Shown here piece by piece: positions 1 to 64,000 of a stretch of DNA of 64,000 bases. Source of the stretch: an uncultured Methylophilaceae bacterium (lineage in GTDB: Bacteria > Pseudomonadota > Gammaproteobacteria > Burkholderiales > Methylophilaceae); assembly GCA_903863255.1 (NCBI GenBank), contig CAIPBJ010000002.1:1-64000 (forward strand). The letters run 5' to 3'. Position 1 is the stretch's first letter; each line of letters begins with the position of its first letter. A model generated the notes under the pieces. That model was not told the DNA's origin, did no database searches, and saw only the letters and a program-made list of their open reading frames with translations. The position numbers and the translations under genes were made by a program.

Positions 1-217
1 ATGACCTAATTACTTGGGACACGGGCGGTACACCCGTGTCTTGCCATGCAGTCATAATGGTACTTTGGTTAGTAAGACAAACACCTACATGGCTGTGTCC
101 GCTTGTCTGTCTAAAAAAACCGACAGACTCCAATATTTTGTTTCCTCCATAAAGTTCAAAGTACGTCTCACACGAGCAACACATTTTTAACAGTATATTT
201 AAGGATAGGGGAACAAA
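1..217 (+). promoter_or_regulatory. flhD upstream region with two inverted repeats
   Basis: No gene is visible here. Two hairpin-forming repeats are seen. GACACGGG at 18-25 pairs with CCCGTGTC at 33-40 over a 7-base loop. GTCTGTC at 105-111 pairs with GACAGAC at 122-128 across an A-rich loop. Neither is followed by a T-run, so they do not look like simple terminators. The segment just before flhD is AGGATAGGGGAAC, which serves as the ribosome binding site. Long regulated leaders are known for flhDC in enterobacteria; a similar role here is inference. Confidence 0.4.
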
Positions 218-535
218 ATGACTGACAACGAAATGATGATGGAAATTAAAGACGCCAACCTCAATTATTTGATGCTTGCGCAACAGATGATCAGAGCCGA
301 TAAAGCCACAGCGATTTTCCGTTTAGGAATTAGCAAGGAAATTGCGGATTTACTTGAGGGACTTAGTAACCTTCAACTATTAAAACTGAGCAGTACCAAC
401 ATGATGCTTGCTCGATTCCGTTTTGATGATGGTGCCATTCTAGGGATGCTTACAAATTACACCAAGGAGCGTTCGCTTGCCATGGCTCACACAGCGATAT
501 TAATGGCAGGTCAAACAGCAGAAGCAATTGCATAA
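218..535 (+). CDS. flhD: Flagellar master regulator subunit FlhD
   Basis: FlhD forms a hetero-oligomer with FlhC that activates class II flagellar promoters. The 105-residue length is close to that of known FlhD, and the protein has the typical all-helical pattern with an ITDN-like start, a YL-LAQ--I--DKA segment at about residues 17-30 and an MAHTAILMAGQ-like C-terminal helix. A strong ribosome site (AGGGGAAC) precedes the ATG. flhC follows after 39 bases, consistent with one operon. This supports FlhDC control of motility rather than the FleQ/FlrA type. Confidence 0.95.
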   Translation: MTDNEMMMEIKDANLNYLMLAQQMIRADKATAIFRLGISKEIADLLEGLSNLQLLKLSSTNMMLARFRFDDGAILGMLTNYTKERSLAMAHTAILMAGQTAEAIA

Positions 536-574
536 CTGAATATATCAAAAGTACTTTTATAAAGGGAAGATATC

Positions 575-1132
575 ATGGATAAGAAAAGCGTAGTCAATGA
601 ATCAGAACAAATTCAACTAGCCATGCAAATGATTAAGCTCGGCGCAAGATTGCAGTTACTTGAATCTCAAACCACCTTATCTCGTGAGCGTCTTATTAAA
701 TTATACAAGGAACTCAAAGGGGTTTCTCCACCAAAAGGCATGTTACCTTTCTCTACAGATTGGTTTCTAACTTGGCAACCTAACATTCATTCATCTATCT
801 TTCTGAATATATACAATTTTTTGGTGGAATATGCTGAGGTAAAGGGAATAACAGCAATAATTAAGGCCTATAGTCTCTACCTTCAACAGATTGAGCATGA
901 TTCGGATGAAGAGCCTGTGTTATCCATGACTCGGGCCTGGACTTTGGTTCGATTTGTCGAAAGCAAGATGCTCAAGCTGCATACATGTTCATGTTGTGGC
1001 GGCAAGTTCGTAGTGAACACCTACGATTTGAATCAGAATTACCAATGCAGTCTTTGTAACGTTCCATCTCGCGCCGGTAAGACCAAAAAGGCAAAGGCTG
1101 AAAGTTTTAAGGTGGTTTCCATTTCTCAATAG
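575..1132 (+). CDS. flhC: Flagellar master regulator subunit FlhC
   Basis: FlhC is the DNA-contacting partner of FlhD. At 185 residues it is family-typical. The N-terminal half is helical (IQLAMQMIKLGARLQLLE at about residues 13-30). The C-terminal part carries the zinc-site cysteines as two CxxC pairs, CSCC at about residue 138 and CSLC at about residue 158. It lies 39 bases after flhD and 10 bases before a methyltransferase gene with its own GGGAGC ribosome site, so the three are probably co-transcribed up to the terminator at 2048-2083. Confidence 0.95.
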   Translation: MDKKSVVNESEQIQLAMQMIKLGARLQLLESQTTLSRERLIKLYKELKGVSPPKGMLPFSTDWFLTWQPNIHSSIFLNIYNFLVEYAEVKGITAIIKAYSLYLQQIEHDSDEEPVLSMTRAWTLVRFVESKMLKLHTCSCCGGKFVVNTYDLNQNYQCSLCNVPSRAGKTKKAKAESFKVVSISQ

Positions 1133-1142
1133 GGAGCAGATC

Positions 1143-2000
1143 ATGTCTAAGATCCTTAAAAGTAATACGTTGATTGAATTGCCGCCCGATCTTTATGGGG
1201 AGCAGGGGATATCGATTGTTCCTAGAGCATTTTTTCAGTACTCAGAAAAGAACAGAACTGTCACCCCGGCCTTGATGGCTCTGCTGATTCAAAGTGGGTC
1301 TTTATTCTTGGTTGCCGCATTGTTTTTTATTTCTCGATTCGTTTTTCATTATGAAATTTCGATATTCGTTCTTGTGCTCATTCAGGCCAGTCTTTCTACA
1401 GGACTGGCTTATTTCGCCAGAATGGAAGTCTGGTGGCGTGGCATACACTTCCTTTTTCCAATAGCAATTTGGTCTGTATCAAGTTGGAAAGTTTCCAATG
1501 ACGTCTACCTTTACGGTTTTATGGCGACATTGAGTCTTTTTTGGACAACATTCCGAACACAGGTCCCATTCTACCCTTCCCGCCGAATCGTATGGCATCA
1601 GTTGGCGGAACTTATTCCCCATGGCAGACCGATACGAATGATCGATATTGGAAGTGGACTGGGTGACCTCGCAATGCATATAGCAAAAACCAGGAAAGAA
1701 AGTCAGATTGAAGGAATTGAAATTGCACCTCTTCCTTGGTTAGTAAGTAAAGTAAGGTCCTGGTATCGTAAATCAACAGCATTCTTTACCCTTGGCAATT
1801 ATCAGAAAAAAGATTTTGCAAAATACGATGTGGTCTTTGCTTACTTATCCCCAGCAGCCATGCCGGCATTATGGAAAAAGGCCAGATCGGAAATGCGTCC
1901 GGGAAGCATGTTGGTTAGTTATGAGTTTGGAATCCCTGGTATCTATCCGAGTTTCTCTGTATCAAGTGGTAATACACAGTTATATGTATGGAAGTTTTAG
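1143..2000 (+). CDS. Membrane-anchored class I SAM-dependent methyltransferase
   Basis: The N-terminal half (about residues 42-145) has several hydrophobic segments that look like three to four membrane helices. The C-terminal half starts with methyltransferase motif I, MIDIGSGLGDLAMHIA, at about residue 166, followed by an acidic motif (IEGIEIAP) and a YDVVFAYLSP strand, so a Rossmann methyltransferase fold facing the cytoplasm is likely. The substrate is unknown. The gene begins 10 bases after flhC and ends just before a strong terminator, which makes it the third member of the flhDC operon and suggests a link to motility or envelope assembly (inference). It is complete. Confidence 0.7.
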   Translation: MSKILKSNTLIELPPDLYGEQGISIVPRAFFQYSEKNRTVTPALMALLIQSGSLFLVAALFFISRFVFHYEISIFVLVLIQASLSTGLAYFARMEVWWRGIHFLFPIAIWSVSSWKVSNDVYLYGFMATLSLFWTTFRTQVPFYPSRRIVWHQLAELIPHGRPIRMIDIGSGLGDLAMHIAKTRKESQIEGIEIAPLPWLVSKVRSWYRKSTAFFTLGNYQKKDFAKYDVVFAYLSPAAMPALWKKARSEMRPGSMLVSYEFGIPGIYPSFSVSSGNTQLYVWKF

Positions 2001-2047
2001 ACAGTTCTGACCCGTTGTGCGTGCTTTGTTTTTTATCTCCTGACCTC

Positions 2048-2083
2048 AACAGGATCAAGTTCAAAACTTGGTCCTGTTTTTTT
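2048..2083 (+). terminator. Rho-independent terminator of the flhDC operon
   Basis: AACAGGA at 2048-2054 pairs with TCCTGTT at 2072-2078, and an inner AAGTT/AACTT pairing extends the stem. A run of T bases follows at once. The position between the methyltransferase stop and motA separates the regulator operon from the motor genes. Confidence 0.85.
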
Positions 2084-2227
2084 ATGTGTCAATCCAATCT
2101 CGATCTTCAACTTGAATATTAGATGGAAAACATACCTTTGTTCGAATGATTGATAACACAAATCAATTGATATTCTGTTTGTAACTTCAATTTTAGGAAA
2201 AATCGGTTTTCCGTTTGGGAGCGTAAA

Positions 2228-3088
2228 ATGTTCGTTATTATTGGTTATGTTCTTGTCTGTGCTGCCGTTTTTGGCGGTTATGCGCTCGCTGGTGGGCATC
2301 TTGCAGCGTTGTTCCAGCCCCTTGAATTGTTGATGATTTTTGGCGGTGCGCTCGGTGCATTCGTTGTTGGGAATGACATCAAGGCCATAAAGGCAACCCT
2401 GGCCGCACTTCCTACCCTTTTCAAGGGTTCGAAATTCAATAAGGCTCTTTACATGGATTTGCTTGCACTGATGTTCGAGATTCTTAGCAAGATCCGTAAG
2501 GATGGAATGATGTCGATTGAAAACGATGTTGAAAATCCAGAATCAAGTGCCCTGTTCGGTAAATATCCCAATCTTCTTCATGATCACCATCTCATGGATT
2601 TCATAACCGATTACCTGAGATTAATGATTTCAGGAAATATGGATGCATTCCAGGTGGAGAACTTGATGGACAACGAACTTGAGACGCACCACATGGAGGG
2701 TCACGTAGCCGCCCATAGCGTAGCAAAGCTTGGAGATGGTTTGCCCGCATTTGGTATTGTTGCTGCCGTTATGGGGGTTGTACACACAATGGAAAACGTT
2801 GCTTTGCCACCGGCAGAACTTGGAATCTTAATTGCACATGCTCTTGTTGGTACCTTCTTGGGAATATTGTTGGCATATGGGTTCATAGGCCCATTGGCAG
2901 GATTGCTGGAACAGAAGCTGGAGGAAAGCTCCAAAATGTTTCAAACGGTTAAAGTCGTTTTACTTGCTAGCCTTAATGGGTATGCCCCTGCAATTGCGGT
3001 CGAGTTTGGCCGTAAAGTCCTTTATTCGACCGAGCGGCCAGGATTTGCCGAGCTCGAAGAACACGTTAAGCAGGCGAAGTCTAAGTAG
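2228..3088 (+). CDS. motA: Flagellar motor stator protein MotA
   Basis: MotA forms the proton-conducting stator ring with MotB in the inner membrane. The 286-residue protein starts with a membrane helix beginning MFVIIGYVLVC, a second follows at about residues 30-48 (LMIFGGALGAFVVG), and the conserved pair near residues 168-225 reads GDGLPAFGIVAAVMGVVHTM and LVGTFLGILLAYGF. The large cytoplasmic loop between the helix pairs is present. Length and start match E. coli-type MotA closely. A GGGAGC ribosome site lies before the ATG. motB follows after 26 bases. Confidence 0.96.
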   Translation: MFVIIGYVLVCAAVFGGYALAGGHLAALFQPLELLMIFGGALGAFVVGNDIKAIKATLAALPTLFKGSKFNKALYMDLLALMFEILSKIRKDGMMSIENDVENPESSALFGKYPNLLHDHHLMDFITDYLRLMISGNMDAFQVENLMDNELETHHMEGHVAAHSVAKLGDGLPAFGIVAAVMGVVHTMENVALPPAELGILIAHALVGTFLGILLAYGFIGPLAGLLEQKLEESSKMFQTVKVVLLASLNGYAPAIAVEFGRKVLYSTERPGFAELEEHVKQAKSK

Positions 3089-3114
3089 GGTAACTCGAAT
3101 TTACGGAGCTTAAA

Positions 3115-4053
3115 ATGGCTGAAGACTTATCTAGACCCATCATTGTAAAAAAGATTAAGAAATCGGGTGGTGGTCATCATGGTGGAGCCTGGAAGATTGC
3201 TTACGCGGACTTTGTTACAGCAATGATGGCTTTCTTCCTGTTGATGTGGCTGCTTGGCTCGAGCTCGCATGCCCAGCTCGAAGGCATCTCAAAATATTTC
3301 AAAATGCCTTTGAAGATTGCATTAAATGGAGGTTCCTCAGTAGGTGAGGCTACTTCTTTAGTTAAAGGCGGGGGTAAGGATTTGACAAAGAAGCAGGGTC
3401 AAATCCAGGGAGTCGATGATTCTAAAAAAAGGGATAAGGAAATAACCGATCTGAAAGATGCTCAAAAGGCATTGGAGCAGGCTGAAGCAGAAAGACTGCA
3501 GGACTTGAAGCAAAAGATTCTTGCAACAATCGAGTCTAATCCAACTTTAAAGCAATTCAAGAATCAGTTGTTGATCGATATCACGACCGAAGGATTGAGA
3601 ATACAAATCGTCGATGAGCAGAATCGACCCATGTTCGCTTCATCGAAAGCTGATCTGCAACCTTACGCCAAAGAGATACTTCACCAGATAGGGCAGTTGC
3701 TAAACGGCGTTCCTAATCGTATCAGCTTATCCGGTCATACAGATGCCGTCCCCTATCCTTCAGGAGACAAGGGTTACAGCAATTGGGAGCTCTCTTCTGA
3801 CCGTGCCAATGCGTCCCGACGTGAATTGGTGGCTGGCGGTCTAGAGGATGACAAAATGTTACGCGTCGTGGGACTCTCATCGGCAGTCATGTTTGATAAG
3901 GAGAATCCGCTCAATCCAATCAATCGCAGAATCAGCATCATCGTTATGAACAAGCGAACTGAAGATGCTGTCTTGAACGACTCGCTAAAGGTGGATGCAA
4001 ACGATAAGTCATCTATGGATAAGATCACTGAGAATATTGAGTCTCCCAAGTGA
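3115..4053 (+). CDS. motB: Flagellar motor stator protein MotB
   Basis: MotB anchors the stator to peptidoglycan. The N-terminus carries the KKIKKSGGGHHGGAWK basic patch, then the single membrane helix with the essential proton-carrying aspartate (D32 in AYADFVTAMM). The C-terminal OmpA-like domain has the peptidoglycan-binding motif ISLSGHTDAVPY at about residue 202. It is co-directional with motA and ends 170 bases before the next chemotaxis gene. Confidence 0.96.
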   Translation: MAEDLSRPIIVKKIKKSGGGHHGGAWKIAYADFVTAMMAFFLLMWLLGSSSHAQLEGISKYFKMPLKIALNGGSSVGEATSLVKGGGKDLTKKQGQIQGVDDSKKRDKEITDLKDAQKALEQAEAERLQDLKQKILATIESNPTLKQFKNQLLIDITTEGLRIQIVDEQNRPMFASSKADLQPYAKEILHQIGQLLNGVPNRISLSGHTDAVPYPSGDKGYSNWELSSDRANASRRELVAGGLEDDKMLRVVGLSSAVMFDKENPLNPINRRISIIVMNKRTEDAVLNDSLKVDANDKSSMDKITENIESPK

Positions 4054-4223
4054 TCGCTGGAAATGGATCGAACAAAACAAAGCAGGGAAGTAGTAGGGTT
4101 TTAACCATTTATTTCATGGATGAATCGACTAAAGAAAATAGTAAATTTGTACGTAAATATGATAGTGCCTAAAAATCAAAATTAACTTTTGATCAATAGA
4201 AAAAATTAAAACAGGATATCGAT

Positions 4224-4772
4224 ATGGGAATCAAAAATCTGCCAGTAACCGAATTGAGAAGTCTGCTAACAGCAGTTTCCGAACATGGCACACAGCACCT
4301 GATCGAGGTCGAGGCTGACCTAATGCAAACAACGTTTCTTTTGAGCGAGGCAATTGAAAAATTGGGTGCGAGTTTCATGGCTATTCATGGAGCTGTGATG
4401 GATCAGCAAAAGGAACTTTCTTTGATAACCAATCAATTGAATTTGACTAAAGATGACATTGAAAAATTAGACGGTATCAAGCAAAAAATTGGTCAAGAGG
4501 TAAACGCTGCCGTAACAGGATTGCAGTTTCAAGATCTCACAAGTCAGTTAATCAATCGCACGATAAAACGTGTTAACGGGTTGAAGGAATTATTGGATGC
4601 ACTTGCTTCACATGGAAACGTAATGGATCCAGGACATGAACATGAAGAGATAGCAAGATTGCTTGAAGAGATGAATAAAAATTTAAGTATGCGAAGCCAT
4701 GCTTTGGAGGGTGGTTTAAGGCGTGCAGTTAGTCAGCATGATATGGACAGTGGTGACATCGAACTTTTTTAG
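4224..4772 (+). CDS. CheZ-like chemotaxis phosphatase (short paralogue)
   Basis: The 182-residue helical protein has the segment LQFQDLTSQLINRTIKR at about residues 100-116. This matches the CheZ active-site helix, with the catalytic Asp and Gln spaced as in DLTxQ of E. coli CheZ (D143, Q147). It lacks the CheZ C-terminal CheY-binding tail and instead ends in SGDIELF. It sits directly before a cheY, and a full CheZ is encoded at 16977-17654 beside a second cheY, so the cluster holds two CheY-phosphatase pairs. An activity on CheY-P is inference; a scaffold or decoy role is possible. Confidence 0.7.
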   Translation: MGIKNLPVTELRSLLTAVSEHGTQHLIEVEADLMQTTFLLSEAIEKLGASFMAIHGAVMDQQKELSLITNQLNLTKDDIEKLDGIKQKIGQEVNAAVTGLQFQDLTSQLINRTIKRVNGLKELLDALASHGNVMDPGHEHEEIARLLEEMNKNLSMRSHALEGGLRRAVSQHDMDSGDIELF

Positions 4773-4844
4773 ATGGTTGATTTTCAGGTAAGTGTTTTAA
4801 ATAAATAGGGTATTTCCTTTAATAACGGAAAAGTGAGTAAAAAA

Positions 4845-5213
4845 ATGGCAAAAACAATTTTAGCGGTGGACGATTCAGGATCGCTTCGTCAAATGGTCGC
4901 TTTTAGTCTTACGGCTGCAGGATATCAGGTTGTTCAGGCTGTGGATGGAGTCGATGGTTTGAATAAAGCGAAAGGCCAAACAGTAGACTTGGTTTTAACA
5001 GACCAAAATATGCCAAATATGGATGGCCTGACACTTATCAAAAATCTTCGTGGCCTTGGAACTTATCAAAAGGTGCCCATCCTGATGCTGACAACGGAAT
5101 CCAGTGACGAAATGAAAGCAAAAGGCAAGGCAGCAGGCGCTAATGGATGGCTGGTTAAACCGTTCGATCCAAAGCGGCTTATTGATGTAGTACAGAAAGT
5201 TATTGGTCAGTAA
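4845..5213 (+). CDS. cheY: CheY-type single-domain response regulator (first copy)
   Basis: This receiver-only protein of 122 residues has the acidic pocket (VDDS at 8-11), phospho-acceptor D53 in LTDQNMPNMDG, the conserved Thr in MLTTES and the Lys in VKPFD. The ATG at 4845 was chosen over the upstream GTG at 4833 because it gives the usual MAKTILAVDDS start. It is not the E. coli-like CheY: the second copy at 16576 is closer. It stands between the CheZ-like gene and cheA, so it may be the phosphate sink or a receptor-array regulator of this pathway (inference). Confidence 0.9.
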   Translation: MAKTILAVDDSGSLRQMVAFSLTAAGYQVVQAVDGVDGLNKAKGQTVDLVLTDQNMPNMDGLTLIKNLRGLGTYQKVPILMLTTESSDEMKAKGKAAGANGWLVKPFDPKRLIDVVQKVIGQ

Positions 5214-5278
5214 GACCTGGGCTATTTGAACAGGTACAAGAGCAAATGCACCAAAACACAAGGGAAACGGAGTAAAAA

Positions 5279-7726
5279 ATGTCAATTGATATGAGCCAGT
5301 TTTATCAGGCGTTCTTTGAGGAAGCTGAAGAGTTGCTTGCTCAGGCTGAGCATCTTTTATTGGATCTCAATTTAGAAAGCCCAGACCCAGAGGATCTCAA
5401 TGCAATTTTCCGCGCAGCACACTCGATAAAAGGGGGCGCTGCAACATTTGGCATGACCGATATGGCGGAAATTACTCATGTCTTGGAGAATTTACTCGAT
5501 AAGATCCGTAAAAATGAGATGGCACTTACAGCCGATCACGTGGATGTGTTTCTGGCTGCAAAAGATGTATTGAATTCTCAATTAGAAGGCCATCGCTCAG
5601 GTACAGAGGTAGATCGGAGCATCGAAGAAGCTGTAAAGGAAAGATTAAAAGACTTTTATGAAGGACAGGCTACACCGAAGGTATCGGAAAATAAAGTCGA
5701 GGAGACGAGCGAAAGGGAAAAACCGGTTGATAAAGTCAGTCCTGAGACCTCGTCACAGCCTAAGGTGAAGGAAACCCTAATTCACAACTATCGAGTAGAA
5801 ATCGCTAAGTTAAATGATAAGGATTCCGTTAACTTGCAAGAAGAACTAGGTCTTTTAGGCGAAGTTAGCCACAAAAGACTGCAAAATGGAAATGTCGAAT
5901 ATTTAGTTAAAACGGAAGACGACCCTGAAACGATCATTACTATATGTACGTTCATAGTTGAACCTGAAGATATAACCATTACGGAAGCAAAGGATGCATC
6001 GTCTGCCAAGGTAGAGGCAGTCAACACCATGAATCTGGAAACTTTCTATGTTGTGGTTGAGAGTCTGGATGAAAAAGACATTGCCAATATGAAATCCGAA
6101 CTGGCTATTCTGGGTGAGGTTGCGTATTCAAGATTACCTAATGGCAGCCACGAATTCAGTTTAAAAACCTCCGATGGCCAAGCTGAGATTATTTCTATCT
6201 GCTCATTCATCGTTGCACCTGAAAAATTAAAAATATCGAACACAAGTACCGATGAATCACGAGCCAAAAAAGAAGATAAACCTTCAACAAATTATATTGA
6301 GGAAGATGGCTTTGGTTTATTTGAACCCTTACCGGAACCTGTTAACTCCTCATCGGAACCTCTGAAGAGCGAGTCCGTTAAGGAAGCCAAGGAAGATGGA
6401 TTGCAGGAAGGCAGCAAAGATAAAATGCCTGCCGAAGTCAAGACTAATCAAGAAGTCATTCCAGCTAAAACTGAAGTGGTGCCCCCAGCAAAGGCTGCTG
6501 TAACAGCTAAGAAAGAAACAGAAAAGGCTGGATCAAATAACGAGAACACGTCAATACGCGTTGGGATTGAAAAAGTCGATCAATTGATCAATCTGGTTGG
6601 CGAACTTGTTATTACTCAGGCGATGATCGAGCAACGGGTAAGTAAGCTTGATCCGATCCAGAATGAAGACCTGGTAAACAGTATTGGTCAACTTACGCGC
6701 AATACCCGCGACCTTCAAGAGGCTGTGATGTCAATTCGCATGATGCCGATGGATTATGTATTCTCAAGGTTCCCAAGAATGGTTCGTGATCTGGCAAACA
6801 AACTTAATAAAAAGGTCGAGTTTGTTACAAATGGTGCTGCGACCGAACTGGATAAAGGTCTTATTGAACGAATTATCGACCCCTTAACGCATTTAGTTAG
6901 AAACAGCATCGATCATGGAATTGAAATACCGGAAAAACGAAAGGAAAGTGGCAAGAGTGAGGTCGGTAGACTGGCGCTTTCTGCCTCAAGCCGGGGCGGC
7001 AATATTGTCATTGAGGTATCGGATGACGGTGCAGGTCTGAATCGTGAACGAATTTTAAGTAAGGCAAGGCAAAACGGACTACCAGTGAATGAGAATATGA
7101 CAGACAACGAAGTCTGGCAATTGATATTCGCTCCTGGGTTCTCAACAGCCGAAGTTGTGACGGATGTTTCCGGACGCGGGGTCGGCATGGATGTAGTCAA
7201 GAGAAATGTAAGTGCCATGGGCGGTTCGATAGATATACGGTCCGCACCGGGTTATGGAACAACAATGTCGATCTCGCTTCCGCTGACGCTTGCAATATTG
7301 GATGGCATGTCAATATCACTCGGAGCCAGCATCTATGTCGTTCCTCTCAATCTTATTGTTGAGACCATGCAACCCAAAATGGAGGATATCAAGACTGTCA
7401 CAGGTGAGGGGTTGATGATTAATGTGAGAGGCGAATACCTTCCCATCATCCCACTGTATGCACTTTTTAATCAAGACACCGAGATCATGCACCCAACGGA
7501 GGGTGTGCTGGTGATCCTTGAAGCGGAGGGCAAGAAAGCTGCTTTGTTTGTTGATGGTTTGGTCGGACAGCAACAGGTTGTGATCAAGAGCCTGGAAACA
7601 AACTTCAAAAAGATTCAAGGCGTTTCTGGTGCCACTATCATGGGTGACGGTTCGGTTGCATTAATTTTAGATGTTCCTGCGATTATTAAAATGGGACAAA
7701 ACAATTCACAAGGAGTATATCAATGA
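5279..7726 (+). CDS. cheA: Chemotaxis histidine kinase CheA
   Basis: CheA autophosphorylates on its Hpt domain and passes phosphate to CheY and CheB. Seen in order: Hpt/P1 with H48 in AAHSIKGG; two similar 65-70-residue modules at about residues 169-234 and 251-320 in the place of P2; a charged linker; the P3 dimerisation helix (VDQLINLVGELVITQ) near residue 435; the P4 ATPase domain with the N box LVRNSIDHGIE near residue 540 and the G boxes SDDGAGL and GRGVGMDVVKRNV; and a CheW-like P5 domain. At 815 residues it is longer than E. coli CheA (654), largely because of the doubled middle module and linkers. Its stop overlaps the cheW start (ATGA). Confidence 0.96.
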   Translation: MSIDMSQFYQAFFEEAEELLAQAEHLLLDLNLESPDPEDLNAIFRAAHSIKGGAATFGMTDMAEITHVLENLLDKIRKNEMALTADHVDVFLAAKDVLNSQLEGHRSGTEVDRSIEEAVKERLKDFYEGQATPKVSENKVEETSEREKPVDKVSPETSSQPKVKETLIHNYRVEIAKLNDKDSVNLQEELGLLGEVSHKRLQNGNVEYLVKTEDDPETIITICTFIVEPEDITITEAKDASSAKVEAVNTMNLETFYVVVESLDEKDIANMKSELAILGEVAYSRLPNGSHEFSLKTSDGQAEIISICSFIVAPEKLKISNTSTDESRAKKEDKPSTNYIEEDGFGLFEPLPEPVNSSSEPLKSESVKEAKEDGLQEGSKDKMPAEVKTNQEVIPAKTEVVPPAKAAVTAKKETEKAGSNNENTSIRVGIEKVDQLINLVGELVITQAMIEQRVSKLDPIQNEDLVNSIGQLTRNTRDLQEAVMSIRMMPMDYVFSRFPRMVRDLANKLNKKVEFVTNGAATELDKGLIERIIDPLTHLVRNSIDHGIEIPEKRKESGKSEVGRLALSASSRGGNIVIEVSDDGAGLNRERILSKARQNGLPVNENMTDNEVWQLIFAPGFSTAEVVTDVSGRGVGMDVVKRNVSAMGGSIDIRSAPGYGTTMSISLPLTLAILDGMSISLGASIYVVPLNLIVETMQPKMEDIKTVTGEGLMINVRGEYLPIIPLYALFNQDTEIMHPTEGVLVILEAEGKKAALFVDGLVGQQQVVIKSLETNFKKIQGVSGATIMGDGSVALILDVPAIIKMGQNNSQGVYQ

Positions 7727-8226
7727 GTGCTGCCACTGAGTTAATGAACAAGGAATCCATTGAAGCGAGTGCAGATTCCAGAGAATTCCTGACTTTTGTG
7801 TTAGGTGAAGAGTCTTATGGACTTGAAATTCTGAAAGTACAGGAAATTAGAGGCTATGACGCGGTTACGAAGATCGCTAATACGCCAGACTTTATCAAAG
7901 GTGTTGTTAATCTGCGTGGACGAATTGTCCCCATCGTCGACTTGCGAATCAAATTCCACCTTGGTCGCGTCGAGTACAACGAGTTTACTGTCGTCATTAT
8001 ACTTAATTTAAGCGGTCGAATTGTCGGAATCGTGGTTGACGGCGTTTCTGATGTCATGAACCTTCAATCTAGCCAGATTCGTTCTGTACCAGACATCGTC
8101 TCGAGTATTGATACGAAATACATCACTGGGTTGGCATCGGTTGAAGAAAAGATGTTCATTCTGGTTGACATAGAGCAGTTGATGAACAGTCACGAGATGG
8201 AATTAATAGATCACGTTCAGAGTTAA
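7723..8226 (+). CDS. cheW: Chemotaxis coupling protein CheW
   Basis: CheW links receptors to CheA. The 167-residue SH3-like protein shows FVLGEESYGLEILKVQEIRGY at about residues 26-46 and the diagnostic VNLRGRIVPIVDLR at about 67-80. It has a short N-terminal extension. The ATG overlaps the cheA stop by 4 bases, so the two are translationally coupled. The start at 7723 is supported by a GGAG site inside the end of cheA. Confidence 0.96.
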   Translation: MSAATELMNKESIEASADSREFLTFVLGEESYGLEILKVQEIRGYDAVTKIANTPDFIKGVVNLRGRIVPIVDLRIKFHLGRVEYNEFTVVIILNLSGRIVGIVVDGVSDVMNLQSSQIRSVPDIVSSIDTKYITGLASVEEKMFILVDIEQLMNSHEMELIDHVQS

Positions 8227-8256
8227 TTTAAATATAACGACTCAAGGAGAAATAAC

Positions 8257-10863
8257 ATGTTGGCAAATCTAATAAACAGTTTGGCAAGCCACACTGAACA
8301 AACGAAGAAAATGCTTGATGAGATCGCTGAAATGCGCGCAATTAAAGCAGAAATCAATAAAGCTAGATGTGTAATAGAGTTCAATGCGGAAGGCCTGATT
8401 ACAAGCATCAATGAATTGGCGCTTAAAGCACTTTCATATAGCGAAAATGAACTTATTTCACAGCACCATCGAACACTTGTGGGCCGTTTTGAGAGCCAAA
8501 AAAGCGAATATCAGGATTTCTGGGCCGAATTGGCAGCAGGAAGAAGTCAATCGGGCATGTTCGAATTGATCAACAAGGAGGGTAAGACAGTCTTTTTCCA
8601 GGGCTATTATGCTCCTGTGAAAAACGGTACTGGATCGTTGAGAAAAGTAGTCTGCTATCTTACTGATGTCACCGAAGCCAAGTCAAAAGCCATTTCGCTT
8701 GAAAGCAGTGATGGTGCATTAAATGAAATTTTTGGTGTTGTGGAATGCAGCACGGATGGAAAGATCATTGATTGCAATGAACTCTTTCTTGATTCGTTAG
8801 GCTATCGCAAAGAGGAACTGGTGGGTAAGGATGCTACCCAAATAATGGATAGGCAAATTAACCAAGATACTGAATATAAATCGCTTTGGGGGAAGTTGCT
8901 TAAAGGTGAGCCACAGACAAGTCAGGTAAAACGCTTATCGAAGGATGGAAGAGAACTCTGGTTTAACGCCAAATATGCTCCTGTCAAAGATCATCAGGAT
9001 AACGTATGCAAGATTGTAATCTATTCCGAGTGCATCATCGCAGACAAAGACAAGAGCGCGGATTTTGAGGGGCAGATCAAGGCGATCAATGAGATTCAGT
9101 CTGTCATCGAATTTTCACTTGATGGGAATGTTTTAAGAGCCAACGATAATTACCTTAATGTCATGGGGTATTCCAAAGATGAGATCGTCGGGAAACATTA
9201 CACCAAGCTTGTGAATTCAAAAGAAACAGAAAAGGAAAGTTATCGAAATAACTGGAAGGATATCCTGTCTGGAAAATCAAAGGAAGGAATCTTCAAGGCC
9301 GAGACGAAACAAGGAAAGACCGTATATTTTCAGGCGCATTATTGCCCAATCCTTGATCTGAATGGCAGCCTCTTCAAAGTGGTCTGCTACTCGGATGACG
9401 TAACCGTCTATGTGGAAGCGGAAAACCAGGTTAAGGAGAAATCCAAAGAGGCAATGATGATCAAGTCTGCTCTGGATAGTTCCAGTACAAACATGATGAT
9501 GGCGGATCCGGATGGATTGATCAAGTACATGAATCCTGCCTCTAGAAAGTTAATGGTCAGTGCTGCCGAAAATATGCGTAAAGTTCTGCCCAATTTCGAT
9601 CCAGAAAGGATCCTGGGGCAAAGCTTTGATATTTTTCATCACAATCCAGCCCATCAAAAAAATCTCCTTGCCAACCTTAAGGAAGCATACGAAACCAATA
9701 TCGAAGTTGGCGAGATGTTCTTTAAATTGAAAGCCAGTCCGATTTTCCTGGATGATGGAACCCGGATGGGAACGGCTCTTGAATGGGTTGATACCACCCA
9801 GGAACGCAAGATTGAGAATGAAATATCTGACCTGGTACAAAAAGCTTCAGATGGGGATCTGTCGAATCGTTTGAGCTTGGAAGATAAGACGGGTGCGGCT
9901 GTGAAGATATGTTCCGGCATAAACACGCTGATTGAAAAAATGACGGATCTCATTCTTCAGGTCAGAGAAGCAGGAGAAACGATTAACACGGCTGCCGGTG
10001 AGATATCGACCGGTAACAATGATCTATCCAGCAGAACTGAACAGCAGGCATCAAGCCTTGAAGAAACCGCTTCTAGCATGGAGCAGTTGGCTTCTACCGT
10101 TAAACAAAACGCGGAGAATGCAAAGCAGGCCAATCAGCTTGCAGCTGCTGCTTCCGGGGTTGCTATCAAAGGCGGCTCGGTCGTCAATGAGGTCGTAACG
10201 ACCATGGCGGATATTAATAACAGTTCAAGAAAAATCGAAGACATCATATCAGTCATCGATGGCATTGCGTTCCAGACCAATATTCTTGCATTGAATGCTG
10301 CAGTTGAGGCAGCAAGGGCTGGAGAACAGGGCAGAGGGTTCGCAGTGGTTGCAGGTGAAGTCCGTAACCTGGCACAACGCTCTGCTGGCGCCGCGAAAGA
10401 GATCAAACAGTTGATTTCTGCATCGGTTGCTAAAGTTCAGGATGGAACCAAGCTCGTTGAGAACGCGGGTCAAACCATGAATGAAATCGTATCCTCGGTC
10501 CAAAGGGTGACCGACATCATGGGCGAGATCTCGGCAGCTTCAACCGAGCAAAGTTCAGGCATCGATCAGGTAAACAACGCGATCACCGATATGGATGAGG
10601 TTACCCAACAGAATGCGGCGTTGGTAGAACAGGCTGCTGCGGCTGCTGAATCACTTGTCGATCAGGCGGTCAGTCTTATGGATACGGTTAGTCGCTATAA
10701 AGTTAAAGGAGGGCATGCTAGCGCTTCAAATGTTCAATCAACAACGAATGAGCTACGCCGTCCAGTACCACGCCCATCTCCACCAAAACCTGCATTTAAG
10801 GCTGCGCCCTCAAAGCTGCTAGCCAAAACAGGAACCGATGACGGGGATTGGGAGGAGTTTTAA
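8257..10863 (+). CDS. Soluble methyl-accepting chemotaxis protein with four PAS domains
   Basis: No membrane helix is seen, so this receptor should sense something in the cytoplasm. Residues about 30-145, 155-268, 277-385 and 400-515 form four PAS units. The first three are clear relatives of each other, each with a GY or SY segment and a YYAPVK- or HYCPIL-like strand. A HAMP-like [15 protein letters not shown] segment follows. The signalling hairpin tip, with [20 protein letters not shown] near residue 668, belongs to the MCP signalling domain. The C-terminus, DWEEF, fits the xWxxF pentapeptide that tethers CheR and CheB. Redox or oxygen sensing (Aer-like) is possible, but no cofactor can be seen. 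Confidence 0.9.
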
Positions 10864-11188
10864 TTAAGTTGTCGCAACATTGCGGTTCTTTTTCGAAAAG
10901 TAATGGCATGCAATAAAGAATTGGATGGGATAAGGAAAGAATTTGAGTATGAATGACCCATTCCAGGTTAGATGGTAATTGTTTCTGAGGAGAATATGAT
11001 GTTTACAGAGCGTATTTCAGAATCACATGGTTCATATAACCTGAATAAGGTCATTGGGAAGATCCGGATCTGTTTAATGATTATCTATGGATGGTGACTA
11101 CTTTTTTAATTCATGTTGAATTTAGGTGTTATTGATAGGCTAGTGAGAAATCTTATTTAAAAACAAAGATTTTTTTAAGGAAAGTAAA
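10864..11188 (+). other. Intergenic region between the two receptor genes
   Basis: This 325-base gap holds a short palindrome (CGCAACATTGCG near 10871) followed by a T-rich stretch, a weak terminator candidate for the first receptor gene. It also contains one 33-codon open frame with a good ribosome site (10996-11097), listed separately. The second receptor gene has its own AAGGAAAG ribosome site. No clear sigma-28 promoter was found in it. Confidence 0.4.
10996..11097 (+). CDS. Possible 33-residue small protein
   Basis: The open frame starts ATGATG, preceded at good spacing by GAGGAG, the best ribosome site in this gap. It encodes MMFTERISESHGSYNLNKVI at its N-terminus and ends CLMIIYGW. 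No family is recognised. The only positive evidence is the ribosome site and the absence of any other gene, so it may be spurious. Confidence 0.25.
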   Translation: MMFTERISESHGSYNLNKVIGKIRICLMIIYGW

Positions 11189-13786
11189 ATGAAAGATTTG
11201 CAAACAAAAAAAGCAAGTTCCTTTATCTCCAATTTTTTTAACTTGAAATTGAAGATTCAAATGACAATACTGCTATCGGTTCTGGTGACATTCTTTATGA
11301 TTGCCGGGTTCCTGACCGATCGCTCTCTAAGCAGGGTCATGGTGAATGGAGAAGCCTACAAGAGCATCATTTCAACTAAGGATCTGGAGGCAGATATATT
11401 GCCTCCACCTGCTTATTTGCTTGAGTCCTGGCAAGTGGCCCTTGAAATGGTTGCAATCAAGAACCAGCCATTGCAGCCGCTCATTATTAAAGGTAACAAA
11501 CTGTCCAAGGATTTCAATGACAGACTCAATTATTGGGAAAGTACAACAAAAAATCCTGAAATGCACGAAGTGATCGAGAAAAAGCTTCGCCCTACCGGTG
11601 AAGAGTTCTTGAGAATACGAGATAACGTTTTTATTCCAGCGGTTCGTTCGGGCGATGCTAAAAGTATCGATGCAGCACTTTCCAAACTTGAAACAGCTTA
11701 TTTGAAACATCGTGATGCAGTTGATGAGCTGGTCACTTTGTCAGATCAGGATGCTAAAAATACCGAAGCAGGTGTTGCAGCAATGATGTCCAAGGAGAAA
11801 ATAGATTCGCTTCTTATAACTGTTGCTGTATTTGCCCTGACTTTGATAGGCATGTTTACGATTGTTTCAAACGTAACGCGTCAACTTGGAGGAGAAGCAT
11901 CACAAGCCTTAAAAACCGCCAAGGGGATTTCTAAAGGCAACTTTGAAACCGATAGCAATCAAAAAAATCAATCAGCGGACAGTGTGATTGGTTCGTTGGC
12001 CGTCGCTTCGCAAAAATTGGTTGAAATTGATTATGCGATGGCCAAAATGGAAGAAGATCATAAGAAAGGCAATATTGATTCATACATTGACATCAGCAAA
12101 TTCGAGGGCGCCTACCGGGAGATCGCGGTTGGCATCAACCGCATGGCTTCTAATTATGTCGACATCATCACGAAATCGACGGAATGCATCAATTATCTGG
12201 CAAAAGGCGACTTTGAGAAGGAACTTGAGAAGTTCCCTGGCAAACTATCCTTAGTGAATGACGGTGTGGAAGGTTTGCGCTTTAACATCAAGTCGCTGAT
12301 CAAAGATCTTCAATTCATGTCGGATGAACATACAAAAGGGAATATCAGCGTGATGATGGACCCTGACAAGTTTGATGGCGATTATCGTCTGGTTGCTATT
12401 GGTGTCAATGAGATGGTTGCTGAATACATCGACGAGAATAAAACCGTGATGAATTGCGTCGAGCAGTTCGGGAACGGTGATTTTTCCGCCACGATCAAGG
12501 AATACCCAGGCGAGAAGGCTTTCATTAACAAGAGTATCAAAAAGATCAGCAGCAGCCTCTCCAGCATCATTGAATCAGTAAAATGGGTCAGTGCGGAGCA
12601 TGAGAAGGGGAACATCGATATGGACCTTCATGCTCATTTATTCAAGGGTGATTTCAGTCGCCTTGCACAAAGCGTGAATGCCATGATGGCCGGCTTGATC
12701 GAAATGAACCAGAAGTCCATGGCCGTTGTTAAAGCGTTTGGGGAGGGTGATTTCAATGCGCCTCTTGAGCAATTCAATGGCAAGAAGGTTTTCATCAATG
12801 AAATCATTGAGAAGGTCAGAAGCAACTTAAAGGCCCTAAATGAGGATGCACAAATGTTATCCAAAGCTGCTCGGGATGGGCAAGTCAATGTCAGAGCAGA
12901 TGCAAACCGTCATCAAGGCGATTTCCGTAAGATTGTGGAAGGTGTCAATCAGACTTTGCAGACGATTGTCGATCCGATCATCGTTGTAAAAATGTCGGCG
13001 GATGCAATCAATACTGCAGCGAAGGAAATATCAAAAGGGAACGCAGATTTGTCAAGACGAACTGAAGATCAAGCTTCAAGTCTTGAGAAAACGGCCGCGA
13101 GCATGGAAGAGTTGGCAAGCACAGTTCAGCAAAATGCCGAAAATGCCAAGCAAGCCAATCAACTCGCTATGGCTGCCTCCGGTATCGCAATAAAAGGAGG
13201 GGAGGTCGTAGGAAAGGTTGTGAATACCATGAGCATCATCAATGAAAGTGCAAGAAAGATCGAGGATATCATCAGCGTGATAGACGGGATTGCATTCCAA
13301 ACGAATATCCTTGCCCTGAATGCCGCCGTTGAGGCTGCCAGGGCAGGTGAACAGGGACGCGGGTTCGCTGTCGTTGCCGGTGAGGTTCGAAGCCTGGCAC
13401 AGCGCTCAGCCAATGCTGCAAAAGAGATTAAGGATCTTATTTCCGATTCCGTGAATAAGACTTCCGAAGGTACGGCATTAGTTGAAAACGCAGGAAAAAC
13501 AATGGAAGAAGTGGTGAACTCCGTGAAACGGGTAACTGACATCATTGGTGAAATCGCGGCGGCTTCAATTGAGCAAAGCTCAGGTATCAACCAGGTCAAC
13601 GAAGCTGTGACAAGAATGGATGACGTGACCCAACAAAATACCGCCCTGGTCGAAGAGGCGGCAGCGGCGGCAGAATCGTTGATGGAGCAAGCAGAACAAT
13701 TGTTCGAAACCGTTAATGTATTCAACTTGGATGGTTCTGCGAACAATTCGTTTGATCCTATCAATGCGAAGGCCGTGAATTATTAG
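11189..13786 (+). CDS. Membrane methyl-accepting chemotaxis protein with HAMP-like repeat array
   Basis: The N-terminus has a membrane helix at about residues 28-48. A helical periplasmic ligand region follows, then a second helix at about residues 205-225 ([18 protein letters not shown]). A long helical array follows at about residues 285-600: three full 90-residue repeats plus a partial fourth, each with EHxKGN, GDYR/GDFS and GDF segments typical of HAMP-type modules. The MCP signalling domain ([20 protein letters not shown]) closes the protein. It ends NAKAVNY, without a CheR-tethering pentapeptide, unlike the upstream receptor. The ligand is unknown. Good AAGGAAAG ribosome site. Confidence 0.92.
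12047..12976 (+). repeat. 270-base tandem repeats coding for HAMP-like modules
   Basis: Equivalent codons recur at 12047, 12317, 12587 and 12857, an exact 270-base (90-residue) period. The DNA copies have diverged, so the repeat is clear at the protein level and much less so in bases. Copies 1-3 are complete; copy 4 stops after about 40 residues, where the signalling domain begins. Confidence 0.8.
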
Positions 13787-13858
13787 AATTGGATTAAAAG
13801 TTAGTGGCACTTTAGTGGTTCATAAATTTAATTAGCTGCATTTTTGAATAGGAAGTTT

Positions 13859-14746
13859 ATGTTAGTTCAAGAAAAACTTCATGACGACAGAGAGTTCGAA
13901 TTTACAAAGCATGATTTTGAGCGGATTCGTAAGCTCATTTATAAACATGCCGGCATATCGTTATCAGAAGCTAAGACTGACATGGTTTATAGCCGTGTTG
14001 GCCGGAGGCTTCGGGCCGTTGGTTATAACTCTTTCAAGCAATATCTGGACGACCTTGAGGGTGGAGGTTCAGCCAGTGAATGGGAGTCGTTCACCAATGC
14101 ATTGACGACCAATTTAACTTCATTTTTTCGAGAAGAGCATCATTTCCCTATCTTGGCCGAACATTTGAAACAGCTGAAAAAGCCAATCCGGATATGGTGT
14201 TCTGCAGCTTCTACGGGTGAAGAGCCCTATACGATCGCGATGACTGCCTGCGAGGCATTCGGAACATTAAAACCACCTGTAGAGATAATTGCAACGGATA
14301 TCGATACAAATGTGCTTGAAACTGCTTCTAGAGGAATCTACCCAAATGAACGGGTAAGTAAGCTATCTGAACAGAGATGTAAGGAATTCTTTCTTAAAGG
14401 GACTGGAAAGCATCAAGGGGTTGTTAAAGTTAGAAATGAATTACGCAATCTAATCACATTCCAACAATTGAATCTACTGGATGCAAATTACAATTTAGGT
14501 GAGCCTTTTGATGCAATTTTTTGTAGAAACGTCATGATTTATTTTGATAAGCCTACGCAATCGAGCATCCTGACTAAATTTGTTCCCTTAATGAAATCCC
14601 ATGCGCTCTTGTTTGCAGGACATTCTGAGAACTTTTTATACGTATCAAATGCATTCAAATTACGCGGAAAAACAGTTTATGAGTTGAGTAAGACCTCGGT
14701 GACTCAGCGGGGAAACGAGACAAAAACCGGAGATAAGAGTTTATGA
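13859..14746 (+). CDS. cheR: Chemotaxis receptor methyltransferase CheR
   Basis: CheR methylates receptor glutamates using SAM. The N-terminal helical domain (FTKHDFERIRKLIYKHAGI) is followed by TNLTSFFREEHHFP at about residue 85, the SAM motif IWCSAASTGEEPYTIA near 108, ATDIDTNVLETA near 141 and the late DAIFCRNVMIYFD motif near 217. The ATG at 13859 has a GGAAG site; the upstream TTG at 13844 is less likely. The stop overlaps cheD (ATGA). Confidence 0.96.
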   Translation: MLVQEKLHDDREFEFTKHDFERIRKLIYKHAGISLSEAKTDMVYSRVGRRLRAVGYNSFKQYLDDLEGGGSASEWESFTNALTTNLTSFFREEHHFPILAEHLKQLKKPIRIWCSAASTGEEPYTIAMTACEAFGTLKPPVEIIATDIDTNVLETASRGIYPNERVSKLSEQRCKEFFLKGTGKHQGVVKVRNELRNLITFQQLNLLDANYNLGEPFDAIFCRNVMIYFDKPTQSSILTKFVPLMKSHALLFAGHSENFLYVSNAFKLRGKTVYELSKTSVTQRGNETKTGDKSL

Positions 14747-15351
14747 GCATGCTCGAAGAAGAAATTTCTACTACGCTGTATTTTGACCGAACATTTGATT
14801 GCAATGCGGCAAAAATATCACCAGGTGAATATTATTTCACGAAGCAGGATATGCTGATTGTAACCGTACTTGGCTCGTGCGTATCCGCTTGCATCAGGGA
14901 CAGTATTTCAGGGATTGGCGGCATGAACCATTTCATGCTTCCGGATGGCGGAAACGCAGACAAAGACAGCCCCGTTTCTGAATCCATGAGATATGGGACC
15001 TATGCGATGGAAGTATTGATAAACCAGCTTCTGAAAAATGGTGCCAAGCGAGAGAATCTGGAAGCTAAAATCTTTGGTGGTGGCAATGTGTTGAGAAGTT
15101 TTACTACAACGAATGTCGGGGACAGAAACGCTGACTTTGTTCGCAGATTTCTAAAAGAAGAACGAATTCGAGTTACAGGTGAAGATCTGAATGATATTTA
15201 CCCTAGAAAAGTATATTTCTTTCCAAAAACTGGAAAAGTGCTTGTCAAAAAGCTGAAACAGCTCAACAACTACACTCTGGTCAAGCGCGAAGAAGCTTAT
15301 GCAAGCAAGCTCAAAACAAATGATGTTGCCGGCGATGTCGAATTGTTCTAA
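14743..15351 (+). CDS. cheD: Receptor glutamine deamidase CheD
   Basis: CheD deamidates receptor glutamines. The nucleophile C46 lies in VLGSCVSACIRD and the catalytic His in GGMNHFMLP; a GGNVLRSF segment follows. The 202-residue length is normal. It is translationally coupled to cheR. The C-terminal tail is AGDVELF, the same tail type as on the short CheZ-like protein at 4224-4772 (SGDIELF), which suggests a shared docking peptide (inference). Confidence 0.95.
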   Translation: MSMLEEEISTTLYFDRTFDCNAAKISPGEYYFTKQDMLIVTVLGSCVSACIRDSISGIGGMNHFMLPDGGNADKDSPVSESMRYGTYAMEVLINQLLKNGAKRENLEAKIFGGGNVLRSFTTTNVGDRNADFVRRFLKEERIRVTGEDLNDIYPRKVYFFPKTGKVLVKKLKQLNNYTLVKREEAYASKLKTNDVAGDVELF

Positions 15352-15381
15352 TGACTGATCGAAGATAGGAAAGAAATCAAA

Positions 15382-16452
15382 ATGAAAATAAAAGTTCTAG
15401 TGATTGATGACTCCGCCCTTATTCGTAGCTTGCTTACTGAAATCATCAATAGTCAGCCCGATATGCAGGTGGTAGGAGCTGCCCCCGACCCACTCATCGC
15501 GCGCGATATGATCAAGCAACTCAATCCGGATGTGTTAACTTTAGATGTTGAAATGCCAAAAATGGATGGACTGGATTTTCTGGAACGGCTTATGCGGTTG
15601 AGGCCCATGCCAGTCCTCATGGTCTCTACTTTGACTGAGCGAGGTTCGGAGATTACCCTCCGTGCTTTGGAGCTTGGTGCAACCGACTTCGTGACCAAAC
15701 CCAAAATGGGAATATCGGATGGAATGCGTGAATACACGGATATTATCGCAGATAAAATTCGTGCAGCTTCGCAAGCTAGAATAAGCCAAGCAGTTCCAAA
15801 AAATTACGCAGCTTCAAGTACACAAACCTTGGGTGCTTTACGAGATCCGCTTATCAGCAGTGAGAAATTGATTATTATCGGAGCTTCAACTGGCGGCACG
15901 GAGGCAATTAAATCGTTTCTTACCCAGATGCCGTCAGATTGCCCAGGTATTTTAATAACCCAGCATATGCCTGCTGGGTTCACAAAATCGTTTGCAAATC
16001 GTTTGAACAGCATCTGCAAGATTTCTGTCGCTGAAGCGCGTGGAGGGGAGCGGGTGCTTCCTGGCCATGCTTTTATAGCACCTGGAGATCAGCATCTCAA
16101 ATTGGCAAGAAGCGGGGCTAATTATGTTACCGAGTTGTTTGATGGGCCTTTGGTAAGCCGCCACAAACCTTCAGTTGATGTCCTCTTTGAATCCGCTGCC
16201 CAAGCAGCAGGAAAGAACGCAATTGGGGTGATCATGACAGGTATGGGAAAAGACGGAGCTCAAGGTATGCTGCTAATGAGAAATGCCGGCGCTTATAATT
16301 TTGCCCAAAGTGAGGAAAGCTGTGTAGTTTACGGTATGCCAAAGGAGGCTGTCGCCCACGGCGCCGTGCATGAAACGATTCATCTAAATGATCTTCCTGA
16401 AGCAGTGCTGCGGCATTTGATGGCACATGGCAAGCAGGCATTAAGAGTCTGA
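15382..16452 (+). CDS. cheB: Chemotaxis methylesterase CheB
   Basis: CheB removes receptor methyl groups when phosphorylated. The receiver domain has VIDDS and phospho-acceptor D55 in [11 protein letters not shown]. The C-terminal esterase shows the Ser in [13 protein letters not shown], the His in [14 protein letters not shown], and the Asp region [14 protein letters not shown]. At 356 residues it is full length. cheR, cheD and cheB form a compact adaptation module. Confidence 0.96.
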
Positions 16453-16490
16453 TTTCAAATTGAGAGGAAAATATTCTTTATTTTGTGGCT

Positions 16491-16516
16491 TCAATTTGGA
16501 AAAGAATTGCCGATAA
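16491..16516 (+). promoter_or_regulatory. Probable sigma-28 (FliA) promoter for cheYZ
   Basis: GCCGATAA at 16509-16516 is an exact copy of the FliA -10 consensus. Upstream, TCAATTTG at 16491-16498 is a weak -35 match with a 10-base spacer instead of 11. It lies about 60 bases before the second cheY start, in the gap after cheB. FliA control fits the flagellar context. Confidence 0.55.
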
Positions 16517-16575
16517 TGATACTGAATGATTCTATATTTAGGGCGAATAAATGATTAAAGAGAATGGAGTTAAGC

Positions 16576-16974
16576 ATGGCTAATCCGAATACAAAATTTT
16601 TAGTAGTTGATGATTTCTCGACCATGCGTAGGATTGTCCGTAACCTTTTAAAGGAACTAGGGTACTCTAACGTCGAGGAAGCTGAGGACGGTGCTATTGC
16701 GCTAGGTATGTTGAAAGCCGGTAATTTTGATTTTGTCGTGTCAGATTGGAACATGCCCAATATGGATGGGTTGACGATGTTGCAGAAGATTCGATCGGAT
16801 CCGGCGATTGCTCACTTGCCGGTTCTTATGGTGACGGCAGAAGCAAAAAAAGAAAACATCATTGCTGCTGCTCAAGCCGGTGCAAACGGTTATGTCGTCA
16901 AACCTTTTACTGCAGTGACGCTGGATGAAAAACTAAACAAGATATTTGAAAAGCTTGAGAAAGTAGGAGCTTAA
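16576..16974 (+). CDS. cheY: CheY-type response regulator (second, E. coli-like copy)
   Basis: The 132-residue receiver protein has [19 protein letters not shown] at its start, phospho-acceptor D57 in [11 protein letters not shown], Thr in MVTAEA and Lys in VKPFT, a near match to E. coli CheY along its length. It is therefore the best candidate for the regulator that binds the FliM switch. The ATG at 16576 is preferred over 16564 because of the TGGAG site. cheZ follows after 2 bases. Confidence 0.95.
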
Positions 16975-16976
16975 AT

Positions 16977-17654
16977 ATGATGAACGAAACTATCCCAGTT
17001 CAACTTCAAGATACTGGATCAGGTGTCCTGGCTGCCGCAGATCAGACGCAAACGGATTCGAATGGTGACATGATTCATAGGATAGGGTACTTGACTCGTT
17101 CTCTGCATGATAATTTGCGTCAACTTGGTGTTGATAAAATGATTGAACGTGTTGCACAAGATATCCCGGATGCGAGAGACAGGCTTAACTACGTCGCTCG
17201 TATGACAGAGCAAGCCGCTGAAAAGGTTCTCAACGCCACTGACATAGCTACTCCGCTGCAAGATGAGATTGCAACCAGGGCAAATTCGTTCGAGGAACGA
17301 TGGAAAGTCATTTTATCGAATCCTTCTCTTAAAAGCGAGTACGACCAGTTGGCGCAAGAGACTCTGGAATTTCTCCATAAAACAAACAAGAACTCCAAAG
17401 AAACGAAAGATTTGTTGATGGAGATAATGATGGCACAGGATTTTCAGGATCTTACGGGCCAGGTTATCAAAAAAATCACGAATTTAGCACAGGATCTTGA
17501 AAAGCAATTAGTTCAGCTCTTACTGGATTTTTCTCCTGCAGCGAAGAAAGACGAAGATGGATTGCTTAATGGCCCGCAAATCGATCCGACTAAAACGGAT
17601 GTTGTAGGTACTCAGGAACAAGTTGATGACCTGCTCGAAAGCTTGGGTTTTTAA
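16977..17654 (+). CDS. cheZ: CheY-P phosphatase CheZ
   Basis: CheZ dephosphorylates CheY-P. The 225-residue helical protein has the active-site helix AQDFQDLTGQVIKKI at about residue 148, with the Asp and Gln of DLTGQ, and ends in VDDLLESLGF, the CheY-tethering tail known from E. coli CheZ. It is directly coupled to the preceding cheY. It is the full-length version of the short paralogue at 4224-4772. Confidence 0.96.
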   Translation: MMNETIPVQLQDTGSGVLAAADQTQTDSNGDMIHRIGYLTRSLHDNLRQLGVDKMIERVAQDIPDARDRLNYVARMTEQAAEKVLNATDIATPLQDEIATRANSFEERWKVILSNPSLKSEYDQLAQETLEFLHKTNKNSKETKDLLMEIMMAQDFQDLTGQVIKKITNLAQDLEKQLVQLLLDFSPAAKKDEDGLLNGPQIDPTKTDVVGTQEQVDDLLESLGF

Positions 17655-17715
17655 CAGGTACTTACATTGAGTCAACCGCGATTATTGAGTAAGGCAGGAC
17701 CAAACATATCATTGC

Positions 17716-18126
17716 TCAGGGATAAATGAAATTCTGGATTAAATGTTTTTTTTCATCGGAGAGATCCAAGAATTTTAGCCCGATCTTGAATCCATTTTCT
17801 TGTCTGCTGTATATACTATGCATGACAACGGCTTTAGAGTGGATGCCGTATTTCTTTCCATCATGAAGCGGAATCTCTACCTGGATCACACAAGCTGTTT
17901 CCGGTTTTGGGTTCCTTTCTGCAACTACTGCGATCCCTCCCTCACTAATATCAATCGTTTTAACTAAAATGGGACCATGGTTATGGATTGAAATAAGGGC
18001 CTTTCCCCTAAGCGATTTTCTTTCAAAGCCACGTTTCTCATTCTGAATGGTTTTTTTTGAGTTTTCTTCGGTCAAGTCATTATCTGAAATTATTCTATCT
18101 AAATCGATTTCAGCTAATTCAGCCAT
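17716..18126 (-). CDS. PilZ-domain protein
   Basis: The PilZ fold is marked by the RKSLR motif (RxxxR) at about residues 36-40 and DISEGGIAV (D/NxSxxG) at about 60-68, the two elements that bind cyclic di-GMP. The 136-residue protein has only a short acidic N-terminal extension and no other domain. It converges with cheZ, 61 bases away. A role in cyclic-di-GMP control of motility is likely from position, but it lacks the YcgR N-terminal domain, so the partner is unknown. Confidence 0.85.
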   Translation of the reverse strand: MAELAEIDLDRIISDNDLTEENSKKTIQNEKRGFERKSLRGKALISIHNHGPILVKTIDISEGGIAVVAERNPKPETACVIQVEIPLHDGKKYGIHSKAVVMHSIYSRQENGFKIGLKFLDLSDEKKHLIQNFIYP

Positions 18127-18474
18127 GCTTTAGTTACCTTACTTTAATTTGCAGTTAAGCGTATTAACGCATATATTCGTATCGATGCTTAGTCGACTTT
18201 ATCTATTAATCATGTAGGATAAATGGAAATATTATCATAAACGTCAATTTAATATTAATTTGACAATTTTATATTTTATTTGATCCAAGGTTCAATAAGC
18301 CTGAATCGCAGATTGATCGAATCCGGAATTCCATTTTGAAAGGTGGTCATCTTAAAAATAGTTTTTCCGTTTCTGGGTTAAAACTGATCATTTAACTGTA
18401 TGATAAGATCCTCATAATCTGATAAATTACAAAAATGAACGTTAATGTATTTCTTAAATTTCAAGTAATAGCAG
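18127..18474 (+). other. AT-rich divergent intergenic region
   Basis: This 348-base gap lies between the divergent PilZ gene and the small membrane protein gene. It is strongly AT-rich. A TTGACA at about 18261 followed by TATATT/TATTTT-like runs could form a vegetative promoter. I see no open frame of note, no riboswitch core and no clear terminator. Confidence 0.4.
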
Positions 18475-18822
18475 ATGGGTTGCATGGATTACGATCGATT
18501 CGTTAATTTAGATAGAAAGTCGGTCAGGCTATTGCGAAAGCTTAGTGGACTGGTTGTTTTTATAGCTCTTTTCAGTTTCATCGTAATTCAGTTGATTGAA
18601 TTCTCCCATCATCATGAATCTCAAACCCTCGAAAAGTCATGCTCAATATGTCAATTCATTTCTCATGTTCCAGTAAACTCTGAGTTAACTAAAGTTGATG
18701 TCTTAGAGAAGTTGCAATTTCTTCTTTATTTGCTTCCAAACTTAAAGTTGATGTTGTTCGTTGATCTAATTTCCGAATCTTCATATTATTCTCGAGCCCC
18801 TCCCTTTTCCCCAATTAATTAA
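18475..18822 (+). CDS. Small Cys/His-rich membrane protein, DUF2946-like
   Basis: This 115-residue protein has one clear membrane helix at about residues 22-42 (LSGLVVFIALFSFIVIQLI), then SHHHES and CSICQF on the probable periplasmic side, and a second hydrophobic stretch at about 80-95. The H-rich plus CxxC pattern is typical of small proteins, such as the DUF2946 type, that stand next to metal-linked TonB receptors. A TonB receptor gene starts 83 bases downstream. Metal binding is inference from the motif; the family call is by pattern only. Confidence 0.5.
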   Translation: MGCMDYDRFVNLDRKSVRLLRKLSGLVVFIALFSFIVIQLIEFSHHHESQTLEKSCSICQFISHVPVNSELTKVDVLEKLQFLLYLLPNLKLMLFVDLISESSYYSRAPPFSPIN

Positions 18823-18905
18823 ACGTTTAATTGACAATCAGATCTTTTAGAAGGTTTTTTACCTGTCTATAAGATTTATCGGTGCCGCTTCAACACGGAG
18901 GGAAA

Positions 18906-21137
18906 ATGGGGTTATTCATATTTTTAAACAATACTAGGCGGAGTTATCGTCTTATTCTTTTAGTGGTCCTTCTTTTTCAATCCTTTTGGTCATTTGCAGA
19001 TGAGGTTCTTGAAGGAAGCAAATACATGGCTGAGTCATCTAGCGGCGAACTCGGACTGGCTTTAAATGATGAGAGCATAAAAAAAGCTGGTTCCAACCAA
19101 ACGGAAGGGGAGACAATCGTAGTTCCAGAAATTCAGGTCGATGCCGGAATTTCTGATGATATCAATAATGGATCATCCAGAAAAAATGAGGGTAGTCTTT
19201 ATATTATTAACGATAAAGATATCGCCAATCTTCCTGAAGGGGATAGTACTTCATTCAACAAGGCATTGCTTCAGGCACCTGGAGTCACGAATGATTCTTT
19301 TGGGCAAATACATATTCGGGGTGATCATGGGAATCTGCAATACCGTATTAATGGCATCGTTATACCCGAAGGAATTTCAGGTTTCGGTCAGGATATGGAT
19401 ATTCGGATTGCAAAAGGCATCGTTCTTCTAACGGGCGCTCTACCAGCAAAATATGGCGACAGAACTGCAGGGGTTATCGAGATCGAAACTAAAAAACAGT
19501 TAGACAGCGGAGGTAGCGTTAATATTTATGGAGGAAGCAACGGCACAATCAATCCAGGTATTGAGTATGGCAGCTCTAAAGATGGATTTTCATATTTTGT
19601 ATCAGGTTCTTTCATCGAGAATAATCTCGGGATTGAAAATCCCATAGCTAATTCGAGTGCTATTCATGATCGAACGAATCAGAATAAAGAGTTTGCCTAC
19701 TTTAACTACATGATTGATTCTACGACAGGACTTACAGCCATGTTTGGTAATTATCATGGTAAATTCCAGATCCCGAATAATCCGGGACAAATTCCTCAAA
19801 ATGATTACCTGGCTTTTTCTGGAGTTTCAAATGTGAACTCCTCTGATGTTGATGATAGACAGATTGAAAATAACCACTACGGTATTTTGGCTTTGCAAAG
19901 TACGTTGGGCGAGAACTTGGACTATCAGGTTTCACTTTTCTCACGATTTACAAGCGTGCATTATGTCCCCGACCCGATAGGTGATCTGGTTTTCAATGGC
20001 GTCGCGTCAGATGTTTATCGAAGCAGTTCAAGTCAAGGATTGCAATTGGATGCAAGCTACTGGTTGAATGATGACAATATCTTGGGTATGGGATTGATGG
20101 CATCAGAAGAAAAAGTCAGAAGCGATAACACAAGCCTCGTTTTTCCAGTTAACTTAAGCGGAAACGTAAGTGGCGTTCCATTTTCAATCATTGACAATGT
20201 CCCTAGAAAAGACAATTCATTAGTGTCTTTCTATGTTCAGGATGCATGGAAAGTAAGCAGGCAAGTCAATTTAGATTATGGCCTACGGTTCGATCAGGCA
20301 AATGCAAATCTGAATGAAAGTCAAATAAGTCCAAGAATTGGAATCGTATTTAAGGTTTCACCTGAAACCACTATTCACGCGGGTTTTTCAAGATACTTCA
20401 CCCCTCCTCCCGCAGAGTTGATTTCATCGCCAACAATTATGCTTTATAAGCAAACTAGTAATGCACCCGAAACCAATTTAAATTCAGATGTTAAGTCGGA
20501 GCGCTCGAGTTATTTAGATCTGGGCGTGACTCATCAGTTGTCATCCGCGCTCTCGCTTGGTGTTGATGGGTATTACAAAGATATTACGAACATGCTCGAT
20601 GAGGGGCAGTTCGGAAATGCTTTGATCTATTCACCATTTAATTACTCTCGAGGCAAGATTTATGGTGTGGAGTTAACAGCAAGCTACAAAAAAGGAAACT
20701 TTTCTGGTTATGTTAATTTGGCTAGAAGCACAAGCTTGGCCAAGAACATTATTTCTTCGCAATATAATTTTGGTATTTCAGAGCTAAACTATATCAAAGA
20801 TCACTGGGTTCATACAGATCACGATCAAACCTATACCGGTTCCTTTGGTGTCGCTTACGACTGGTCGGAGATTCATTGGAGTATGGATTCAATTTATGGG
20901 TCCGGTTTAAGGAAAGGATTCGCTAACACGGATCATCTTCCTTCATATATACAGTTCAATGTGTCAGCCTCTAAAAAAATCCAAAGTGAAGAATTAGGAA
21001 ACTTTGAAGTGAGAATGGTAGTCGTTAATTTATTGGATAATGCCTATGAATTACGAGATGGAAGCGGCATTGGGGTTGGGGCACCTCAGTATGGGCCTCG
21101 GCGAGGGCTGTTTTTTGGGATAAGTAAAAGCTTCTAG
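18906..21137 (+). CDS. TonB-dependent outer-membrane receptor
   Basis: A signal peptide (about residues 1-32, RLILLVVLLFQSFWSFA) is followed by a short linker, the plug domain at about residues 85-195 (ALLQAPGVTNDSFGQIHIRG; LPAKYGDRTAGVIEIET) and a long beta-barrel ending in aromatic KSF, as expected for an outer-membrane protein. The ATG at 18906 is chosen for its CGGAGGG ribosome site over GTG at 18882. The Cys/His-rich protein upstream suggests a metal or metal-chelate substrate, perhaps copper, or a lanthanide chelate in a methylotroph. The sequence does not decide this. Confidence 0.85.
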   Translation: MGLFIFLNNTRRSYRLILLVVLLFQSFWSFADEVLEGSKYMAESSSGELGLALNDESIKKAGSNQTEGETIVVPEIQVDAGISDDINNGSSRKNEGSLYIINDKDIANLPEGDSTSFNKALLQAPGVTNDSFGQIHIRGDHGNLQYRINGIVIPEGISGFGQDMDIRIAKGIVLLTGALPAKYGDRTAGVIEIETKKQLDSGGSVNIYGGSNGTINPGIEYGSSKDGFSYFVSGSFIENNLGIENPIANSSAIHDRTNQNKEFAYFNYMIDSTTGLTAMFGNYHGKFQIPNNPGQIPQNDYLAFSGVSNVNSSDVDDRQIENNHYGILALQSTLGENLDYQVSLFSRFTSVHYVPDPIGDLVFNGVASDVYRSSSSQGLQLDASYWLNDDNILGMGLMASEEKVRSDNTSLVFPVNLSGNVSGVPFSIIDNVPRKDNSLVSFYVQDAWKVSRQVNLDYGLRFDQANANLNESQISPRIGIVFKVSPETTIHAGFSRYFTPPPAELISSPTIMLYKQTSNAPETNLNSDVKSERSSYLDLGVTHQLSSALSLGVDGYYKDITNMLDEGQFGNALIYSPFNYSRGKIYGVELTASYKKGNFSGYVNLARSTSLAKNIISSQYNFGISELNYIKDHWVHTDHDQTYTGSFGVAYDWSEIHWSMDSIYGSGLRKGFANTDHLPSYIQFNVSASKKIQSEELGNFEVRMVVVNLLDNAYELRDGSGIGVGAPQYGPRRGLFFGISKSF

Positions 21138-21259
21138 ATTGAAATTATTTTTTATCATTTAAGCTTATTTTTCTGTTGCAATTAATTATGCAAAGGAAAA
21201 GAATGTACACATGGAAATCTAAGCTCGGTTCTATAAGTGCTTACTAATAGGATTAAAAG

Positions 21260-21967
21260 ATGCTGGAAAAAACATTAGAGAATTCTGAGAGAGAGACAGT
21301 AGCAATTGAGGCTTATCTTCAGATTATTCGATCTAAAGGCGCGATAGAAGAATCGATATCGGATAGAAGGTATTTTCTAAATAAACTTTCCTCGAACTTA
21401 AATGGGGTTATTCAGGACGGAACATCTTTCAGGAAAGCAGTTGACAAAGTAATTGAAAAAATGGATATGAATGAAAGACGGTTTTGTCTAAATGTGGCTA
21501 GAGAATTTTATCCATTCTGGATGGATGATATCAAATCTGTTGTTTCAATGAGCATAGGGAACATATTCAATTTAAAATTGTTAAGAAAAGACACCATCAA
21601 TAAAGAATTAACAGAGGTATGGAGTTCTATTGAAACCTTTAAATTTGAATTTATTGAGAGTTGGCCCTTAAATGGTTACCTGGATTGCTTAAAGCAATTG
21701 GATATTCCCAAACCAGTTTGTGAGACACGACTTAAGATCGCTAAAATAATTATAAGAGAACTTAGAGGTAATAATCACTTCCAGGAGAAAGATTACCGGT
21801 TTGCTGTCAATAGAGCCCTTAATTTATTTTTAAGGAATGAGACAAAGGAGTTGTTCAAAAAAGTATCAAGAGAGTTTTTTTATTTCTGGTCGGGACATCC
21901 CGAGGCCGAAAGGTTTATTGTCTATGATGATTCGAATTCCTCTGAGCATCAAAAAAAGGACAGATGA
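21260..21967 (+). CDS. Orphan helical protein with internal duplication
   Basis: I recognise no family. The 235-residue soluble protein is two related units. Residues 18-90 end in AREFYPFWMDD and residues 139-213 end in SREFFYFWSGH. Both begin with YL and carry an FRKAVDK/YRFAVNR helix before the end motif. A 48-residue linker separates them. There is no signal peptide or membrane helix. A weak AGGA ribosome site precedes the ATG. The gene stands alone, 122 bases after the TonB receptor. Confidence 0.6.
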   Translation: MLEKTLENSERETVAIEAYLQIIRSKGAIEESISDRRYFLNKLSSNLNGVIQDGTSFRKAVDKVIEKMDMNERRFCLNVAREFYPFWMDDIKSVVSMSIGNIFNLKLLRKDTINKELTEVWSSIETFKFEFIESWPLNGYLDCLKQLDIPKPVCETRLKIAKIIIRELRGNNHFQEKDYRFAVNRALNLFLRNETKELFKKVSREFFYFWSGHPEAERFIVYDDSNSSEHQKKDR

Positions 21968-22191
21968 ATCTATTATAGCTTTTTAATCAATTGGTTAATC
22001 ATTCATTGTTGAGTTTCCACACGCTCAAACCACTTTTAGACTTTGTTCGTTCTTCGTCATTCGGGTATGCTCAGATGGAGATGCATCGATAATTGTTCAA
22101 ATCCCTCTTTTCTAACAATTAATTCAGGTACATAATAATCTTCCAAAGGTAAAAACCTGCTTGATGGATAACTAACATGAGGAGAATTGCC

Positions 22192-22458
22192 ATGAGTTAC
22201 GCCAGATTCCCTAAAGGGAAACCAATATTTGACGGAAATAATAAAGTTATTATGTTTCCAGCCATCTTAGGAAACAATACCATTAATTGTAAGATTTCAT
22301 CTGAAACCCTAGCCAATTACTTTGAAAATGATCCTCAAAAGCCAATATCTGTTTTCTCAGATCATCGGTCAGCTATAGTCAATGTGGCAGATAAGTTGAT
22401 AGCTGAAAATCGTTATGAAAATGACGGTTCGATTTTTATTCGTACTACAGATTTTTAG
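22192..22458 (+). CDS. DUF1488-like small protein
   Basis: The 88-residue protein follows the pattern of the DUF1488 family: FDGNNKVIMFPA near the start, a KISSETLANYF segment in the middle, DHRSAIVNVADKLI near residue 65, and a final IFIRTTDF strand. The function of that family is unknown. The ATG at 22192 sits 8 bases after GAGGAG, better than the ATG at 22177. The probable terminator at 22466 makes it a single-gene unit. Confidence 0.6.
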   Translation: MSYARFPKGKPIFDGNNKVIMFPAILGNNTINCKISSETLANYFENDPQKPISVFSDHRSAIVNVADKLIAENRYENDGSIFIRTTDF

Positions 22459-22465
22459 ATTTATC

Positions 22466-22498
22466 CCAGAGGCTCTTCATGGGAGTCTCTGGTAGTTT
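22466..22498 (+). terminator. Probable terminator after the DUF1488-like gene
   Basis: CCAGAG at 22466-22471 pairs with CTCTGG at 22487-22492, with an inner CTC/GAG pairing and a short TTCATG loop. TAGTTTCTT follows, a broken T-tract. Confidence 0.55.
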
Positions 22499-22522
22499 CT
22501 TATTGGTAATGAACTGAAAATT

Positions 22523-22891
22523 ATGAAACCTAAAAAAATAGTCATCATTTCCCTGTGTTTGATTGCATTTATGGAGGGTGTGCTTGATAACCTTTCGGAA
22601 GGATCTGGGCAAACCTTTCGCATCCTGGCGCATTTTATTCCGACTTTTATTGGCCTTGCTTTAATTTTTTTGTGGCTTCATTTTGATGAAAAGCAGATTA
22701 ACTATAAACCATCACCACTTTTAAATATAGGAATTGCCGGATTTGGTCTTTTTTTCATCCCTTTATATTTATACAAATCAAGAAGGATGGGATCTCGATT
22801 TAGAAGCATTTTCTGTTTTTTCGGATATTGTTTACTGTGGGTTGGGTTGTCAACGTTAGGTGAGGATGTCGCAAAACACATTTTCACATGA
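22523..22891 (+). CDS. Small membrane protein of unknown function
   Basis: The 122-residue protein has hydrophobic segments at about residues 4-18, 35-52, 66-82 and 92-108, so three to four membrane helices. No family is recognised. The ribosome site is weak. It lies among other unassigned small genes. Confidence 0.5.
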   Translation: MKPKKIVIISLCLIAFMEGVLDNLSEGSGQTFRILAHFIPTFIGLALIFLWLHFDEKQINYKPSPLLNIGIAGFGLFFIPLYLYKSRRMGSRFRSIFCFFGYCLLWVGLSTLGEDVAKHIFT

Positions 22892-23004
22892 TGCAAATGT
22901 TTTTTTATTTGATTTTAGTATATTCTTCATTTTTCTAGCATGTCTTATCAAGCTCTTCTTAAATATTACAAACACGCAATTAGGTAACTTGAACGTAAAT
23001 CAAC

Positions 23005-23604
23005 ATGAAGAAACTATTTCTGTATTGTCTCTTCCTGTTGATCTTATCATGTTCGAGTAAAATTCAAGTTGGTGACGCACCTATTGCTGATGAGTCCTAC
23101 ATTCAGGCATCAGTTCAGAATGACCCGAATCAAGAGAATGTAAATATAAAGGATTGGACTCAAAACGGATACAAGATTCATGCCTTAGCCAGATATGAGC
23201 TTGAAGCTAAAGTTCTTAGTGTTAAACGATACTCATTTGGAAGAGAGGCTGATCTTTCTCCGGTGGATTTTGCATTGGGATGGGGGCCAATGAGTGATGC
23301 CGATAATCTCTCAAAAATACGAATCTCGCAATCTGGCAGGTGGTATTTTTGGTCCACAGATCATTTCCCAATTCCAAGAGATCAGATTGAATCACATAGT
23401 GCAAATACGCACATCATTCCTGCAAACAGATACATTGAAATGTCCTTACTTAAGGTATCAACAGGTGAGGTAGTCAGAATGCGTGGATACCTTGTGAGAG
23501 TTGAAGGAAAGGACGGTTGGCATTGGCAAAGTTCCCTGACCAGAATGGACACAGGTGATGGATCCTGTGAATTGTTCTGGGTTGAAAAGATTGAGCGAAA
23601 TTGA
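23005..23604 (+). CDS. Conserved-type lipoprotein of unknown function
   Basis: A lipoprotein signal ends in LILSCSS, placing the lipidated Cys at about residue 16. The mature part has a pattern I recall from conserved hypothetical proteins: YELEAKVLSVKRYSFGREAD at about residue 71, DFALGWGPMSD at about 94 and SHSANTHIIPANRYIEMSLL at about 131. The many Trp and Tyr residues suggest a beta-rich envelope protein. The role is unknown. It starts 113 bases after the preceding membrane protein gene. Confidence 0.65.
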   Translation: MKKLFLYCLFLLILSCSSKIQVGDAPIADESYIQASVQNDPNQENVNIKDWTQNGYKIHALARYELEAKVLSVKRYSFGREADLSPVDFALGWGPMSDADNLSKIRISQSGRWYFWSTDHFPIPRDQIESHSANTHIIPANRYIEMSLLKVSTGEVVRMRGYLVRVEGKDGWHWQSSLTRMDTGDGSCELFWVEKIERN

Positions 23605-23758
23605 TTATTTTGAGTGCTTCTGCCTAGGTATGTATGAATTAGTCATTGATGATTCACCAGCTTAGATTGCAGGTTATTCTCGAATAAACGTCAATTCGAT
23701 ATGTATTATTTATTGGTTGCGATAGGCAATCCTTCTTTATGAATGGACACAAGGAATC

Positions 23759-24274
23759 ATGATGTTTCGTTTCATTTCTGGAATATTTATTTTAATTCTA
23801 ATGGCAAACTCTACCTTTGCTGATATTCAGGAATCAGATGAAAGCTCGCTAAAGGATTATCTTCAAACTTTTAGCAGCGATAAGAACGCTAGGTTTGTAG
23901 CTGCTTTTCGTGATTTAAATTCGGACGGGGTGAATGAGGCCATTGTATATCTGCTCGGTAATGAATGGTGTGGTAGCGGAGGATGTAACACGCTCATTCT
24001 GTCGAGAGATGGAAACACATGGCGTATCGTTTCTAATATTACAATTTCAAGGCCACCTATACTTATCTTAAAAGGGATCACTAATAGATGGCACGACATC
24101 GGCGTGTTGGTTCAGGGTGGCGGGGTAAAAACGAGCTACGAGGCAGAATTAAGTTTCGATGGTAAGAGTTATCCAAGGAATCCCAGCGTTCCGCCCGCTA
24201 AGCGAATGGAAGAAACGACGTTATTTGACAATGTCATTATCTCTACAAAGGACGCTAAATTAATTTGGAGATGA
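23759..24274 (+). CDS. Secreted protein with a calcium-loop-like motif
   Basis: A signal peptide (about residues 1-21, ending NSTFA) precedes a mature domain with FRDLNSDGVNEAIVYL at about residues 50-65. This resembles the DxNxDG loops of EF-hand and FG-GAP-type repeats. Two Cys in WCGSGGCN could form a disulphide. No family name can be assigned with confidence. A probable terminator lies downstream at 24412-24452. Confidence 0.55.
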   Translation: MMFRFISGIFILILMANSTFADIQESDESSLKDYLQTFSSDKNARFVAAFRDLNSDGVNEAIVYLLGNEWCGSGGCNTLILSRDGNTWRIVSNITISRPPILILKGITNRWHDIGVLVQGGGVKTSYEAELSFDGKSYPRNPSVPPAKRMEETTLFDNVIISTKDAKLIWR

Positions 24275-24411
24275 CTTCTGCTGTTTCAGATTGAATCAAT
24301 TATCGTGTAATTTCAAACACCCAGACTTACGTTAAAAATTCAGTGGATAGGGGCGTTGCAATGGCTACCTTCTAGAAGTTGCAATTTCGGCTTAGGACCT
24401 GACTTCATGAA

Positions 24412-24452
24412 AAAAACGCCCGCGATTACGAAACTCTGAGGCGGGTAGTTTT
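24412..24452. terminator. Possible bidirectional terminator
   Basis: CCCGC at 24419-24423 pairs with GCGGG at 24441-24445, and AAAAC at 24413-24417 with GTTTT at 24448-24452. The loop is 17 bases, longer than usual. It lies between the convergent secreted-protein gene and the RHH gene, where a shared terminator would be expected. Confidence 0.5.
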
Positions 24453-24548
24453 GATTTAATCTTACTATACTGATCAGCGTCTAGCATCTTGATATTCAAT
24501 ATATTTAATGTTTTCCGATAGATTGGAATCTAAGTAACCCGATAACTT

Positions 24549-25295
24549 TTAGTTGTTTGAAATTTTGGGAAGGTTCCTGTCGAGGACATCAAGGAACCAG
24601 CGATTCATACTTTGACCTTTTTCACTGGACGCTTTTCTTACTGCTTCTTTCAGTGAAAGTTTCATCCTGACTAGAATCTCTTCTTCAGAATTGTCATCCA
24701 AAACGGGCAGGGGAGGCAGCTTCATGCCCCAGCTTGCGGCCAGTTTTTCCTGTATCAACCGGCTGACAGTAACGGGTCCACCGTCAGGGCCTATTTCACC
24801 GGCTAGCATCCTTATGCCCGCTTCTTTGAAAAGCTGAAGTCGGAGATCAACAGGCAAAGTAAGGGCATAGCTTGCCGTTTTATCCTCCCTAATCAACTTA
24901 TATGCTTCTGGCCAATGAGTATCTTTATCTGTCAGGATATTTAATATGTATTCATTTTTCGATAAGTTTCGCACTGAACCCGCTCTTAAGTCATCTTCAT
25001 TTAGCTTGTCAAAGAGTTCCTTCGGGAGTATTAATGTGAAACCGATGGCTCCCCGACGCGTGACCATCTGAGGGACTTTTTTCTCTGGTGGTTTCTCAAG
25101 TATTAGGCCAAGTTCCCTAGCGCTTAATTCACTGATTATCTGACCCGCATTGATGCCACCTCGGTCGAATCCCAGATCTCCGCCAGCTTGGCGTCTTCCG
25201 GCTTCCCTGTAAATGCGTTTTTTCAAGCTTCCAGGCATGTACCGAATTGCAATATTCACGCTCGGTTCGTTATGTTTAATTATCATCGTTATCAT
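24549..25295 (-). CDS. Multi-unit ribbon-helix-helix-like protein
   Basis: The 248-residue protein reads as four related units, each a short strand with alternating hydrophobic residues, a helix, a turn with Ser/Asn or Gly, and a second helix. They are residues 13-60 (IAIRYMPGSLKKRI), 84-121 (FTLILPKELFDKL), 141-187 (YALTLPVDLRLQLF) and 206-241 (VRMKLSLKEAVRKA...MNRWFLDVL). The last is a good Arc/MetJ-type RHH. Units 1 and 3 are longest and most alike. RHH proteins are usually dimeric DNA binders; here one chain could supply several. A palindrome covers the ATG, suggesting autoregulation. Start at 25295 or 25286. Confidence 0.55.
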   Translation of the reverse strand: MITMIIKHNEPSVNIAIRYMPGSLKKRIYREAGRRQAGGDLGFDRGGINAGQIISELSARELGLILEKPPEKKVPQMVTRRGAIGFTLILPKELFDKLNEDDLRAGSVRNLSKNEYILNILTDKDTHWPEAYKLIREDKTASYALTLPVDLRLQLFKEAGIRMLAGEIGPDGGPVTVSRLIQEKLAASWGMKLPPLPVLDDNSEEEILVRMKLSLKEAVRKASSEKGQSMNRWFLDVLDRNLPKISNN

Positions 25296-25307
25296 TGATA
25301 AATGATA
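25290..25307. promoter_or_regulatory. Palindrome over the start of the RHH-like gene (candidate operator)
   Basis: TATCATT at 25290-25296 and AATGATA at 25301-25307 are a perfect 7-base inverted repeat with GATA between them. A further TATCAT lies at 25281-25286. The palindrome includes the ATG of the minus-strand gene. RHH repressors often bind such short palindromes at their own promoters; binding here is inference. Confidence 0.45.
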
Positions 25308-25438
25308 GCATATAAACTAGCCAAGATTGATTGGATGCATGACTTGAACCAAAGGTCAAAACCAGCAAAAGATATCCAATTGAGGATACTATGTGAATAA
25401 ACGTGATGTTTCGTCAAACCTGCTTTGGTATATAAGGA

Positions 25439-27255
<1,817 letters not shown>

Positions 27256-27349
27256 ATGCCTTGTTCCTCCGCTAAATCCAATAGTATGTGGCGGAGGTTC
27301 ATTCAGTAAGACATGGAATTTTTTGATCAACAGTTTTGTAATTTGGATA

Positions 27350-28255
27350 CTATATAAAATATATCAATAATCCCAATCCGATGATCAAGCAAATTTTAAT
27401 AAGATAATAAAGTGGCTTGCTGAATTGTTTTAGTTTCCTTCTGTATTTTCCAGCTGCCCAGAAGAAACGGAATACCTTGTTGATTCCTCCTGTTTCATCC
27501 CCAGTTTCATTTGGCGAACTCGCTGCTGTCATCACAACATGACCAAACCAACGGTTGATTGATTGAGCCCACTTGAATTTCATCGGTCTCTCAACATCGC
27601 AAAACAGGATAATCCGATTTTTGTCTGTTCCATTGAATGCCCAATGGATATAGGTTTCATCAAAAAGTACCGCCTCTCCGTCGCGCCAACTGTAACGTTC
27701 TTTATTAACCTCAATAAAACATCGGTCATCGTTAGGGGTAGACAGTCCGAGATGATATCGGATTGAGCCTGCAAAAGGATCTCGATGAGGGTTAAGTTTT
27801 GCGTTGGGAGGCAGTTCTGCAAACATAGCTGCTTTGACTTCAGGGATTTGTCTTAGCAGAGCAACAGTTTTAGGACAGAACTGGATAGCTGACGGGTGGT
27901 TGGCATCGTACCATTTTAAATAAAACCGCTTCCAACCAGTTTTAAAAAATGAGTTGAATCCAGCATCATCGTTTTTATTTGCAGCTTTTATTTTTTCTAG
28001 GCTTTCAAGATTTAGCGCTTCATCTCGAATCATTTCCCAATTACGTGTAATTATTTCAAGGGATTTGAAATCCTCAAATGAAAGATACGGCTTGTTTACC
28101 GCTACCTTGGAGAACATGTACATGAATATATTCACAGGCGAAACGACTGATGAATGATCAAATACCTGACGAAAGAAAGGTAGTCGTGCTTTTCCACGGA
28201 AATGAACAAAAAGAATTGATAGTGCATATAGAATCACTATTGATAATTTAATCAT
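27350..28255 (-). CDS. LpxO-like aspartyl/asparaginyl beta-hydroxylase family protein
   Basis: The 2-oxoglutarate/iron dioxygenase core shows PHRDPFAGSIRYHLGL at about residue 153, with the iron-binding His, then CFIEVNKERYSWRDGEAVLFD in two parts near 178 and the second His in THWAFN, with the 2-oxoglutarate Arg in NRIILFCDVERP near 215. Hydrophobic segments lie at the extreme N- and C-termini, so it is probably membrane-bound. LpxO hydroxylates lipid A acyl chains at the inner membrane; that substrate is the closest known analogue, not proven. It converges with pgm. Confidence 0.8.
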   Translation of the reverse strand: MIKLSIVILYALSILFVHFRGKARLPFFRQVFDHSSVVSPVNIFMYMFSKVAVNKPYLSFEDFKSLEIITRNWEMIRDEALNLESLEKIKAANKNDDAGFNSFFKTGWKRFYLKWYDANHPSAIQFCPKTVALLRQIPEVKAAMFAELPPNAKLNPHRDPFAGSIRYHLGLSTPNDDRCFIEVNKERYSWRDGEAVLFDETYIHWAFNGTDKNRIILFCDVERPMKFKWAQSINRWFGHVVMTAASSPNETGDETGGINKVFRFFWAAGKYRRKLKQFSKPLYYLIKICLIIGLGLLIYFI

Positions 28256-28304
28256 TTGAATCTCAATATTTTTTAATGAAAATTAAAACCTGCGTAGTTT
28301 AGGC

Positions 28305-29099
28305 CTAGCCAAATTTAAATGCGGATGTCTTTATACCAAGCACCTGGTCATTATAAGTACGTTTGCCATAATCATCTAATGCTGCACCTGCTACTACAAA
28401 TATCGGCGCTAAATGTTCACTTCTAGGGTGGCAATTCCATGCGTCAGGCGCTTCTTTCCATTTTATCAAATTTTGGTTTCTCAACTCCGATGACTTTCCA
28501 TCTATGATGTATCCCAGCCATTCATCAAATCGTTGAGAGGCGATTAAACCAGATTGCGTATTAAATCCCCGCATATTATGGTAGCTAAATCCACTTCCGA
28601 TTATAAGCACGCCTTCATCTCTCAGAGGTGCCAGCGCTTTTCCAATCAGTAAATGATCTTTAGGATCCAGATTATTAACCAGTGAAAGCTGAACCGTTGG
28701 TACATCAGCCAGCGGAAAGCTCAATAACATCGGAATAAATACCCCGTGATCGAGTCCTCGAGAGGAAGTGCTTGCTGATTCTATTCCTGCATCCAGAAGC
28801 AGATGCCTTACCCTGTCAGCCAAATCAGGACTTCCTTTGACGGGCCATTTTAATTGGTATGTTTCGGGTGGGAAGCCGTGATAGTCAAATATCAGGTTCG
28901 GATCGGTTGAAGAAGTGACCGTAGCTAATCGCTCTTCCCAATGGGCGGATACAACTAGTAGGGCTTTAGGCTTGTCCGGTAAATCCAAAGGGATATTGCT
29001 CAAGAAATGGGAAAGCCCTTCCCATTCATGTACCGGGTTCCATTTCATAAAGAAACAAGGTCCCGCTCCATGAGGAATAAAAAGGGTCGGCATTTTCAT
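28305..29099 (-). CDS. ygiD: DODA-type extradiol ring-opening dioxygenase (YgiD-like)
   Basis: The class III extradiol dioxygenase fold shows metal and active-site histidines in LFIPHGAGP near residue 8, VVSAHWEE near 49, GLDHGVFIPMLLSFP near 115, and GSGFSYHNMRG near 165. The 264-residue length matches E. coli YgiD, a 4,5-DOPA dioxygenase. The physiological substrate in bacteria is unclear. It has its own upstream region, and a terminator of the EF-hand gene lies behind it at 29209-29248. Confidence 0.85.
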   Translation of the reverse strand: MKMPTLFIPHGAGPCFFMKWNPVHEWEGLSHFLSNIPLDLPDKPKALLVVSAHWEERLATVTSSTDPNLIFDYHGFPPETYQLKWPVKGSPDLADRVRHLLLDAGIESASTSSRGLDHGVFIPMLLSFPLADVPTVQLSLVNNLDPKDHLLIGKALAPLRDEGVLIIGSGFSYHNMRGFNTQSGLIASQRFDEWLGYIIDGKSSELRNQNLIKWKEAPDAWNCHPRSEHLAPIFVVAGAALDDYGKRTYNDQVLGIKTSAFKFG

Positions 29100-29208
29100 A
29101 CTATATTGAGAATGATTTTATTTAAAGTTGCCAATTTACTCTGTTTTTTACTAAACAAATATGAGTTAAATCAAATTAACATAGATTGTATTTTGGGGAT
29201 GTAAAATA

Positions 29209-29248
29209 GTTAAACGGCTCGATCATATTAATGAGGGAGCCGTTTAAC
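29209..29248 (-). terminator. Terminator downstream of the EF-hand gene
   Basis: GTTAAACGGCTC at 29209-29220 and GAGCCGTTTAAC at 29237-29248 form a perfect 12-base-pair stem with a 16-base loop. On the minus strand a T-rich TATTTTAC follows the stem. It lies 35 bases after the stop of the EF-hand gene. Confidence 0.8.
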
Positions 29249-29282
29249 GTATTAGTTGGATAGTTACTTATCTGATACGGTA

Positions 29283-29765
29283 TTACTTATTGCCGGTCTG
29301 CTTCGCTAACCATTCCTGAGGGTCAATCTGATTATCACCAGAAGTGTCCATGGCTTTAAAGAGTGTGTCTTGATAAGCGATAAATTCATCTTTAGTAACT
29401 TTATGATCGCCATTCGTATCAATTTTGCTCATCATTTTCATGGTACGTAATTCTCTGCTGTACCCACCGGTTGCTAAACTAAGTTTTTGGTCATTTTTGT
29501 CGCCAACCCATTCTTTTGCATCGATCGATCCGTCTTTGTCTGTGTCTAATGCATCAAATAGCTCACCATAATAATTATCAAACTCATCTTTTGTAACCAT
29601 GTGGTTACCGTCGGCATCCAGCGCCTTCATCATCGCCATTTTATGCATCTCGCGAGCATACCCTCCAGTACTGAACATTTCATCCGCAGCATGTGCTGAT
29701 GATGTGATAACAGAAGCAGATAATAGTAAGCAGCTAATTAATGTCGTATTAAATTGAATCTTCAT
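29283..29765 (-). CDS. Secreted protein with four EF-hands in two duplicated halves
   Basis: The signal peptide ends in SSAHAA (about residue 27). Four 12-residue EF loops follow: DADGNHMVTKDE at 50-61, DTDKDGSIDAKE at 74-85, DTNGDHKVTKDE at 116-127 and DTSGDNQIDPQE at 140-151. The halves repeat with a 66-residue offset, each opening with TGGYxRE. All loops look like calcium sites; none has the proline at position 2 that marks lanmodulin. The ATG at 29765 has a GGGAG site; the frame extends upstream to 29825 without support. Periplasmic calcium sensing or storage is the likely role. Confidence 0.85.
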   Translation of the reverse strand: MKIQFNTTLISCLLLSASVITSSAHAADEMFSTGGYAREMHKMAMMKALDADGNHMVTKDEFDNYYGELFDALDTDKDGSIDAKEWVGDKNDQKLSLATGGYSRELRTMKMMSKIDTNGDHKVTKDEFIAYQDTLFKAMDTSGDNQIDPQEWLAKQTGNK

Positions 29766-29926
29766 TTGAAACTCCCAATAGTTAAGTAAAGTATATTTTG
29801 TGTTCACAAATATCGTTGCTAGCAAACCTTAGTCTTGGGAAATCTGAATTACTTACAATTATTTTATAACTACATGATAGTAATGGATTAAAAGTGCTGG
29901 TGAGTTTGATTTTTAAGGTTAAGAAT

Positions 29927-29968
29927 CAAAGTAAGCTATTTGATATTGGTGCCAAATAGCTTACTTTG
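29927..29968 (-). terminator. Long perfect inverted repeat, probable terminator of the phosphomannomutase gene
   Basis: CAAAGTAAGCTATTTG at 29927-29942 and CAAATAGCTTACTTTG at 29953-29968 pair perfectly over 16 base pairs with a 10-base loop. It begins 15 bases after the minus-strand stop at 29983. A short ATTCTTAACC tail follows on the minus strand, so termination is plausible but the T-tract is poor. RNA stabilisation is an alternative. Confidence 0.65.
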
Positions 29969-29982
29969 AAGAATGGATGCGG

Positions 29983-31359
29983 TTAAAAGGGTAGGTTCAA
30001 TTCTGGAGCTGATGAAAGAATAACTTTTCTAAATATATCCTGAATACGCTTTAGAGCCGTTGGATTGTCAGCTTCAAAACGCAAAACGATAACGGGAGTG
30101 GTGTTAGAAGGGCGCATCAGTCCAAAGCCGTCAGGATATTCCACCCTTAGTCCATCGATTGTATTAACTTCTGAGGCACCATCAAATTTTGCAGATTTTT
30201 GTAAATGGGAAATAAGTAGATGAGGTTCACCCTCTTTCATTTTTATGTGTTGCTCAGGAGTGCTTACGCTGTCAGGCAAATTATTTAATATTTTGGATGG
30301 GTCGTCGAAATGACTAAGGATTTCCAGAAGTCTCGCACCAGCATATAGTCCATCATCAAAGCCAAACCATCTTTCTTTAAAGAATACATGACCGCTCATT
30401 TCTCCAGCCAGCGCTGATCCCGTTTCTTTCATTTTTGCTTTAACTAATGAATGTCCCGTTTTCCACATGAGTGGAATTCCACCACGTTCTCTTATCCATG
30501 GGGCTAAATTGCGGGTTGACTTTACATCGTAAATGATCGTGGCTCCCTTTTCACGTTTAAGTACATCTTCTGCAAAAAGCAGTAATTGCCTGTCTGGATA
30601 GATAATATTGCCATCCTTTGTAACTACACCAAGTCTGTCACCGTCTCCATCAAATGCCAAACCCAATTCTGAATCTCCATTTTTAAGGGCTTTAATTAAG
30701 TCATTTAAATTCTCAGGGACTGACGGGTCTGGATGGTGATTGGGAAAGTGGCCATCAACTTCACAGAAAAGCTCCTCAACGGTGCAACCGAGAGATGAGT
30801 AGAGGTTTGATGCAAAGGCACCAGGTACTCCATTGCCACAATCAACGGATATCTTCATTGGACGGTTCAATTTGACATCGCTTACGATTCTGGAAATGTA
30901 AGCTGTTGAAATGTCAAAGTTACTTTCTGTTCCTGAGCCAGATGAAAGATTATTATTCTCGATTCGTTGGCGCAGGGATTGAATCGCCTCTCCAGATAAA
31001 GTTTCATCTGACAGAACCATTTTTAGTCCGTTATATTCAGGAGGGTTATGGCTGCCTGTGACCATTACGCCACAACCAGTTTTCAGATAATGAGCGGCAA
31101 AATAAACCATAGGAGTTGCAACCATTCCAAGGTTGACTACATTAACCCCTGATTTCCTTATTCCAAGCGAAAGGGCATTGGCAAGACCCGGTCCTGATAA
31201 ACGTCCATCATAACCGATGCATATGACATTTCTTCCTCTGTTGATCGCTTCAGATCCCAGTGCCTGACCAATAGATTCAACGATTTCAGGAGTCAAAGAT
31301 TTATCTACGATTCCCCTTATGTCATATGCCTTGAAAATTTCCTTTGGAATTTGAATCAT
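29983..31359 (-). CDS. Phosphomannomutase / phosphoglucomutase (AlgC/CpsG type)
   Basis: The 458-residue enzyme converts mannose-6-P to mannose-1-P and often glucose phosphates too. It starts IPKEIFKAYDIRGIVD, has the phospho-serine loop MVTGSHNPPEYNGLKM near residue 104, the metal loop LAFDGDGDRLGVV near 240, the sugar-specificity loop ALAGEMSGHVFFKERW near 323, and a final RPSNTTPVIVLRFEA phosphate loop. It supplies sugar nucleotides for lipopolysaccharide or exopolysaccharide. Its start codon overlaps the iscX stop by one base. Confidence 0.92.
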   Translation of the reverse strand: MIQIPKEIFKAYDIRGIVDKSLTPEIVESIGQALGSEAINRGRNVICIGYDGRLSGPGLANALSLGIRKSGVNVVNLGMVATPMVYFAAHYLKTGCGVMVTGSHNPPEYNGLKMVLSDETLSGEAIQSLRQRIENNNLSSGSGTESNFDISTAYISRIVSDVKLNRPMKISVDCGNGVPGAFASNLYSSLGCTVEELFCEVDGHFPNHHPDPSVPENLNDLIKALKNGDSELGLAFDGDGDRLGVVTKDGNIIYPDRQLLLFAEDVLKREKGATIIYDVKSTRNLAPWIRERGGIPLMWKTGHSLVKAKMKETGSALAGEMSGHVFFKERWFGFDDGLYAGARLLEILSHFDDPSKILNNLPDSVSTPEQHIKMKEGEPHLLISHLQKSAKFDGASEVNTIDGLRVEYPDGFGLMRPSNTTPVIVLRFEADNPTALKRIQDIFRKVILSSAPELNLPF

Positions 31360-31553
31360 TATTCAGCCTCATCCATCCATGCAAGTTGTATAGCTTCTAA
31401 AATTTTCTCGCCGCATTTGTTAGGTTCGTCATCAAACCCATCAAGGTCGAGCACCCACTGATATAAATCGGTGAATCTGATGGTTTTAGGGTCGATATCA
31501 GGAAATTTATCATAAAGTGTTTCAGCAATAATTAGTGTGTCGGTCCATTTCAT
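31359..31553 (-). CDS. iscX: Fe-S assembly adaptor IscX
   Basis: The 64-residue acidic protein starts [20 protein letters not shown] and contains [19 protein letters not shown], a close match to the IscX/YfhJ family. IscX binds the cysteine desulphurase IscS and iron. It usually follows fdx in isc operons; here it stands alone before the phosphomannomutase gene. No other isc gene is in the window. Confidence 0.93.
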
Positions 31554-31903
31554 TTCTAATTTCCAAATTAAGTAACAATGAATTATCTAGCGTGAATATA
31601 ACAGTTTTTTTTCCTGTTTTGTCCTAGAGTCAAAAACTTAATTTTGATATGAACTTAGTCTTTTAACATCGATTAAACAAGAAGATTTTTATAAAATCAT
31701 CTTGAGGAAAATCCCTATTACTATCCCGATGTAAAATTATCGTTTGCCTATAAGCTTATTCAAATGATTCAAAAATGAAAAACCGGAAGTTTTGTTAACT
31801 ATTTATGATTACTTAACAGACTTCCTTAAGGCTAAAGTCGTTCATTCTTTTAGGCTATGCTAAAATATAATATTATTTTTAGAAGCGGTTGAGAGAATTT
31901 AAT
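31554..31903 (+). promoter_or_regulatory. Divergent iscX-glyA intergenic region
   Basis: This 350-base AT-rich gap lies between the divergent iscX and glyA genes. A perfect TATAAT lies at 31866-31871, about 35 bases before the glyA ATG, with a poor -35. A hairpin can form at 31682-31703 (AAGATTTT with AAAATC and ATCTT). No glycine riboswitch core and no convincing open frame are seen. Confidence 0.45.
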
Positions 31904-33151
31904 ATGTTTAGTTTTGCAAAAACATTAAGTGATTTGGATCCTGAGATTTGGAAATTAATTGAAGCCGAACGCCAGCGTCAAGAAGAGCATATAGAACTTA
32001 TTGCCTCGGAGAATTATACCAGTCCAGCCGTTATGCAGGCTCAGGGTTCTCAATTAACGAATAAATACGCGGAAGGTTATCCAGGTAAAAGATTCTACGG
32101 AGGATGCGAATTCGTTGACCATGTTGAACAATTGGCTATTGACCGTGTTAAAGAGCTTTATGGCGCGGAGTATGCCAATGTTCAACCCCATTCTGGATCC
32201 CAAGCAAACCAGGCAGTTTATTTCTCAATTCTTAAACCTGGCGATACGGTTATGGGAATGAATTTGGGTCACGGTGGACACCTGACTCATGGCTCACCAG
32301 CAAACCTTTCAGGAAAACTGTTCAATATTGTCCCTTATGGCCTGAATGATAAGGAAGAAATTGACTATGATGAAATGGAGCGGATCGCGCGCGAATGTAA
32401 ACCAAAACTTCTTATTGGTGGAGCCTCAGCGTATGCCCTTCGTTTTGATTGGGCACGGATGGCCGAAATCGCAAAAAGTGTCGGAGCCTATTTCATGGTC
32501 GACATGGCACACTATTCAGGCTTGATTGCAGCAGGCGTCTATCCGAATCCAGTACCTTTTGCTGATTTCGTGACTTCGACAACCCACAAAACTTTGCGAG
32601 GCCCCCGAGGAGGCATTATTCTTGCAAAGGCAGAGCACGAGAAAATGCTCAACTCTAATGTTTTCCCAAGTCTCCAGGGTGGGCCCTTGATGCATGTGAT
32701 TGCTGGCAAAGCAGTTGCATTCCTTGAAGCATTGCAACCGGAATTTAAATCCTATCAGAAACAGGTACTCATAAATGCTGATTTAATGGCGAGGACATTA
32801 TCTGAAAGAGGATTGCGTATCATTTCGGGAAGAACCGAATCACACGTGTTCCTTGTTGACTTGAGGACCAAAGGCCTAACTGGAAAAGCAGCTGATGCCT
32901 TCCTTGGCCAGGCCCATATAACCGTAAACAAGAATGCGATTCCAAATGATCCGGAGAGTCCATTTGTTACTTCAGGCATAAGGATAGGATCCCCAGCGAT
33001 TACTACCAGAGGTTTTAAGGATGAAGAGGCCATCACGGTGTCCCATCTCATCGCTGATGTGCTCGATAACCCTAACAGTGAAGAAGTTATCGCCAAAACA
33101 AAAGAAAAGGTTCACGCGCTTACTAGAAGATTCCCGGTGTACGGAGTTTGA
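31904..33151 (+). CDS. glyA: Serine hydroxymethyltransferase GlyA
   Basis: GlyA interconverts serine and glycine with tetrahydrofolate, a central C1 step in a methylotroph. The 415-residue protein shows [19 protein letters not shown] near residue 30, [12 protein letters not shown] near 59, the PLP lysine in [15 protein letters not shown] near 225, and [15 protein letters not shown] near 358. The ATG at 31904 is chosen over a TTG at 31889 because it gives the family start; a GAGAGAA site precedes it. Confidence 0.97.
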
Positions 33152-33280
33152 TGTCTTATTATATTAAAGCCGGTTTCGTGTTCATTAATGCAAGAAATAA
33201 GCCTTACATGACTCATAGGTTTCTGGACTTCCCATACGTTAAGCCGTTGCCTTTAGCAAATACATCATGGAATCGATAAG

Positions 33281-33727
33281 ATGAAATGCCCGTTCTGTGG
33301 CGCTTTTGATACACAGGTCATTGACTCAAGAGTCAATGACGAGGGCGATTCCATCAGGCGTCGAAGAAAGTGCACATCGTGTGACAAACGATTCACCACA
33401 TATGAAACTGCCGAACTTCATATGCCGCAAGTGGTCAAGCAAAATGGGAATCGTGAGGAATTCAATCGAGATAAATTGAGGCTTTCATTTACAAGGGCAC
33501 TTCATAAACGTCCTGTTCCTACTGAGTATGTTGACCGTGCACTTGAGCATATAATTCAAAAAATTCTTGGTCAGGGTGAAAGGGAAATCATGGCCCGTGA
33601 TCTGGGTGAAATAGTCATGCAAGAACTACGTTTAATGGACAAGGTTGCTTATATTCGTTTTGCCTCCGTTTACCGAAGCTTCAAAGACGTTGATGATTTT
33701 CATGATGTGATTCGAGACTTGGATTAA
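33281..33727 (+). CDS. nrdR: Ribonucleotide reductase repressor NrdR
   Basis: The 148-residue protein begins [17 protein letters not shown], with the zinc cysteines CxxC and the second pair in [13 protein letters not shown], followed by the ATP-cone domain ([16 protein letters not shown]). NrdR represses ribonucleotide reductase genes when it binds (d)ATP. The order glyA-nrdR-ribD is common in betaproteobacteria. Confidence 0.97.
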
Positions 33728-33757
33728 TACTTGTAAACCTATACGAGGTGATGACAG

Positions 33758-34156
33758 ATGAGCAATGTACATGTTGATTTAAAAGCTTTAAAGGTATTCT
33801 GCATCGCCGTTTCGTTCCTGGCCTTGATTGTTACCTTGGTTTTTTTCGGATGGTGGGCAATGAAAGACCGAATTGAGTTCGGAGGTAATAAATTCGATCA
33901 GGTGGCATGGATGACGTCATCAGTAGACTCTGACAAAGGATGTCTTCGTGGTGATATGGCTTATGATTTACAGCAGAATATTCTTTTTCACGGTATGTCT
34001 CGAAAGGATGCAATGGTTTTGTTAGGTAGGCCCACATGGGAGGAATCTCAACAGATTGAATACGATTTAGGCAATTGTATTCATGTTATCCATGGGCTTA
34101 GACTATTTTTCGACGAAGATAACCGCCTGACTGTTAGCCGCATCGTTCAACATTAG
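33758..34156 (+). CDS. Membrane-anchored protein, BamE-like C-terminal pattern
   Basis: The 132-residue protein has one N-terminal membrane helix (about residues 12-30, CIAVSFLALIVTLVFFGWW) and a small outer domain. GMSRKDAMVLLGRP near residue 79 resembles the helix-turn of SmpA/BamE-like domains, followed by IEYDLGN and LRLFFDEDNRL strands. It lacks a lipoprotein cysteine. The function is unknown. It lies 30 bases after nrdR and 9 before ribD, so it is probably co-transcribed with them. Confidence 0.55.
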   Translation: MSNVHVDLKALKVFCIAVSFLALIVTLVFFGWWAMKDRIEFGGNKFDQVAWMTSSVDSDKGCLRGDMAYDLQQNILFHGMSRKDAMVLLGRPTWEESQQIEYDLGNCIHVIHGLRLFFDEDNRLTVSRIVQH

Positions 34157-34165
34157 ATTTAACCG

Positions 34166-35269
34166 ATGACAAACTTTACTTCGGCCGATCATCAATATAT
34201 GACAGAGGCCCTGCGTCTCGCCGAGCAAGGTCTTTTTACAACCACTCCGAATCCTAGGGTAGGTTGTCTCATAGTGAAAAATGGTAGGGTTGTTGGAAAA
34301 GGTGCGCATAAAAGAGCCGGTGAACCTCATGCTGAAATCTTGGCCTTAAGAGAGGCGGGTCATGAGGCAAAAGGATCGGACGTCTATGTAACTTTAGAGC
34401 CTTGTAGTCACTTTGGTCGAACGCCGCCTTGTGCAGATGCTTTAATAAAGGCTGAGGTCAAACGTGTGATTGTCGCCATGCAAGACCCTAATCCAAAAGT
34501 TGCGGGGAGTGGCATGGCTAGGCTAAATGCTTATGGCATTGACACATGTGTCGGGCTAATGGAATCTGAAGCCAACGTCTTGAATTCAGGATTCGTAAGT
34601 CGGATGAACCGAAGCAGGCCTTTTGTCCGTTGCAAGATAGCAGCTAGTCTAGATGGCCGAACTGCGCTTTCAAACTCAGTTAGTAAATGGATTACATCTG
34701 AAGCGGCAAGGGAAGATGTGCAGTATTGGCGAGCCCGATCATGTGCGATTTTAACTGGAATAGGAACTGTAATTGCCGACAATCCCAGCATGTCAGTTCG
34801 TAAATTCGATATTGGTAGACAGCCTCTGAAAGTCGTTGTGGACAGTAAGTTAAGAATCAGTTCCGAGGCATCGATTCTTTCAGCAGGAAAAACCCTCATT
34901 GCCTACACAGGTTCAAAAATTGACGCTGACAGACAAAAATTTCAAGGCGCTGAATTGATACATGCACCTCAAAAAGATGAGAAAGTGGATCTTGAATGGT
35001 TGTTAGCGTTTTTGGCACAGCGGGAAATCAATGATATCCTTGTCGAAGCAGGCAATTCACTTAACGGTAAATTATTAGAATATTCGTTAATTGATGAGCT
35101 GATCATTTACTATGCCCCGCTTATTATGGGACAGGATGCATCGTCAATGTTTTCTACGGCAGACTATAGTCAAATGTCTCAATGTCCAAAGGTTGACATA
35201 ATTGATGTCATTCAATTGGGAAAAGAAATCCGCATCAGGGCAAAGCCGTTATACCAATCAACGGTATGA
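34166..35269 (+). CDS. ribD: Bifunctional riboflavin deaminase-reductase RibD
   Basis: RibD carries out the deamination and reduction steps after GTP cyclohydrolase II in riboflavin synthesis. The N-terminal deaminase has PNPRVGCLIV, the zinc HAE motif in GEPHAEILAL and the PCSHFGRTPPCADAL zinc cysteines. The C-terminal reductase has FVRCKIAASLDGRTA near residue 152 and ILVEAGNSLNGKLL near 291. At 367 residues it is full length. The tatD start overlaps its stop (ATGA). Confidence 0.95.
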   Translation: MTNFTSADHQYMTEALRLAEQGLFTTTPNPRVGCLIVKNGRVVGKGAHKRAGEPHAEILALREAGHEAKGSDVYVTLEPCSHFGRTPPCADALIKAEVKRVIVAMQDPNPKVAGSGMARLNAYGIDTCVGLMESEANVLNSGFVSRMNRSRPFVRCKIAASLDGRTALSNSVSKWITSEAAREDVQYWRARSCAILTGIGTVIADNPSMSVRKFDIGRQPLKVVVDSKLRISSEASILSAGKTLIAYTGSKIDADRQKFQGAELIHAPQKDEKVDLEWLLAFLAQREINDILVEAGNSLNGKLLEYSLIDELIIYYAPLIMGQDASSMFSTADYSQMSQCPKVDIIDVIQLGKEIRIRAKPLYQSTV

Positions 35270-36081
35270 TTTTCATCGATACCCACTGTCATTTGGATGC
35301 AGAAGAGTTTGATATTGATAGGGACTCTGTAATCCATGAAGCGAAAAAAACGGGAGTAGACATTATTGTTGTCCCAGCGGTTCATGTCTCAAATTTTACA
35401 AAAGTTAGAGCCTTATCGGAAAAATATTCATTTTGTGCCTATGCGCTTGGCATTCATCCAATTTATGTCAATCAATCAAGTCCGGCTCACTTAGCGTTAC
35501 TTAAAACGGAAATCGAGAAGGACTTAAAGGAGAATAAGTCCATTGTTGCAGTTGGAGAGATAGGCCTGGATTATTTTATAGAAGATTGCGACAAGGATTG
35601 CCAAGAATATTATTTTGTAAAACAACTAAAGATAGCCCGGGACTTTGACCTGCCCGTTATATTGCATGTGCGTAAATCGGTAGATGAAGTTTTAAAGCAC
35701 CTTAGGAAGATTAAAGTCAGAGGCGGTATCGCTCATGCATTTAATGGCAGTATTCAGCAGGCAAATGAGTTTGTTAAGCTTGGATTTAAATTAGGTTTTG
35801 GCGGAGCCATGACGTATAGCCGTGCATTGAAGATTCGCCAACTTGCTGTCGAGTTACCATTAGATTCCATCGTTCTTGAGACGGATGCACCAGATATTCC
35901 ACCTGAATGGTTAGGCCGTTCTGGTCGAAATGGCCCTGGGGAGTTAATCAGAATTGCCCAAGTCTTTTCAGATATTCGTGACACAAATATTACGCAAGTA
36001 GCTGAAATGACTACAAACAGTGCCTTAACCGCGCTTCCTGGATTGGTTCACTTATGCACACCTCCTCAAGTGTTACTTTAA
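35266..36081 (+). CDS. TatD-family metal-dependent hydrolase
   Basis: The amidohydrolase fold shows FIDTHCHLDAEEFD at residue 3 with the HxH metal pair, the metal Glu in AVGEIGLDYF near 101, the His in VILHVRKS near 130, another in GIAHAFNGS near 156, and the final Asp in VLETDAPDIPPEWL near 204. TatD proteins are 3'-5' DNA exonucleases or D-aminoacyl-tRNA hydrolases. YjjV-like and YcfH-like branches cannot be told apart by eye. It is coupled to ribD. Confidence 0.9.
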   Translation: MIFIDTHCHLDAEEFDIDRDSVIHEAKKTGVDIIVVPAVHVSNFTKVRALSEKYSFCAYALGIHPIYVNQSSPAHLALLKTEIEKDLKENKSIVAVGEIGLDYFIEDCDKDCQEYYFVKQLKIARDFDLPVILHVRKSVDEVLKHLRKIKVRGGIAHAFNGSIQQANEFVKLGFKLGFGGAMTYSRALKIRQLAVELPLDSIVLETDAPDIPPEWLGRSGRNGPGELIRIAQVFSDIRDTNITQVAEMTTNSALTALPGLVHLCTPPQVLL

Positions 36082-36214
36082 GTGTTAGGGAAAAGTATTA
36101 ATAAATAAAAAAGTTATTGTAATGCATTGATTATTAAGAATAAAAAAATAGATTAAAAAATAAGCGATTTCAAAAAACCGTTACAAAATGGTAAGTTACA
36201 AATTCAAGTCACAG

Positions 36215-36249
36215 CTATCCACATAATTATCCACAGTTTTTGTGGATAG
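36215..36249. promoter_or_regulatory. Cluster of three DnaA boxes
   Basis: CTATCCACA at 36215-36223, TTATCCACA at 36227-36235 and TGTGGATAG (the reverse complement of CTATCCACA) at 36241-36249 match the DnaA consensus TTATNCACA with at most one mismatch. A strongly AT-rich stretch lies directly to the left (about 36095-36200), and a TTGACA at 36255-36260 to the right. Boxes 2 and 3 can also form a hairpin. No dnaA, dnaN or mnmG gene is near, so this is not called oriC. Confidence 0.6.
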
Positions 36250-36299
36250 GGAATTTGACATTAATTTTACAAAATTATGCAAGTAGAAAATTACATAAA

Positions 36300-37379
36300 A
36301 TGAAAATAAATGGAGAGTTTTATAGAAGTATTTGGCCCGATGAAAGTTTTAACTCGGTCTATATAATAGACCAGACAAAACTGCCTCATTTTTTTGAAAT
36401 TGCAAGAATTGAGCATTTTCATGAAATGCTCAACGCGATAATGACTATGCAAGTTCGAGGGGCGCCCTTAATAGGAGCATCGGCTGCCTACGGTATTGCG
36501 TTAGCAATGTTGAAAAATCCAAGTGATGAAAATTTAAAGCATGCCAAGGATTTGCTAATTGGAAGTCGTCCAACTGCTGTGAATTTGCGTTGGGCTGTTG
36601 AGCGAATGTACCATTATTTATTGCCTCTTTCCCCAAGCTATAGGAATGACCAAGCATGGTCAGAGGCCTCAAGAATTTGCGAAGAAGACATTAAAACGAA
36701 TCAATCGATCGGTGTGCATGGTTTGGAGTTGCTGCGTCAATTGCAATCACTCAAATCAAATAAACCCTTAAACATTCTTACCCATTGCAATGCGGGCTGG
36801 CTTGCCACGGTTGATTATGGAACAGCATTAGCACCTGTGTTTTTGGCTCATCAATCTGGAATGCCTTTGCATGTATGGGTGGATGAGACTCGACCTAGAA
36901 ATCAAGGTGCAAGTTTGACAGCATGGGAACTGAATCAACAGGGTATAGACCATACAGTGGTAAGTGATAATGCTGGCGGGCATCTTATGCAGCGTGGCCA
37001 GGTAGACATGGTGCTGGTTGGGGCAGATCGAGTGACAAGTCAGGGTGATGTTTGCAACAAAATCGGTACTTACCTTAAAGCGTTATCTGCCTTTGATTGT
37101 AAGATCCCATTTTTTGCGGCCGTTCCTTCAACAACAATCGACTTGAAAATGAAAGATGGTCTAAAAGAGATCGATATCGAGGAGCGAAGTGGTCATGAAG
37201 TCTCTTATATTCAAGGTTTAGCGAAGGATGGTAGCATGCAGACTGTGCTGATTACGCCTAAAGAAAGTAAGGTGGCAAACCCTGCATTTGATGTGACGCC
37301 TGCGAGGCTAGTAAGTGGCATCATCACAGAGCAAGGAACTTTTCCTCCTGGGGAACTGGCCTCTATATTTGCACGATGA
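36300..37379 (+). CDS. mtnA: Methylthioribose-1-phosphate isomerase MtnA
   Basis: MtnA converts 5-methylthioribose-1-P (and 5-deoxyribose-1-P) to the ribulose form. Motifs are MQVRGAPLIGASAAYGIAL near residue 56, the catalytic Cys in THCNAGWLATVDYGTALAP near 160, VDETRPRNQGASLTAWEL near 198, and the catalytic Asp in VLVGADRVTSQGDVCNKIGT near 238. The ATG at 36300 gives the family start; the open frame reaches back to 36240 into the DnaA-box region. A FucA-like aldolase gene follows after 50 bases. Confidence 0.93.
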   Translation: MKINGEFYRSIWPDESFNSVYIIDQTKLPHFFEIARIEHFHEMLNAIMTMQVRGAPLIGASAAYGIALAMLKNPSDENLKHAKDLLIGSRPTAVNLRWAVERMYHYLLPLSPSYRNDQAWSEASRICEEDIKTNQSIGVHGLELLRQLQSLKSNKPLNILTHCNAGWLATVDYGTALAPVFLAHQSGMPLHVWVDETRPRNQGASLTAWELNQQGIDHTVVSDNAGGHLMQRGQVDMVLVGADRVTSQGDVCNKIGTYLKALSAFDCKIPFFAAVPSTTIDLKMKDGLKEIDIEERSGHEVSYIQGLAKDGSMQTVLITPKESKVANPAFDVTPARLVSGIITEQGTFPPGELASIFAR

Positions 37380-37429
37380 AAAAGTGGTTTAATTATTAAT
37401 TCGAGTTTAATACTCTATACATTAAATTT

Positions 37430-38068
37430 ATGCATACACTCAAAGAAGAGCTGCTGTCGATATCAATACAGCTTGTTCGAACTGGACTTAACCGCGGTGC
37501 GTCGGGAAACGTCAGTGTCAGATCGGAAAATGGCTTCATCATTACCCCTTCTGGCCTTAAACCCGAGGACATGCAAAGTCAGGACATGATTTTTTTAGAT
37601 TCTGAAGGCGTAAATCAATCAGCCGGAACACCTTCAAGCGAATGGCGTTTTCATAAGGACATCTATAATCAACGCCCGGAAGTGGGCGCAATTATTCATA
37701 CGCATTCCACGTTTTGTACTACATTGGCCTGCTTAAGAAAAGACATCCCACCGTTTCACTATATGATTGCGCTAGCTGGTGGCGACAGTATCCGGTGCGC
37801 CCCTTACGCACTTTTTGGAAGTCAGGAATTGTCAGATTCTGCTCTAAAAGCATTGGAAGGCAGGAAAGCATGTCTTTTAGCTAATCATGGGATGATCGTT
37901 ATTGGAAACAATTTGCAATCTGCTATGGATCTTGCTTTGGAGGTCGAGTCCCTTTGTGAGCAATATTGGCGTGTGCTTCAGGTCGCAAGTCCGTTCATAC
38001 TGAATTCCCGTGAAATGTCAGAGGTTTTGGAAAGATTCAAGACATATGGAAATAGAGGGGGTAAATAA
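37430..38068 (+). CDS. Class II aldolase, FucA-like (probable 5-deoxy/methylthio-ribulose-1-P aldolase)
   Basis: The 212-residue protein aligns by eye with E. coli L-fuculose-1-P aldolase along its length: RGASGNVSVR near 23, FIITPSGLKPEDM near 39, the catalytic Glu in PSSEWRFHKDIY near 68, zinc His pair in IIHTHSTF near 90, MIALAGGDSIRCAPYALFGS near 111 and the third His in LANHGMIVIG near 151. MtnB dehydratases are related but less similar. Next to mtnA it probably acts as the DHAP-shunt aldolase (inference). The stop overlaps the nnr start by one base (TAATG). Confidence 0.75.
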   Translation: MHTLKEELLSISIQLVRTGLNRGASGNVSVRSENGFIITPSGLKPEDMQSQDMIFLDSEGVNQSAGTPSSEWRFHKDIYNQRPEVGAIIHTHSTFCTTLACLRKDIPPFHYMIALAGGDSIRCAPYALFGSQELSDSALKALEGRKACLLANHGMIVIGNNLQSAMDLALEVESLCEQYWRVLQVASPFILNSREMSEVLERFKTYGNRGGK

Positions 38069-39519
38069 TGAAGCCTTTATATTCTATCAATCAATTAAGG
38101 AAAATTGAGGAAAAATTCCAAAGCCATAATCTAATGGAAAAGGCTGGGAAAGCATCTGCAGAGATCATTCAGGTAATACTTGGCATGGGTAACTTTTCAA
38201 TTCTGATTATTTCCGGTGAGGGAAACAATGGCGGGGATGGGTTCGTCGCGGCCAAATATTTGAATGAAATGAATTACGATGTGAAGGTTCTACTTGCAGG
38301 AAATGCAGAGAACTTGAAAGGAGATGCCTTAGATGCCTATAAGAAATGGAGGGATTTGGGAGGCGTGGTTCTCAAGGAAATGCCTCGTGAGTCAAACTGG
38401 GATTTAGTGGTTGATGCCCTGTTTGGGATTGGGTTGAATAGGGATGTCTCCGGTGAAGCAGCCAGAATCATTAATCAACTTAACCAATTAAATCTGCCAA
38501 TTGTCTCATTGGACGTTCCTAGTGGATTAAATGCTGATACTGGCAATGTATTTGGTTTGGCGGTTAATGCAACCTATACCATATCGTTTATTGGGAACAA
38601 GCCTGGCTTTTATACACTGGATGGTCCCGATATTACTGGAAAGGTATTTCTTTCAGACCTGGGGCTTCAAGTTGAAGAATATAAAAGCGGCTATCTCGTT
38701 GATGATGTTCCCTGTTTGCCACGTCGCAGACCTATGAACAGTCATAAAGGATTAAATGGTTCAACCTTCGTTATCGGGGGCGATGAAAACATGATTGGCG
38801 CAGCATTGCTGTCATCAAGGGCAGCCTTGCTGATAGGCTCTGGAAAGGTATATTGCTGTTTTATAAGTAAAAATTTTCCTGATGTTGATTTGTTTCAACC
38901 AGAATTAATGATACTGAAACCTGAAGCGATCATTCAAGATTTATGTTCCGGTACAGTCATAATCGGACCGGGAATGGGGATGTCCGGAAAGTCAAAATCG
39001 TATTTAAAAGCGATTCTCAATTCCAATAATGAACTGATTATCGACGCGGATGCGTTAAATATTCTCTCAGAAGATAAGGCCTTACAAGTCTTGCTTAGTT
39101 CACGGTCATCATCCAGCGTGTTGACTCCACATCCTGGTGAAGCGGCACGGTTGCTTGGCTGCACGAATAAAGAAATCCAGTCCAACCGAATCGAATCAGC
39201 TATTAATATCGCTAGAAAATATCGATGCATTACCGTATTGAAAGGATGCGGCAGTATAATTGCTACGCCTGACGGTCATTGGTTTATAAACTCAACCGGT
39301 AACCCCGGATTGAGTGCGGCAGGAATGGGAGATGTACTTTCAGGTCTGATAGGTGGTATGGCTGCACAGGGAATGTCACTTCTGGACGCTACCCTGCTGG
39401 GCGTGTACCTTCATGGAGAGGCATCAGAAACTATAGCATCCAAACTAGGGGTGTTTGGCATCACTGCTTCAGAAGTGATGGCTGAGAGCAGATCCAGATT
39501 AAACTTTTATATGAATTAG
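38068..39519 (+). CDS. nnr: NAD(P)HX epimerase / ADP-dependent dehydratase Nnr
   Basis: The bifunctional enzyme repairs hydrated NADH and NADPH. The N-terminal YjeF epimerase domain shows ISGEGNNGGDGFVAAKYL near residue 48 and SLDVPSGLNADTG near 148. The C-terminal carbohydrate-kinase-like dehydratase has SHKGLNGSTFVIGG near 225, VIGPGMGM near 297, VLTPHPGEAARLLG near 351, and NPGLSAAGMGDVLSGLIGG near 412. At 483 residues it is full length. Confidence 0.94.
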   Translation: MKPLYSINQLRKIEEKFQSHNLMEKAGKASAEIIQVILGMGNFSILIISGEGNNGGDGFVAAKYLNEMNYDVKVLLAGNAENLKGDALDAYKKWRDLGGVVLKEMPRESNWDLVVDALFGIGLNRDVSGEAARIINQLNQLNLPIVSLDVPSGLNADTGNVFGLAVNATYTISFIGNKPGFYTLDGPDITGKVFLSDLGLQVEEYKSGYLVDDVPCLPRRRPMNSHKGLNGSTFVIGGDENMIGAALLSSRAALLIGSGKVYCCFISKNFPDVDLFQPELMILKPEAIIQDLCSGTVIIGPGMGMSGKSKSYLKAILNSNNELIIDADALNILSEDKALQVLLSSRSSSSVLTPHPGEAARLLGCTNKEIQSNRIESAINIARKYRCITVLKGCGSIIATPDGHWFINSTGNPGLSAAGMGDVLSGLIGGMAAQGMSLLDATLLGVYLHGEASETIASKLGVFGITASEVMAESRSRLNFYMN

Positions 39520-39710
39520 CTGATGACATATGTTAAATAGCATTTGAAAGTTGCCCTAATGATTATTCTGGATGATGCGATTATTCAGGATTCTGCAAAT
39601 TCTAATTGCATACAATCAATCAAAAAATTAAAAATTGAAATTAGTCAGGTTTCGTTTGTGGGTCAAGGGGCTTTAAAGTAAAATAGATATCCGTCTGCAA
39701 TGTTCAATAA

Positions 39711-42202
<2,492 letters not shown>

Positions 42203-42227
42203 TTGAGGATTTTATTTTTAAATTTAA

Positions 42228-43523
<1,296 letters not shown>

Positions 43524-43529
43524 TACTTT

Positions 43530-43904
43530 GTGAAATATCTGACATTGCTCTTTGTTATTCTTATTGCCTCGCTACAATATCCATTGTGGCTTGGCAAAGG
43601 GAGTTGGTTGAGAGCTTGGGATTTGAGTCACCAGATTGAAGATCAGAATGTCAAGAATGCCACGCTAAAAGCTAGGAATGATACCCTGGATGCAGAAGTT
43701 AGGGATCTAAAACAGGGTTATGCAGCAATTGAAGAGCGGGCTAGAAGCGAATTAGGAATGATTAAGCAGGATGAGGTCTTTTATCAGGTTCTAGAACCCA
43801 ATTCATTATCCCATCAAGAAACCCCAGTCCATCCAGCTGCAACGAGTGATGCTAACCAGAAAGCGAATTCAGCGATTAATTTACAGGTTCCTAAGAAGCC
43901 CTAG
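43530..43904 (+). CDS. ftsB: Cell division protein FtsB
   Basis: The 124-residue protein starts with a GTG 6 bases after the eno stop. It has one membrane helix (about residues 2-20), the [16 protein letters not shown] segment typical of FtsB, and a coiled coil at about residues 33-72 containing [19 protein letters not shown]. FtsB bridges FtsL and FtsQ in the divisome. The last 35 residues are a variable Pro/Asn-rich tail. Its place after eno is conserved in proteobacteria. Confidence 0.93.
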
Positions 43905-43916
43905 CTCGAAACCAAT

Positions 43917-44939
43917 TCATTCGCTAAATTCGCGAAATTTGAATGGGTAGCCCTGCCAAGTGATTTTACCTGCTTCTACTGCTTCAATTCTGACTTCCAC
44001 CAATGCTTCATAACCACTTTCAGGTGATGATGAAGATCGAACGATTTTACCCGCAACTTCATTGCTTATGTCCAAATAGACATCGTCACCAGCCTTGGGT
44101 TGATCAGTTGACTTTATATTTCCCTGTAGGGTTTTTCTTTTTACCTTGCCAAGGTAGTGCGTCCTGGCAACAATTTCCTGACCAGTATAACAACCCTTTT
44201 TGAAATTGATCGCACCTAGCGTGTCCAGGTTAAGCATCTGAGGAACAAATTCTTCCTTGGTCGAAGGTTCAATGTCTGGAATGCCAGCCATGATTTCTAG
44301 ATAATCCCAGCATGTTTTTCCTGCGGGTGAGAAAAAAGGATTGAGTTTTTCCCATATCGCAATTGCATTGTTTTGAGGAGTAAAGACAAGGTAACGGGGT
44401 ACCGCGCCAAGCAGACGAATAATTGTCGCTTCTTCAAGAGATTTTATTTCATATGGGACATCAGGTACATTCTTAAAAATACCTTTTAAATATTCGAACG
44501 CATTTATTCCGGACAATCCAAAGCAAACAATATCTTTGCTTTTATCAACTATCGATACTTTCGATCGAAGTATATACATCTTCAAGCGACTTAATATCGA
44601 TTCAGTCAACATTCCGTTAAGTTGTAAATGAATATGATCATGATGTGAAAATGCTAAGAAGAAAGCCAATAGTCTACCTTTAGGGTTGCAGTAGCCGGTA
44701 TATTGACTATTCGTTCCATTCAGTTGTTTAATGTCATTCGTAAGCTGGCCTTGTAAAAAATCATATGCATCCTGACCTTGTACTTCAAGCAGACCCAAGT
44801 GAGATAGGTCGCAAAGGATATGCCCAGATAAGGCGGTAGCTAATTCCATTTTTTCATTACCAAAATTTGATACGTAGCTATCAACTAGCTCAGCTCCGTT
44901 CTCTTTTAGGTATTCATGCCATGAATTCATTTTATTCAA
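43917..44939 (-). CDS. ygfZ: Folate-binding protein YgfZ (Fe-S repair)
   Basis: The 340-residue GcvT-like protein shows LCDLSHLGLLEVQGQDAYDF in its first third, GYCNPKGRLLAFFL near 85, and the diagnostic INFKKGCYTGQEIVARTHYLG (in two parts) near 237 with the conserved Cys. YgfZ helps Fe-S enzymes such as MiaB using tetrahydrofolate. It converges with ftsB, 12 bases apart. The mxa operon lies upstream with 194 bases between. Confidence 0.93.
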   Translation of the reverse strand: MNKMNSWHEYLKENGAELVDSYVSNFGNEKMELATALSGHILCDLSHLGLLEVQGQDAYDFLQGQLTNDIKQLNGTNSQYTGYCNPKGRLLAFFLAFSHHDHIHLQLNGMLTESILSRLKMYILRSKVSIVDKSKDIVCFGLSGINAFEYLKGIFKNVPDVPYEIKSLEEATIIRLLGAVPRYLVFTPQNNAIAIWEKLNPFFSPAGKTCWDYLEIMAGIPDIEPSTKEEFVPQMLNLDTLGAINFKKGCYTGQEIVARTHYLGKVKRKTLQGNIKSTDQPKAGDDVYLDISNEVAGKIVRSSSSPESGYEALVEVRIEAVEAGKITWQGYPFKFREFSE

Positions 44940-45133
44940 ATCGTTAATCGTAGGATGGGTTGGATGGATTCTTCATTCTAAATGAAATCAGCTTGAATTG
45001 ACATGCTGTCTTGGCCTAGATGACCTAGCCATATTGTTGCGAAACTAATCTGCATTCTTATTCCAGATTTTATCGATAGGATTTTACATCGGCGTTTACA
45101 CTAAGCTAATCATGTAGCTGAATACACTCGAAA

Positions 45134-46114
45134 TCATGATGCCTTAGATTTCCATTTAGTTAAGAATATACGCAACTCATTTGCAGGGTGTTTAGGAAGA
45201 TAGGCAATAATCAATATTAATCCAGCCAGCGACGCTAATATTAACTGAAGGTCATATGGGGCTACCGCTCTTCTTGCTGGTTTCTGTGTACTCATCGCAC
45301 TCGAAAGATTCTGAATATTGTCACCGCGAACATATTGGCCGTGTACTTCCTTGGCAAGGGATTTGAGGTATTCCTCATCAAGCTTGGAAAGATATCGATC
45401 GCTTTCTGAATTGGCCACGCTGTCATTCCGTGTCCCGATATTGGCTTCGGAAATCTGGGCGATGCCCGGCTGCAATGCAAAGCTATCGCCAGCCCAATAC
45501 CCAATTAACTGATTATGCTCGTCAAGTTTGGGTATAGGTGTTCCCTTGCTGCTGCCAATTCCTACAAGCAACCATCCATCGCCACCTTGAAAGTTTGACA
45601 AATCTCTCGTGTTGAAGACATGCAATCGTGGGGCTTCTTCACCGTCTGTAAAGAATACCACCTGAGCTGGTTCAGGAAAACCACGAATCGTTTTGGCTAT
45701 AGAAAGCATGCTTTCGCGGAGTCGACTATTACCAGACCAGCCAGAGCGCCAGTCTAAATGGTCAATAGTGTCCTCAATGGATGAATAGTTCTTACAAACT
45801 TCAATGGGGGTATAAAGGGCCGCTATGCTTGCGCCAACAAATAGTCCAATACTTACTTTAGTTCCACATGGCAGAGTGGAAATGACATTACGCATCATAT
45901 ATTGGGTGTAAGCCATTCTCGAAGCAGGCTTGTTGTCAATGGTTGTATCGACCGTGTTCATGCTCTGGGAGATATCAGCTACTAACAGATAATTATAAAT
46001 ATTATGAGGAAGCGGCAACGTCGGATTGATCATTGCCAGGATTAACAAAATAAACGAGGCACCCAGAAGAGCCGTGTCATGACGGTGCCTTAGATAATTG
46101 ATTATATTTTTCAT
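45134..46114 (-). CDS. mxaL: Methanol oxidation protein MxaL (vWA domain)
   Basis: MxaL is one of the membrane vWA proteins needed to insert calcium into methanol dehydrogenase. The 326-residue protein has a membrane helix near residue 16-32, the MIDAS motif VADISQSMN near 47, FFTDGEEAPRLH near 149, and a C-terminal helix (about 290-307, LILASLAGLILIIAYL). Its family call rests on position as the last gene in a complete mxaRSACKL order. The start is 12 bases after mxaK. Confidence 0.85.
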   Translation of the reverse strand: MKNIINYLRHRHDTALLGASFILLILAMINPTLPLPHNIYNYLLVADISQSMNTVDTTIDNKPASRMAYTQYMMRNVISTLPCGTKVSIGLFVGASIAALYTPIEVCKNYSSIEDTIDHLDWRSGWSGNSRLRESMLSIAKTIRGFPEPAQVVFFTDGEEAPRLHVFNTRDLSNFQGGDGWLLVGIGSSKGTPIPKLDEHNQLIGYWAGDSFALQPGIAQISEANIGTRNDSVANSESDRYLSKLDEEYLKSLAKEVHGQYVRGDNIQNLSSAMSTQKPARRAVAPYDLQLILASLAGLILIIAYLPKHPANELRIFLTKWKSKAS

Positions 46115-46126
46115 GTGAGTAAGATT

Positions 46127-46684
46127 TTAAGGAAGTCCGACTGGAATGTTACCCATTATTAAACCTGGCGAATCCGAATCCCCTACACCCGGAGTAGGGG
46201 TTGCCGGAAGCATTATCAGTAAGCGATCAAGATTATGCCTGGTATCCCAATGCATATTTTCAATTCTTAGAGATTGTTGATAGGCTGCCTTTGCCTGGAA
46301 CATAAGATATTCTGTTTCATTCTTAACCGTGTTGTTTGTTCCATTAATTGCCAGGCCACGCAAAAAGAAGATGTTTCCAATGTTATGCTGAATGGCCGAT
46401 CTTTGTGTGGGGTTGGCTTTTTCATTCAAGTGATTAAAGAGTAAAGTTGCTTCCTTGTATCTCTCGTTTTTAGCCAACCAGTATGCGGTGGCGAATTTTG
46501 CTTCAAAACTTTCCTTATCTGTTTGGGGTGGTTTCCCTTCACTGATTGCCTTATTAAAATCTTCTATTTGATGAATTCTTTTCAATTCATAAATTGAAGC
46601 ACCAGCGCTGATGGCCGCGATCAAAATTAATAAGAAAGTAAGTTTCTTTGAAGTCAAGTTAATAAATTGAATTTTTAATGCCAT
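46127..46684 (-). CDS. mxaK: Methanol oxidation protein MxaK
   Basis: The protein has a membrane helix at about residues 15-33 and a TPR-like helical part (KFATAYWLAKNERYKEATLL near 63, SAIQHNIGNIFFLRG near 93). It ends in a Gly/Pro-rich tail. The ATG at 46684 is chosen because it gives a normal MALKIQF start and a 10-base overlap with mxaC; the open frame continues to 46750 inside mxaC without support. MxaK is assigned from its size, TPR-like character and place between mxaC and mxaL. Confidence 0.8.
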   Translation of the reverse strand: MALKIQFINLTSKKLTFLLILIAAISAGASIYELKRIHQIEDFNKAISEGKPPQTDKESFEAKFATAYWLAKNERYKEATLLFNHLNEKANPTQRSAIQHNIGNIFFLRGLAINGTNNTVKNETEYLMFQAKAAYQQSLRIENMHWDTRHNLDRLLIMLPATPTPGVGDSDSPGLIMGNIPVGLP

Positions 46685-47646
46685 GATTTTACCTCCAGAT
46701 ACTTCACTGCCAACAATAATCCTACCATCAAGGCAGCAAGGAAATAGCAACCCCTTGTGTAATCATACCCAGGGATTCTTTCCATATAGCGAATTGGTTT
46801 TTTCTCTTTTTGATTTATATCGGCTATCGCGACGCCTAATGATTTAGGATCCTCAGCCTCATAAGCGTTAAATGGACTTTTCAACGTTTTAAAAAAGTCG
46901 TTTAGTTCAATTTCAGGCGGCAGCGTTCCATCAGGCTCCTTATAATTAGTGTCAAAAATACTGATTCCACCTGGTTCCCTTAAAACAATCCAGTAAAGAC
47001 TGATGTGAAGTTGATTTAACCAGTCACGTATTTTTTGCTGTGTATTGGCATCAATTCGTCCTCCTCCATCCGATATCAGAATTAAAGCTCTGGAGCCCGA
47101 GTCTTCTACTTTGTTGAACAAAGAAATCCCGCTAGTTAGTCCGCTACCTATGTTAGTTTGGAATAATGCATTGCCTGCTGTCGCTTGAACTGCAGCAACT
47201 GCAGCTTCTCGATTTTGGCTTAGCGGAAGCACATACATTGAAGAATTACTGAATGACACCATGCCAAACATGTCATTCTTCCTGGATTCGATGAACTGAG
47301 TCATCAGTCGACTTGCTGCAACAGACTTTGTCTCGCCTACATGTCCTTCTGTTCCTGAAAAGGGATCGTCCATACTTGCGCTTCTGTCAAGAACGAGTGC
47401 TATTTGAGCACCCACGCCAATTCTTTCGACTTGCTGTTGGGAACTGTGCATTCCTGATAGTCCGAGAATAATAAAAATCAATGCAACGGTTGCAAGAATT
47501 TTCAATAACAGGCCAATAAGGTTAGAAAGTGGATCATGTGGAAGCATGCTAACCCATGAGTATTTTCGACTGTGCACTCTATTAAGAAAGATAGGCAGCA
47601 ACGAAATTGGAAGTAGCCACAAGAAATTAGGGTTGTTAAATCCCAT
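46675..47646 (-). CDS. mxaC: Methanol oxidation protein MxaC (vWA domain)
   Basis: The 323-residue protein has two N-terminal membrane segments (about residues 8-20 and 45-65), a vWA domain with MIDAS motif LVLDRSASMDDPF near 87, the conserved Thr region near 165 and LILISDGGGRID near 188, and a C-terminal helix at about 300-317. BatA-like proteins share this layout; neighbours favour MxaC. The start lies 2 bases after mxaA. Confidence 0.85.
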   Translation of the reverse strand: MGFNNPNFLWLLPISLLPIFLNRVHSRKYSWVSMLPHDPLSNLIGLLLKILATVALIFIILGLSGMHSSQQQVERIGVGAQIALVLDRSASMDDPFSGTEGHVGETKSVAASRLMTQFIESRKNDMFGMVSFSNSSMYVLPLSQNREAAVAAVQATAGNALFQTNIGSGLTSGISLFNKVEDSGSRALILISDGGGRIDANTQQKIRDWLNQLHISLYWIVLREPGGISIFDTNYKEPDGTLPPEIELNDFFKTLKSPFNAYEAEDPKSLGVAIADINQKEKKPIRYMERIPGYDYTRGCYFLAALMVGLLLAVKYLEVKSWH

Positions 47647-47648
47647 TT

Positions 47649-48656
47649 TTAAGATTTCTTTCTAGGGAGTTCTGGAATAAGTCCTCTTTCACAGTCCCTG
47701 CAGCTTCTACAAAACTCCTTTAACCAGTACAAAGCATCCGATCCTGTATCGTGGTCATTCTCGGTAGAAAAGAAAACATGATGTGACAGGCCAAAAAACC
47801 TTTGGAAATCTTTTCTCAAAGGAATGAATTGTGGCCGTTGAGTCAGGAAAAAGTCTAAATTATCATTAAATAGACTGTTCCCTGCCGTTAAGTTTAGCGA
47901 ATCATGAATTATCGCTATGCCTTTTTTAATATTTTCAGGTGAGGAGGAAAGCCTGTTGATTTTTCTGGAGGCAACGGCAAAAGGCCTTCCCATTATCGGT
48001 AACCATGCCAATTTGCCAACGATATAAAATATACCAATAAGTGATACGGTAAGAATACCGATGAATATTTTTAAATTTAACTGGTCTTTGGAGGCATCAA
48101 GTAACAATGGACCTCGAAATGGACTCATGTCCTGTTCAATCTTTACCGATCCGTAGATTGCCAAAGGGGAAATCCTAAAGCCCCATTCAGGTATCCTGTA
48201 TTGAACGACTTCACCATTTGAAATATTCGTGAATTTGAGAATCTCAGCAGGAAGAAATGCAGCCTTCGCAACCACATTGTTAGTAAAAACCTGGTATGTC
48301 AGATGAAGATGGTAAATTGTAGATCCATCGTTTTCAGAGGTGGAGTGAGATATTTTCCTTAATTCAATTCCAATTACCTGACCTTTGTATCTGCGTTCGT
48401 ATCCAACTATGGGAAGGCTTGTTTCTATCAACTTGAATGGTTTTTTTACTTCAAGGGTGACGTCACGATCCAAGAGATCGCCAACCGTATAACCCACATC
48501 ACGTTCGGGTTCAACGGTTTGCATCTTGACCATATTATCAGGAATGTCAGGCGACGGCGGGTCATTTGCCAAGGCATCTTCTAGTCCGAGTGCCATCAAA
48601 AATAGCATCATGATAATCATTCGGAATCGACAGAAGGTAAAGTTTGATTTTTTCAT
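47649..48656 (-). CDS. mxaA: Methanol oxidation protein MxaA
   Basis: The 335-residue protein has an N-terminal signal or anchor (about residues 10-30, ending EDALA), a periplasmic beta-rich region and a membrane helix near 198-215 (IFIGILTVSLIGIFYIVG). A short cytoplasmic part follows with FFGLSHHVFFSTEND near 288. MxaA is required for calcium insertion into methanol dehydrogenase. The ATG overlaps the mxaS stop by one base (TAATG). Confidence 0.82.
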   Translation of the reverse strand: MKKSNFTFCRFRMIIMMLFLMALGLEDALANDPPSPDIPDNMVKMQTVEPERDVGYTVGDLLDRDVTLEVKKPFKLIETSLPIVGYERRYKGQVIGIELRKISHSTSENDGSTIYHLHLTYQVFTNNVVAKAAFLPAEILKFTNISNGEVVQYRIPEWGFRISPLAIYGSVKIEQDMSPFRGPLLLDASKDQLNLKIFIGILTVSLIGIFYIVGKLAWLPIMGRPFAVASRKINRLSSSPENIKKGIAIIHDSLNLTAGNSLFNDNLDFFLTQRPQFIPLRKDFQRFFGLSHHVFFSTENDHDTGSDALYWLKEFCRSCRDCERGLIPELPRKKS

Positions 48657-49516
48657 TATGCAACCACAAATTGGTGAAAGTATTCTGTAAACACATTAGC
48701 ATCGAAGTCACCTTCTATAAACAAAGGCGGCATATCAAAACGCATAAACAAATTATGGATAATTTTTCGACGTTCTTCGAAACGGTTAAATATCTTTTCT
48801 CTTAACTCTTTACGTAAAAAGAGGGTGCGCTTCTCACCGGATTCGGGGTCAACAACACTGGAAATCCCAAAATCAGGAAGATTTTTATATTCTGCACTAT
48901 CCCACAGAACTACTGGTACGATGTGGTGACGCAATATGAGTGGTAACGCCTGCTCAATGAGCTCAAGGGGCATATGAAAGTCAGAAATTAAGAAAATAAG
49001 GGATCTTTCACGAGGTAAAAACCGATATAGATCGAGGATTCCCTTGCTGCCTTTGGAATCTGAATGATGATGCTTGAGTCGTTCAATTAATTCCAAGGCA
49101 TGGTGTGATCTAACACTTAATGTTGTTCGCCAGTTCTCAAGCACCTCATCATCAAAACCAATAAAACTGAAAGGGTCACTATTCCTGGTTGCAGATACTG
49201 CAATCGATTCTGCAATTTGACAGGCAAGGGCTATCTTTCGATGCCTTGATCCAAAGTTCATGGATCCTGAAAGGTCTGCAATTGCGAATACTGGCGTAGC
49301 GCTTTTTTGATTAAATATTCGCACATGGATCTGTTCATTAGGATCACGTATTGTCTGGCGGATATCTATTCTTCGAGGATCAGGATAGGAAAGTAAAGTG
49401 GCATGTCCACGGAATTCCATGCCCATTCCGCGTTGAGTGCTGACATGACTTCCCGCCAATCTACCTCGCGTTCTCCATCCTATGTGATAACTAAATTGTT
49501 GAATGTTTTCTAGCAT
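48656..49516 (-). CDS. mxaS: Methanol oxidation protein MxaS (DUF58 family)
   Basis: The 286-residue DUF58 protein has HATLLSYPDPRRIDIRQTIR near residue 38, the vWA-type motif FAIADLSGSMNFGSRH near 76, and LIFLISDFHMPLELI near 172. There is no membrane helix. DUF58 proteins pair with MoxR ATPases; here mxaR lies 15 bases upstream. Named by position in mxaRSACKL. Confidence 0.88.
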   Translation of the reverse strand: MLENIQQFSYHIGWRTRGRLAGSHVSTQRGMGMEFRGHATLLSYPDPRRIDIRQTIRDPNEQIHVRIFNQKSATPVFAIADLSGSMNFGSRHRKIALACQIAESIAVSATRNSDPFSFIGFDDEVLENWRTTLSVRSHHALELIERLKHHHSDSKGSKGILDLYRFLPRERSLIFLISDFHMPLELIEQALPLILRHHIVPVVLWDSAEYKNLPDFGISSVVDPESGEKRTLFLRKELREKIFNRFEERRKIIHNLFMRFDMPPLFIEGDFDANVFTEYFHQFVVA

Positions 49517-49531
49517 GTCGGATATGCGTTT

Positions 49532-50548
49532 TTAGGGCGTGGCTACTGTGTTAATTATCTTACTTAGAAGTTGACGCGAGATTTCTGTCCGCCTCATTTC
49601 GTATACCGGACTAAAAACGAGTCTATGAGCAATCGTTTCATGGAATACGGCATGCACGTCCTCAGGGCAAACCGCACTTCGTCCATTGATCCATGCGTTA
49701 ACACGAGCAGCGCGCATCATCATGGCCATGCCACGCGGACTTGCGCCGGCAACAACCAATCGGTTGATATCGACTCCGTCAATGTGGATTCCGAAGGACT
49801 CTGGATTTTTAGTGGCTAGCCATAAATTCAACGCGTATTTCCTCAGGGTCGGGCTTGCTTGAATTTTTTCCTGGATGAGGCTGGCTATGCTATTTAGGGC
49901 ATCGAATTGAAGAACGTTTGGCGATACCTGTTCTACCAGTTTATCGACGTTGTGGAACCGGGTGTCAAAAATAAGTGATTCCATGATGTCATTGTCTTTT
50001 GGAACCAGAATCGGAATTTCCATCATGAAACGATCTCTGGCAGCCGATGGGATTTCGAAGGTTTCTTCTTTTTCGACTTGATTTCGATCGGCGAAAACCA
50101 GCATGTGTGGAAATTCGTGTTCTTTGTTGAATGCTGACAAAGTGCGTTCAGCCATAACACGTAATAGCAAAGAATGCACTTGGGGTCTTGCTCGGTTAAT
50201 TTCATTAAAGAAGAAAACGGAAAGATTTTCACCTTCTGAAAGCAGAGGCCCCGGACTCACGTGCGGACGACCATCTTCACCTAGATAGGTATGATAAACC
50301 AGGTCATTAGGCATTAAATCAATCGTACCTTCAATACGTTGGTATCCCCCTCCAATTCCTCTTGTAAAGGCTCTTAATAGCGTCGTCTTCCCTACGCCCA
50401 CGTCTCCCTCAAGAAGGACATGACCTCGGGAAAAGATTGCAGTTGTAATTAATCGAATTGGCGATTGCTGGCCGACGACCACTTTATTGATTTCGGACTC
50501 TAATTTCAGTGCGTGGCTTTGCCATTCTGCAAGTTGCTGGTCACTCAT
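49532..50548 (-). CDS. mxaR: Methanol oxidation ATPase MxaR (MoxR family)
   Basis: The 338-residue AAA+ ATPase has the Walker A LLEGDVGVGKTTLLRA near residue 35, a Walker B region VFFFNEINRARPQVHSLLL near 110, sensor I and the Arg finger in IPSAARDRFMME near 167, and the MoxR GASPRGMAMMMRAAR motif near 270. MoxR ATPases with vWA partners act as metal-insertion chaperones. First gene of the six-gene minus-strand operon. Confidence 0.9.
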   Translation of the reverse strand: MSDQQLAEWQSHALKLESEINKVVVGQQSPIRLITTAIFSRGHVLLEGDVGVGKTTLLRAFTRGIGGGYQRIEGTIDLMPNDLVYHTYLGEDGRPHVSPGPLLSEGENLSVFFFNEINRARPQVHSLLLRVMAERTLSAFNKEHEFPHMLVFADRNQVEKEETFEIPSAARDRFMMEIPILVPKDNDIMESLIFDTRFHNVDKLVEQVSPNVLQFDALNSIASLIQEKIQASPTLRKYALNLWLATKNPESFGIHIDGVDINRLVVAGASPRGMAMMMRAARVNAWINGRSAVCPEDVHAVFHETIAHRLVFSPVYEMRRTEISRQLLSKIINTVATP

Positions 50549-50753
50549 GGATCGGTTTCCTGAAGGTAGTATTAAGTTAGATTTGTAAAAATTTGTAACA
50601 AAATCGTTTCTGACTAAATCATAGCTGTTTTATCTAGGGGTGTAAACAGATCTGTATACTTTTGCGAGAAATAGATAATTTCTAAAACACTTTCGTTAAT
50701 TCTGATTTAAAGCGAAAATATACACTTCGTTGAAAATTAAAAAATAAAAAATT
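50549..50753. promoter_or_regulatory. Divergent mxaR-fabA promoter region
   Basis: The 205-base AT-rich gap separates two divergent operons and must hold both promoters. I see no open frame and no clear operator. AT-rich hexamers are too many to pick a promoter with confidence. Confidence 0.35.
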
Positions 50754-51269
50754 ATGCAAAAACAAAATCAATACACTTATGACGAGCTTCTGATGTGCGG
50801 AAGGGGAGAGATGTTTGGGGAAGGCAATGCTCAATTGCCATTGCCGCCGATGCTCATGTTCGACAGGATTGTTTCAATTACCGAAGACGGCGGGCAATAT
50901 AACAATGGCCAAATAATAGCAGAGCTTGATATAAAGCCTGATATGTGGTTTTTTGATTGTCACTTTACTGGTGATCCGGTTATGCCGGGTTGTTTGGGTT
51001 TGGATGCCATGTGGCAACTCGTTGGGTTTTATTTAGGTTGGAAAGGTGGGCCAGGAAGAGGACGAGCCTTGGGGGCTGGTGAAGTAAAATTTACCGGACA
51101 GGTGCTGCCAAGTGGTCATCTGGTACGCTATTATATTGATTTGAAACGTGTCATTATGCGTAAATTGGTGATGGGCATAGCGGATGCACGAATGGAATTG
51201 GATGGCCGGATTATTTACGAGGCTAAAGATCTACGTGTAGGGTTATTTACCCAGACTGATAATTTCTAG
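50754..51269 (+). CDS. fabA: 3-hydroxydecanoyl-ACP dehydratase/isomerase FabA
   Basis: FabA introduces the cis double bond in anaerobic unsaturated fatty acid synthesis. The 171-residue hot-dog protein shows [12 protein letters not shown] near residue 24, the active-site His in [20 protein letters not shown] near 64 with the Asp of LDAMWQ, and [13 protein letters not shown] near 105. It is followed 24 bases later by fabB, the usual partner. Confidence 0.96.
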
Positions 51270-51293
51270 AAAACTTAATTGGGGGATGACGCA

Positions 51294-52520
51294 ATGCGTC
51301 GAGTAGTCGTAACTGGCATGGGTGTCGTGTCGAGTCTTGGAAACAATAAGAATGAGGTATTGACAAGCCTTAGGCAAGGAAAGTCAGGCATAACCTATCA
51401 GCCTGAGTATGCTGAAAGAGGCTTGCGTTCTCAAGTTGCCGGGTCAATTAAGGATCTTCAGATTGAGGATCTGATTGACAGAAAGTTGCTGCGTTTTATG
51501 GCAAAGGGCCATGCCTATACTTGGCTAGCCATGCAAGAAGCGATCGGTGATGCAGGATTGCCTGAAAGTCTGGTATCCAATATTCGAACCGGGCTTATCG
51601 TTGGGGCAGGAGGCACATCGACTGAAAGCATGCTTGAGGCAACCAACACATTAGCAGAAAAAGGCATAAGGCGAGTCGGACCTTATATGGTCACGAAAAC
51701 AATGTCCAGCGGGATAGCTGCTTGTCTCGCAACGGGTGCGAAAATCAAGGGCGTCAATTATGGAATCAGTTCTGCTTGCTCAACCAGTGCGCATTGTATT
51801 GGGGCTGGTGTGGAGCAGATTCAATTGGGCAAACAGGATATTGTATTTGCTGGTGGCGGAGAGGAAGAACATTGGACCATGTCTTTCCTTTTTGATGCCA
51901 TGGGTGCTTTATCAAGCAAATACAATGAGACGCCAGAAAAAGCCTCTCGAACCTACGATTTAAATCGTGATGGTTTCGTGATTTCAGGCGGAGGTGGAAT
52001 ATTGGTTCTTGAAGAATATGAACATGCGCTTGCACGGAATGCAAAGATCTATGCTGAGATAGTCGGGTATGGTGCAACCTCAGATGGCTATGATATGGTG
52101 GCGCCGTCAGGAGAAGGCGCAGTGAGATGCATGCAGATGGCATTGAATGGCGTCCATGCTCCAGTTGACTATATCAATACTCATGGAACCAGTACGCCCG
52201 TTGGGGACACCAGGGAATTGGAAGCAATACGGACAGTTTTTGGAAATAGTAAAACAGCAATTGCTTCAACAAAGTCGCTTTCTGGTCATGCATTGGGAGC
52301 GGCAGGCGTTAATGAGGCAATCTATACCTTGCTTATGATGGAGAATAATTTCATAGCGGCTTCAGCGAATATTGAAAACTTGGATCCTGCTGCTGAGGGA
52401 CTCAATATTGTGCAAACACCATTGCATGATATTAAAGTGCAAACGGCCCTTTCAAACAGTTTTGGTTTCGGAGGAACAAACGCGTCCTTGGTATTCTCGA
52501 CGCAAGGCTTACATAATTGA
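51294..52520 (+). CDS. fabB: Beta-ketoacyl-ACP synthase I FabB
   Basis: FabB extends cis-3-enoyl chains made by FabA. The protein starts [16 protein letters not shown], has the catalytic Cys in [18 protein letters not shown] near residue 163, and His residues in [12 protein letters not shown] near 297 and [16 protein letters not shown] near 330, with GFGGTNASL near the end. The ATG at 51294 is 5 bases after GGGGGAUG-type spacing and gives the family start, better than TTG at 51279. Length 408. Confidence 0.95.
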
Positions 52521-52566
52521 TCGTTTGTTTCATCTCGAGACCTGCCCGACCATAAGCCGCATCAGG

Positions 52567-52941
52567 TTAATCTTTTAATATCAGTGCGGCTGCTACAAGC
52601 CTGCCTTCGGCCATTAGGATATTGTAGGTTCGACATGCCGCATTGGTTTTCATGCATTCCACAGGAATGTTTGACGCGGTAAGAGCTGAAATGATCCGGG
52701 GATGAATGAAACGATGAATGCTGCCGGTTCCCAGAAGAACCAGTTCCGGTTTAATGATTTGAAGAGATTGAAAGCTTTGAATTTGTAACGAATCAAAATC
52801 CTTCACTTCCCAATTTTCTAATACCTCATCTGGTGTGACAATTAGATTATCAAAATACTTTTTGTTGTTTATTGCTACCCATTCTTCTGAATAGCCTGTA
52901 ATTAGTTGTTTGCCGTTAGACTGGGTTAAATGAAATTTCAT
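52567..52941 (-). CDS. Mth938-like (DUF498) domain protein
   Basis: The 124-residue protein has the Mth938/NDUFAF3-like fold, with LVLLGTGSIHRFIHPRIISA at about residues 69-88 and PVECMKTNAACRTYNILMAE at about 93-112, then RLVAAALIL. The biochemical role is unknown. It converges with fabB and is divergent from alaA, as often in betaproteobacteria. Confidence 0.85.
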   Translation of the reverse strand: MKFHLTQSNGKQLITGYSEEWVAINNKKYFDNLIVTPDEVLENWEVKDFDSLQIQSFQSLQIIKPELVLLGTGSIHRFIHPRIISALTASNIPVECMKTNAACRTYNILMAEGRLVAAALILKD

Positions 52942-53025
52942 TTTAGAGCTTGCCTTCCATCAGTTACATTGCTTCAATAGGCTTCAACAGGGTAAGATAT
53001 CACATTTTTGCGCATAGGTTTTTCT

Positions 53026-54258
53026 GTGGAGCCTTTACTAAAATCTTCTAAGCTTAATAATGTCTGTTACGACATCCGCGGACCTGTCCTGCAGCGTGCT
53101 CGGCAAATGGAAGAAGATGGTCATCGAATTATCAAGTTGAACATTGGAAACCCTGCACCATTTGGTTTCGAGGCACCTGAAGAAATACTTCAGGATGTTA
53201 TTCACAATATGGATCAGGCATCTGGTTATACCGACTCTAAAGGCTTGTTTGCTGCTCGTAAAGCGATCATGCATTACACCCAGCAGAAAAAAATAGCTGG
53301 TGTGACTATCGATGACATTATTATCGGCAATGGTGTTTCAGAGCTGATCGTAATGGCTATGCAAGGGCTGCTTAATAATGGAGACCAGGTTCTGGTTCCT
53401 ATGCCAGATTACCCATTATGGACAGCTGCCGTCACTCTGGCTGGAGGATCGGCAAGACATTATATGTGTGATGAGGAATCGGGATGGCTGCCTGATTTGA
53501 AAGACATCGAATCAAAAATAAATGCAAATACTCGCGGGATAGTTATTATCAATCCCAATAATCCAACAGGCGCACTTTATCCGAATGAGATTTTGCAGGG
53601 TATCATTGAAATTGCACGTCATCATCACCTGGTTATATTCGCTGATGAGATATATGACAAAGTCCTCTATGACGGCAATGTCCATACTTCGATTGCCTCA
53701 CTTGCAGATGATGTTTTATTTGTTACATTCAACGGATTATCAAAGAATTATCGCACATGCGGGTATCGGTCTGGTTGGCTTGTCGTTTCAGGAGAGAAAC
53801 GGCATGCAAGGGACTATATAGAAGGTTTAAATATGCTAGCGTCAATGCGGTTATGTGCGAATGTGCCAGGACAATTGGCAATTCAAACTGCATTGGGAGG
53901 ATATCAAAGCATAAATGATCTTGTAGCTCCTTCCGGTCGACTGTGTAAACAACGCGATCTGGCTTACGACATGTTGATGTCTATCCCTGGGGTCAGTTGT
54001 TATAAACCCGCGGCTGCAATGTATTTATTTCCAAAATTGGATCCTAAAATTTATCCAATTGATGATGATCAGCAGTTTATATTGGATTTGTTGCTGGAAG
54101 AGAAAGTATTGTTGGTACAAGGAAGTGGGTTCAATTGGAAGAAACCAGATCATTTCAGGGTGGTATTTCTTCCTAATGTCGATGATCTTAATGAAGCAAT
54201 GAAAAGGATCTCGCGCTTTTTAGAACAATATCGTAAGCGCCATGGAGCAAGAATTTAG
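53026..54258 (+). CDS. alaA: Alanine-forming aminotransferase AlaA type
   Basis: The class I PLP enzyme makes alanine from pyruvate and glutamate. The start EPLLKSSKLNNVCYDIRGPV is nearly the E. coli AlaA start; further motifs are IIKLNIGNPAPFGFEAPEEI near residue 35, IVIINPNNPTGALYP near 171, the PLP Lys in FNGLSKNYRTCGYRSGW near 237, and FRVVFLPN near 386. A GTG at 53026 gives the best start (410 residues). hom and thrC follow, so the region gathers aspartate/alanine-family amino-acid genes. Confidence 0.9.
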   Translation: MEPLLKSSKLNNVCYDIRGPVLQRARQMEEDGHRIIKLNIGNPAPFGFEAPEEILQDVIHNMDQASGYTDSKGLFAARKAIMHYTQQKKIAGVTIDDIIIGNGVSELIVMAMQGLLNNGDQVLVPMPDYPLWTAAVTLAGGSARHYMCDEESGWLPDLKDIESKINANTRGIVIINPNNPTGALYPNEILQGIIEIARHHHLVIFADEIYDKVLYDGNVHTSIASLADDVLFVTFNGLSKNYRTCGYRSGWLVVSGEKRHARDYIEGLNMLASMRLCANVPGQLAIQTALGGYQSINDLVAPSGRLCKQRDLAYDMLMSIPGVSCYKPAAAMYLFPKLDPKIYPIDDDQQFILDLLLEEKVLLVQGSGFNWKKPDHFRVVFLPNVDDLNEAMKRISRFLEQYRKRHGARI

Positions 54259-54381
54259 AATCCAATAGAATTCATATCGTTGTCTAAACTTACAACTGTG
54301 GTTTAGGCATTGATTGCCGGGTGACAAAATTATCAATCCCAATAGGTTGGGAATAAATTCAGAATGAAAGTTTAATCAAGA

Positions 54382-55695
54382 ATGAAACCTTTGAAAGTAG
54401 GATTGTTAGGTATAGGTACAGTCGGAGGAGGAACGTTCTCCGTTCTTCTTCGCAACAAACAAGAAATATTTCGACGTACTGGCCGTGAAATTGAAATAGT
54501 AAGAGTTGCTGACCGTGATCTGGTAAGAGCAAATGAAGTTACGCAAGGAAAAGTGGAGGTGACTGATGATCCGTTTTCATTGGTAAAAGACCCTAACATC
54601 GATGTTATCGTCGAACTTATTGGAGGTACTTCACTTGCAAGGGAACTGGTTATCAAAGCGATAGAGAATGGTAAACATGTCGTTACAGCCAATAAGGCAT
54701 TAATAGCACTTCATGGTAATGAGATATTTGCAATGGCAGAATCAAAGGGTGTCATCGTTGCTTTTGAGGCAGCCGTCGCAGGTGGGATACCAATTATTAA
54801 GGCTCTTCGTGAAGGGTTGGTGGCGAATAGGATCGAATGGATTGCCGGAATTATCAATGGTACGACGAACTTTATTCTAAGTGAGATGCTTGAAAAGAGC
54901 CTGACCTTCAACGAGGTCCTTAAAGAAGCGCAGCGTCTTGGTTATGCAGAGTCAGACCCGACTTTTGACGTAGAGGGCATTGACGCTGCACATAAGCTCA
55001 TGATTATGTCTGCAATAGCATTCGGAATTCCTATGCAGTTTGATAAGGTTTATACAGAAGGCATTACAAAACTGGCAAGTAAAGACATTATGTATGCAGT
55101 GGAATTGGGATACAGAGTTAAGCTTTTAGGAATTGCAAAGCGAACCAATGATGGGGTTGAGTTAAGGGTTCACCCCACGCTTATTCCTCAAAAAAGGCTG
55201 GTGGCAAACGTAAACGGAGCGATGAATGCTGTCGTTGTAAAGGGTGATGCAGTGGGCCCAACGTTATACTACGGCGCTGGAGCCGGAGCAGAGCCTACTG
55301 CAAGTGCAGTAATTGCAGATCTGGTTGATGTGGCAAGAATGCAATTTGCTTCCTTTGAGCAGCGTGTTCCTTATTTGGCTTTTCAAAATAATCAAATTTC
55401 TAATTTACCCATACTTCCAATAGAGGAAATTCAGAGTGCATATTATCTTCGTATGCGTGTGCTTGATAAACCAGGTGTCTTAGCCGAAATCACAAAGATA
55501 TTTGCGTTAAGGCAAATATCTATCGATGCCATGATTCAAAGAGAGCCTCAGGAAAACGAAGATGAGGCTGATATTGTTTTCCTTACCCACATCACTCAAG
55601 AAGGAAATATGAATGCTGCAATTGCAGAAATTGAATCCTTGTCTGCAATTGATGGTCGAGTAACCAAGATTCGTATGGAAGAACTTAGTAAATAG
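54382..55695 (+). CDS. hom: Homoserine dehydrogenase Hom
   Basis: Hom reduces aspartate semialdehyde to homoserine. The Rossmann domain opens LGIGTVGGGTFSVLLRN, followed by TANKALIALHGNEIF near 104, AGIINGTTNFILSEM near 155 and the catalytic AESDPTFDVEGIDAAHK region near 190. A C-terminal ACT domain at about 350-425 (YYLRMRVLDKPGVLAEITKI) suggests feedback control by threonine. 437 residues; thrC starts 15 bases later. Confidence 0.96.
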   Translation: MKPLKVGLLGIGTVGGGTFSVLLRNKQEIFRRTGREIEIVRVADRDLVRANEVTQGKVEVTDDPFSLVKDPNIDVIVELIGGTSLARELVIKAIENGKHVVTANKALIALHGNEIFAMAESKGVIVAFEAAVAGGIPIIKALREGLVANRIEWIAGIINGTTNFILSEMLEKSLTFNEVLKEAQRLGYAESDPTFDVEGIDAAHKLMIMSAIAFGIPMQFDKVYTEGITKLASKDIMYAVELGYRVKLLGIAKRTNDGVELRVHPTLIPQKRLVANVNGAMNAVVVKGDAVGPTLYYGAGAGAEPTASAVIADLVDVARMQFASFEQRVPYLAFQNNQISNLPILPIEEIQSAYYLRMRVLDKPGVLAEITKIFALRQISIDAMIQREPQENEDEADIVFLTHITQEGNMNAAIAEIESLSAIDGRVTKIRMEELSK

Positions 55696-55710
55696 AAGAA
55701 CTGAATAACT

Positions 55711-57141
55711 ATGAAATATATAAGTACACGTGGGCAATCGCCTAAACTTGATTTTAGTGAAATACTTTTGGGTGGGTTAGCTCCAGACGGGGGCTTGTAT
55801 ATTCCTGAAATTTACCCCAAATTCTCAGATAATGATCTTAATCTGATGCGCGGTATGAGCTATCCCAAGCTGGCATTTTATATCCTAAGTCGGCTTGTTG
55901 ATGATATCCCGAGTAAGGATCTGGAACGATTAATTGATAAAACTTATCGACCTGAAGTTTATGGTTTTGTCCGGTCAGGACAGGACGCCGGCGATATTAC
56001 CCCAATTCTAAAATTAGAAGACAATCTTTATCTTCTCTCGCTCTCAAATGGCCCTACGCTCGCCTTTAAAGATATTGCAATGCAGTTGCTTGGTAATTTA
56101 TTTGAGTATGTTCTTGATGAAAAGGGGCAGACGACTAATATACTTGGCGCGACATCTGGAGACACGGGTTCTGCCGCTGAGTATGCAATGCGCGGTAAAA
56201 AGGGAATCAGGGTATTCATGCTCTCACCATTTGAAAAAATGAGCCGATTCCAAACAGCACAAATGTTTAGTTTACAGGACGATAATATTTTTAATATCGC
56301 GGTAAAAGGTGTATTTGATGATGCTCAGGATATCGTTAAAGCCGTTTCCAACGATCATCAATTCAAGTCACATTATAAAATTGGGGCTGTGAACTCAATA
56401 AACTGGGCAAGGATAGCTGCACAAATCGTATATTATTTTAAAGGGTATTTTGCTGTCACTTCTAAAAATAACGAAAAAGTAAGTTTTACCGTTCCCTCCG
56501 GTAATTTCGGAAACGTATGCGCCGGGCATATCGCTAAAATGATGGGTTTGCCAATCCATAAGCTAGTAGTGGCCACCAATGAAAATGATGTGCTAGACGA
56601 ATTTTTTAAAACGGGTGTGTACCGTCCTCGCGGATCGATCAATACGCATCATACATCCAGTCCTTCTATGGATATAAGCAAAGCCTCAAATTTTGAACGA
56701 TTTGTATTTGACCTGGTTGGAAGGGATGCCGAAAAAGTTCGTGAGTTGTGGAAAAAAGTGGATAGCGGCGGCAGTTTTGATTTGAAAAGTGAAGGTTACT
56801 TTGATGATGTTAAAAAATTTGGATTCGTTTCAGGTAGCAGTAATCACGTAAATAGAATGCAAACTATTCGTGATGTTCAATTAAAATATGATGTAGTGAT
56901 TGATACGCATACTGCAGATGGATTTAAGGTCGCGCTTGAGAATTTAGATCCGGGAGTTCCAATGGTGGTTCTTGAAACAGCACTTCCCGCAAAGTTCGAA
57001 GATGCAATCATCGAGTCGTTGGGATATCCGCCAGAAAGACCTGCAAGCCTTATGGGCATCGAGAAACTCCCTCAACGGTATAATGTTTTTGATGCTGACG
57101 TTAATATTATAAAAAAATTCATCGAAGAGAATGTTTCATGA
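55711..57141 (+). CDS. thrC: Threonine synthase ThrC
   Basis: ThrC converts O-phosphohomoserine to threonine. It starts [19 protein letters not shown], has the PLP Lys in [16 protein letters not shown] near residue 119, the phosphate loop [16 protein letters not shown] near 147, and [20 protein letters not shown] near 265. At 476 residues it is the long bacterial type. The stop overlaps the thyA start (ATGA). Confidence 0.96.
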
Positions 57142-57932
57142 AGCAATATCATGACTTAATGTCTCATGTTCTAGAAAATGGGGATATAAAGGAAGATAGA
57201 ACTGGGACAGGTACAAAATCGGTTTTTGGATACCAGATGCGATTTAATCTATCTCATGGGTTCCCTTTGCTTACAACAAAGAAAGTTCATCTTAAATCGA
57301 TAATCCACGAACTTTTATGGTTCTTAAAGGGGAGTACCAATATAAAATACCTTAAGGACAATGGAGTTAGCATCTGGGATGAGTGGGCAGATCAGGATGG
57401 CAATTTGGGTCCGGTTTATGGATATCAATGGCGGAATTGGCCAAAACCTGATGGAACGCATATTGATCAGATTGCTGGAGTGGTTGAAACGCTAAAGAAC
57501 AATCCTGATTCTCGTCGCATTATTGTTTCTGCATGGAATGTTGCAGATATCGAGCAAATGAAACTGCCACCATGCCATGCTTTTTTTCAGTTCTACGTGG
57601 CTAATGGAAAATTGAGTTGTCAGTTATACCAAAGAAGTGCGGACATATTTCTAGGCGTCCCTTTTAATATTGCATCTTATTCACTGTTGACCATGATGAT
57701 GGCTCAGGTGTGTGACCTCGAGGTTGGGGATTTTGTTCATACTTTGGGGGATGCGCACATATATTCTAATCACATTGAACAAGTAAAAGAGCAGCTCAGC
57801 CGCTCCCCGAGACCTTTGCCTAAAATGATTTTAAATCCTGATGTAAAGAATATATTCGATTTTAAATTCGAGGATTTCATTTTGGAGAACTATGATCCTT
57901 ACCCCCCCATTAAAGCTTCAGTGGCTGTATGA
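57138..57932 (+). CDS. thyA: Thymidylate synthase ThyA
   Basis: ThyA methylates dUMP using methylene-tetrahydrofolate. The 264 residues match E. coli ThyA. Motifs: [19 protein letters not shown] near residue 20, [11 protein letters not shown] near 93, the catalytic Cys in [12 protein letters not shown] near 146, [17 protein letters not shown] near 165 and the end in IKASVAV. It is coupled to thrC. folA lies 4.9 kb away. Confidence 0.98.
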
Positions 57933-57947
57933 CTTTCAATAAAAGAA

Positions 57948-57975
57948 CGCGCTACCTCGGGGAAAGAATAGCGCG
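57948..57975 (-). terminator. Terminator between thyA and the minus-strand envelope operon
   Basis: CGCGCTA at 57948-57954 pairs with TAGCGCG at 57969-57975. On the minus strand the stem is followed by TTCTTTTATTG, a fair T-tract, so it best serves the minus-strand genes ending at 58015. It may also stop readthrough from thyA. Confidence 0.65.
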
Positions 57976-58014
57976 CTAAAAGGAGATAGGGCTTTACCTT
58001 GGCTTGATGTTAAA

Positions 58015-58578
58015 TCAGGCCTGAATCAGTTGGCCACTTTTTAGTTTTACTTGTTCGCCAACTTGATGAGTTGGCGGATAGTATTGCGTGATCGTTCTGT
58101 AATTCCCATTTTTCATAAGAACATTAATGACGTAAGCTGTTGTAGCACTCATGTCTTTACCATCACTTCCATTTATCCCAAAGGCAGCCATCAGGAAGTT
58201 TCTATTTTTATTATGAAAACTGTCTAAACTTGCCGGTTCTGCGTCAAGTGTTACTTTTTTGATGGAAATAATCTGACCACAGTTATTACAGGCACCGTGG
58301 TTGTTTTTTTTGATTGGATCTTCATTTCCAAACGTCGCTGAATCTTCTTCACCTCGCAAAGTCGGCTTGTCGATGAAGTTGCCTGTTGATTGATCTGGAA
58401 TGTTTTGCATCACATTTTGTTGATCATAGTGTTCCGAGTTAGTGGTAGGAATTAAACCAGTTATCGCCGCGCTTCCTATAATGCTGAAAATAGTTAAACC
58501 GGTAGCAGCGATTAAAACCATAGGGTGCGTTTTTCTAGTTTGAGCGGAACTTGAATGGGGATTGAGTTGAGGTGCCAT
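58015..58578 (-). CDS. Envelope protein with SlyB/glycine-zipper-type C-terminal domain
   Basis: The 187-residue protein has an N-terminal membrane helix at about residues 20-42 (MVLIAATGLTIFSIIGSAAI) and a low-complexity linker. It then has ACNNCGQIISIKKV near residue 97 and a final YVINVLMKNGNYRTITQ domain ending VGEQVKLKSGQLI, a layout I know from glycine-zipper outer-membrane proteins, where CxxCG precedes the zipper. The glycine zipper itself is missing. It starts 3 bases after the EF-hand/BON gene and so is in the GlrR-linked operon. Confidence 0.55.
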   Translation of the reverse strand: MAPQLNPHSSSAQTRKTHPMVLIAATGLTIFSIIGSAAITGLIPTTNSEHYDQQNVMQNIPDQSTGNFIDKPTLRGEEDSATFGNEDPIKKNNHGACNNCGQIISIKKVTLDAEPASLDSFHNKNRNFLMAAFGINGSDGKDMSATTAYVINVLMKNGNYRTITQYYPPTHQVGEQVKLKSGQLIQA

Positions 58579-58581
58579 CTG

Positions 58582-59115
58582 TTATCCTTTTACAACCAAT
58601 GCGTTTTTGATGGATTGAACATCAGAGAACGTTGAGGTGATCTCGAGTGCAAGTCGTGATTGATCTTCCGATTCTACAAAACCACTAAGTATGACAAGGC
58701 CTCGATGAGTCTCAACACTAATTTCCAAGGCTTCAATACCAATTTCCCTGATTAACTCTGTTTTTACTTTCGCTGTTAACAGGCTGTCATTTAAGACACC
58801 TAATAAGTTATTTTGATCATCTTTATTTTTAAACTTATAGTATTCATCATAAGTTAGAAAACCGTTATTATCCGTATCAGCAAGGGTAAAGTTCTTGTTT
58901 AGTTGAGCATCAACCTCGGACTCCGATCTTGAAATCTTTTTGTCTTGATTGGAATCGAGTTTATTGAATTGTATTTCCAGGGGAGAGTTTTCAATGGTAT
59001 CTTGCTCACCAAACGCGACCGCGTGAATACTTAGACAGATAACCGTTACTGCAAAGAATGTGACCATTCCGTGTTTTTGTAAAAAAGTTTCTTCTCTAAA
59101 AAAATTCTTTTTCAT
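58582..59115 (-). CDS. Periplasmic EF-hand plus BON-domain protein
   Basis: A membrane or signal segment at about residues 17-36 (ending HAVAFG) is followed by two EF-hand loops, DSNQDKKISRSE at 54-65 and DTDNNGFLTYDE at 80-91, and a BON domain at about 110-177 (LLTAKVKTELIREIGI; GLVILSGFVESEDQ). BON domains occur in OsmY-type periplasmic stress proteins. The EF/BON fusion suggests calcium-linked envelope stress protection (inference). It is preceded by a sigma-54 promoter and GlrR-type sites. Confidence 0.8.
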   Translation of the reverse strand: MKKNFFREETFLQKHGMVTFFAVTVICLSIHAVAFGEQDTIENSPLEIQFNKLDSNQDKKISRSESEVDAQLNKNFTLADTDNNGFLTYDEYYKFKNKDDQNNLLGVLNDSLLTAKVKTELIREIGIEALEISVETHRGLVILSGFVESEDQSRLALEITSTFSDVQSIKNALVVKG

Positions 59116-59150
59116 TTTGACCTCACCTGATTAATACTCACTACTATTAC

Positions 59151-59166
59151 AGCAAGAGGTGTGCCA
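59151..59166 (-). promoter_or_regulatory. Sigma-54 promoter of the EF-hand/BON operon
   Basis: On the minus strand the sequence reads TGGCAC-A-CCTC-TTGC-T, a full match to the RpoN consensus TGGCACR-N4-TTGCW, with the GG and GC spaced at -24 and -12. Transcription would start near 59140, about 25 bases before the ATG at 59115. GlrR, a sigma-54 activator, is encoded directly upstream. Confidence 0.88.
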
Positions 59167-59230
59167 CTATAAAAAATCTATAAAAATCATATAGATATGG
59201 AGATTTAGTTAAGAGGTGGGGTTCCACAAG

Positions 59231-59248
59231 TGTCTCCAAATAGAGACG
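59231..59248. promoter_or_regulatory. GlrR-type binding site, promoter-proximal
   Basis: TGTC at 59231-59234 and GACG at 59245-59248 flank 10 bases (TCCAAATAGA). E. coli GlrR sites at glmY have the form TGTC-N10-GACA; this one has a single mismatch. It lies about 100 bases upstream of the predicted start of transcription, a normal enhancer distance. Confidence 0.75.
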
Positions 59249-59295
59249 CAATTCTAGTCGTTCGAGATAACTATATGAAAAATAAGGATAATGTA

Positions 59296-59313
59296 TGTCT
59301 CCAAATGAAGACG
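59296..59313. promoter_or_regulatory. GlrR-type binding site, promoter-distal
   Basis: TGTC at 59296-59299 and GACG at 59310-59313 flank TCCAAATGAA. The first 11 bases (TGTCTCCAAAT) are identical to the other site. The two centres are 65 bases apart, close to six helical turns. It abuts the glrR stop codon. Confidence 0.75.
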
Positions 59314-60708
59314 TCAGGTGGCAGGGTTGTCGTCTTTGAATAACGCGGGTGTCAATTGGTGACGTTGAAGGAGTTTGTAAAACTCGGTACGATTTCTCTG
59401 TGCCAGTCTTGATGCCTGAGTCACGCTTCCGTTGGTCGCTTTTAATAGTTTTATCAGGTAATCACGTTCAAAGTCTTTTCTGGCAGTTTCAAAAGGAATG
59501 ATTCCTCCAATATCATCTTGTAAGGCTTTTTGGACAAGATAAGCCGGTACAAGACTGGTAGTTGAGAGCACTATAGTCTGTTCAACGATGTTTTGTAACT
59601 GCCTGACATTGCCAGGCCAAGGTGCTGATATCAGCAATTCAAGCGCATCAGGGGCAAATCCATTAATCCTTTTATTGTACTTTTTGCTAAGACCAAGTAA
59701 AAAACTGTTTGCCAGCAACTGGATGTCTTCTCGTCGATTCGCTAAGGAAGGTATTTCGAGACCAACTACATTTATTCTGTAATACAAGTCTTCTCTAAAA
59801 CGGCCAGATTTCATCTCAGAAGCCAGATTACGGTGGGTCGCTGATATGACTCTTACATCAATTGGAATACTGGAATTACTCCCAACTGGTCTGATTTCTC
59901 GCTCTTGAAGTGCTCTTAACAATTTAACCTGAAGGGCTAAAGGCATATCTCCGATTTCATCAAGAAAAATTGTCCCTCCTTGAGCACTCTGAAACAATCC
60001 CTTATGGTCTCTTATGGCACCTGTAAACGACCCTTTGCTGTGACCAAATAGTTCGGATTCTAGAAGCGCTTCTGGAATGGCGCCGCAATTTATAGCAATA
60101 AAGGGTTTGTTTTGTCTTGGGCTTGCTTTATGAATTGCCTTTGCTAACAATTCCTTACCCGATCCACTTTCACCTTGAATGAATACACTGGCATCTGAAA
60201 TAGCCATTAATTTTGCTTGGCCTAGCAAATTTTCCATTTGTGGACTGCGAGTAATAATGTCTTCACGCCAAGATTCGTTCTCTAACGAGTTATCTATTTT
60301 ATTTAATGGATTCCCTGCACCAAGCCTAATCGCTGCTTCGACCTGTTGAAGTAGGGATTTGCTGTCAAAGGGTTTTGTTAAGAAACCGAAAACACCTCGC
60401 TGAGTGGCTTCGACGGCCTCTGGAATGGACCCATGAGCGGTAAGCATGATGACTGGCAGGGCTGGGTCATTTTTATGGATAGCATCAAATAATTGCATGC
60501 CATCCATCTTTGGCATTCTCAAGTCACAAATTACCAATGATGGGCGGTTAATGGACAGTTGAGCCAGGGCTTCTTCCCCGCATCCTGCACTGCTAATGAG
60601 ATAACCTGCTGAGCTTAGGCGTATCCCAAGTAATTTAAGTATGTCTGGATCATCGTCAACAATTAAAATCCTTGATGTTGAAGTTTGGCGAATCGCATTA
60701 TCAGTCAT
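59314..60708 (-). CDS. glrR: Sigma-54-dependent response regulator GlrR (QseF)
   Basis: The 464-residue protein has a receiver domain with acidic pair VDDD, phospho-acceptor D62 in VICDLRMPKMDG, an AAA+ domain with Walker A GESGSGKELLAKAIH near 179, the sigma-54 contact loop in GSFTGAIRD near 231, Walker B GGTIFLDEIGDMP near 250, and a Fis-type helix-turn-helix at the end (GSVTQASRLAQRNRTEFYKL). In enterobacteria GlrR activates glmY and rpoE with sigma-54. It overlaps the qseG-like gene by 4 bases. Confidence 0.93.
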   Translation of the reverse strand: MTDNAIRQTSTSRILIVDDDPDILKLLGIRLSSAGYLISSAGCGEEALAQLSINRPSLVICDLRMPKMDGMQLFDAIHKNDPALPVIMLTAHGSIPEAVEATQRGVFGFLTKPFDSKSLLQQVEAAIRLGAGNPLNKIDNSLENESWREDIITRSPQMENLLGQAKLMAISDASVFIQGESGSGKELLAKAIHKASPRQNKPFIAINCGAIPEALLESELFGHSKGSFTGAIRDHKGLFQSAQGGTIFLDEIGDMPLALQVKLLRALQEREIRPVGSNSSIPIDVRVISATHRNLASEMKSGRFREDLYYRINVVGLEIPSLANRREDIQLLANSFLLGLSKKYNKRINGFAPDALELLISAPWPGNVRQLQNIVEQTIVLSTTSLVPAYLVQKALQDDIGGIIPFETARKDFERDYLIKLLKATNGSVTQASRLAQRNRTEFYKLLQRHQLTPALFKDDNPAT

Positions 60709-61289
60709 TTATGAATTCCACGATCTACCATGTTTTTCTCAATTTCTTTCAGGTCATCCAATTTTTGCTGCAGGGCATTTGCCCTTTGCTGAGCCTCATT
60801 GACCTTGACTTGAAGCGTTTCCAATTTCGAACTATAACCGTCAGCTCGTTTTTGCTCATCGCGCGATTTTTGGAGATATCGATTTGTGTCCGATATATAA
60901 TCCCTGACGATTGTTGCTAACATCCTGTATTCATTATCAATTGATTTTTCTTTAAGTAAATCTTCCAAAAGGACTTGTGCTTTTATAGGATCGCGCACCC
61001 TACTTTCAGGCAATCCATACAATAGAGCGATTTTCATACGAATGTCGATAGCCTGGGTGTTCCTTGATAGAGACTGGGTCAGATCGTTCAGTTCCTTTTT
61101 TTGTTGATCAACGGATTCATTCGTAATGTCATTTGAGAACTCTAGAATGGATAAAGGTTTTTGCTGAACTATTTCAACTGGATGCACATCAACATTTTTT
61201 TGAGGAGTGTTCATTGCACAAGAAGTTAGTGCAAGAATAACGAATGAGGCAAGAAATAGGGGTGTCCAATTGAGTTTGAGTCGGGTCAT
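60705..61289 (-). CDS. QseG-like lipoprotein
   Basis: The lipoprotein signal ends in ILALTSCAMN (lipidated Cys at about residue 24). A helical region follows and a coiled coil lies at about residues 145-192 (LETLQVKVNEAQQRANALQQ). The protein sits between glrK and glrR, overlapping both by 4 bases, exactly as qseG does in enterobacteria, where it contacts the kinase. The assignment rests on position and layout; sequence identity is not visible by eye. Confidence 0.75.
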   Translation of the reverse strand: MTRLKLNWTPLFLASFVILALTSCAMNTPQKNVDVHPVEIVQQKPLSILEFSNDITNESVDQQKKELNDLTQSLSRNTQAIDIRMKIALLYGLPESRVRDPIKAQVLLEDLLKEKSIDNEYRMLATIVRDYISDTNRYLQKSRDEQKRADGYSSKLETLQVKVNEAQQRANALQQKLDDLKEIEKNMVDRGIHK

Positions 61290-62725
61290 AGATTTATCAT
61301 CTCATTTTGATGCACATAAGGCAATCTTACTCGAAAACGGGCTCCGAGCTCCGCTGGAATCAGAACAATGTCTCCACCGTGAGCATCCACATATTCTTTG
61401 GCTATTGAAAGCCCAAGTCCACTGCCACTGACCAAGCTCTCGTATACACCATTGCCCTTGTAAAATGGGTCAAACAAACGGGCCTTATCAGACATCATTA
61501 CTCCAGGTCCATTATCGTGAACTTCTATTACGGCTCTTTCGCTCATCGGATAAATCAGCAACCTTATAATACCTTTTTGTGAAGTGTATTTAACGGCATT
61601 GGATACTAGGTTATCAAGCACTGTATATATCTTATCTTTATCGCATTCAATTTCAATATTATGAAAATCTGTTTGAATCTGTATATTTTTATTATCAATG
61701 GATAGGGCATAGCTGTTTACAACGCTTTGTAATAGGTCTGTAAGCGACACATTTGAATAGATTAGCTCGGGTTGTTTAAATTGGACGGCTGTAAAATGGA
61801 GGAGATTCTCGATCATTTTTTGAAGCCGAATACTGCTTTCACGTAATATGAGGGTAATTTCGCGTTGTTGAGCGGATAGCGATCCAGCGACCTCATCGCT
61901 AAGAAGTTCGCTTGCTTCCCGAATCGTGGTCAAAGGTGTTTTTAATTCATGAGAAACATGTCTCAGGAATCGTTGTTTCTCATGTTCTACCGCCTGAAGT
62001 TGAGACCTTAACCAATCGAGTCGTTCACCTAGGATTCTTAAATCACTTGGCCCATCGATGTTTATAGGGTCTTCATAGTGCCCCTCTCCCAGATGCTTGA
62101 TCGCGGCATCCATTCTTCGAATAGGTTGGGCAACTAGATATGTGATTACTCCTGCGACCAGTAGCCCTACTGGCAGCAGAGTCAGAGTCTGCCAGAATAA
62201 CATGTGTTGGGTTCTTTCGGCAGTTTGAGCCAGCGATGCGGACTCGCGGTCAATGAGCAAATTATTTTCGCTAAGAATTTTCTGCGATTCTTTGGACATT
62301 TTAATAAATCGATTAATTATTGTGTCTGGGAGAATACTTTCAATACTCAGTGATTTGATGTCATGGTAGATGGAGATTTCATCGTTATTGATACTTTCAA
62401 GCGAACTTCTTTGATCGTTGCTTAATGGTAAATTACCAAGGTCCTGAATCGCCCGACTGAATTTATTATGAGCAATTTCATAACTATCCAGAAAAACCGA
62501 GTCGTGTAATACGAAGTATTGCCTGGCACTTCTTTCCATTACATTTAATTGTTCAACTAAAACACGACTTGATCTGGTTGCCTGAACTGCTTGTGCCACT
62601 GTATTTCGGCTTTGCTCTGCTAACTTGTCAACGTATAAAGCAGCATTTCCAAAAGCAAATAGAAGTGGAAGCATTGCCAAAGCAAAGCCAATCAGAAGCA
62701 GTTTAAGAAATGATTTAGGATACAT
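61286..62725 (-). CDS. glrK: Sensor histidine kinase GlrK (QseE)
   Basis: The 479-residue kinase has a first membrane helix at about residues 8-28, a helical periplasmic sensor region, a second helix at about 178-199 (LTLLPVGLLVAGVITYLVA), a HAMP domain, the phosphorylated H259 in FLRHVSHELKTPLTTIREA, and an ATPase domain with the N box DNLVSNAVKYTSQKG near 365, DNGPGV near 405 and GSGLGLSIAKEYV near 430. It pairs with GlrR. The divergent folA starts 62 bases away. Confidence 0.93.
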   Translation of the reverse strand: MYPKSFLKLLLIGFALAMLPLLFAFGNAALYVDKLAEQSRNTVAQAVQATRSSRVLVEQLNVMERSARQYFVLHDSVFLDSYEIAHNKFSRAIQDLGNLPLSNDQRSSLESINNDEISIYHDIKSLSIESILPDTIINRFIKMSKESQKILSENNLLIDRESASLAQTAERTQHMLFWQTLTLLPVGLLVAGVITYLVAQPIRRMDAAIKHLGEGHYEDPINIDGPSDLRILGERLDWLRSQLQAVEHEKQRFLRHVSHELKTPLTTIREASELLSDEVAGSLSAQQREITLILRESSIRLQKMIENLLHFTAVQFKQPELIYSNVSLTDLLQSVVNSYALSIDNKNIQIQTDFHNIEIECDKDKIYTVLDNLVSNAVKYTSQKGIIRLLIYPMSERAVIEVHDNGPGVMMSDKARLFDPFYKGNGVYESLVSGSGLGLSIAKEYVDAHGGDIVLIPAELGARFRVRLPYVHQNEMINL

Positions 62726-62787
62726 TTAGTTAGTGAAGCTTCTCAGACTCAGTACATCGAATACTTCCATTTAAGTATAATAGGCTT

Positions 62788-63273
62788 ATGAATAATTTAT
62801 CTATCATTGTTGCACATGCCAAAAACAGAGTGATTGGTATCAATAATACCTTACCTTGGCATCTGCCTGAAGACCTAAAACACTTCAGAAATCTTACAAT
62901 GGGCCACCATATCATTATGGGCCGTAAGACATATCAATCTTTGAACCGTCTATTGCCAGGCCGATCAACAATCATAGTAACCCGAAACATTGAATTTAGT
63001 GTGGAAGGTGCTCAGACTGTCCATTCCATTGAACAGGCGCTCGATTCTTGCAAATTGGATAATGAACCATTTCTGATTGGTGGCGAGGAGTTGTATAAAA
63101 GTGCCTTCAAATATGCCAATAAGATTTATCTAACTGAAATTGAACAAGCTTTTGAAGGCGATGCCTTTTTCCCAGCCATTGATTTGAATGACTGGGAAAT
63201 AATTGAAGAAAAGAAGCATGTCTCTGAAAATGGCTTAAAATTTAAATATTTTATCTATCAGCGTAAATGTTGA
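62788..63273 (+). CDS. folA: Dihydrofolate reductase FolA
   Basis: FolA regenerates tetrahydrofolate after ThyA. The 161-residue protein shows LSIIVAHAKNRVIGINNTLP at its start, WHLPEDLKHFRNLTMGHHII near 23, MGRKTYQSLNRLLPGRSTII near 43 and FLIGGEELYKSAF near 92. The catalytic acidic residue lies in LPEDLKHF. It stands alone, divergent from glrK and convergent with the decarboxylase gene. Confidence 0.96.
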   Translation: MNNLSIIVAHAKNRVIGINNTLPWHLPEDLKHFRNLTMGHHIIMGRKTYQSLNRLLPGRSTIIVTRNIEFSVEGAQTVHSIEQALDSCKLDNEPFLIGGEELYKSAFKYANKIYLTEIEQAFEGDAFFPAIDLNDWEIIEEKKHVSENGLKFKYFIYQRKC

Positions 63274-63305
63274 ATCCTGTCAAACAGTCATGTGCGAGAA
63301 AAGGA

Positions 63306-64000
63306 TTAGTTTTCAACACAATCTACATAATAGACTGATTTTCCCTCAACAACACGTTTGACTAGACCATGAACGTCAGTTTCAAATCCAGGAAATAATT
63401 CGTTAAAATCACGCGCAAATTTTAGATAACGTACAATGATTTTGTTAAAGCGTTCTCCGGGAATCAATAAAGGGATCCCTGGAGGGTAGGGCGTTAACAG
63501 CACGGCAGTAATTCTATCCTCAAGATCATCAATCTGTACTCTGTCAATTTTGCGATGAGCCATCTTCGAGAAAGCTTCGGTTGGTTTCATAGCTGGTACC
63601 ATGTCAGAGAGGTACATTTCAGTAGTCAATCGAGCCACATCATTTGCCTTATAAACTTCATGAATTTGGGTACATAATTCTCGAAGTCCAATTCGCTCAT
63701 AGCGAGTGTTCTTCTGAACAAACTCCGGTAAAACTTTCCAGAGTGGTTGATTTTTATCGTAGTCATCTTTGAATTGTTGCAATGCCGCAACCATGGTATT
63801 CCATCGACCTTTAGTGATTCCAATTGTAAACATAATGAAAAATGAATACAGGCCAGTTTTTTCTACGATCACACCATGCTCAGCTAGATATTTAGTTACA
63901 ATTGCAGCCGGGATACCGAATTCATCTGAGAAAGCACCATCCACATCCAATCCGGGTGTAATTATCGTTGCCTTAATTGGATCTAGCATATTAAAGCCTT
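63306..64000 (-). CDS. Orn/Lys/Arg decarboxylase, C-terminal part (cut by window edge)
   Basis: The reading frame continues upstream of the ATG at 63989 to the edge, so this is the C-terminal third of a larger gene. It shows LDPIKATIITPGLDVDGAF, EFGIPAAIVTKYLAEHGVIV, LTPYPPGIPLLIPGERF and FPGFETDVHGLVKRVVEGK, all near matches to the C-terminal domain of CadA/LdcC/SpeC/AdiA-type PLP decarboxylases. Which amino acid it uses cannot be told without the active-site part. It makes a polyamine or diamine. Confidence 0.88.
   Translation of the reverse strand, partial: GFNMLDPIKATIITPGLDVDGAFSDEFGIPAAIVTKYLAEHGVIVEKTGLYSFFIMFTIGITKGRWNTMVAALQQFKDDYDKNQPLWKVLPEFVQKNTRYERIGLRELCTQIHEVYKANDVARLTTEMYLSDMVPAMKPTEAFSKMAHRKIDRVQIDDLEDRITAVLLTPYPPGIPLLIPGERFNKIIVRYLKFARDFNELFPGFETDVHGLVKRVVEGKSVYYVDCVEN

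Follow-up and report, generated by a model that had tools for sequence, protein, structure and literature searches.

What does the response regulator GlrR switch on outside the enterobacteria? In the window, the whole stretch of 64,000 nucleotides analysed here, the genes of a GlrK-QseG-GlrR system are followed on the minus strand, after a gap of 198 bases, by an EF-hand/BON gene and a second envelope-type gene. An earlier note on this DNA had read the gap as a sigma-54 promoter under GlrR control, and had proposed that envelope proteins are the ancestral targets of the system. In E. coli the system is a stress sensor that activates a small RNA. Four papers (PMC6075780, PMC8745638, PMC4987338, PMC3844500) deal with GlrKR (QseEF) in enterobacteria, in connection with glmY, glmZ, rpoE and virulence; in their accessible text the signal of the system is said not to be known (PMC4987338), and glmY and glmZ are the GlrR targets named (PMC4987338, PMC3844500); the GlrR of PMC1084347, as far as its accessible text goes, is a different protein, of the LEE. 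As judged from sequence comparison, positions 59115-59316 very probably serve as enhancer and promoter for an envelope operon under GlrK-QseG-GlrR control, on a plan that is probably older than its use for glmY.

The glrK-qseG-glrR locus and its control region

Features of the locus, listed in the order of minus-strand transcription
Feature	Position	Strand	Remarks
glrK (qseE), sensor histidine kinase	61286..62725	-	HisKA, HATPase_c and HAMP (Pfam); adjoins glrR in relatives
qseG-like lipoprotein gene	60705..61289	-	lipobox LTSC by eye
glrR (qseF), response regulator with receiver, sigma-54 AAA+ and HTH	59314..60708	-	NCBIfam, tree
UAS1, distal GlrR-type site	59296..59313	-	abuts the glrR stop codon
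IHF-like position between UAS1 and UAS2, TTTTCATATAGTTA	59268..59281	-	two mismatches; invariant TCA and T columns
UAS2, proximal GlrR-type site	59231..59248	-	centre about -99; UAS1 65 bp away
IHF-like position between UAS2 and promoter, AATCATATAGATA	59186..59198	+	two mismatches; invariant TA and TG columns
sigma-54 -24/-12 promoter, TGGCACACCTCTTGCT	59151..59166	-	full match to TGGCACNNNNNTTGCW
EF-hand/BON gene	58582..59115	-	Pfam EF-hand and C-terminal BON
second gene of presumed operon	58015..58578	-	membrane-anchored protein, CxxCG motif; aligns with glycine-zipper/SlyB-like relatives

The naming of GlrR rests on a tree and on gene order, since NF011695 (GlrR), the top NCBIfam match of 112 families with 616 bits, stays under its curated equivalog cut-off of 763 bits. 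In the tree the protein falls into the GlrR clade beside Methylophilaceae bacterium UBA7525, its nearest named relative, and the gene order is glrK-qseG-glrR. The receiver and sigma-54 AAA+ domains were found by Pfam; the Fis-type HTH, which gave no Pfam match, was assigned from an alignment with enterobacterial GlrR, with which the window protein has the C-terminal NRTEFYKLL region in common. The product of the qseG-like gene matched no Pfam or NCBIfam family, and tblastn recovered the gene in 18 of the 20 glrR loci of the family, L015 and L023 being those from which it is absent.

The EF-hand and BON domains that had been read into the first downstream gene are borne out by Pfam, a signal-peptide-like N-terminus and two EF-hand loops being recognizable by eye. 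Its BON part was matched by OsmY (chain 8rjx) and YraP (chain 7a2d), with which the BON domain is common, whereas the window protein adds the EF-hand loops and sits behind a sigma-54 promoter. The description of the second protein as SlyB-like holds in part: its relatedness by alignment stands, the glycine zipper does not. The protein gave no Pfam or NCBIfam match, and among the relatives with which it aligns only L025 has a Pfam glycine-zipper 2TM match. In the alignment it is devoid of the zipper, and an N-terminal membrane stretch replaces the lipobox (by eye); of the SlyB features, it shows neither the glycine-zipper 2TM domain nor the lipoprotein anchor. Its gene ends ahead of an opposite-strand gene, which we take to be thyA.

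Read in the direction of transcription, from 59313 down to 59151, the gap holds UAS1, an IHF-like position, UAS2, a second IHF-like position and the -24/-12 element. The full RpoN consensus announced in the earlier note, TGGCAC-N5-TTGC, is present exactly, as are the two TGTC-N10-GACG sites, TGTCTCCAAATAGAGACG (59231-59248) and TGTCTCCAAATGAAGACG (59296-59313) on the plus strand, which have TGTCTCCAAAT in common. Each lies one letter (GACG against GACA) from the full palindrome TGTC-N10-GACA, which that note gave as the known form of the GlrR site, in agreement with the consensus TGTCN10GACA in the accessible text of PMC8745638 and PMC4987338; an alternative consensus, TGTN12ACA, with help from IHF, is given in that of PMC6075780. 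From UAS2 to the -24/-12 element there are 82 bases, start to start. By the usual sigma-54 numbering transcription should begin at about 59140, which places the centre of UAS1 near -164, and a Shine-Dalgarno-like GAGG (59124-59121) precedes the ATG at 59115 (by eye). Single sites of the form YGTC-N10-GACR are not rare in the window (3 found against 1.64 expected), an exact -24/-12 element is (1 against 0.08), and promoter and site together occur once in the 2.43-Mb draft genome (G000) to which the window belongs, the reversed control pattern nowhere.

Both IHF-like positions are absent from the earlier note, and relatives often carry near-consensus IHF sites there. Scored against the IHF consensus, the window positions have two mismatches each and do no better than shuffled spacers, so that IHF in the window is a guess from position. 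A set of 55 promoters was scored, with the window and two glmY promoters included and the near-duplicates L008 and L013 removed. An IHF-like site with at most one mismatch occurs in minus orientation between UAS2 and -24 in 31 of them against 3.6 expected from base shuffles, and in plus orientation between UAS1 and UAS2 in 22 against 2.3, counts that are not independent because other related promoters stay in the set. In the opposite orientations there are 9 each (3.7 and 2.2 expected, respectively). IHF assists the activation of glmY by QseF according to the accessible text of PMC6075780, and the glmY promoter of Proteus is given two putative IHF and three QseF sites in that of PMC8745638.

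The mechanism that we infer from sequence, spacing, conservation and target types would run as follows. Phosphorylated GlrR would bind both palindromes, whose distance of 65 bp amounts to about six helical turns, IHF would bend the DNA between them and below them, and the ATPase of GlrR would open the sigma-54 polymerase waiting at 59151-59166. The predicted transcript from about 59140 would encode an EF-hand/BON protein of the periplasm and a membrane protein resembling SlyB. Near glrR, many Beta- and Gammaproteobacteria have this enhancer plan too, ahead of EF-hand, BON, glycine-zipper, MdoG or bactofilin genes.

Conservation, spread and target genes

Among 37 genomes of the Methylophilaceae searched, a GlrR ortholog (at least 590 bits) was found in 19, which together with the named locus L031 gave 20 loci (L001-L018, L023, L031). 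A pair of sites 60-70 bp apart, with at most one mismatch per site, and a -24/-12 element with at most two mismatches lie downstream of glrR in 19 of the 20, L023 being the sole exception, and in 16 under a narrower rule, which is the looser of the two applied to the class sample below; the search of relatives suggested in the earlier note thus found site pair and promoter beside glrR almost throughout the family. The 19 include L011, with its promoter 226 bases from UAS2, and L016 (G005), where a second glrR-like gene lies in tandem and is itself followed by the enhancer and an EF-hand-type gene. In an alignment of 14 upstream regions 25 columns are invariant, and all of them fall into UAS1, the first IHF-like position (TCA...T), UAS2, the second IHF-like position (TA...TG) and the -24/-12 element (TGGCA...GC). 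By sequence reading, not in all cases by Pfam, 16 of the 19 loci have in first place an EF-hand-type gene, which may or may not include BON; L005 and L006 have a SlyB-like gene there, and L015 a glycine-zipper gene followed by a SlyB-like one. Control of the adjacent EF-hand/BON operon by GlrR, as earlier proposed, is thus supported by a pair, a spacing and a -24/-12 element that are conserved beside glrR; on this comparison the predicted circuit is strongly supported, and the evolutionary reading is likely.

Beyond the family, 83 of 321 genomes of a class-wide sample (the genome of the window counted) have a GlrR ortholog at 1e-120, in 87 places, and the stretches around 80 of these were examined, the window's own and the six weakest being left out. 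At 34 of the 80 loci a strict promoter has one or more sites within 260 bases (four control palindromes: 2, 3, 0, 1), and at 17 it has two or more (each of the four controls: 0). Under a looser rule, which accepts a pair with one mismatch in all plus a loose promoter, or a perfect site plus a strict promoter, the count is 39 of 80 (five control palindromes: 1, 5, 1, 10, 2), or 31 with at least two sites (controls 1, 5, 0, 10, 1). Three loci missed by these rules, L144, L150 and L164, have weaker sets by eye. In a wider set of 121 loci (L019-L030, L032-L060 and L143-L222, with the family member L023 among them and some cut short or distant paralogues), a 60-70 bp pair is present at 57 and in the DNA examined absent from 64, the five control palindromes giving 0, 13, 1, 21 and 5. 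The looser counts are noisy because the GC-rich control palindrome c4 reached 10 of the 80 and 21 of the 121 loci. As to spacing, 59 of 153 pairs are 62-69 bp apart (controls 0/29, 11/351, 1/34, 23/352, 3/105), and the commonest spacings, 66, 65 and 67 bp, are shown by no control. Of the 29 named loci L032-L060, 11 have a strict promoter with sites, two of which are the enterobacterial L048 and L058. A chance origin of the region was rejected by the whole-genome and class-wide controls.

Among 122 loci there are 23 ORFs with two EF-hand loops, of which 20 are preceded by a GlrR-type palindrome at most 450 bases upstream; for other ORFs the count is 448 of 4030 (11.1%), a figure that is not the rate for real gene starts because the other ORFs include spurious frames; five control palindromes precede 2 to 5 of the 23 EF-hand ORFs and 6.6 to 22.7% of the others. 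A Pfam survey of 30 hand-picked first-gene candidates gave EF-hand targets in L151, L152, L155, L176, L180, L190, L194, L196 and L216, with L175, L206 and L211 under the cut-off (L175 with a clear BON domain, like the window), and BON targets in L024, L033, L037, L047, L049 and L222. Bactofilin genes divergent from glrK are preceded by GlrR-type sites and a sigma-54 element in L033, L043 and L055, MdoG was matched in L041 and L159, a glycine zipper in L025, a YgaP-like membrane domain in L168, fibronectin-type repeats in L042 and a thioesterase in L199; the candidates of L020 and L161 and one gene of L165 had no Pfam match. The promoters of L148, L153, L161, L171, L179 and L199 stand before genes not clearly of the envelope.

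In five of these loci (L148, L153, L171, L179, L199) the sites and sigma-54 elements lie some hundred bases ahead of a thioesterase gene, for which there is a Pfam basis in L199 only. We take this thioesterase, that of L199 included, to be YbgC-like and its loci to be presumably a tol-pal context; an unrecognised product may lie between promoter and thioesterase gene.

The enhancer plan, sigma-54 control and GlrR itself are already known. The enterobacterial glmY/glmZ promoters, which use GlrR/QseF, sigma-54 and IHF, are like the window in their TGTC-N10-GACA sites, the -24/-12 element, the glrKR neighbourhood and a site pair of the same kind, spaced 63 bp at L048, L054 and L058. They differ in that glmY is an sRNA gene lying before glrK and can have as many as three sites, whereas in the window there are two sites, and a protein operon stands after glrR. 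The control of rpoE by QseF in E. coli likewise feeds GlrR into envelope homeostasis, according to the accessible text of PMC6075780, but acts through sigma-E, whereas the predicted window circuit would reach envelope genes directly. Sigma-54 as a controller of the bacterial exterior is the general theme of Francke 2011 (PMC3162934), in whose accessible text QseF-like regulators and glmY are listed, and OsmY, SlyB and the BON domain are not mentioned. Searches of openly licensed PMC papers brought up neither the target set nor the product swap discussed below; they returned no paper on GlrR targets of EF-hand/BON type and none joining EF-hand to QseF. The predicted EF-hand/BON targets would offer a clean readout for GlrKR, and give it a testable role in non-enteric bacteria, in the envelope and possibly in calcium or osmotic balance.

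Age of the envelope targets and the place of glmY

Run on 200 genomes sampled across the phylum, with filters that lose weak matches, the Rfam model RF00128, which recovers the E. coli positive control, detected GlmY in 4, all belonging to one family. GlmY is present in the enterobacterial loci L048, L054 and L058; neither the 64-kb window nor its own genome gave a match. In a GlrR tree (FastTree, rooted on long paralogue branches; L016, too short, omitted) these three loci form one clade (support 100), which is nested in a group of 12 rows (support 99) with Halomonadaceae, Neptuniibacter, Arsukibacterium and L053, the inner order of which is uncertain. EF-hand labels appear on early-branching rows and under many family codes, the EF group requiring 13 changes on the tree. 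In reading this figure one should recall that the labels were set partly by eye, that 'none' stands for L045, L056, L162 and L177 despite an EF-hand ORF beside a palindrome, and that it also stands for L022, L028, L034, L042, L161 and L168 despite sites and promoter, with a target of another or unassigned kind.

The position that glmY occupies in enterobacteria is filled differently in the neighbouring rows. In Neptuniibacter (L045, L056) EF-hand genes identified by Pfam lie there, ahead of glrK; L056 has one palindrome 185 bases upstream of its EF-hand gene, L045 imperfect sites only, together with TGGCACAACTCTTGTT found by eye, and neither has a counted pair. In Arsukibacterium a short ORF stands at this position, and Rfam had no match in L045, L056 or L057. 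With an EF-hand gene (Neptuniibacter) or an unrelated candidate RNA (Halomonadaceae) in the place of glmY, the promoter seems to have stayed while its product was exchanged; the pattern is the one expected of such a replacement, though no proof of the order of events. The use made of the system in E. coli looks like a newcomer because the control region precedes similar genes in many distant relatives. Envelope targets are therefore probably the older use of GlrR, and glmY a later product behind the same type of promoter, as far as sequence can tell.

On the other hand, the circuit may be real and yet not ancestral, the envelope targets having been gained separately in several lineages and glmY being perhaps equally old. 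We regard this as possible but rather unlikely. The scattered labels on the tree, the differing target families, the 64 of 121 loci that have no pair and the root on long paralogue branches all speak for it, and the earlier proposal, that envelope targets are ancestral and glmY later, is kept by the last two at the level of what we infer; that proposal draws its strength from the nested enterobacterial clade and from GlmY, which among the genomes searched was detected in enterobacterial ones only. Separate gains are likewise disfavoured by EF-hand targets in rows that branch early and in the group that surrounds the enterobacterial rows. In a fuller version of the envelope-first reading, the system would have served the envelope from early on and kept one enhancer plan, while the product behind it was exchanged: EF-hand/BON-type proteins would have come first, then small RNAs that differ between lineages, glmY in the enterobacteria and, in Halomonadaceae, a so far undescribed RNA whose hairpins resemble CsrA sites. 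We could accept or doubt this version with equal reason; it would be a case of a regulator that keeps its promoter while the product shifts from protein to RNA.

A candidate small RNA before glrK, ending in a conserved CTTCAGTTCCCTGCGTA and a terminator, was observed in L272-L301, L038, L040, L044, L051 and L200. Of 61 genomes in the G395 family, 39 contain the motif (reversed control 0); we take this family to be Halomonadaceae, since L200, a locus of it, and Kushneria L051 form a pair in the tree. At 34 of the 35 loci inspected (L200 and L292 being one place) the motif stands 158-284 bases ahead of glrK, with a GC hairpin and a T-run after it (by eye), and at 20 of the 35 a sigma-54 element and a GlrR-type site precede it by the scan rule. 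The RNA had no convincing Rfam match, and a search of openly licensed PMC papers returned nothing on Halomonas with GlmY and a small RNA. In 32 of these RNAs ANGGA is found 101 times (48 expected) and hairpin-loop GGA 53 times (9 expected), the total of GGA (205, with 227 expected) being not enriched; as a lead only, such hairpins recall CsrA-binding RNAs. A ViennaRNA consensus from a very gappy alignment, run without a control, gave 22 pairs, 14 of them with two-sided changes, and no structure is claimed past the terminator.

Ownership of the palindromes and related sites elsewhere

Could the palindromes belong to another activator? The genome of the window has 27 listed matches to the NtrC-type activator family, and a different member, for example the PEP-CTERM regulator PrsR, might own sites that lie by glrR through chance or joint control. 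Like pairs with a -24/-12 element do occur in other Methylophilaceae ahead of a WecG-type glycosyltransferase gene (L260; L252 and L270 alike by eye) and of a LuxR-type regulator gene (L261; L227, L269 and L271 alike by eye), targets that we take to be linked to exopolysaccharide. Among eight genomes PrsR exceeds its cut-off in G010 alone, and it could own the glycosyltransferase and regulator sites there; such targets are also found in G011, G013 and G078, each without PrsR above the cut-off. For the window this ownership is improbable: its genome has no PrsR above the curated cut-off, GlrR itself is the best match to the PrsR model, and the sites, which accompany glrR under many family codes, deviate by no more than one letter from the published GlrR consensus. 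A role of the palindromes at the RNA level, as hairpins or as a weak terminator behind glrR with an incidental sigma-54 element, is hardly credible, for although UAS1 directly follows the stop codon and both palindromes can pair, terminator prediction found no terminator-like site at them, like pairs also lie upstream of glrK and other genes, and the spacing, the IHF-like positions and the -24/-12 element are kept together.

With GlrR as the likely owner, one may ask where else such sites occur. The search for pairs in the own genome returned three places, namely the window, one on C114 and C44:17177-17257, with a reversed control of 2 per strand; the C114 place, which has no full palindrome pair, is probably chance. 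The C44 pair has a spacing of 65 bp, identical to that of the window, and belongs to a cluster (L224, 1500-2651) in which an EF-hand gene and a lipoprotein gene come before the pair, itself ahead of another gene. No GlrR-type site was found upstream of the EF-hand gene, and no promoter is visible at the pair beyond the lipoprotein gene. Ahead of the gene for the lipoprotein, which has a glycine-zipper match below the cut-off, lie a TGTC-N10-GACA site without mismatch and the sigma-54-like element TGGTCCATTTCTTGCG, which is three letters off the full pattern and was not recovered in the one-mismatch promoter scan. In other members of the family a site precedes MdoG (L259), and single sites lie ahead of glycine-zipper lipoproteins in L237 (match below cut-off) and L254.
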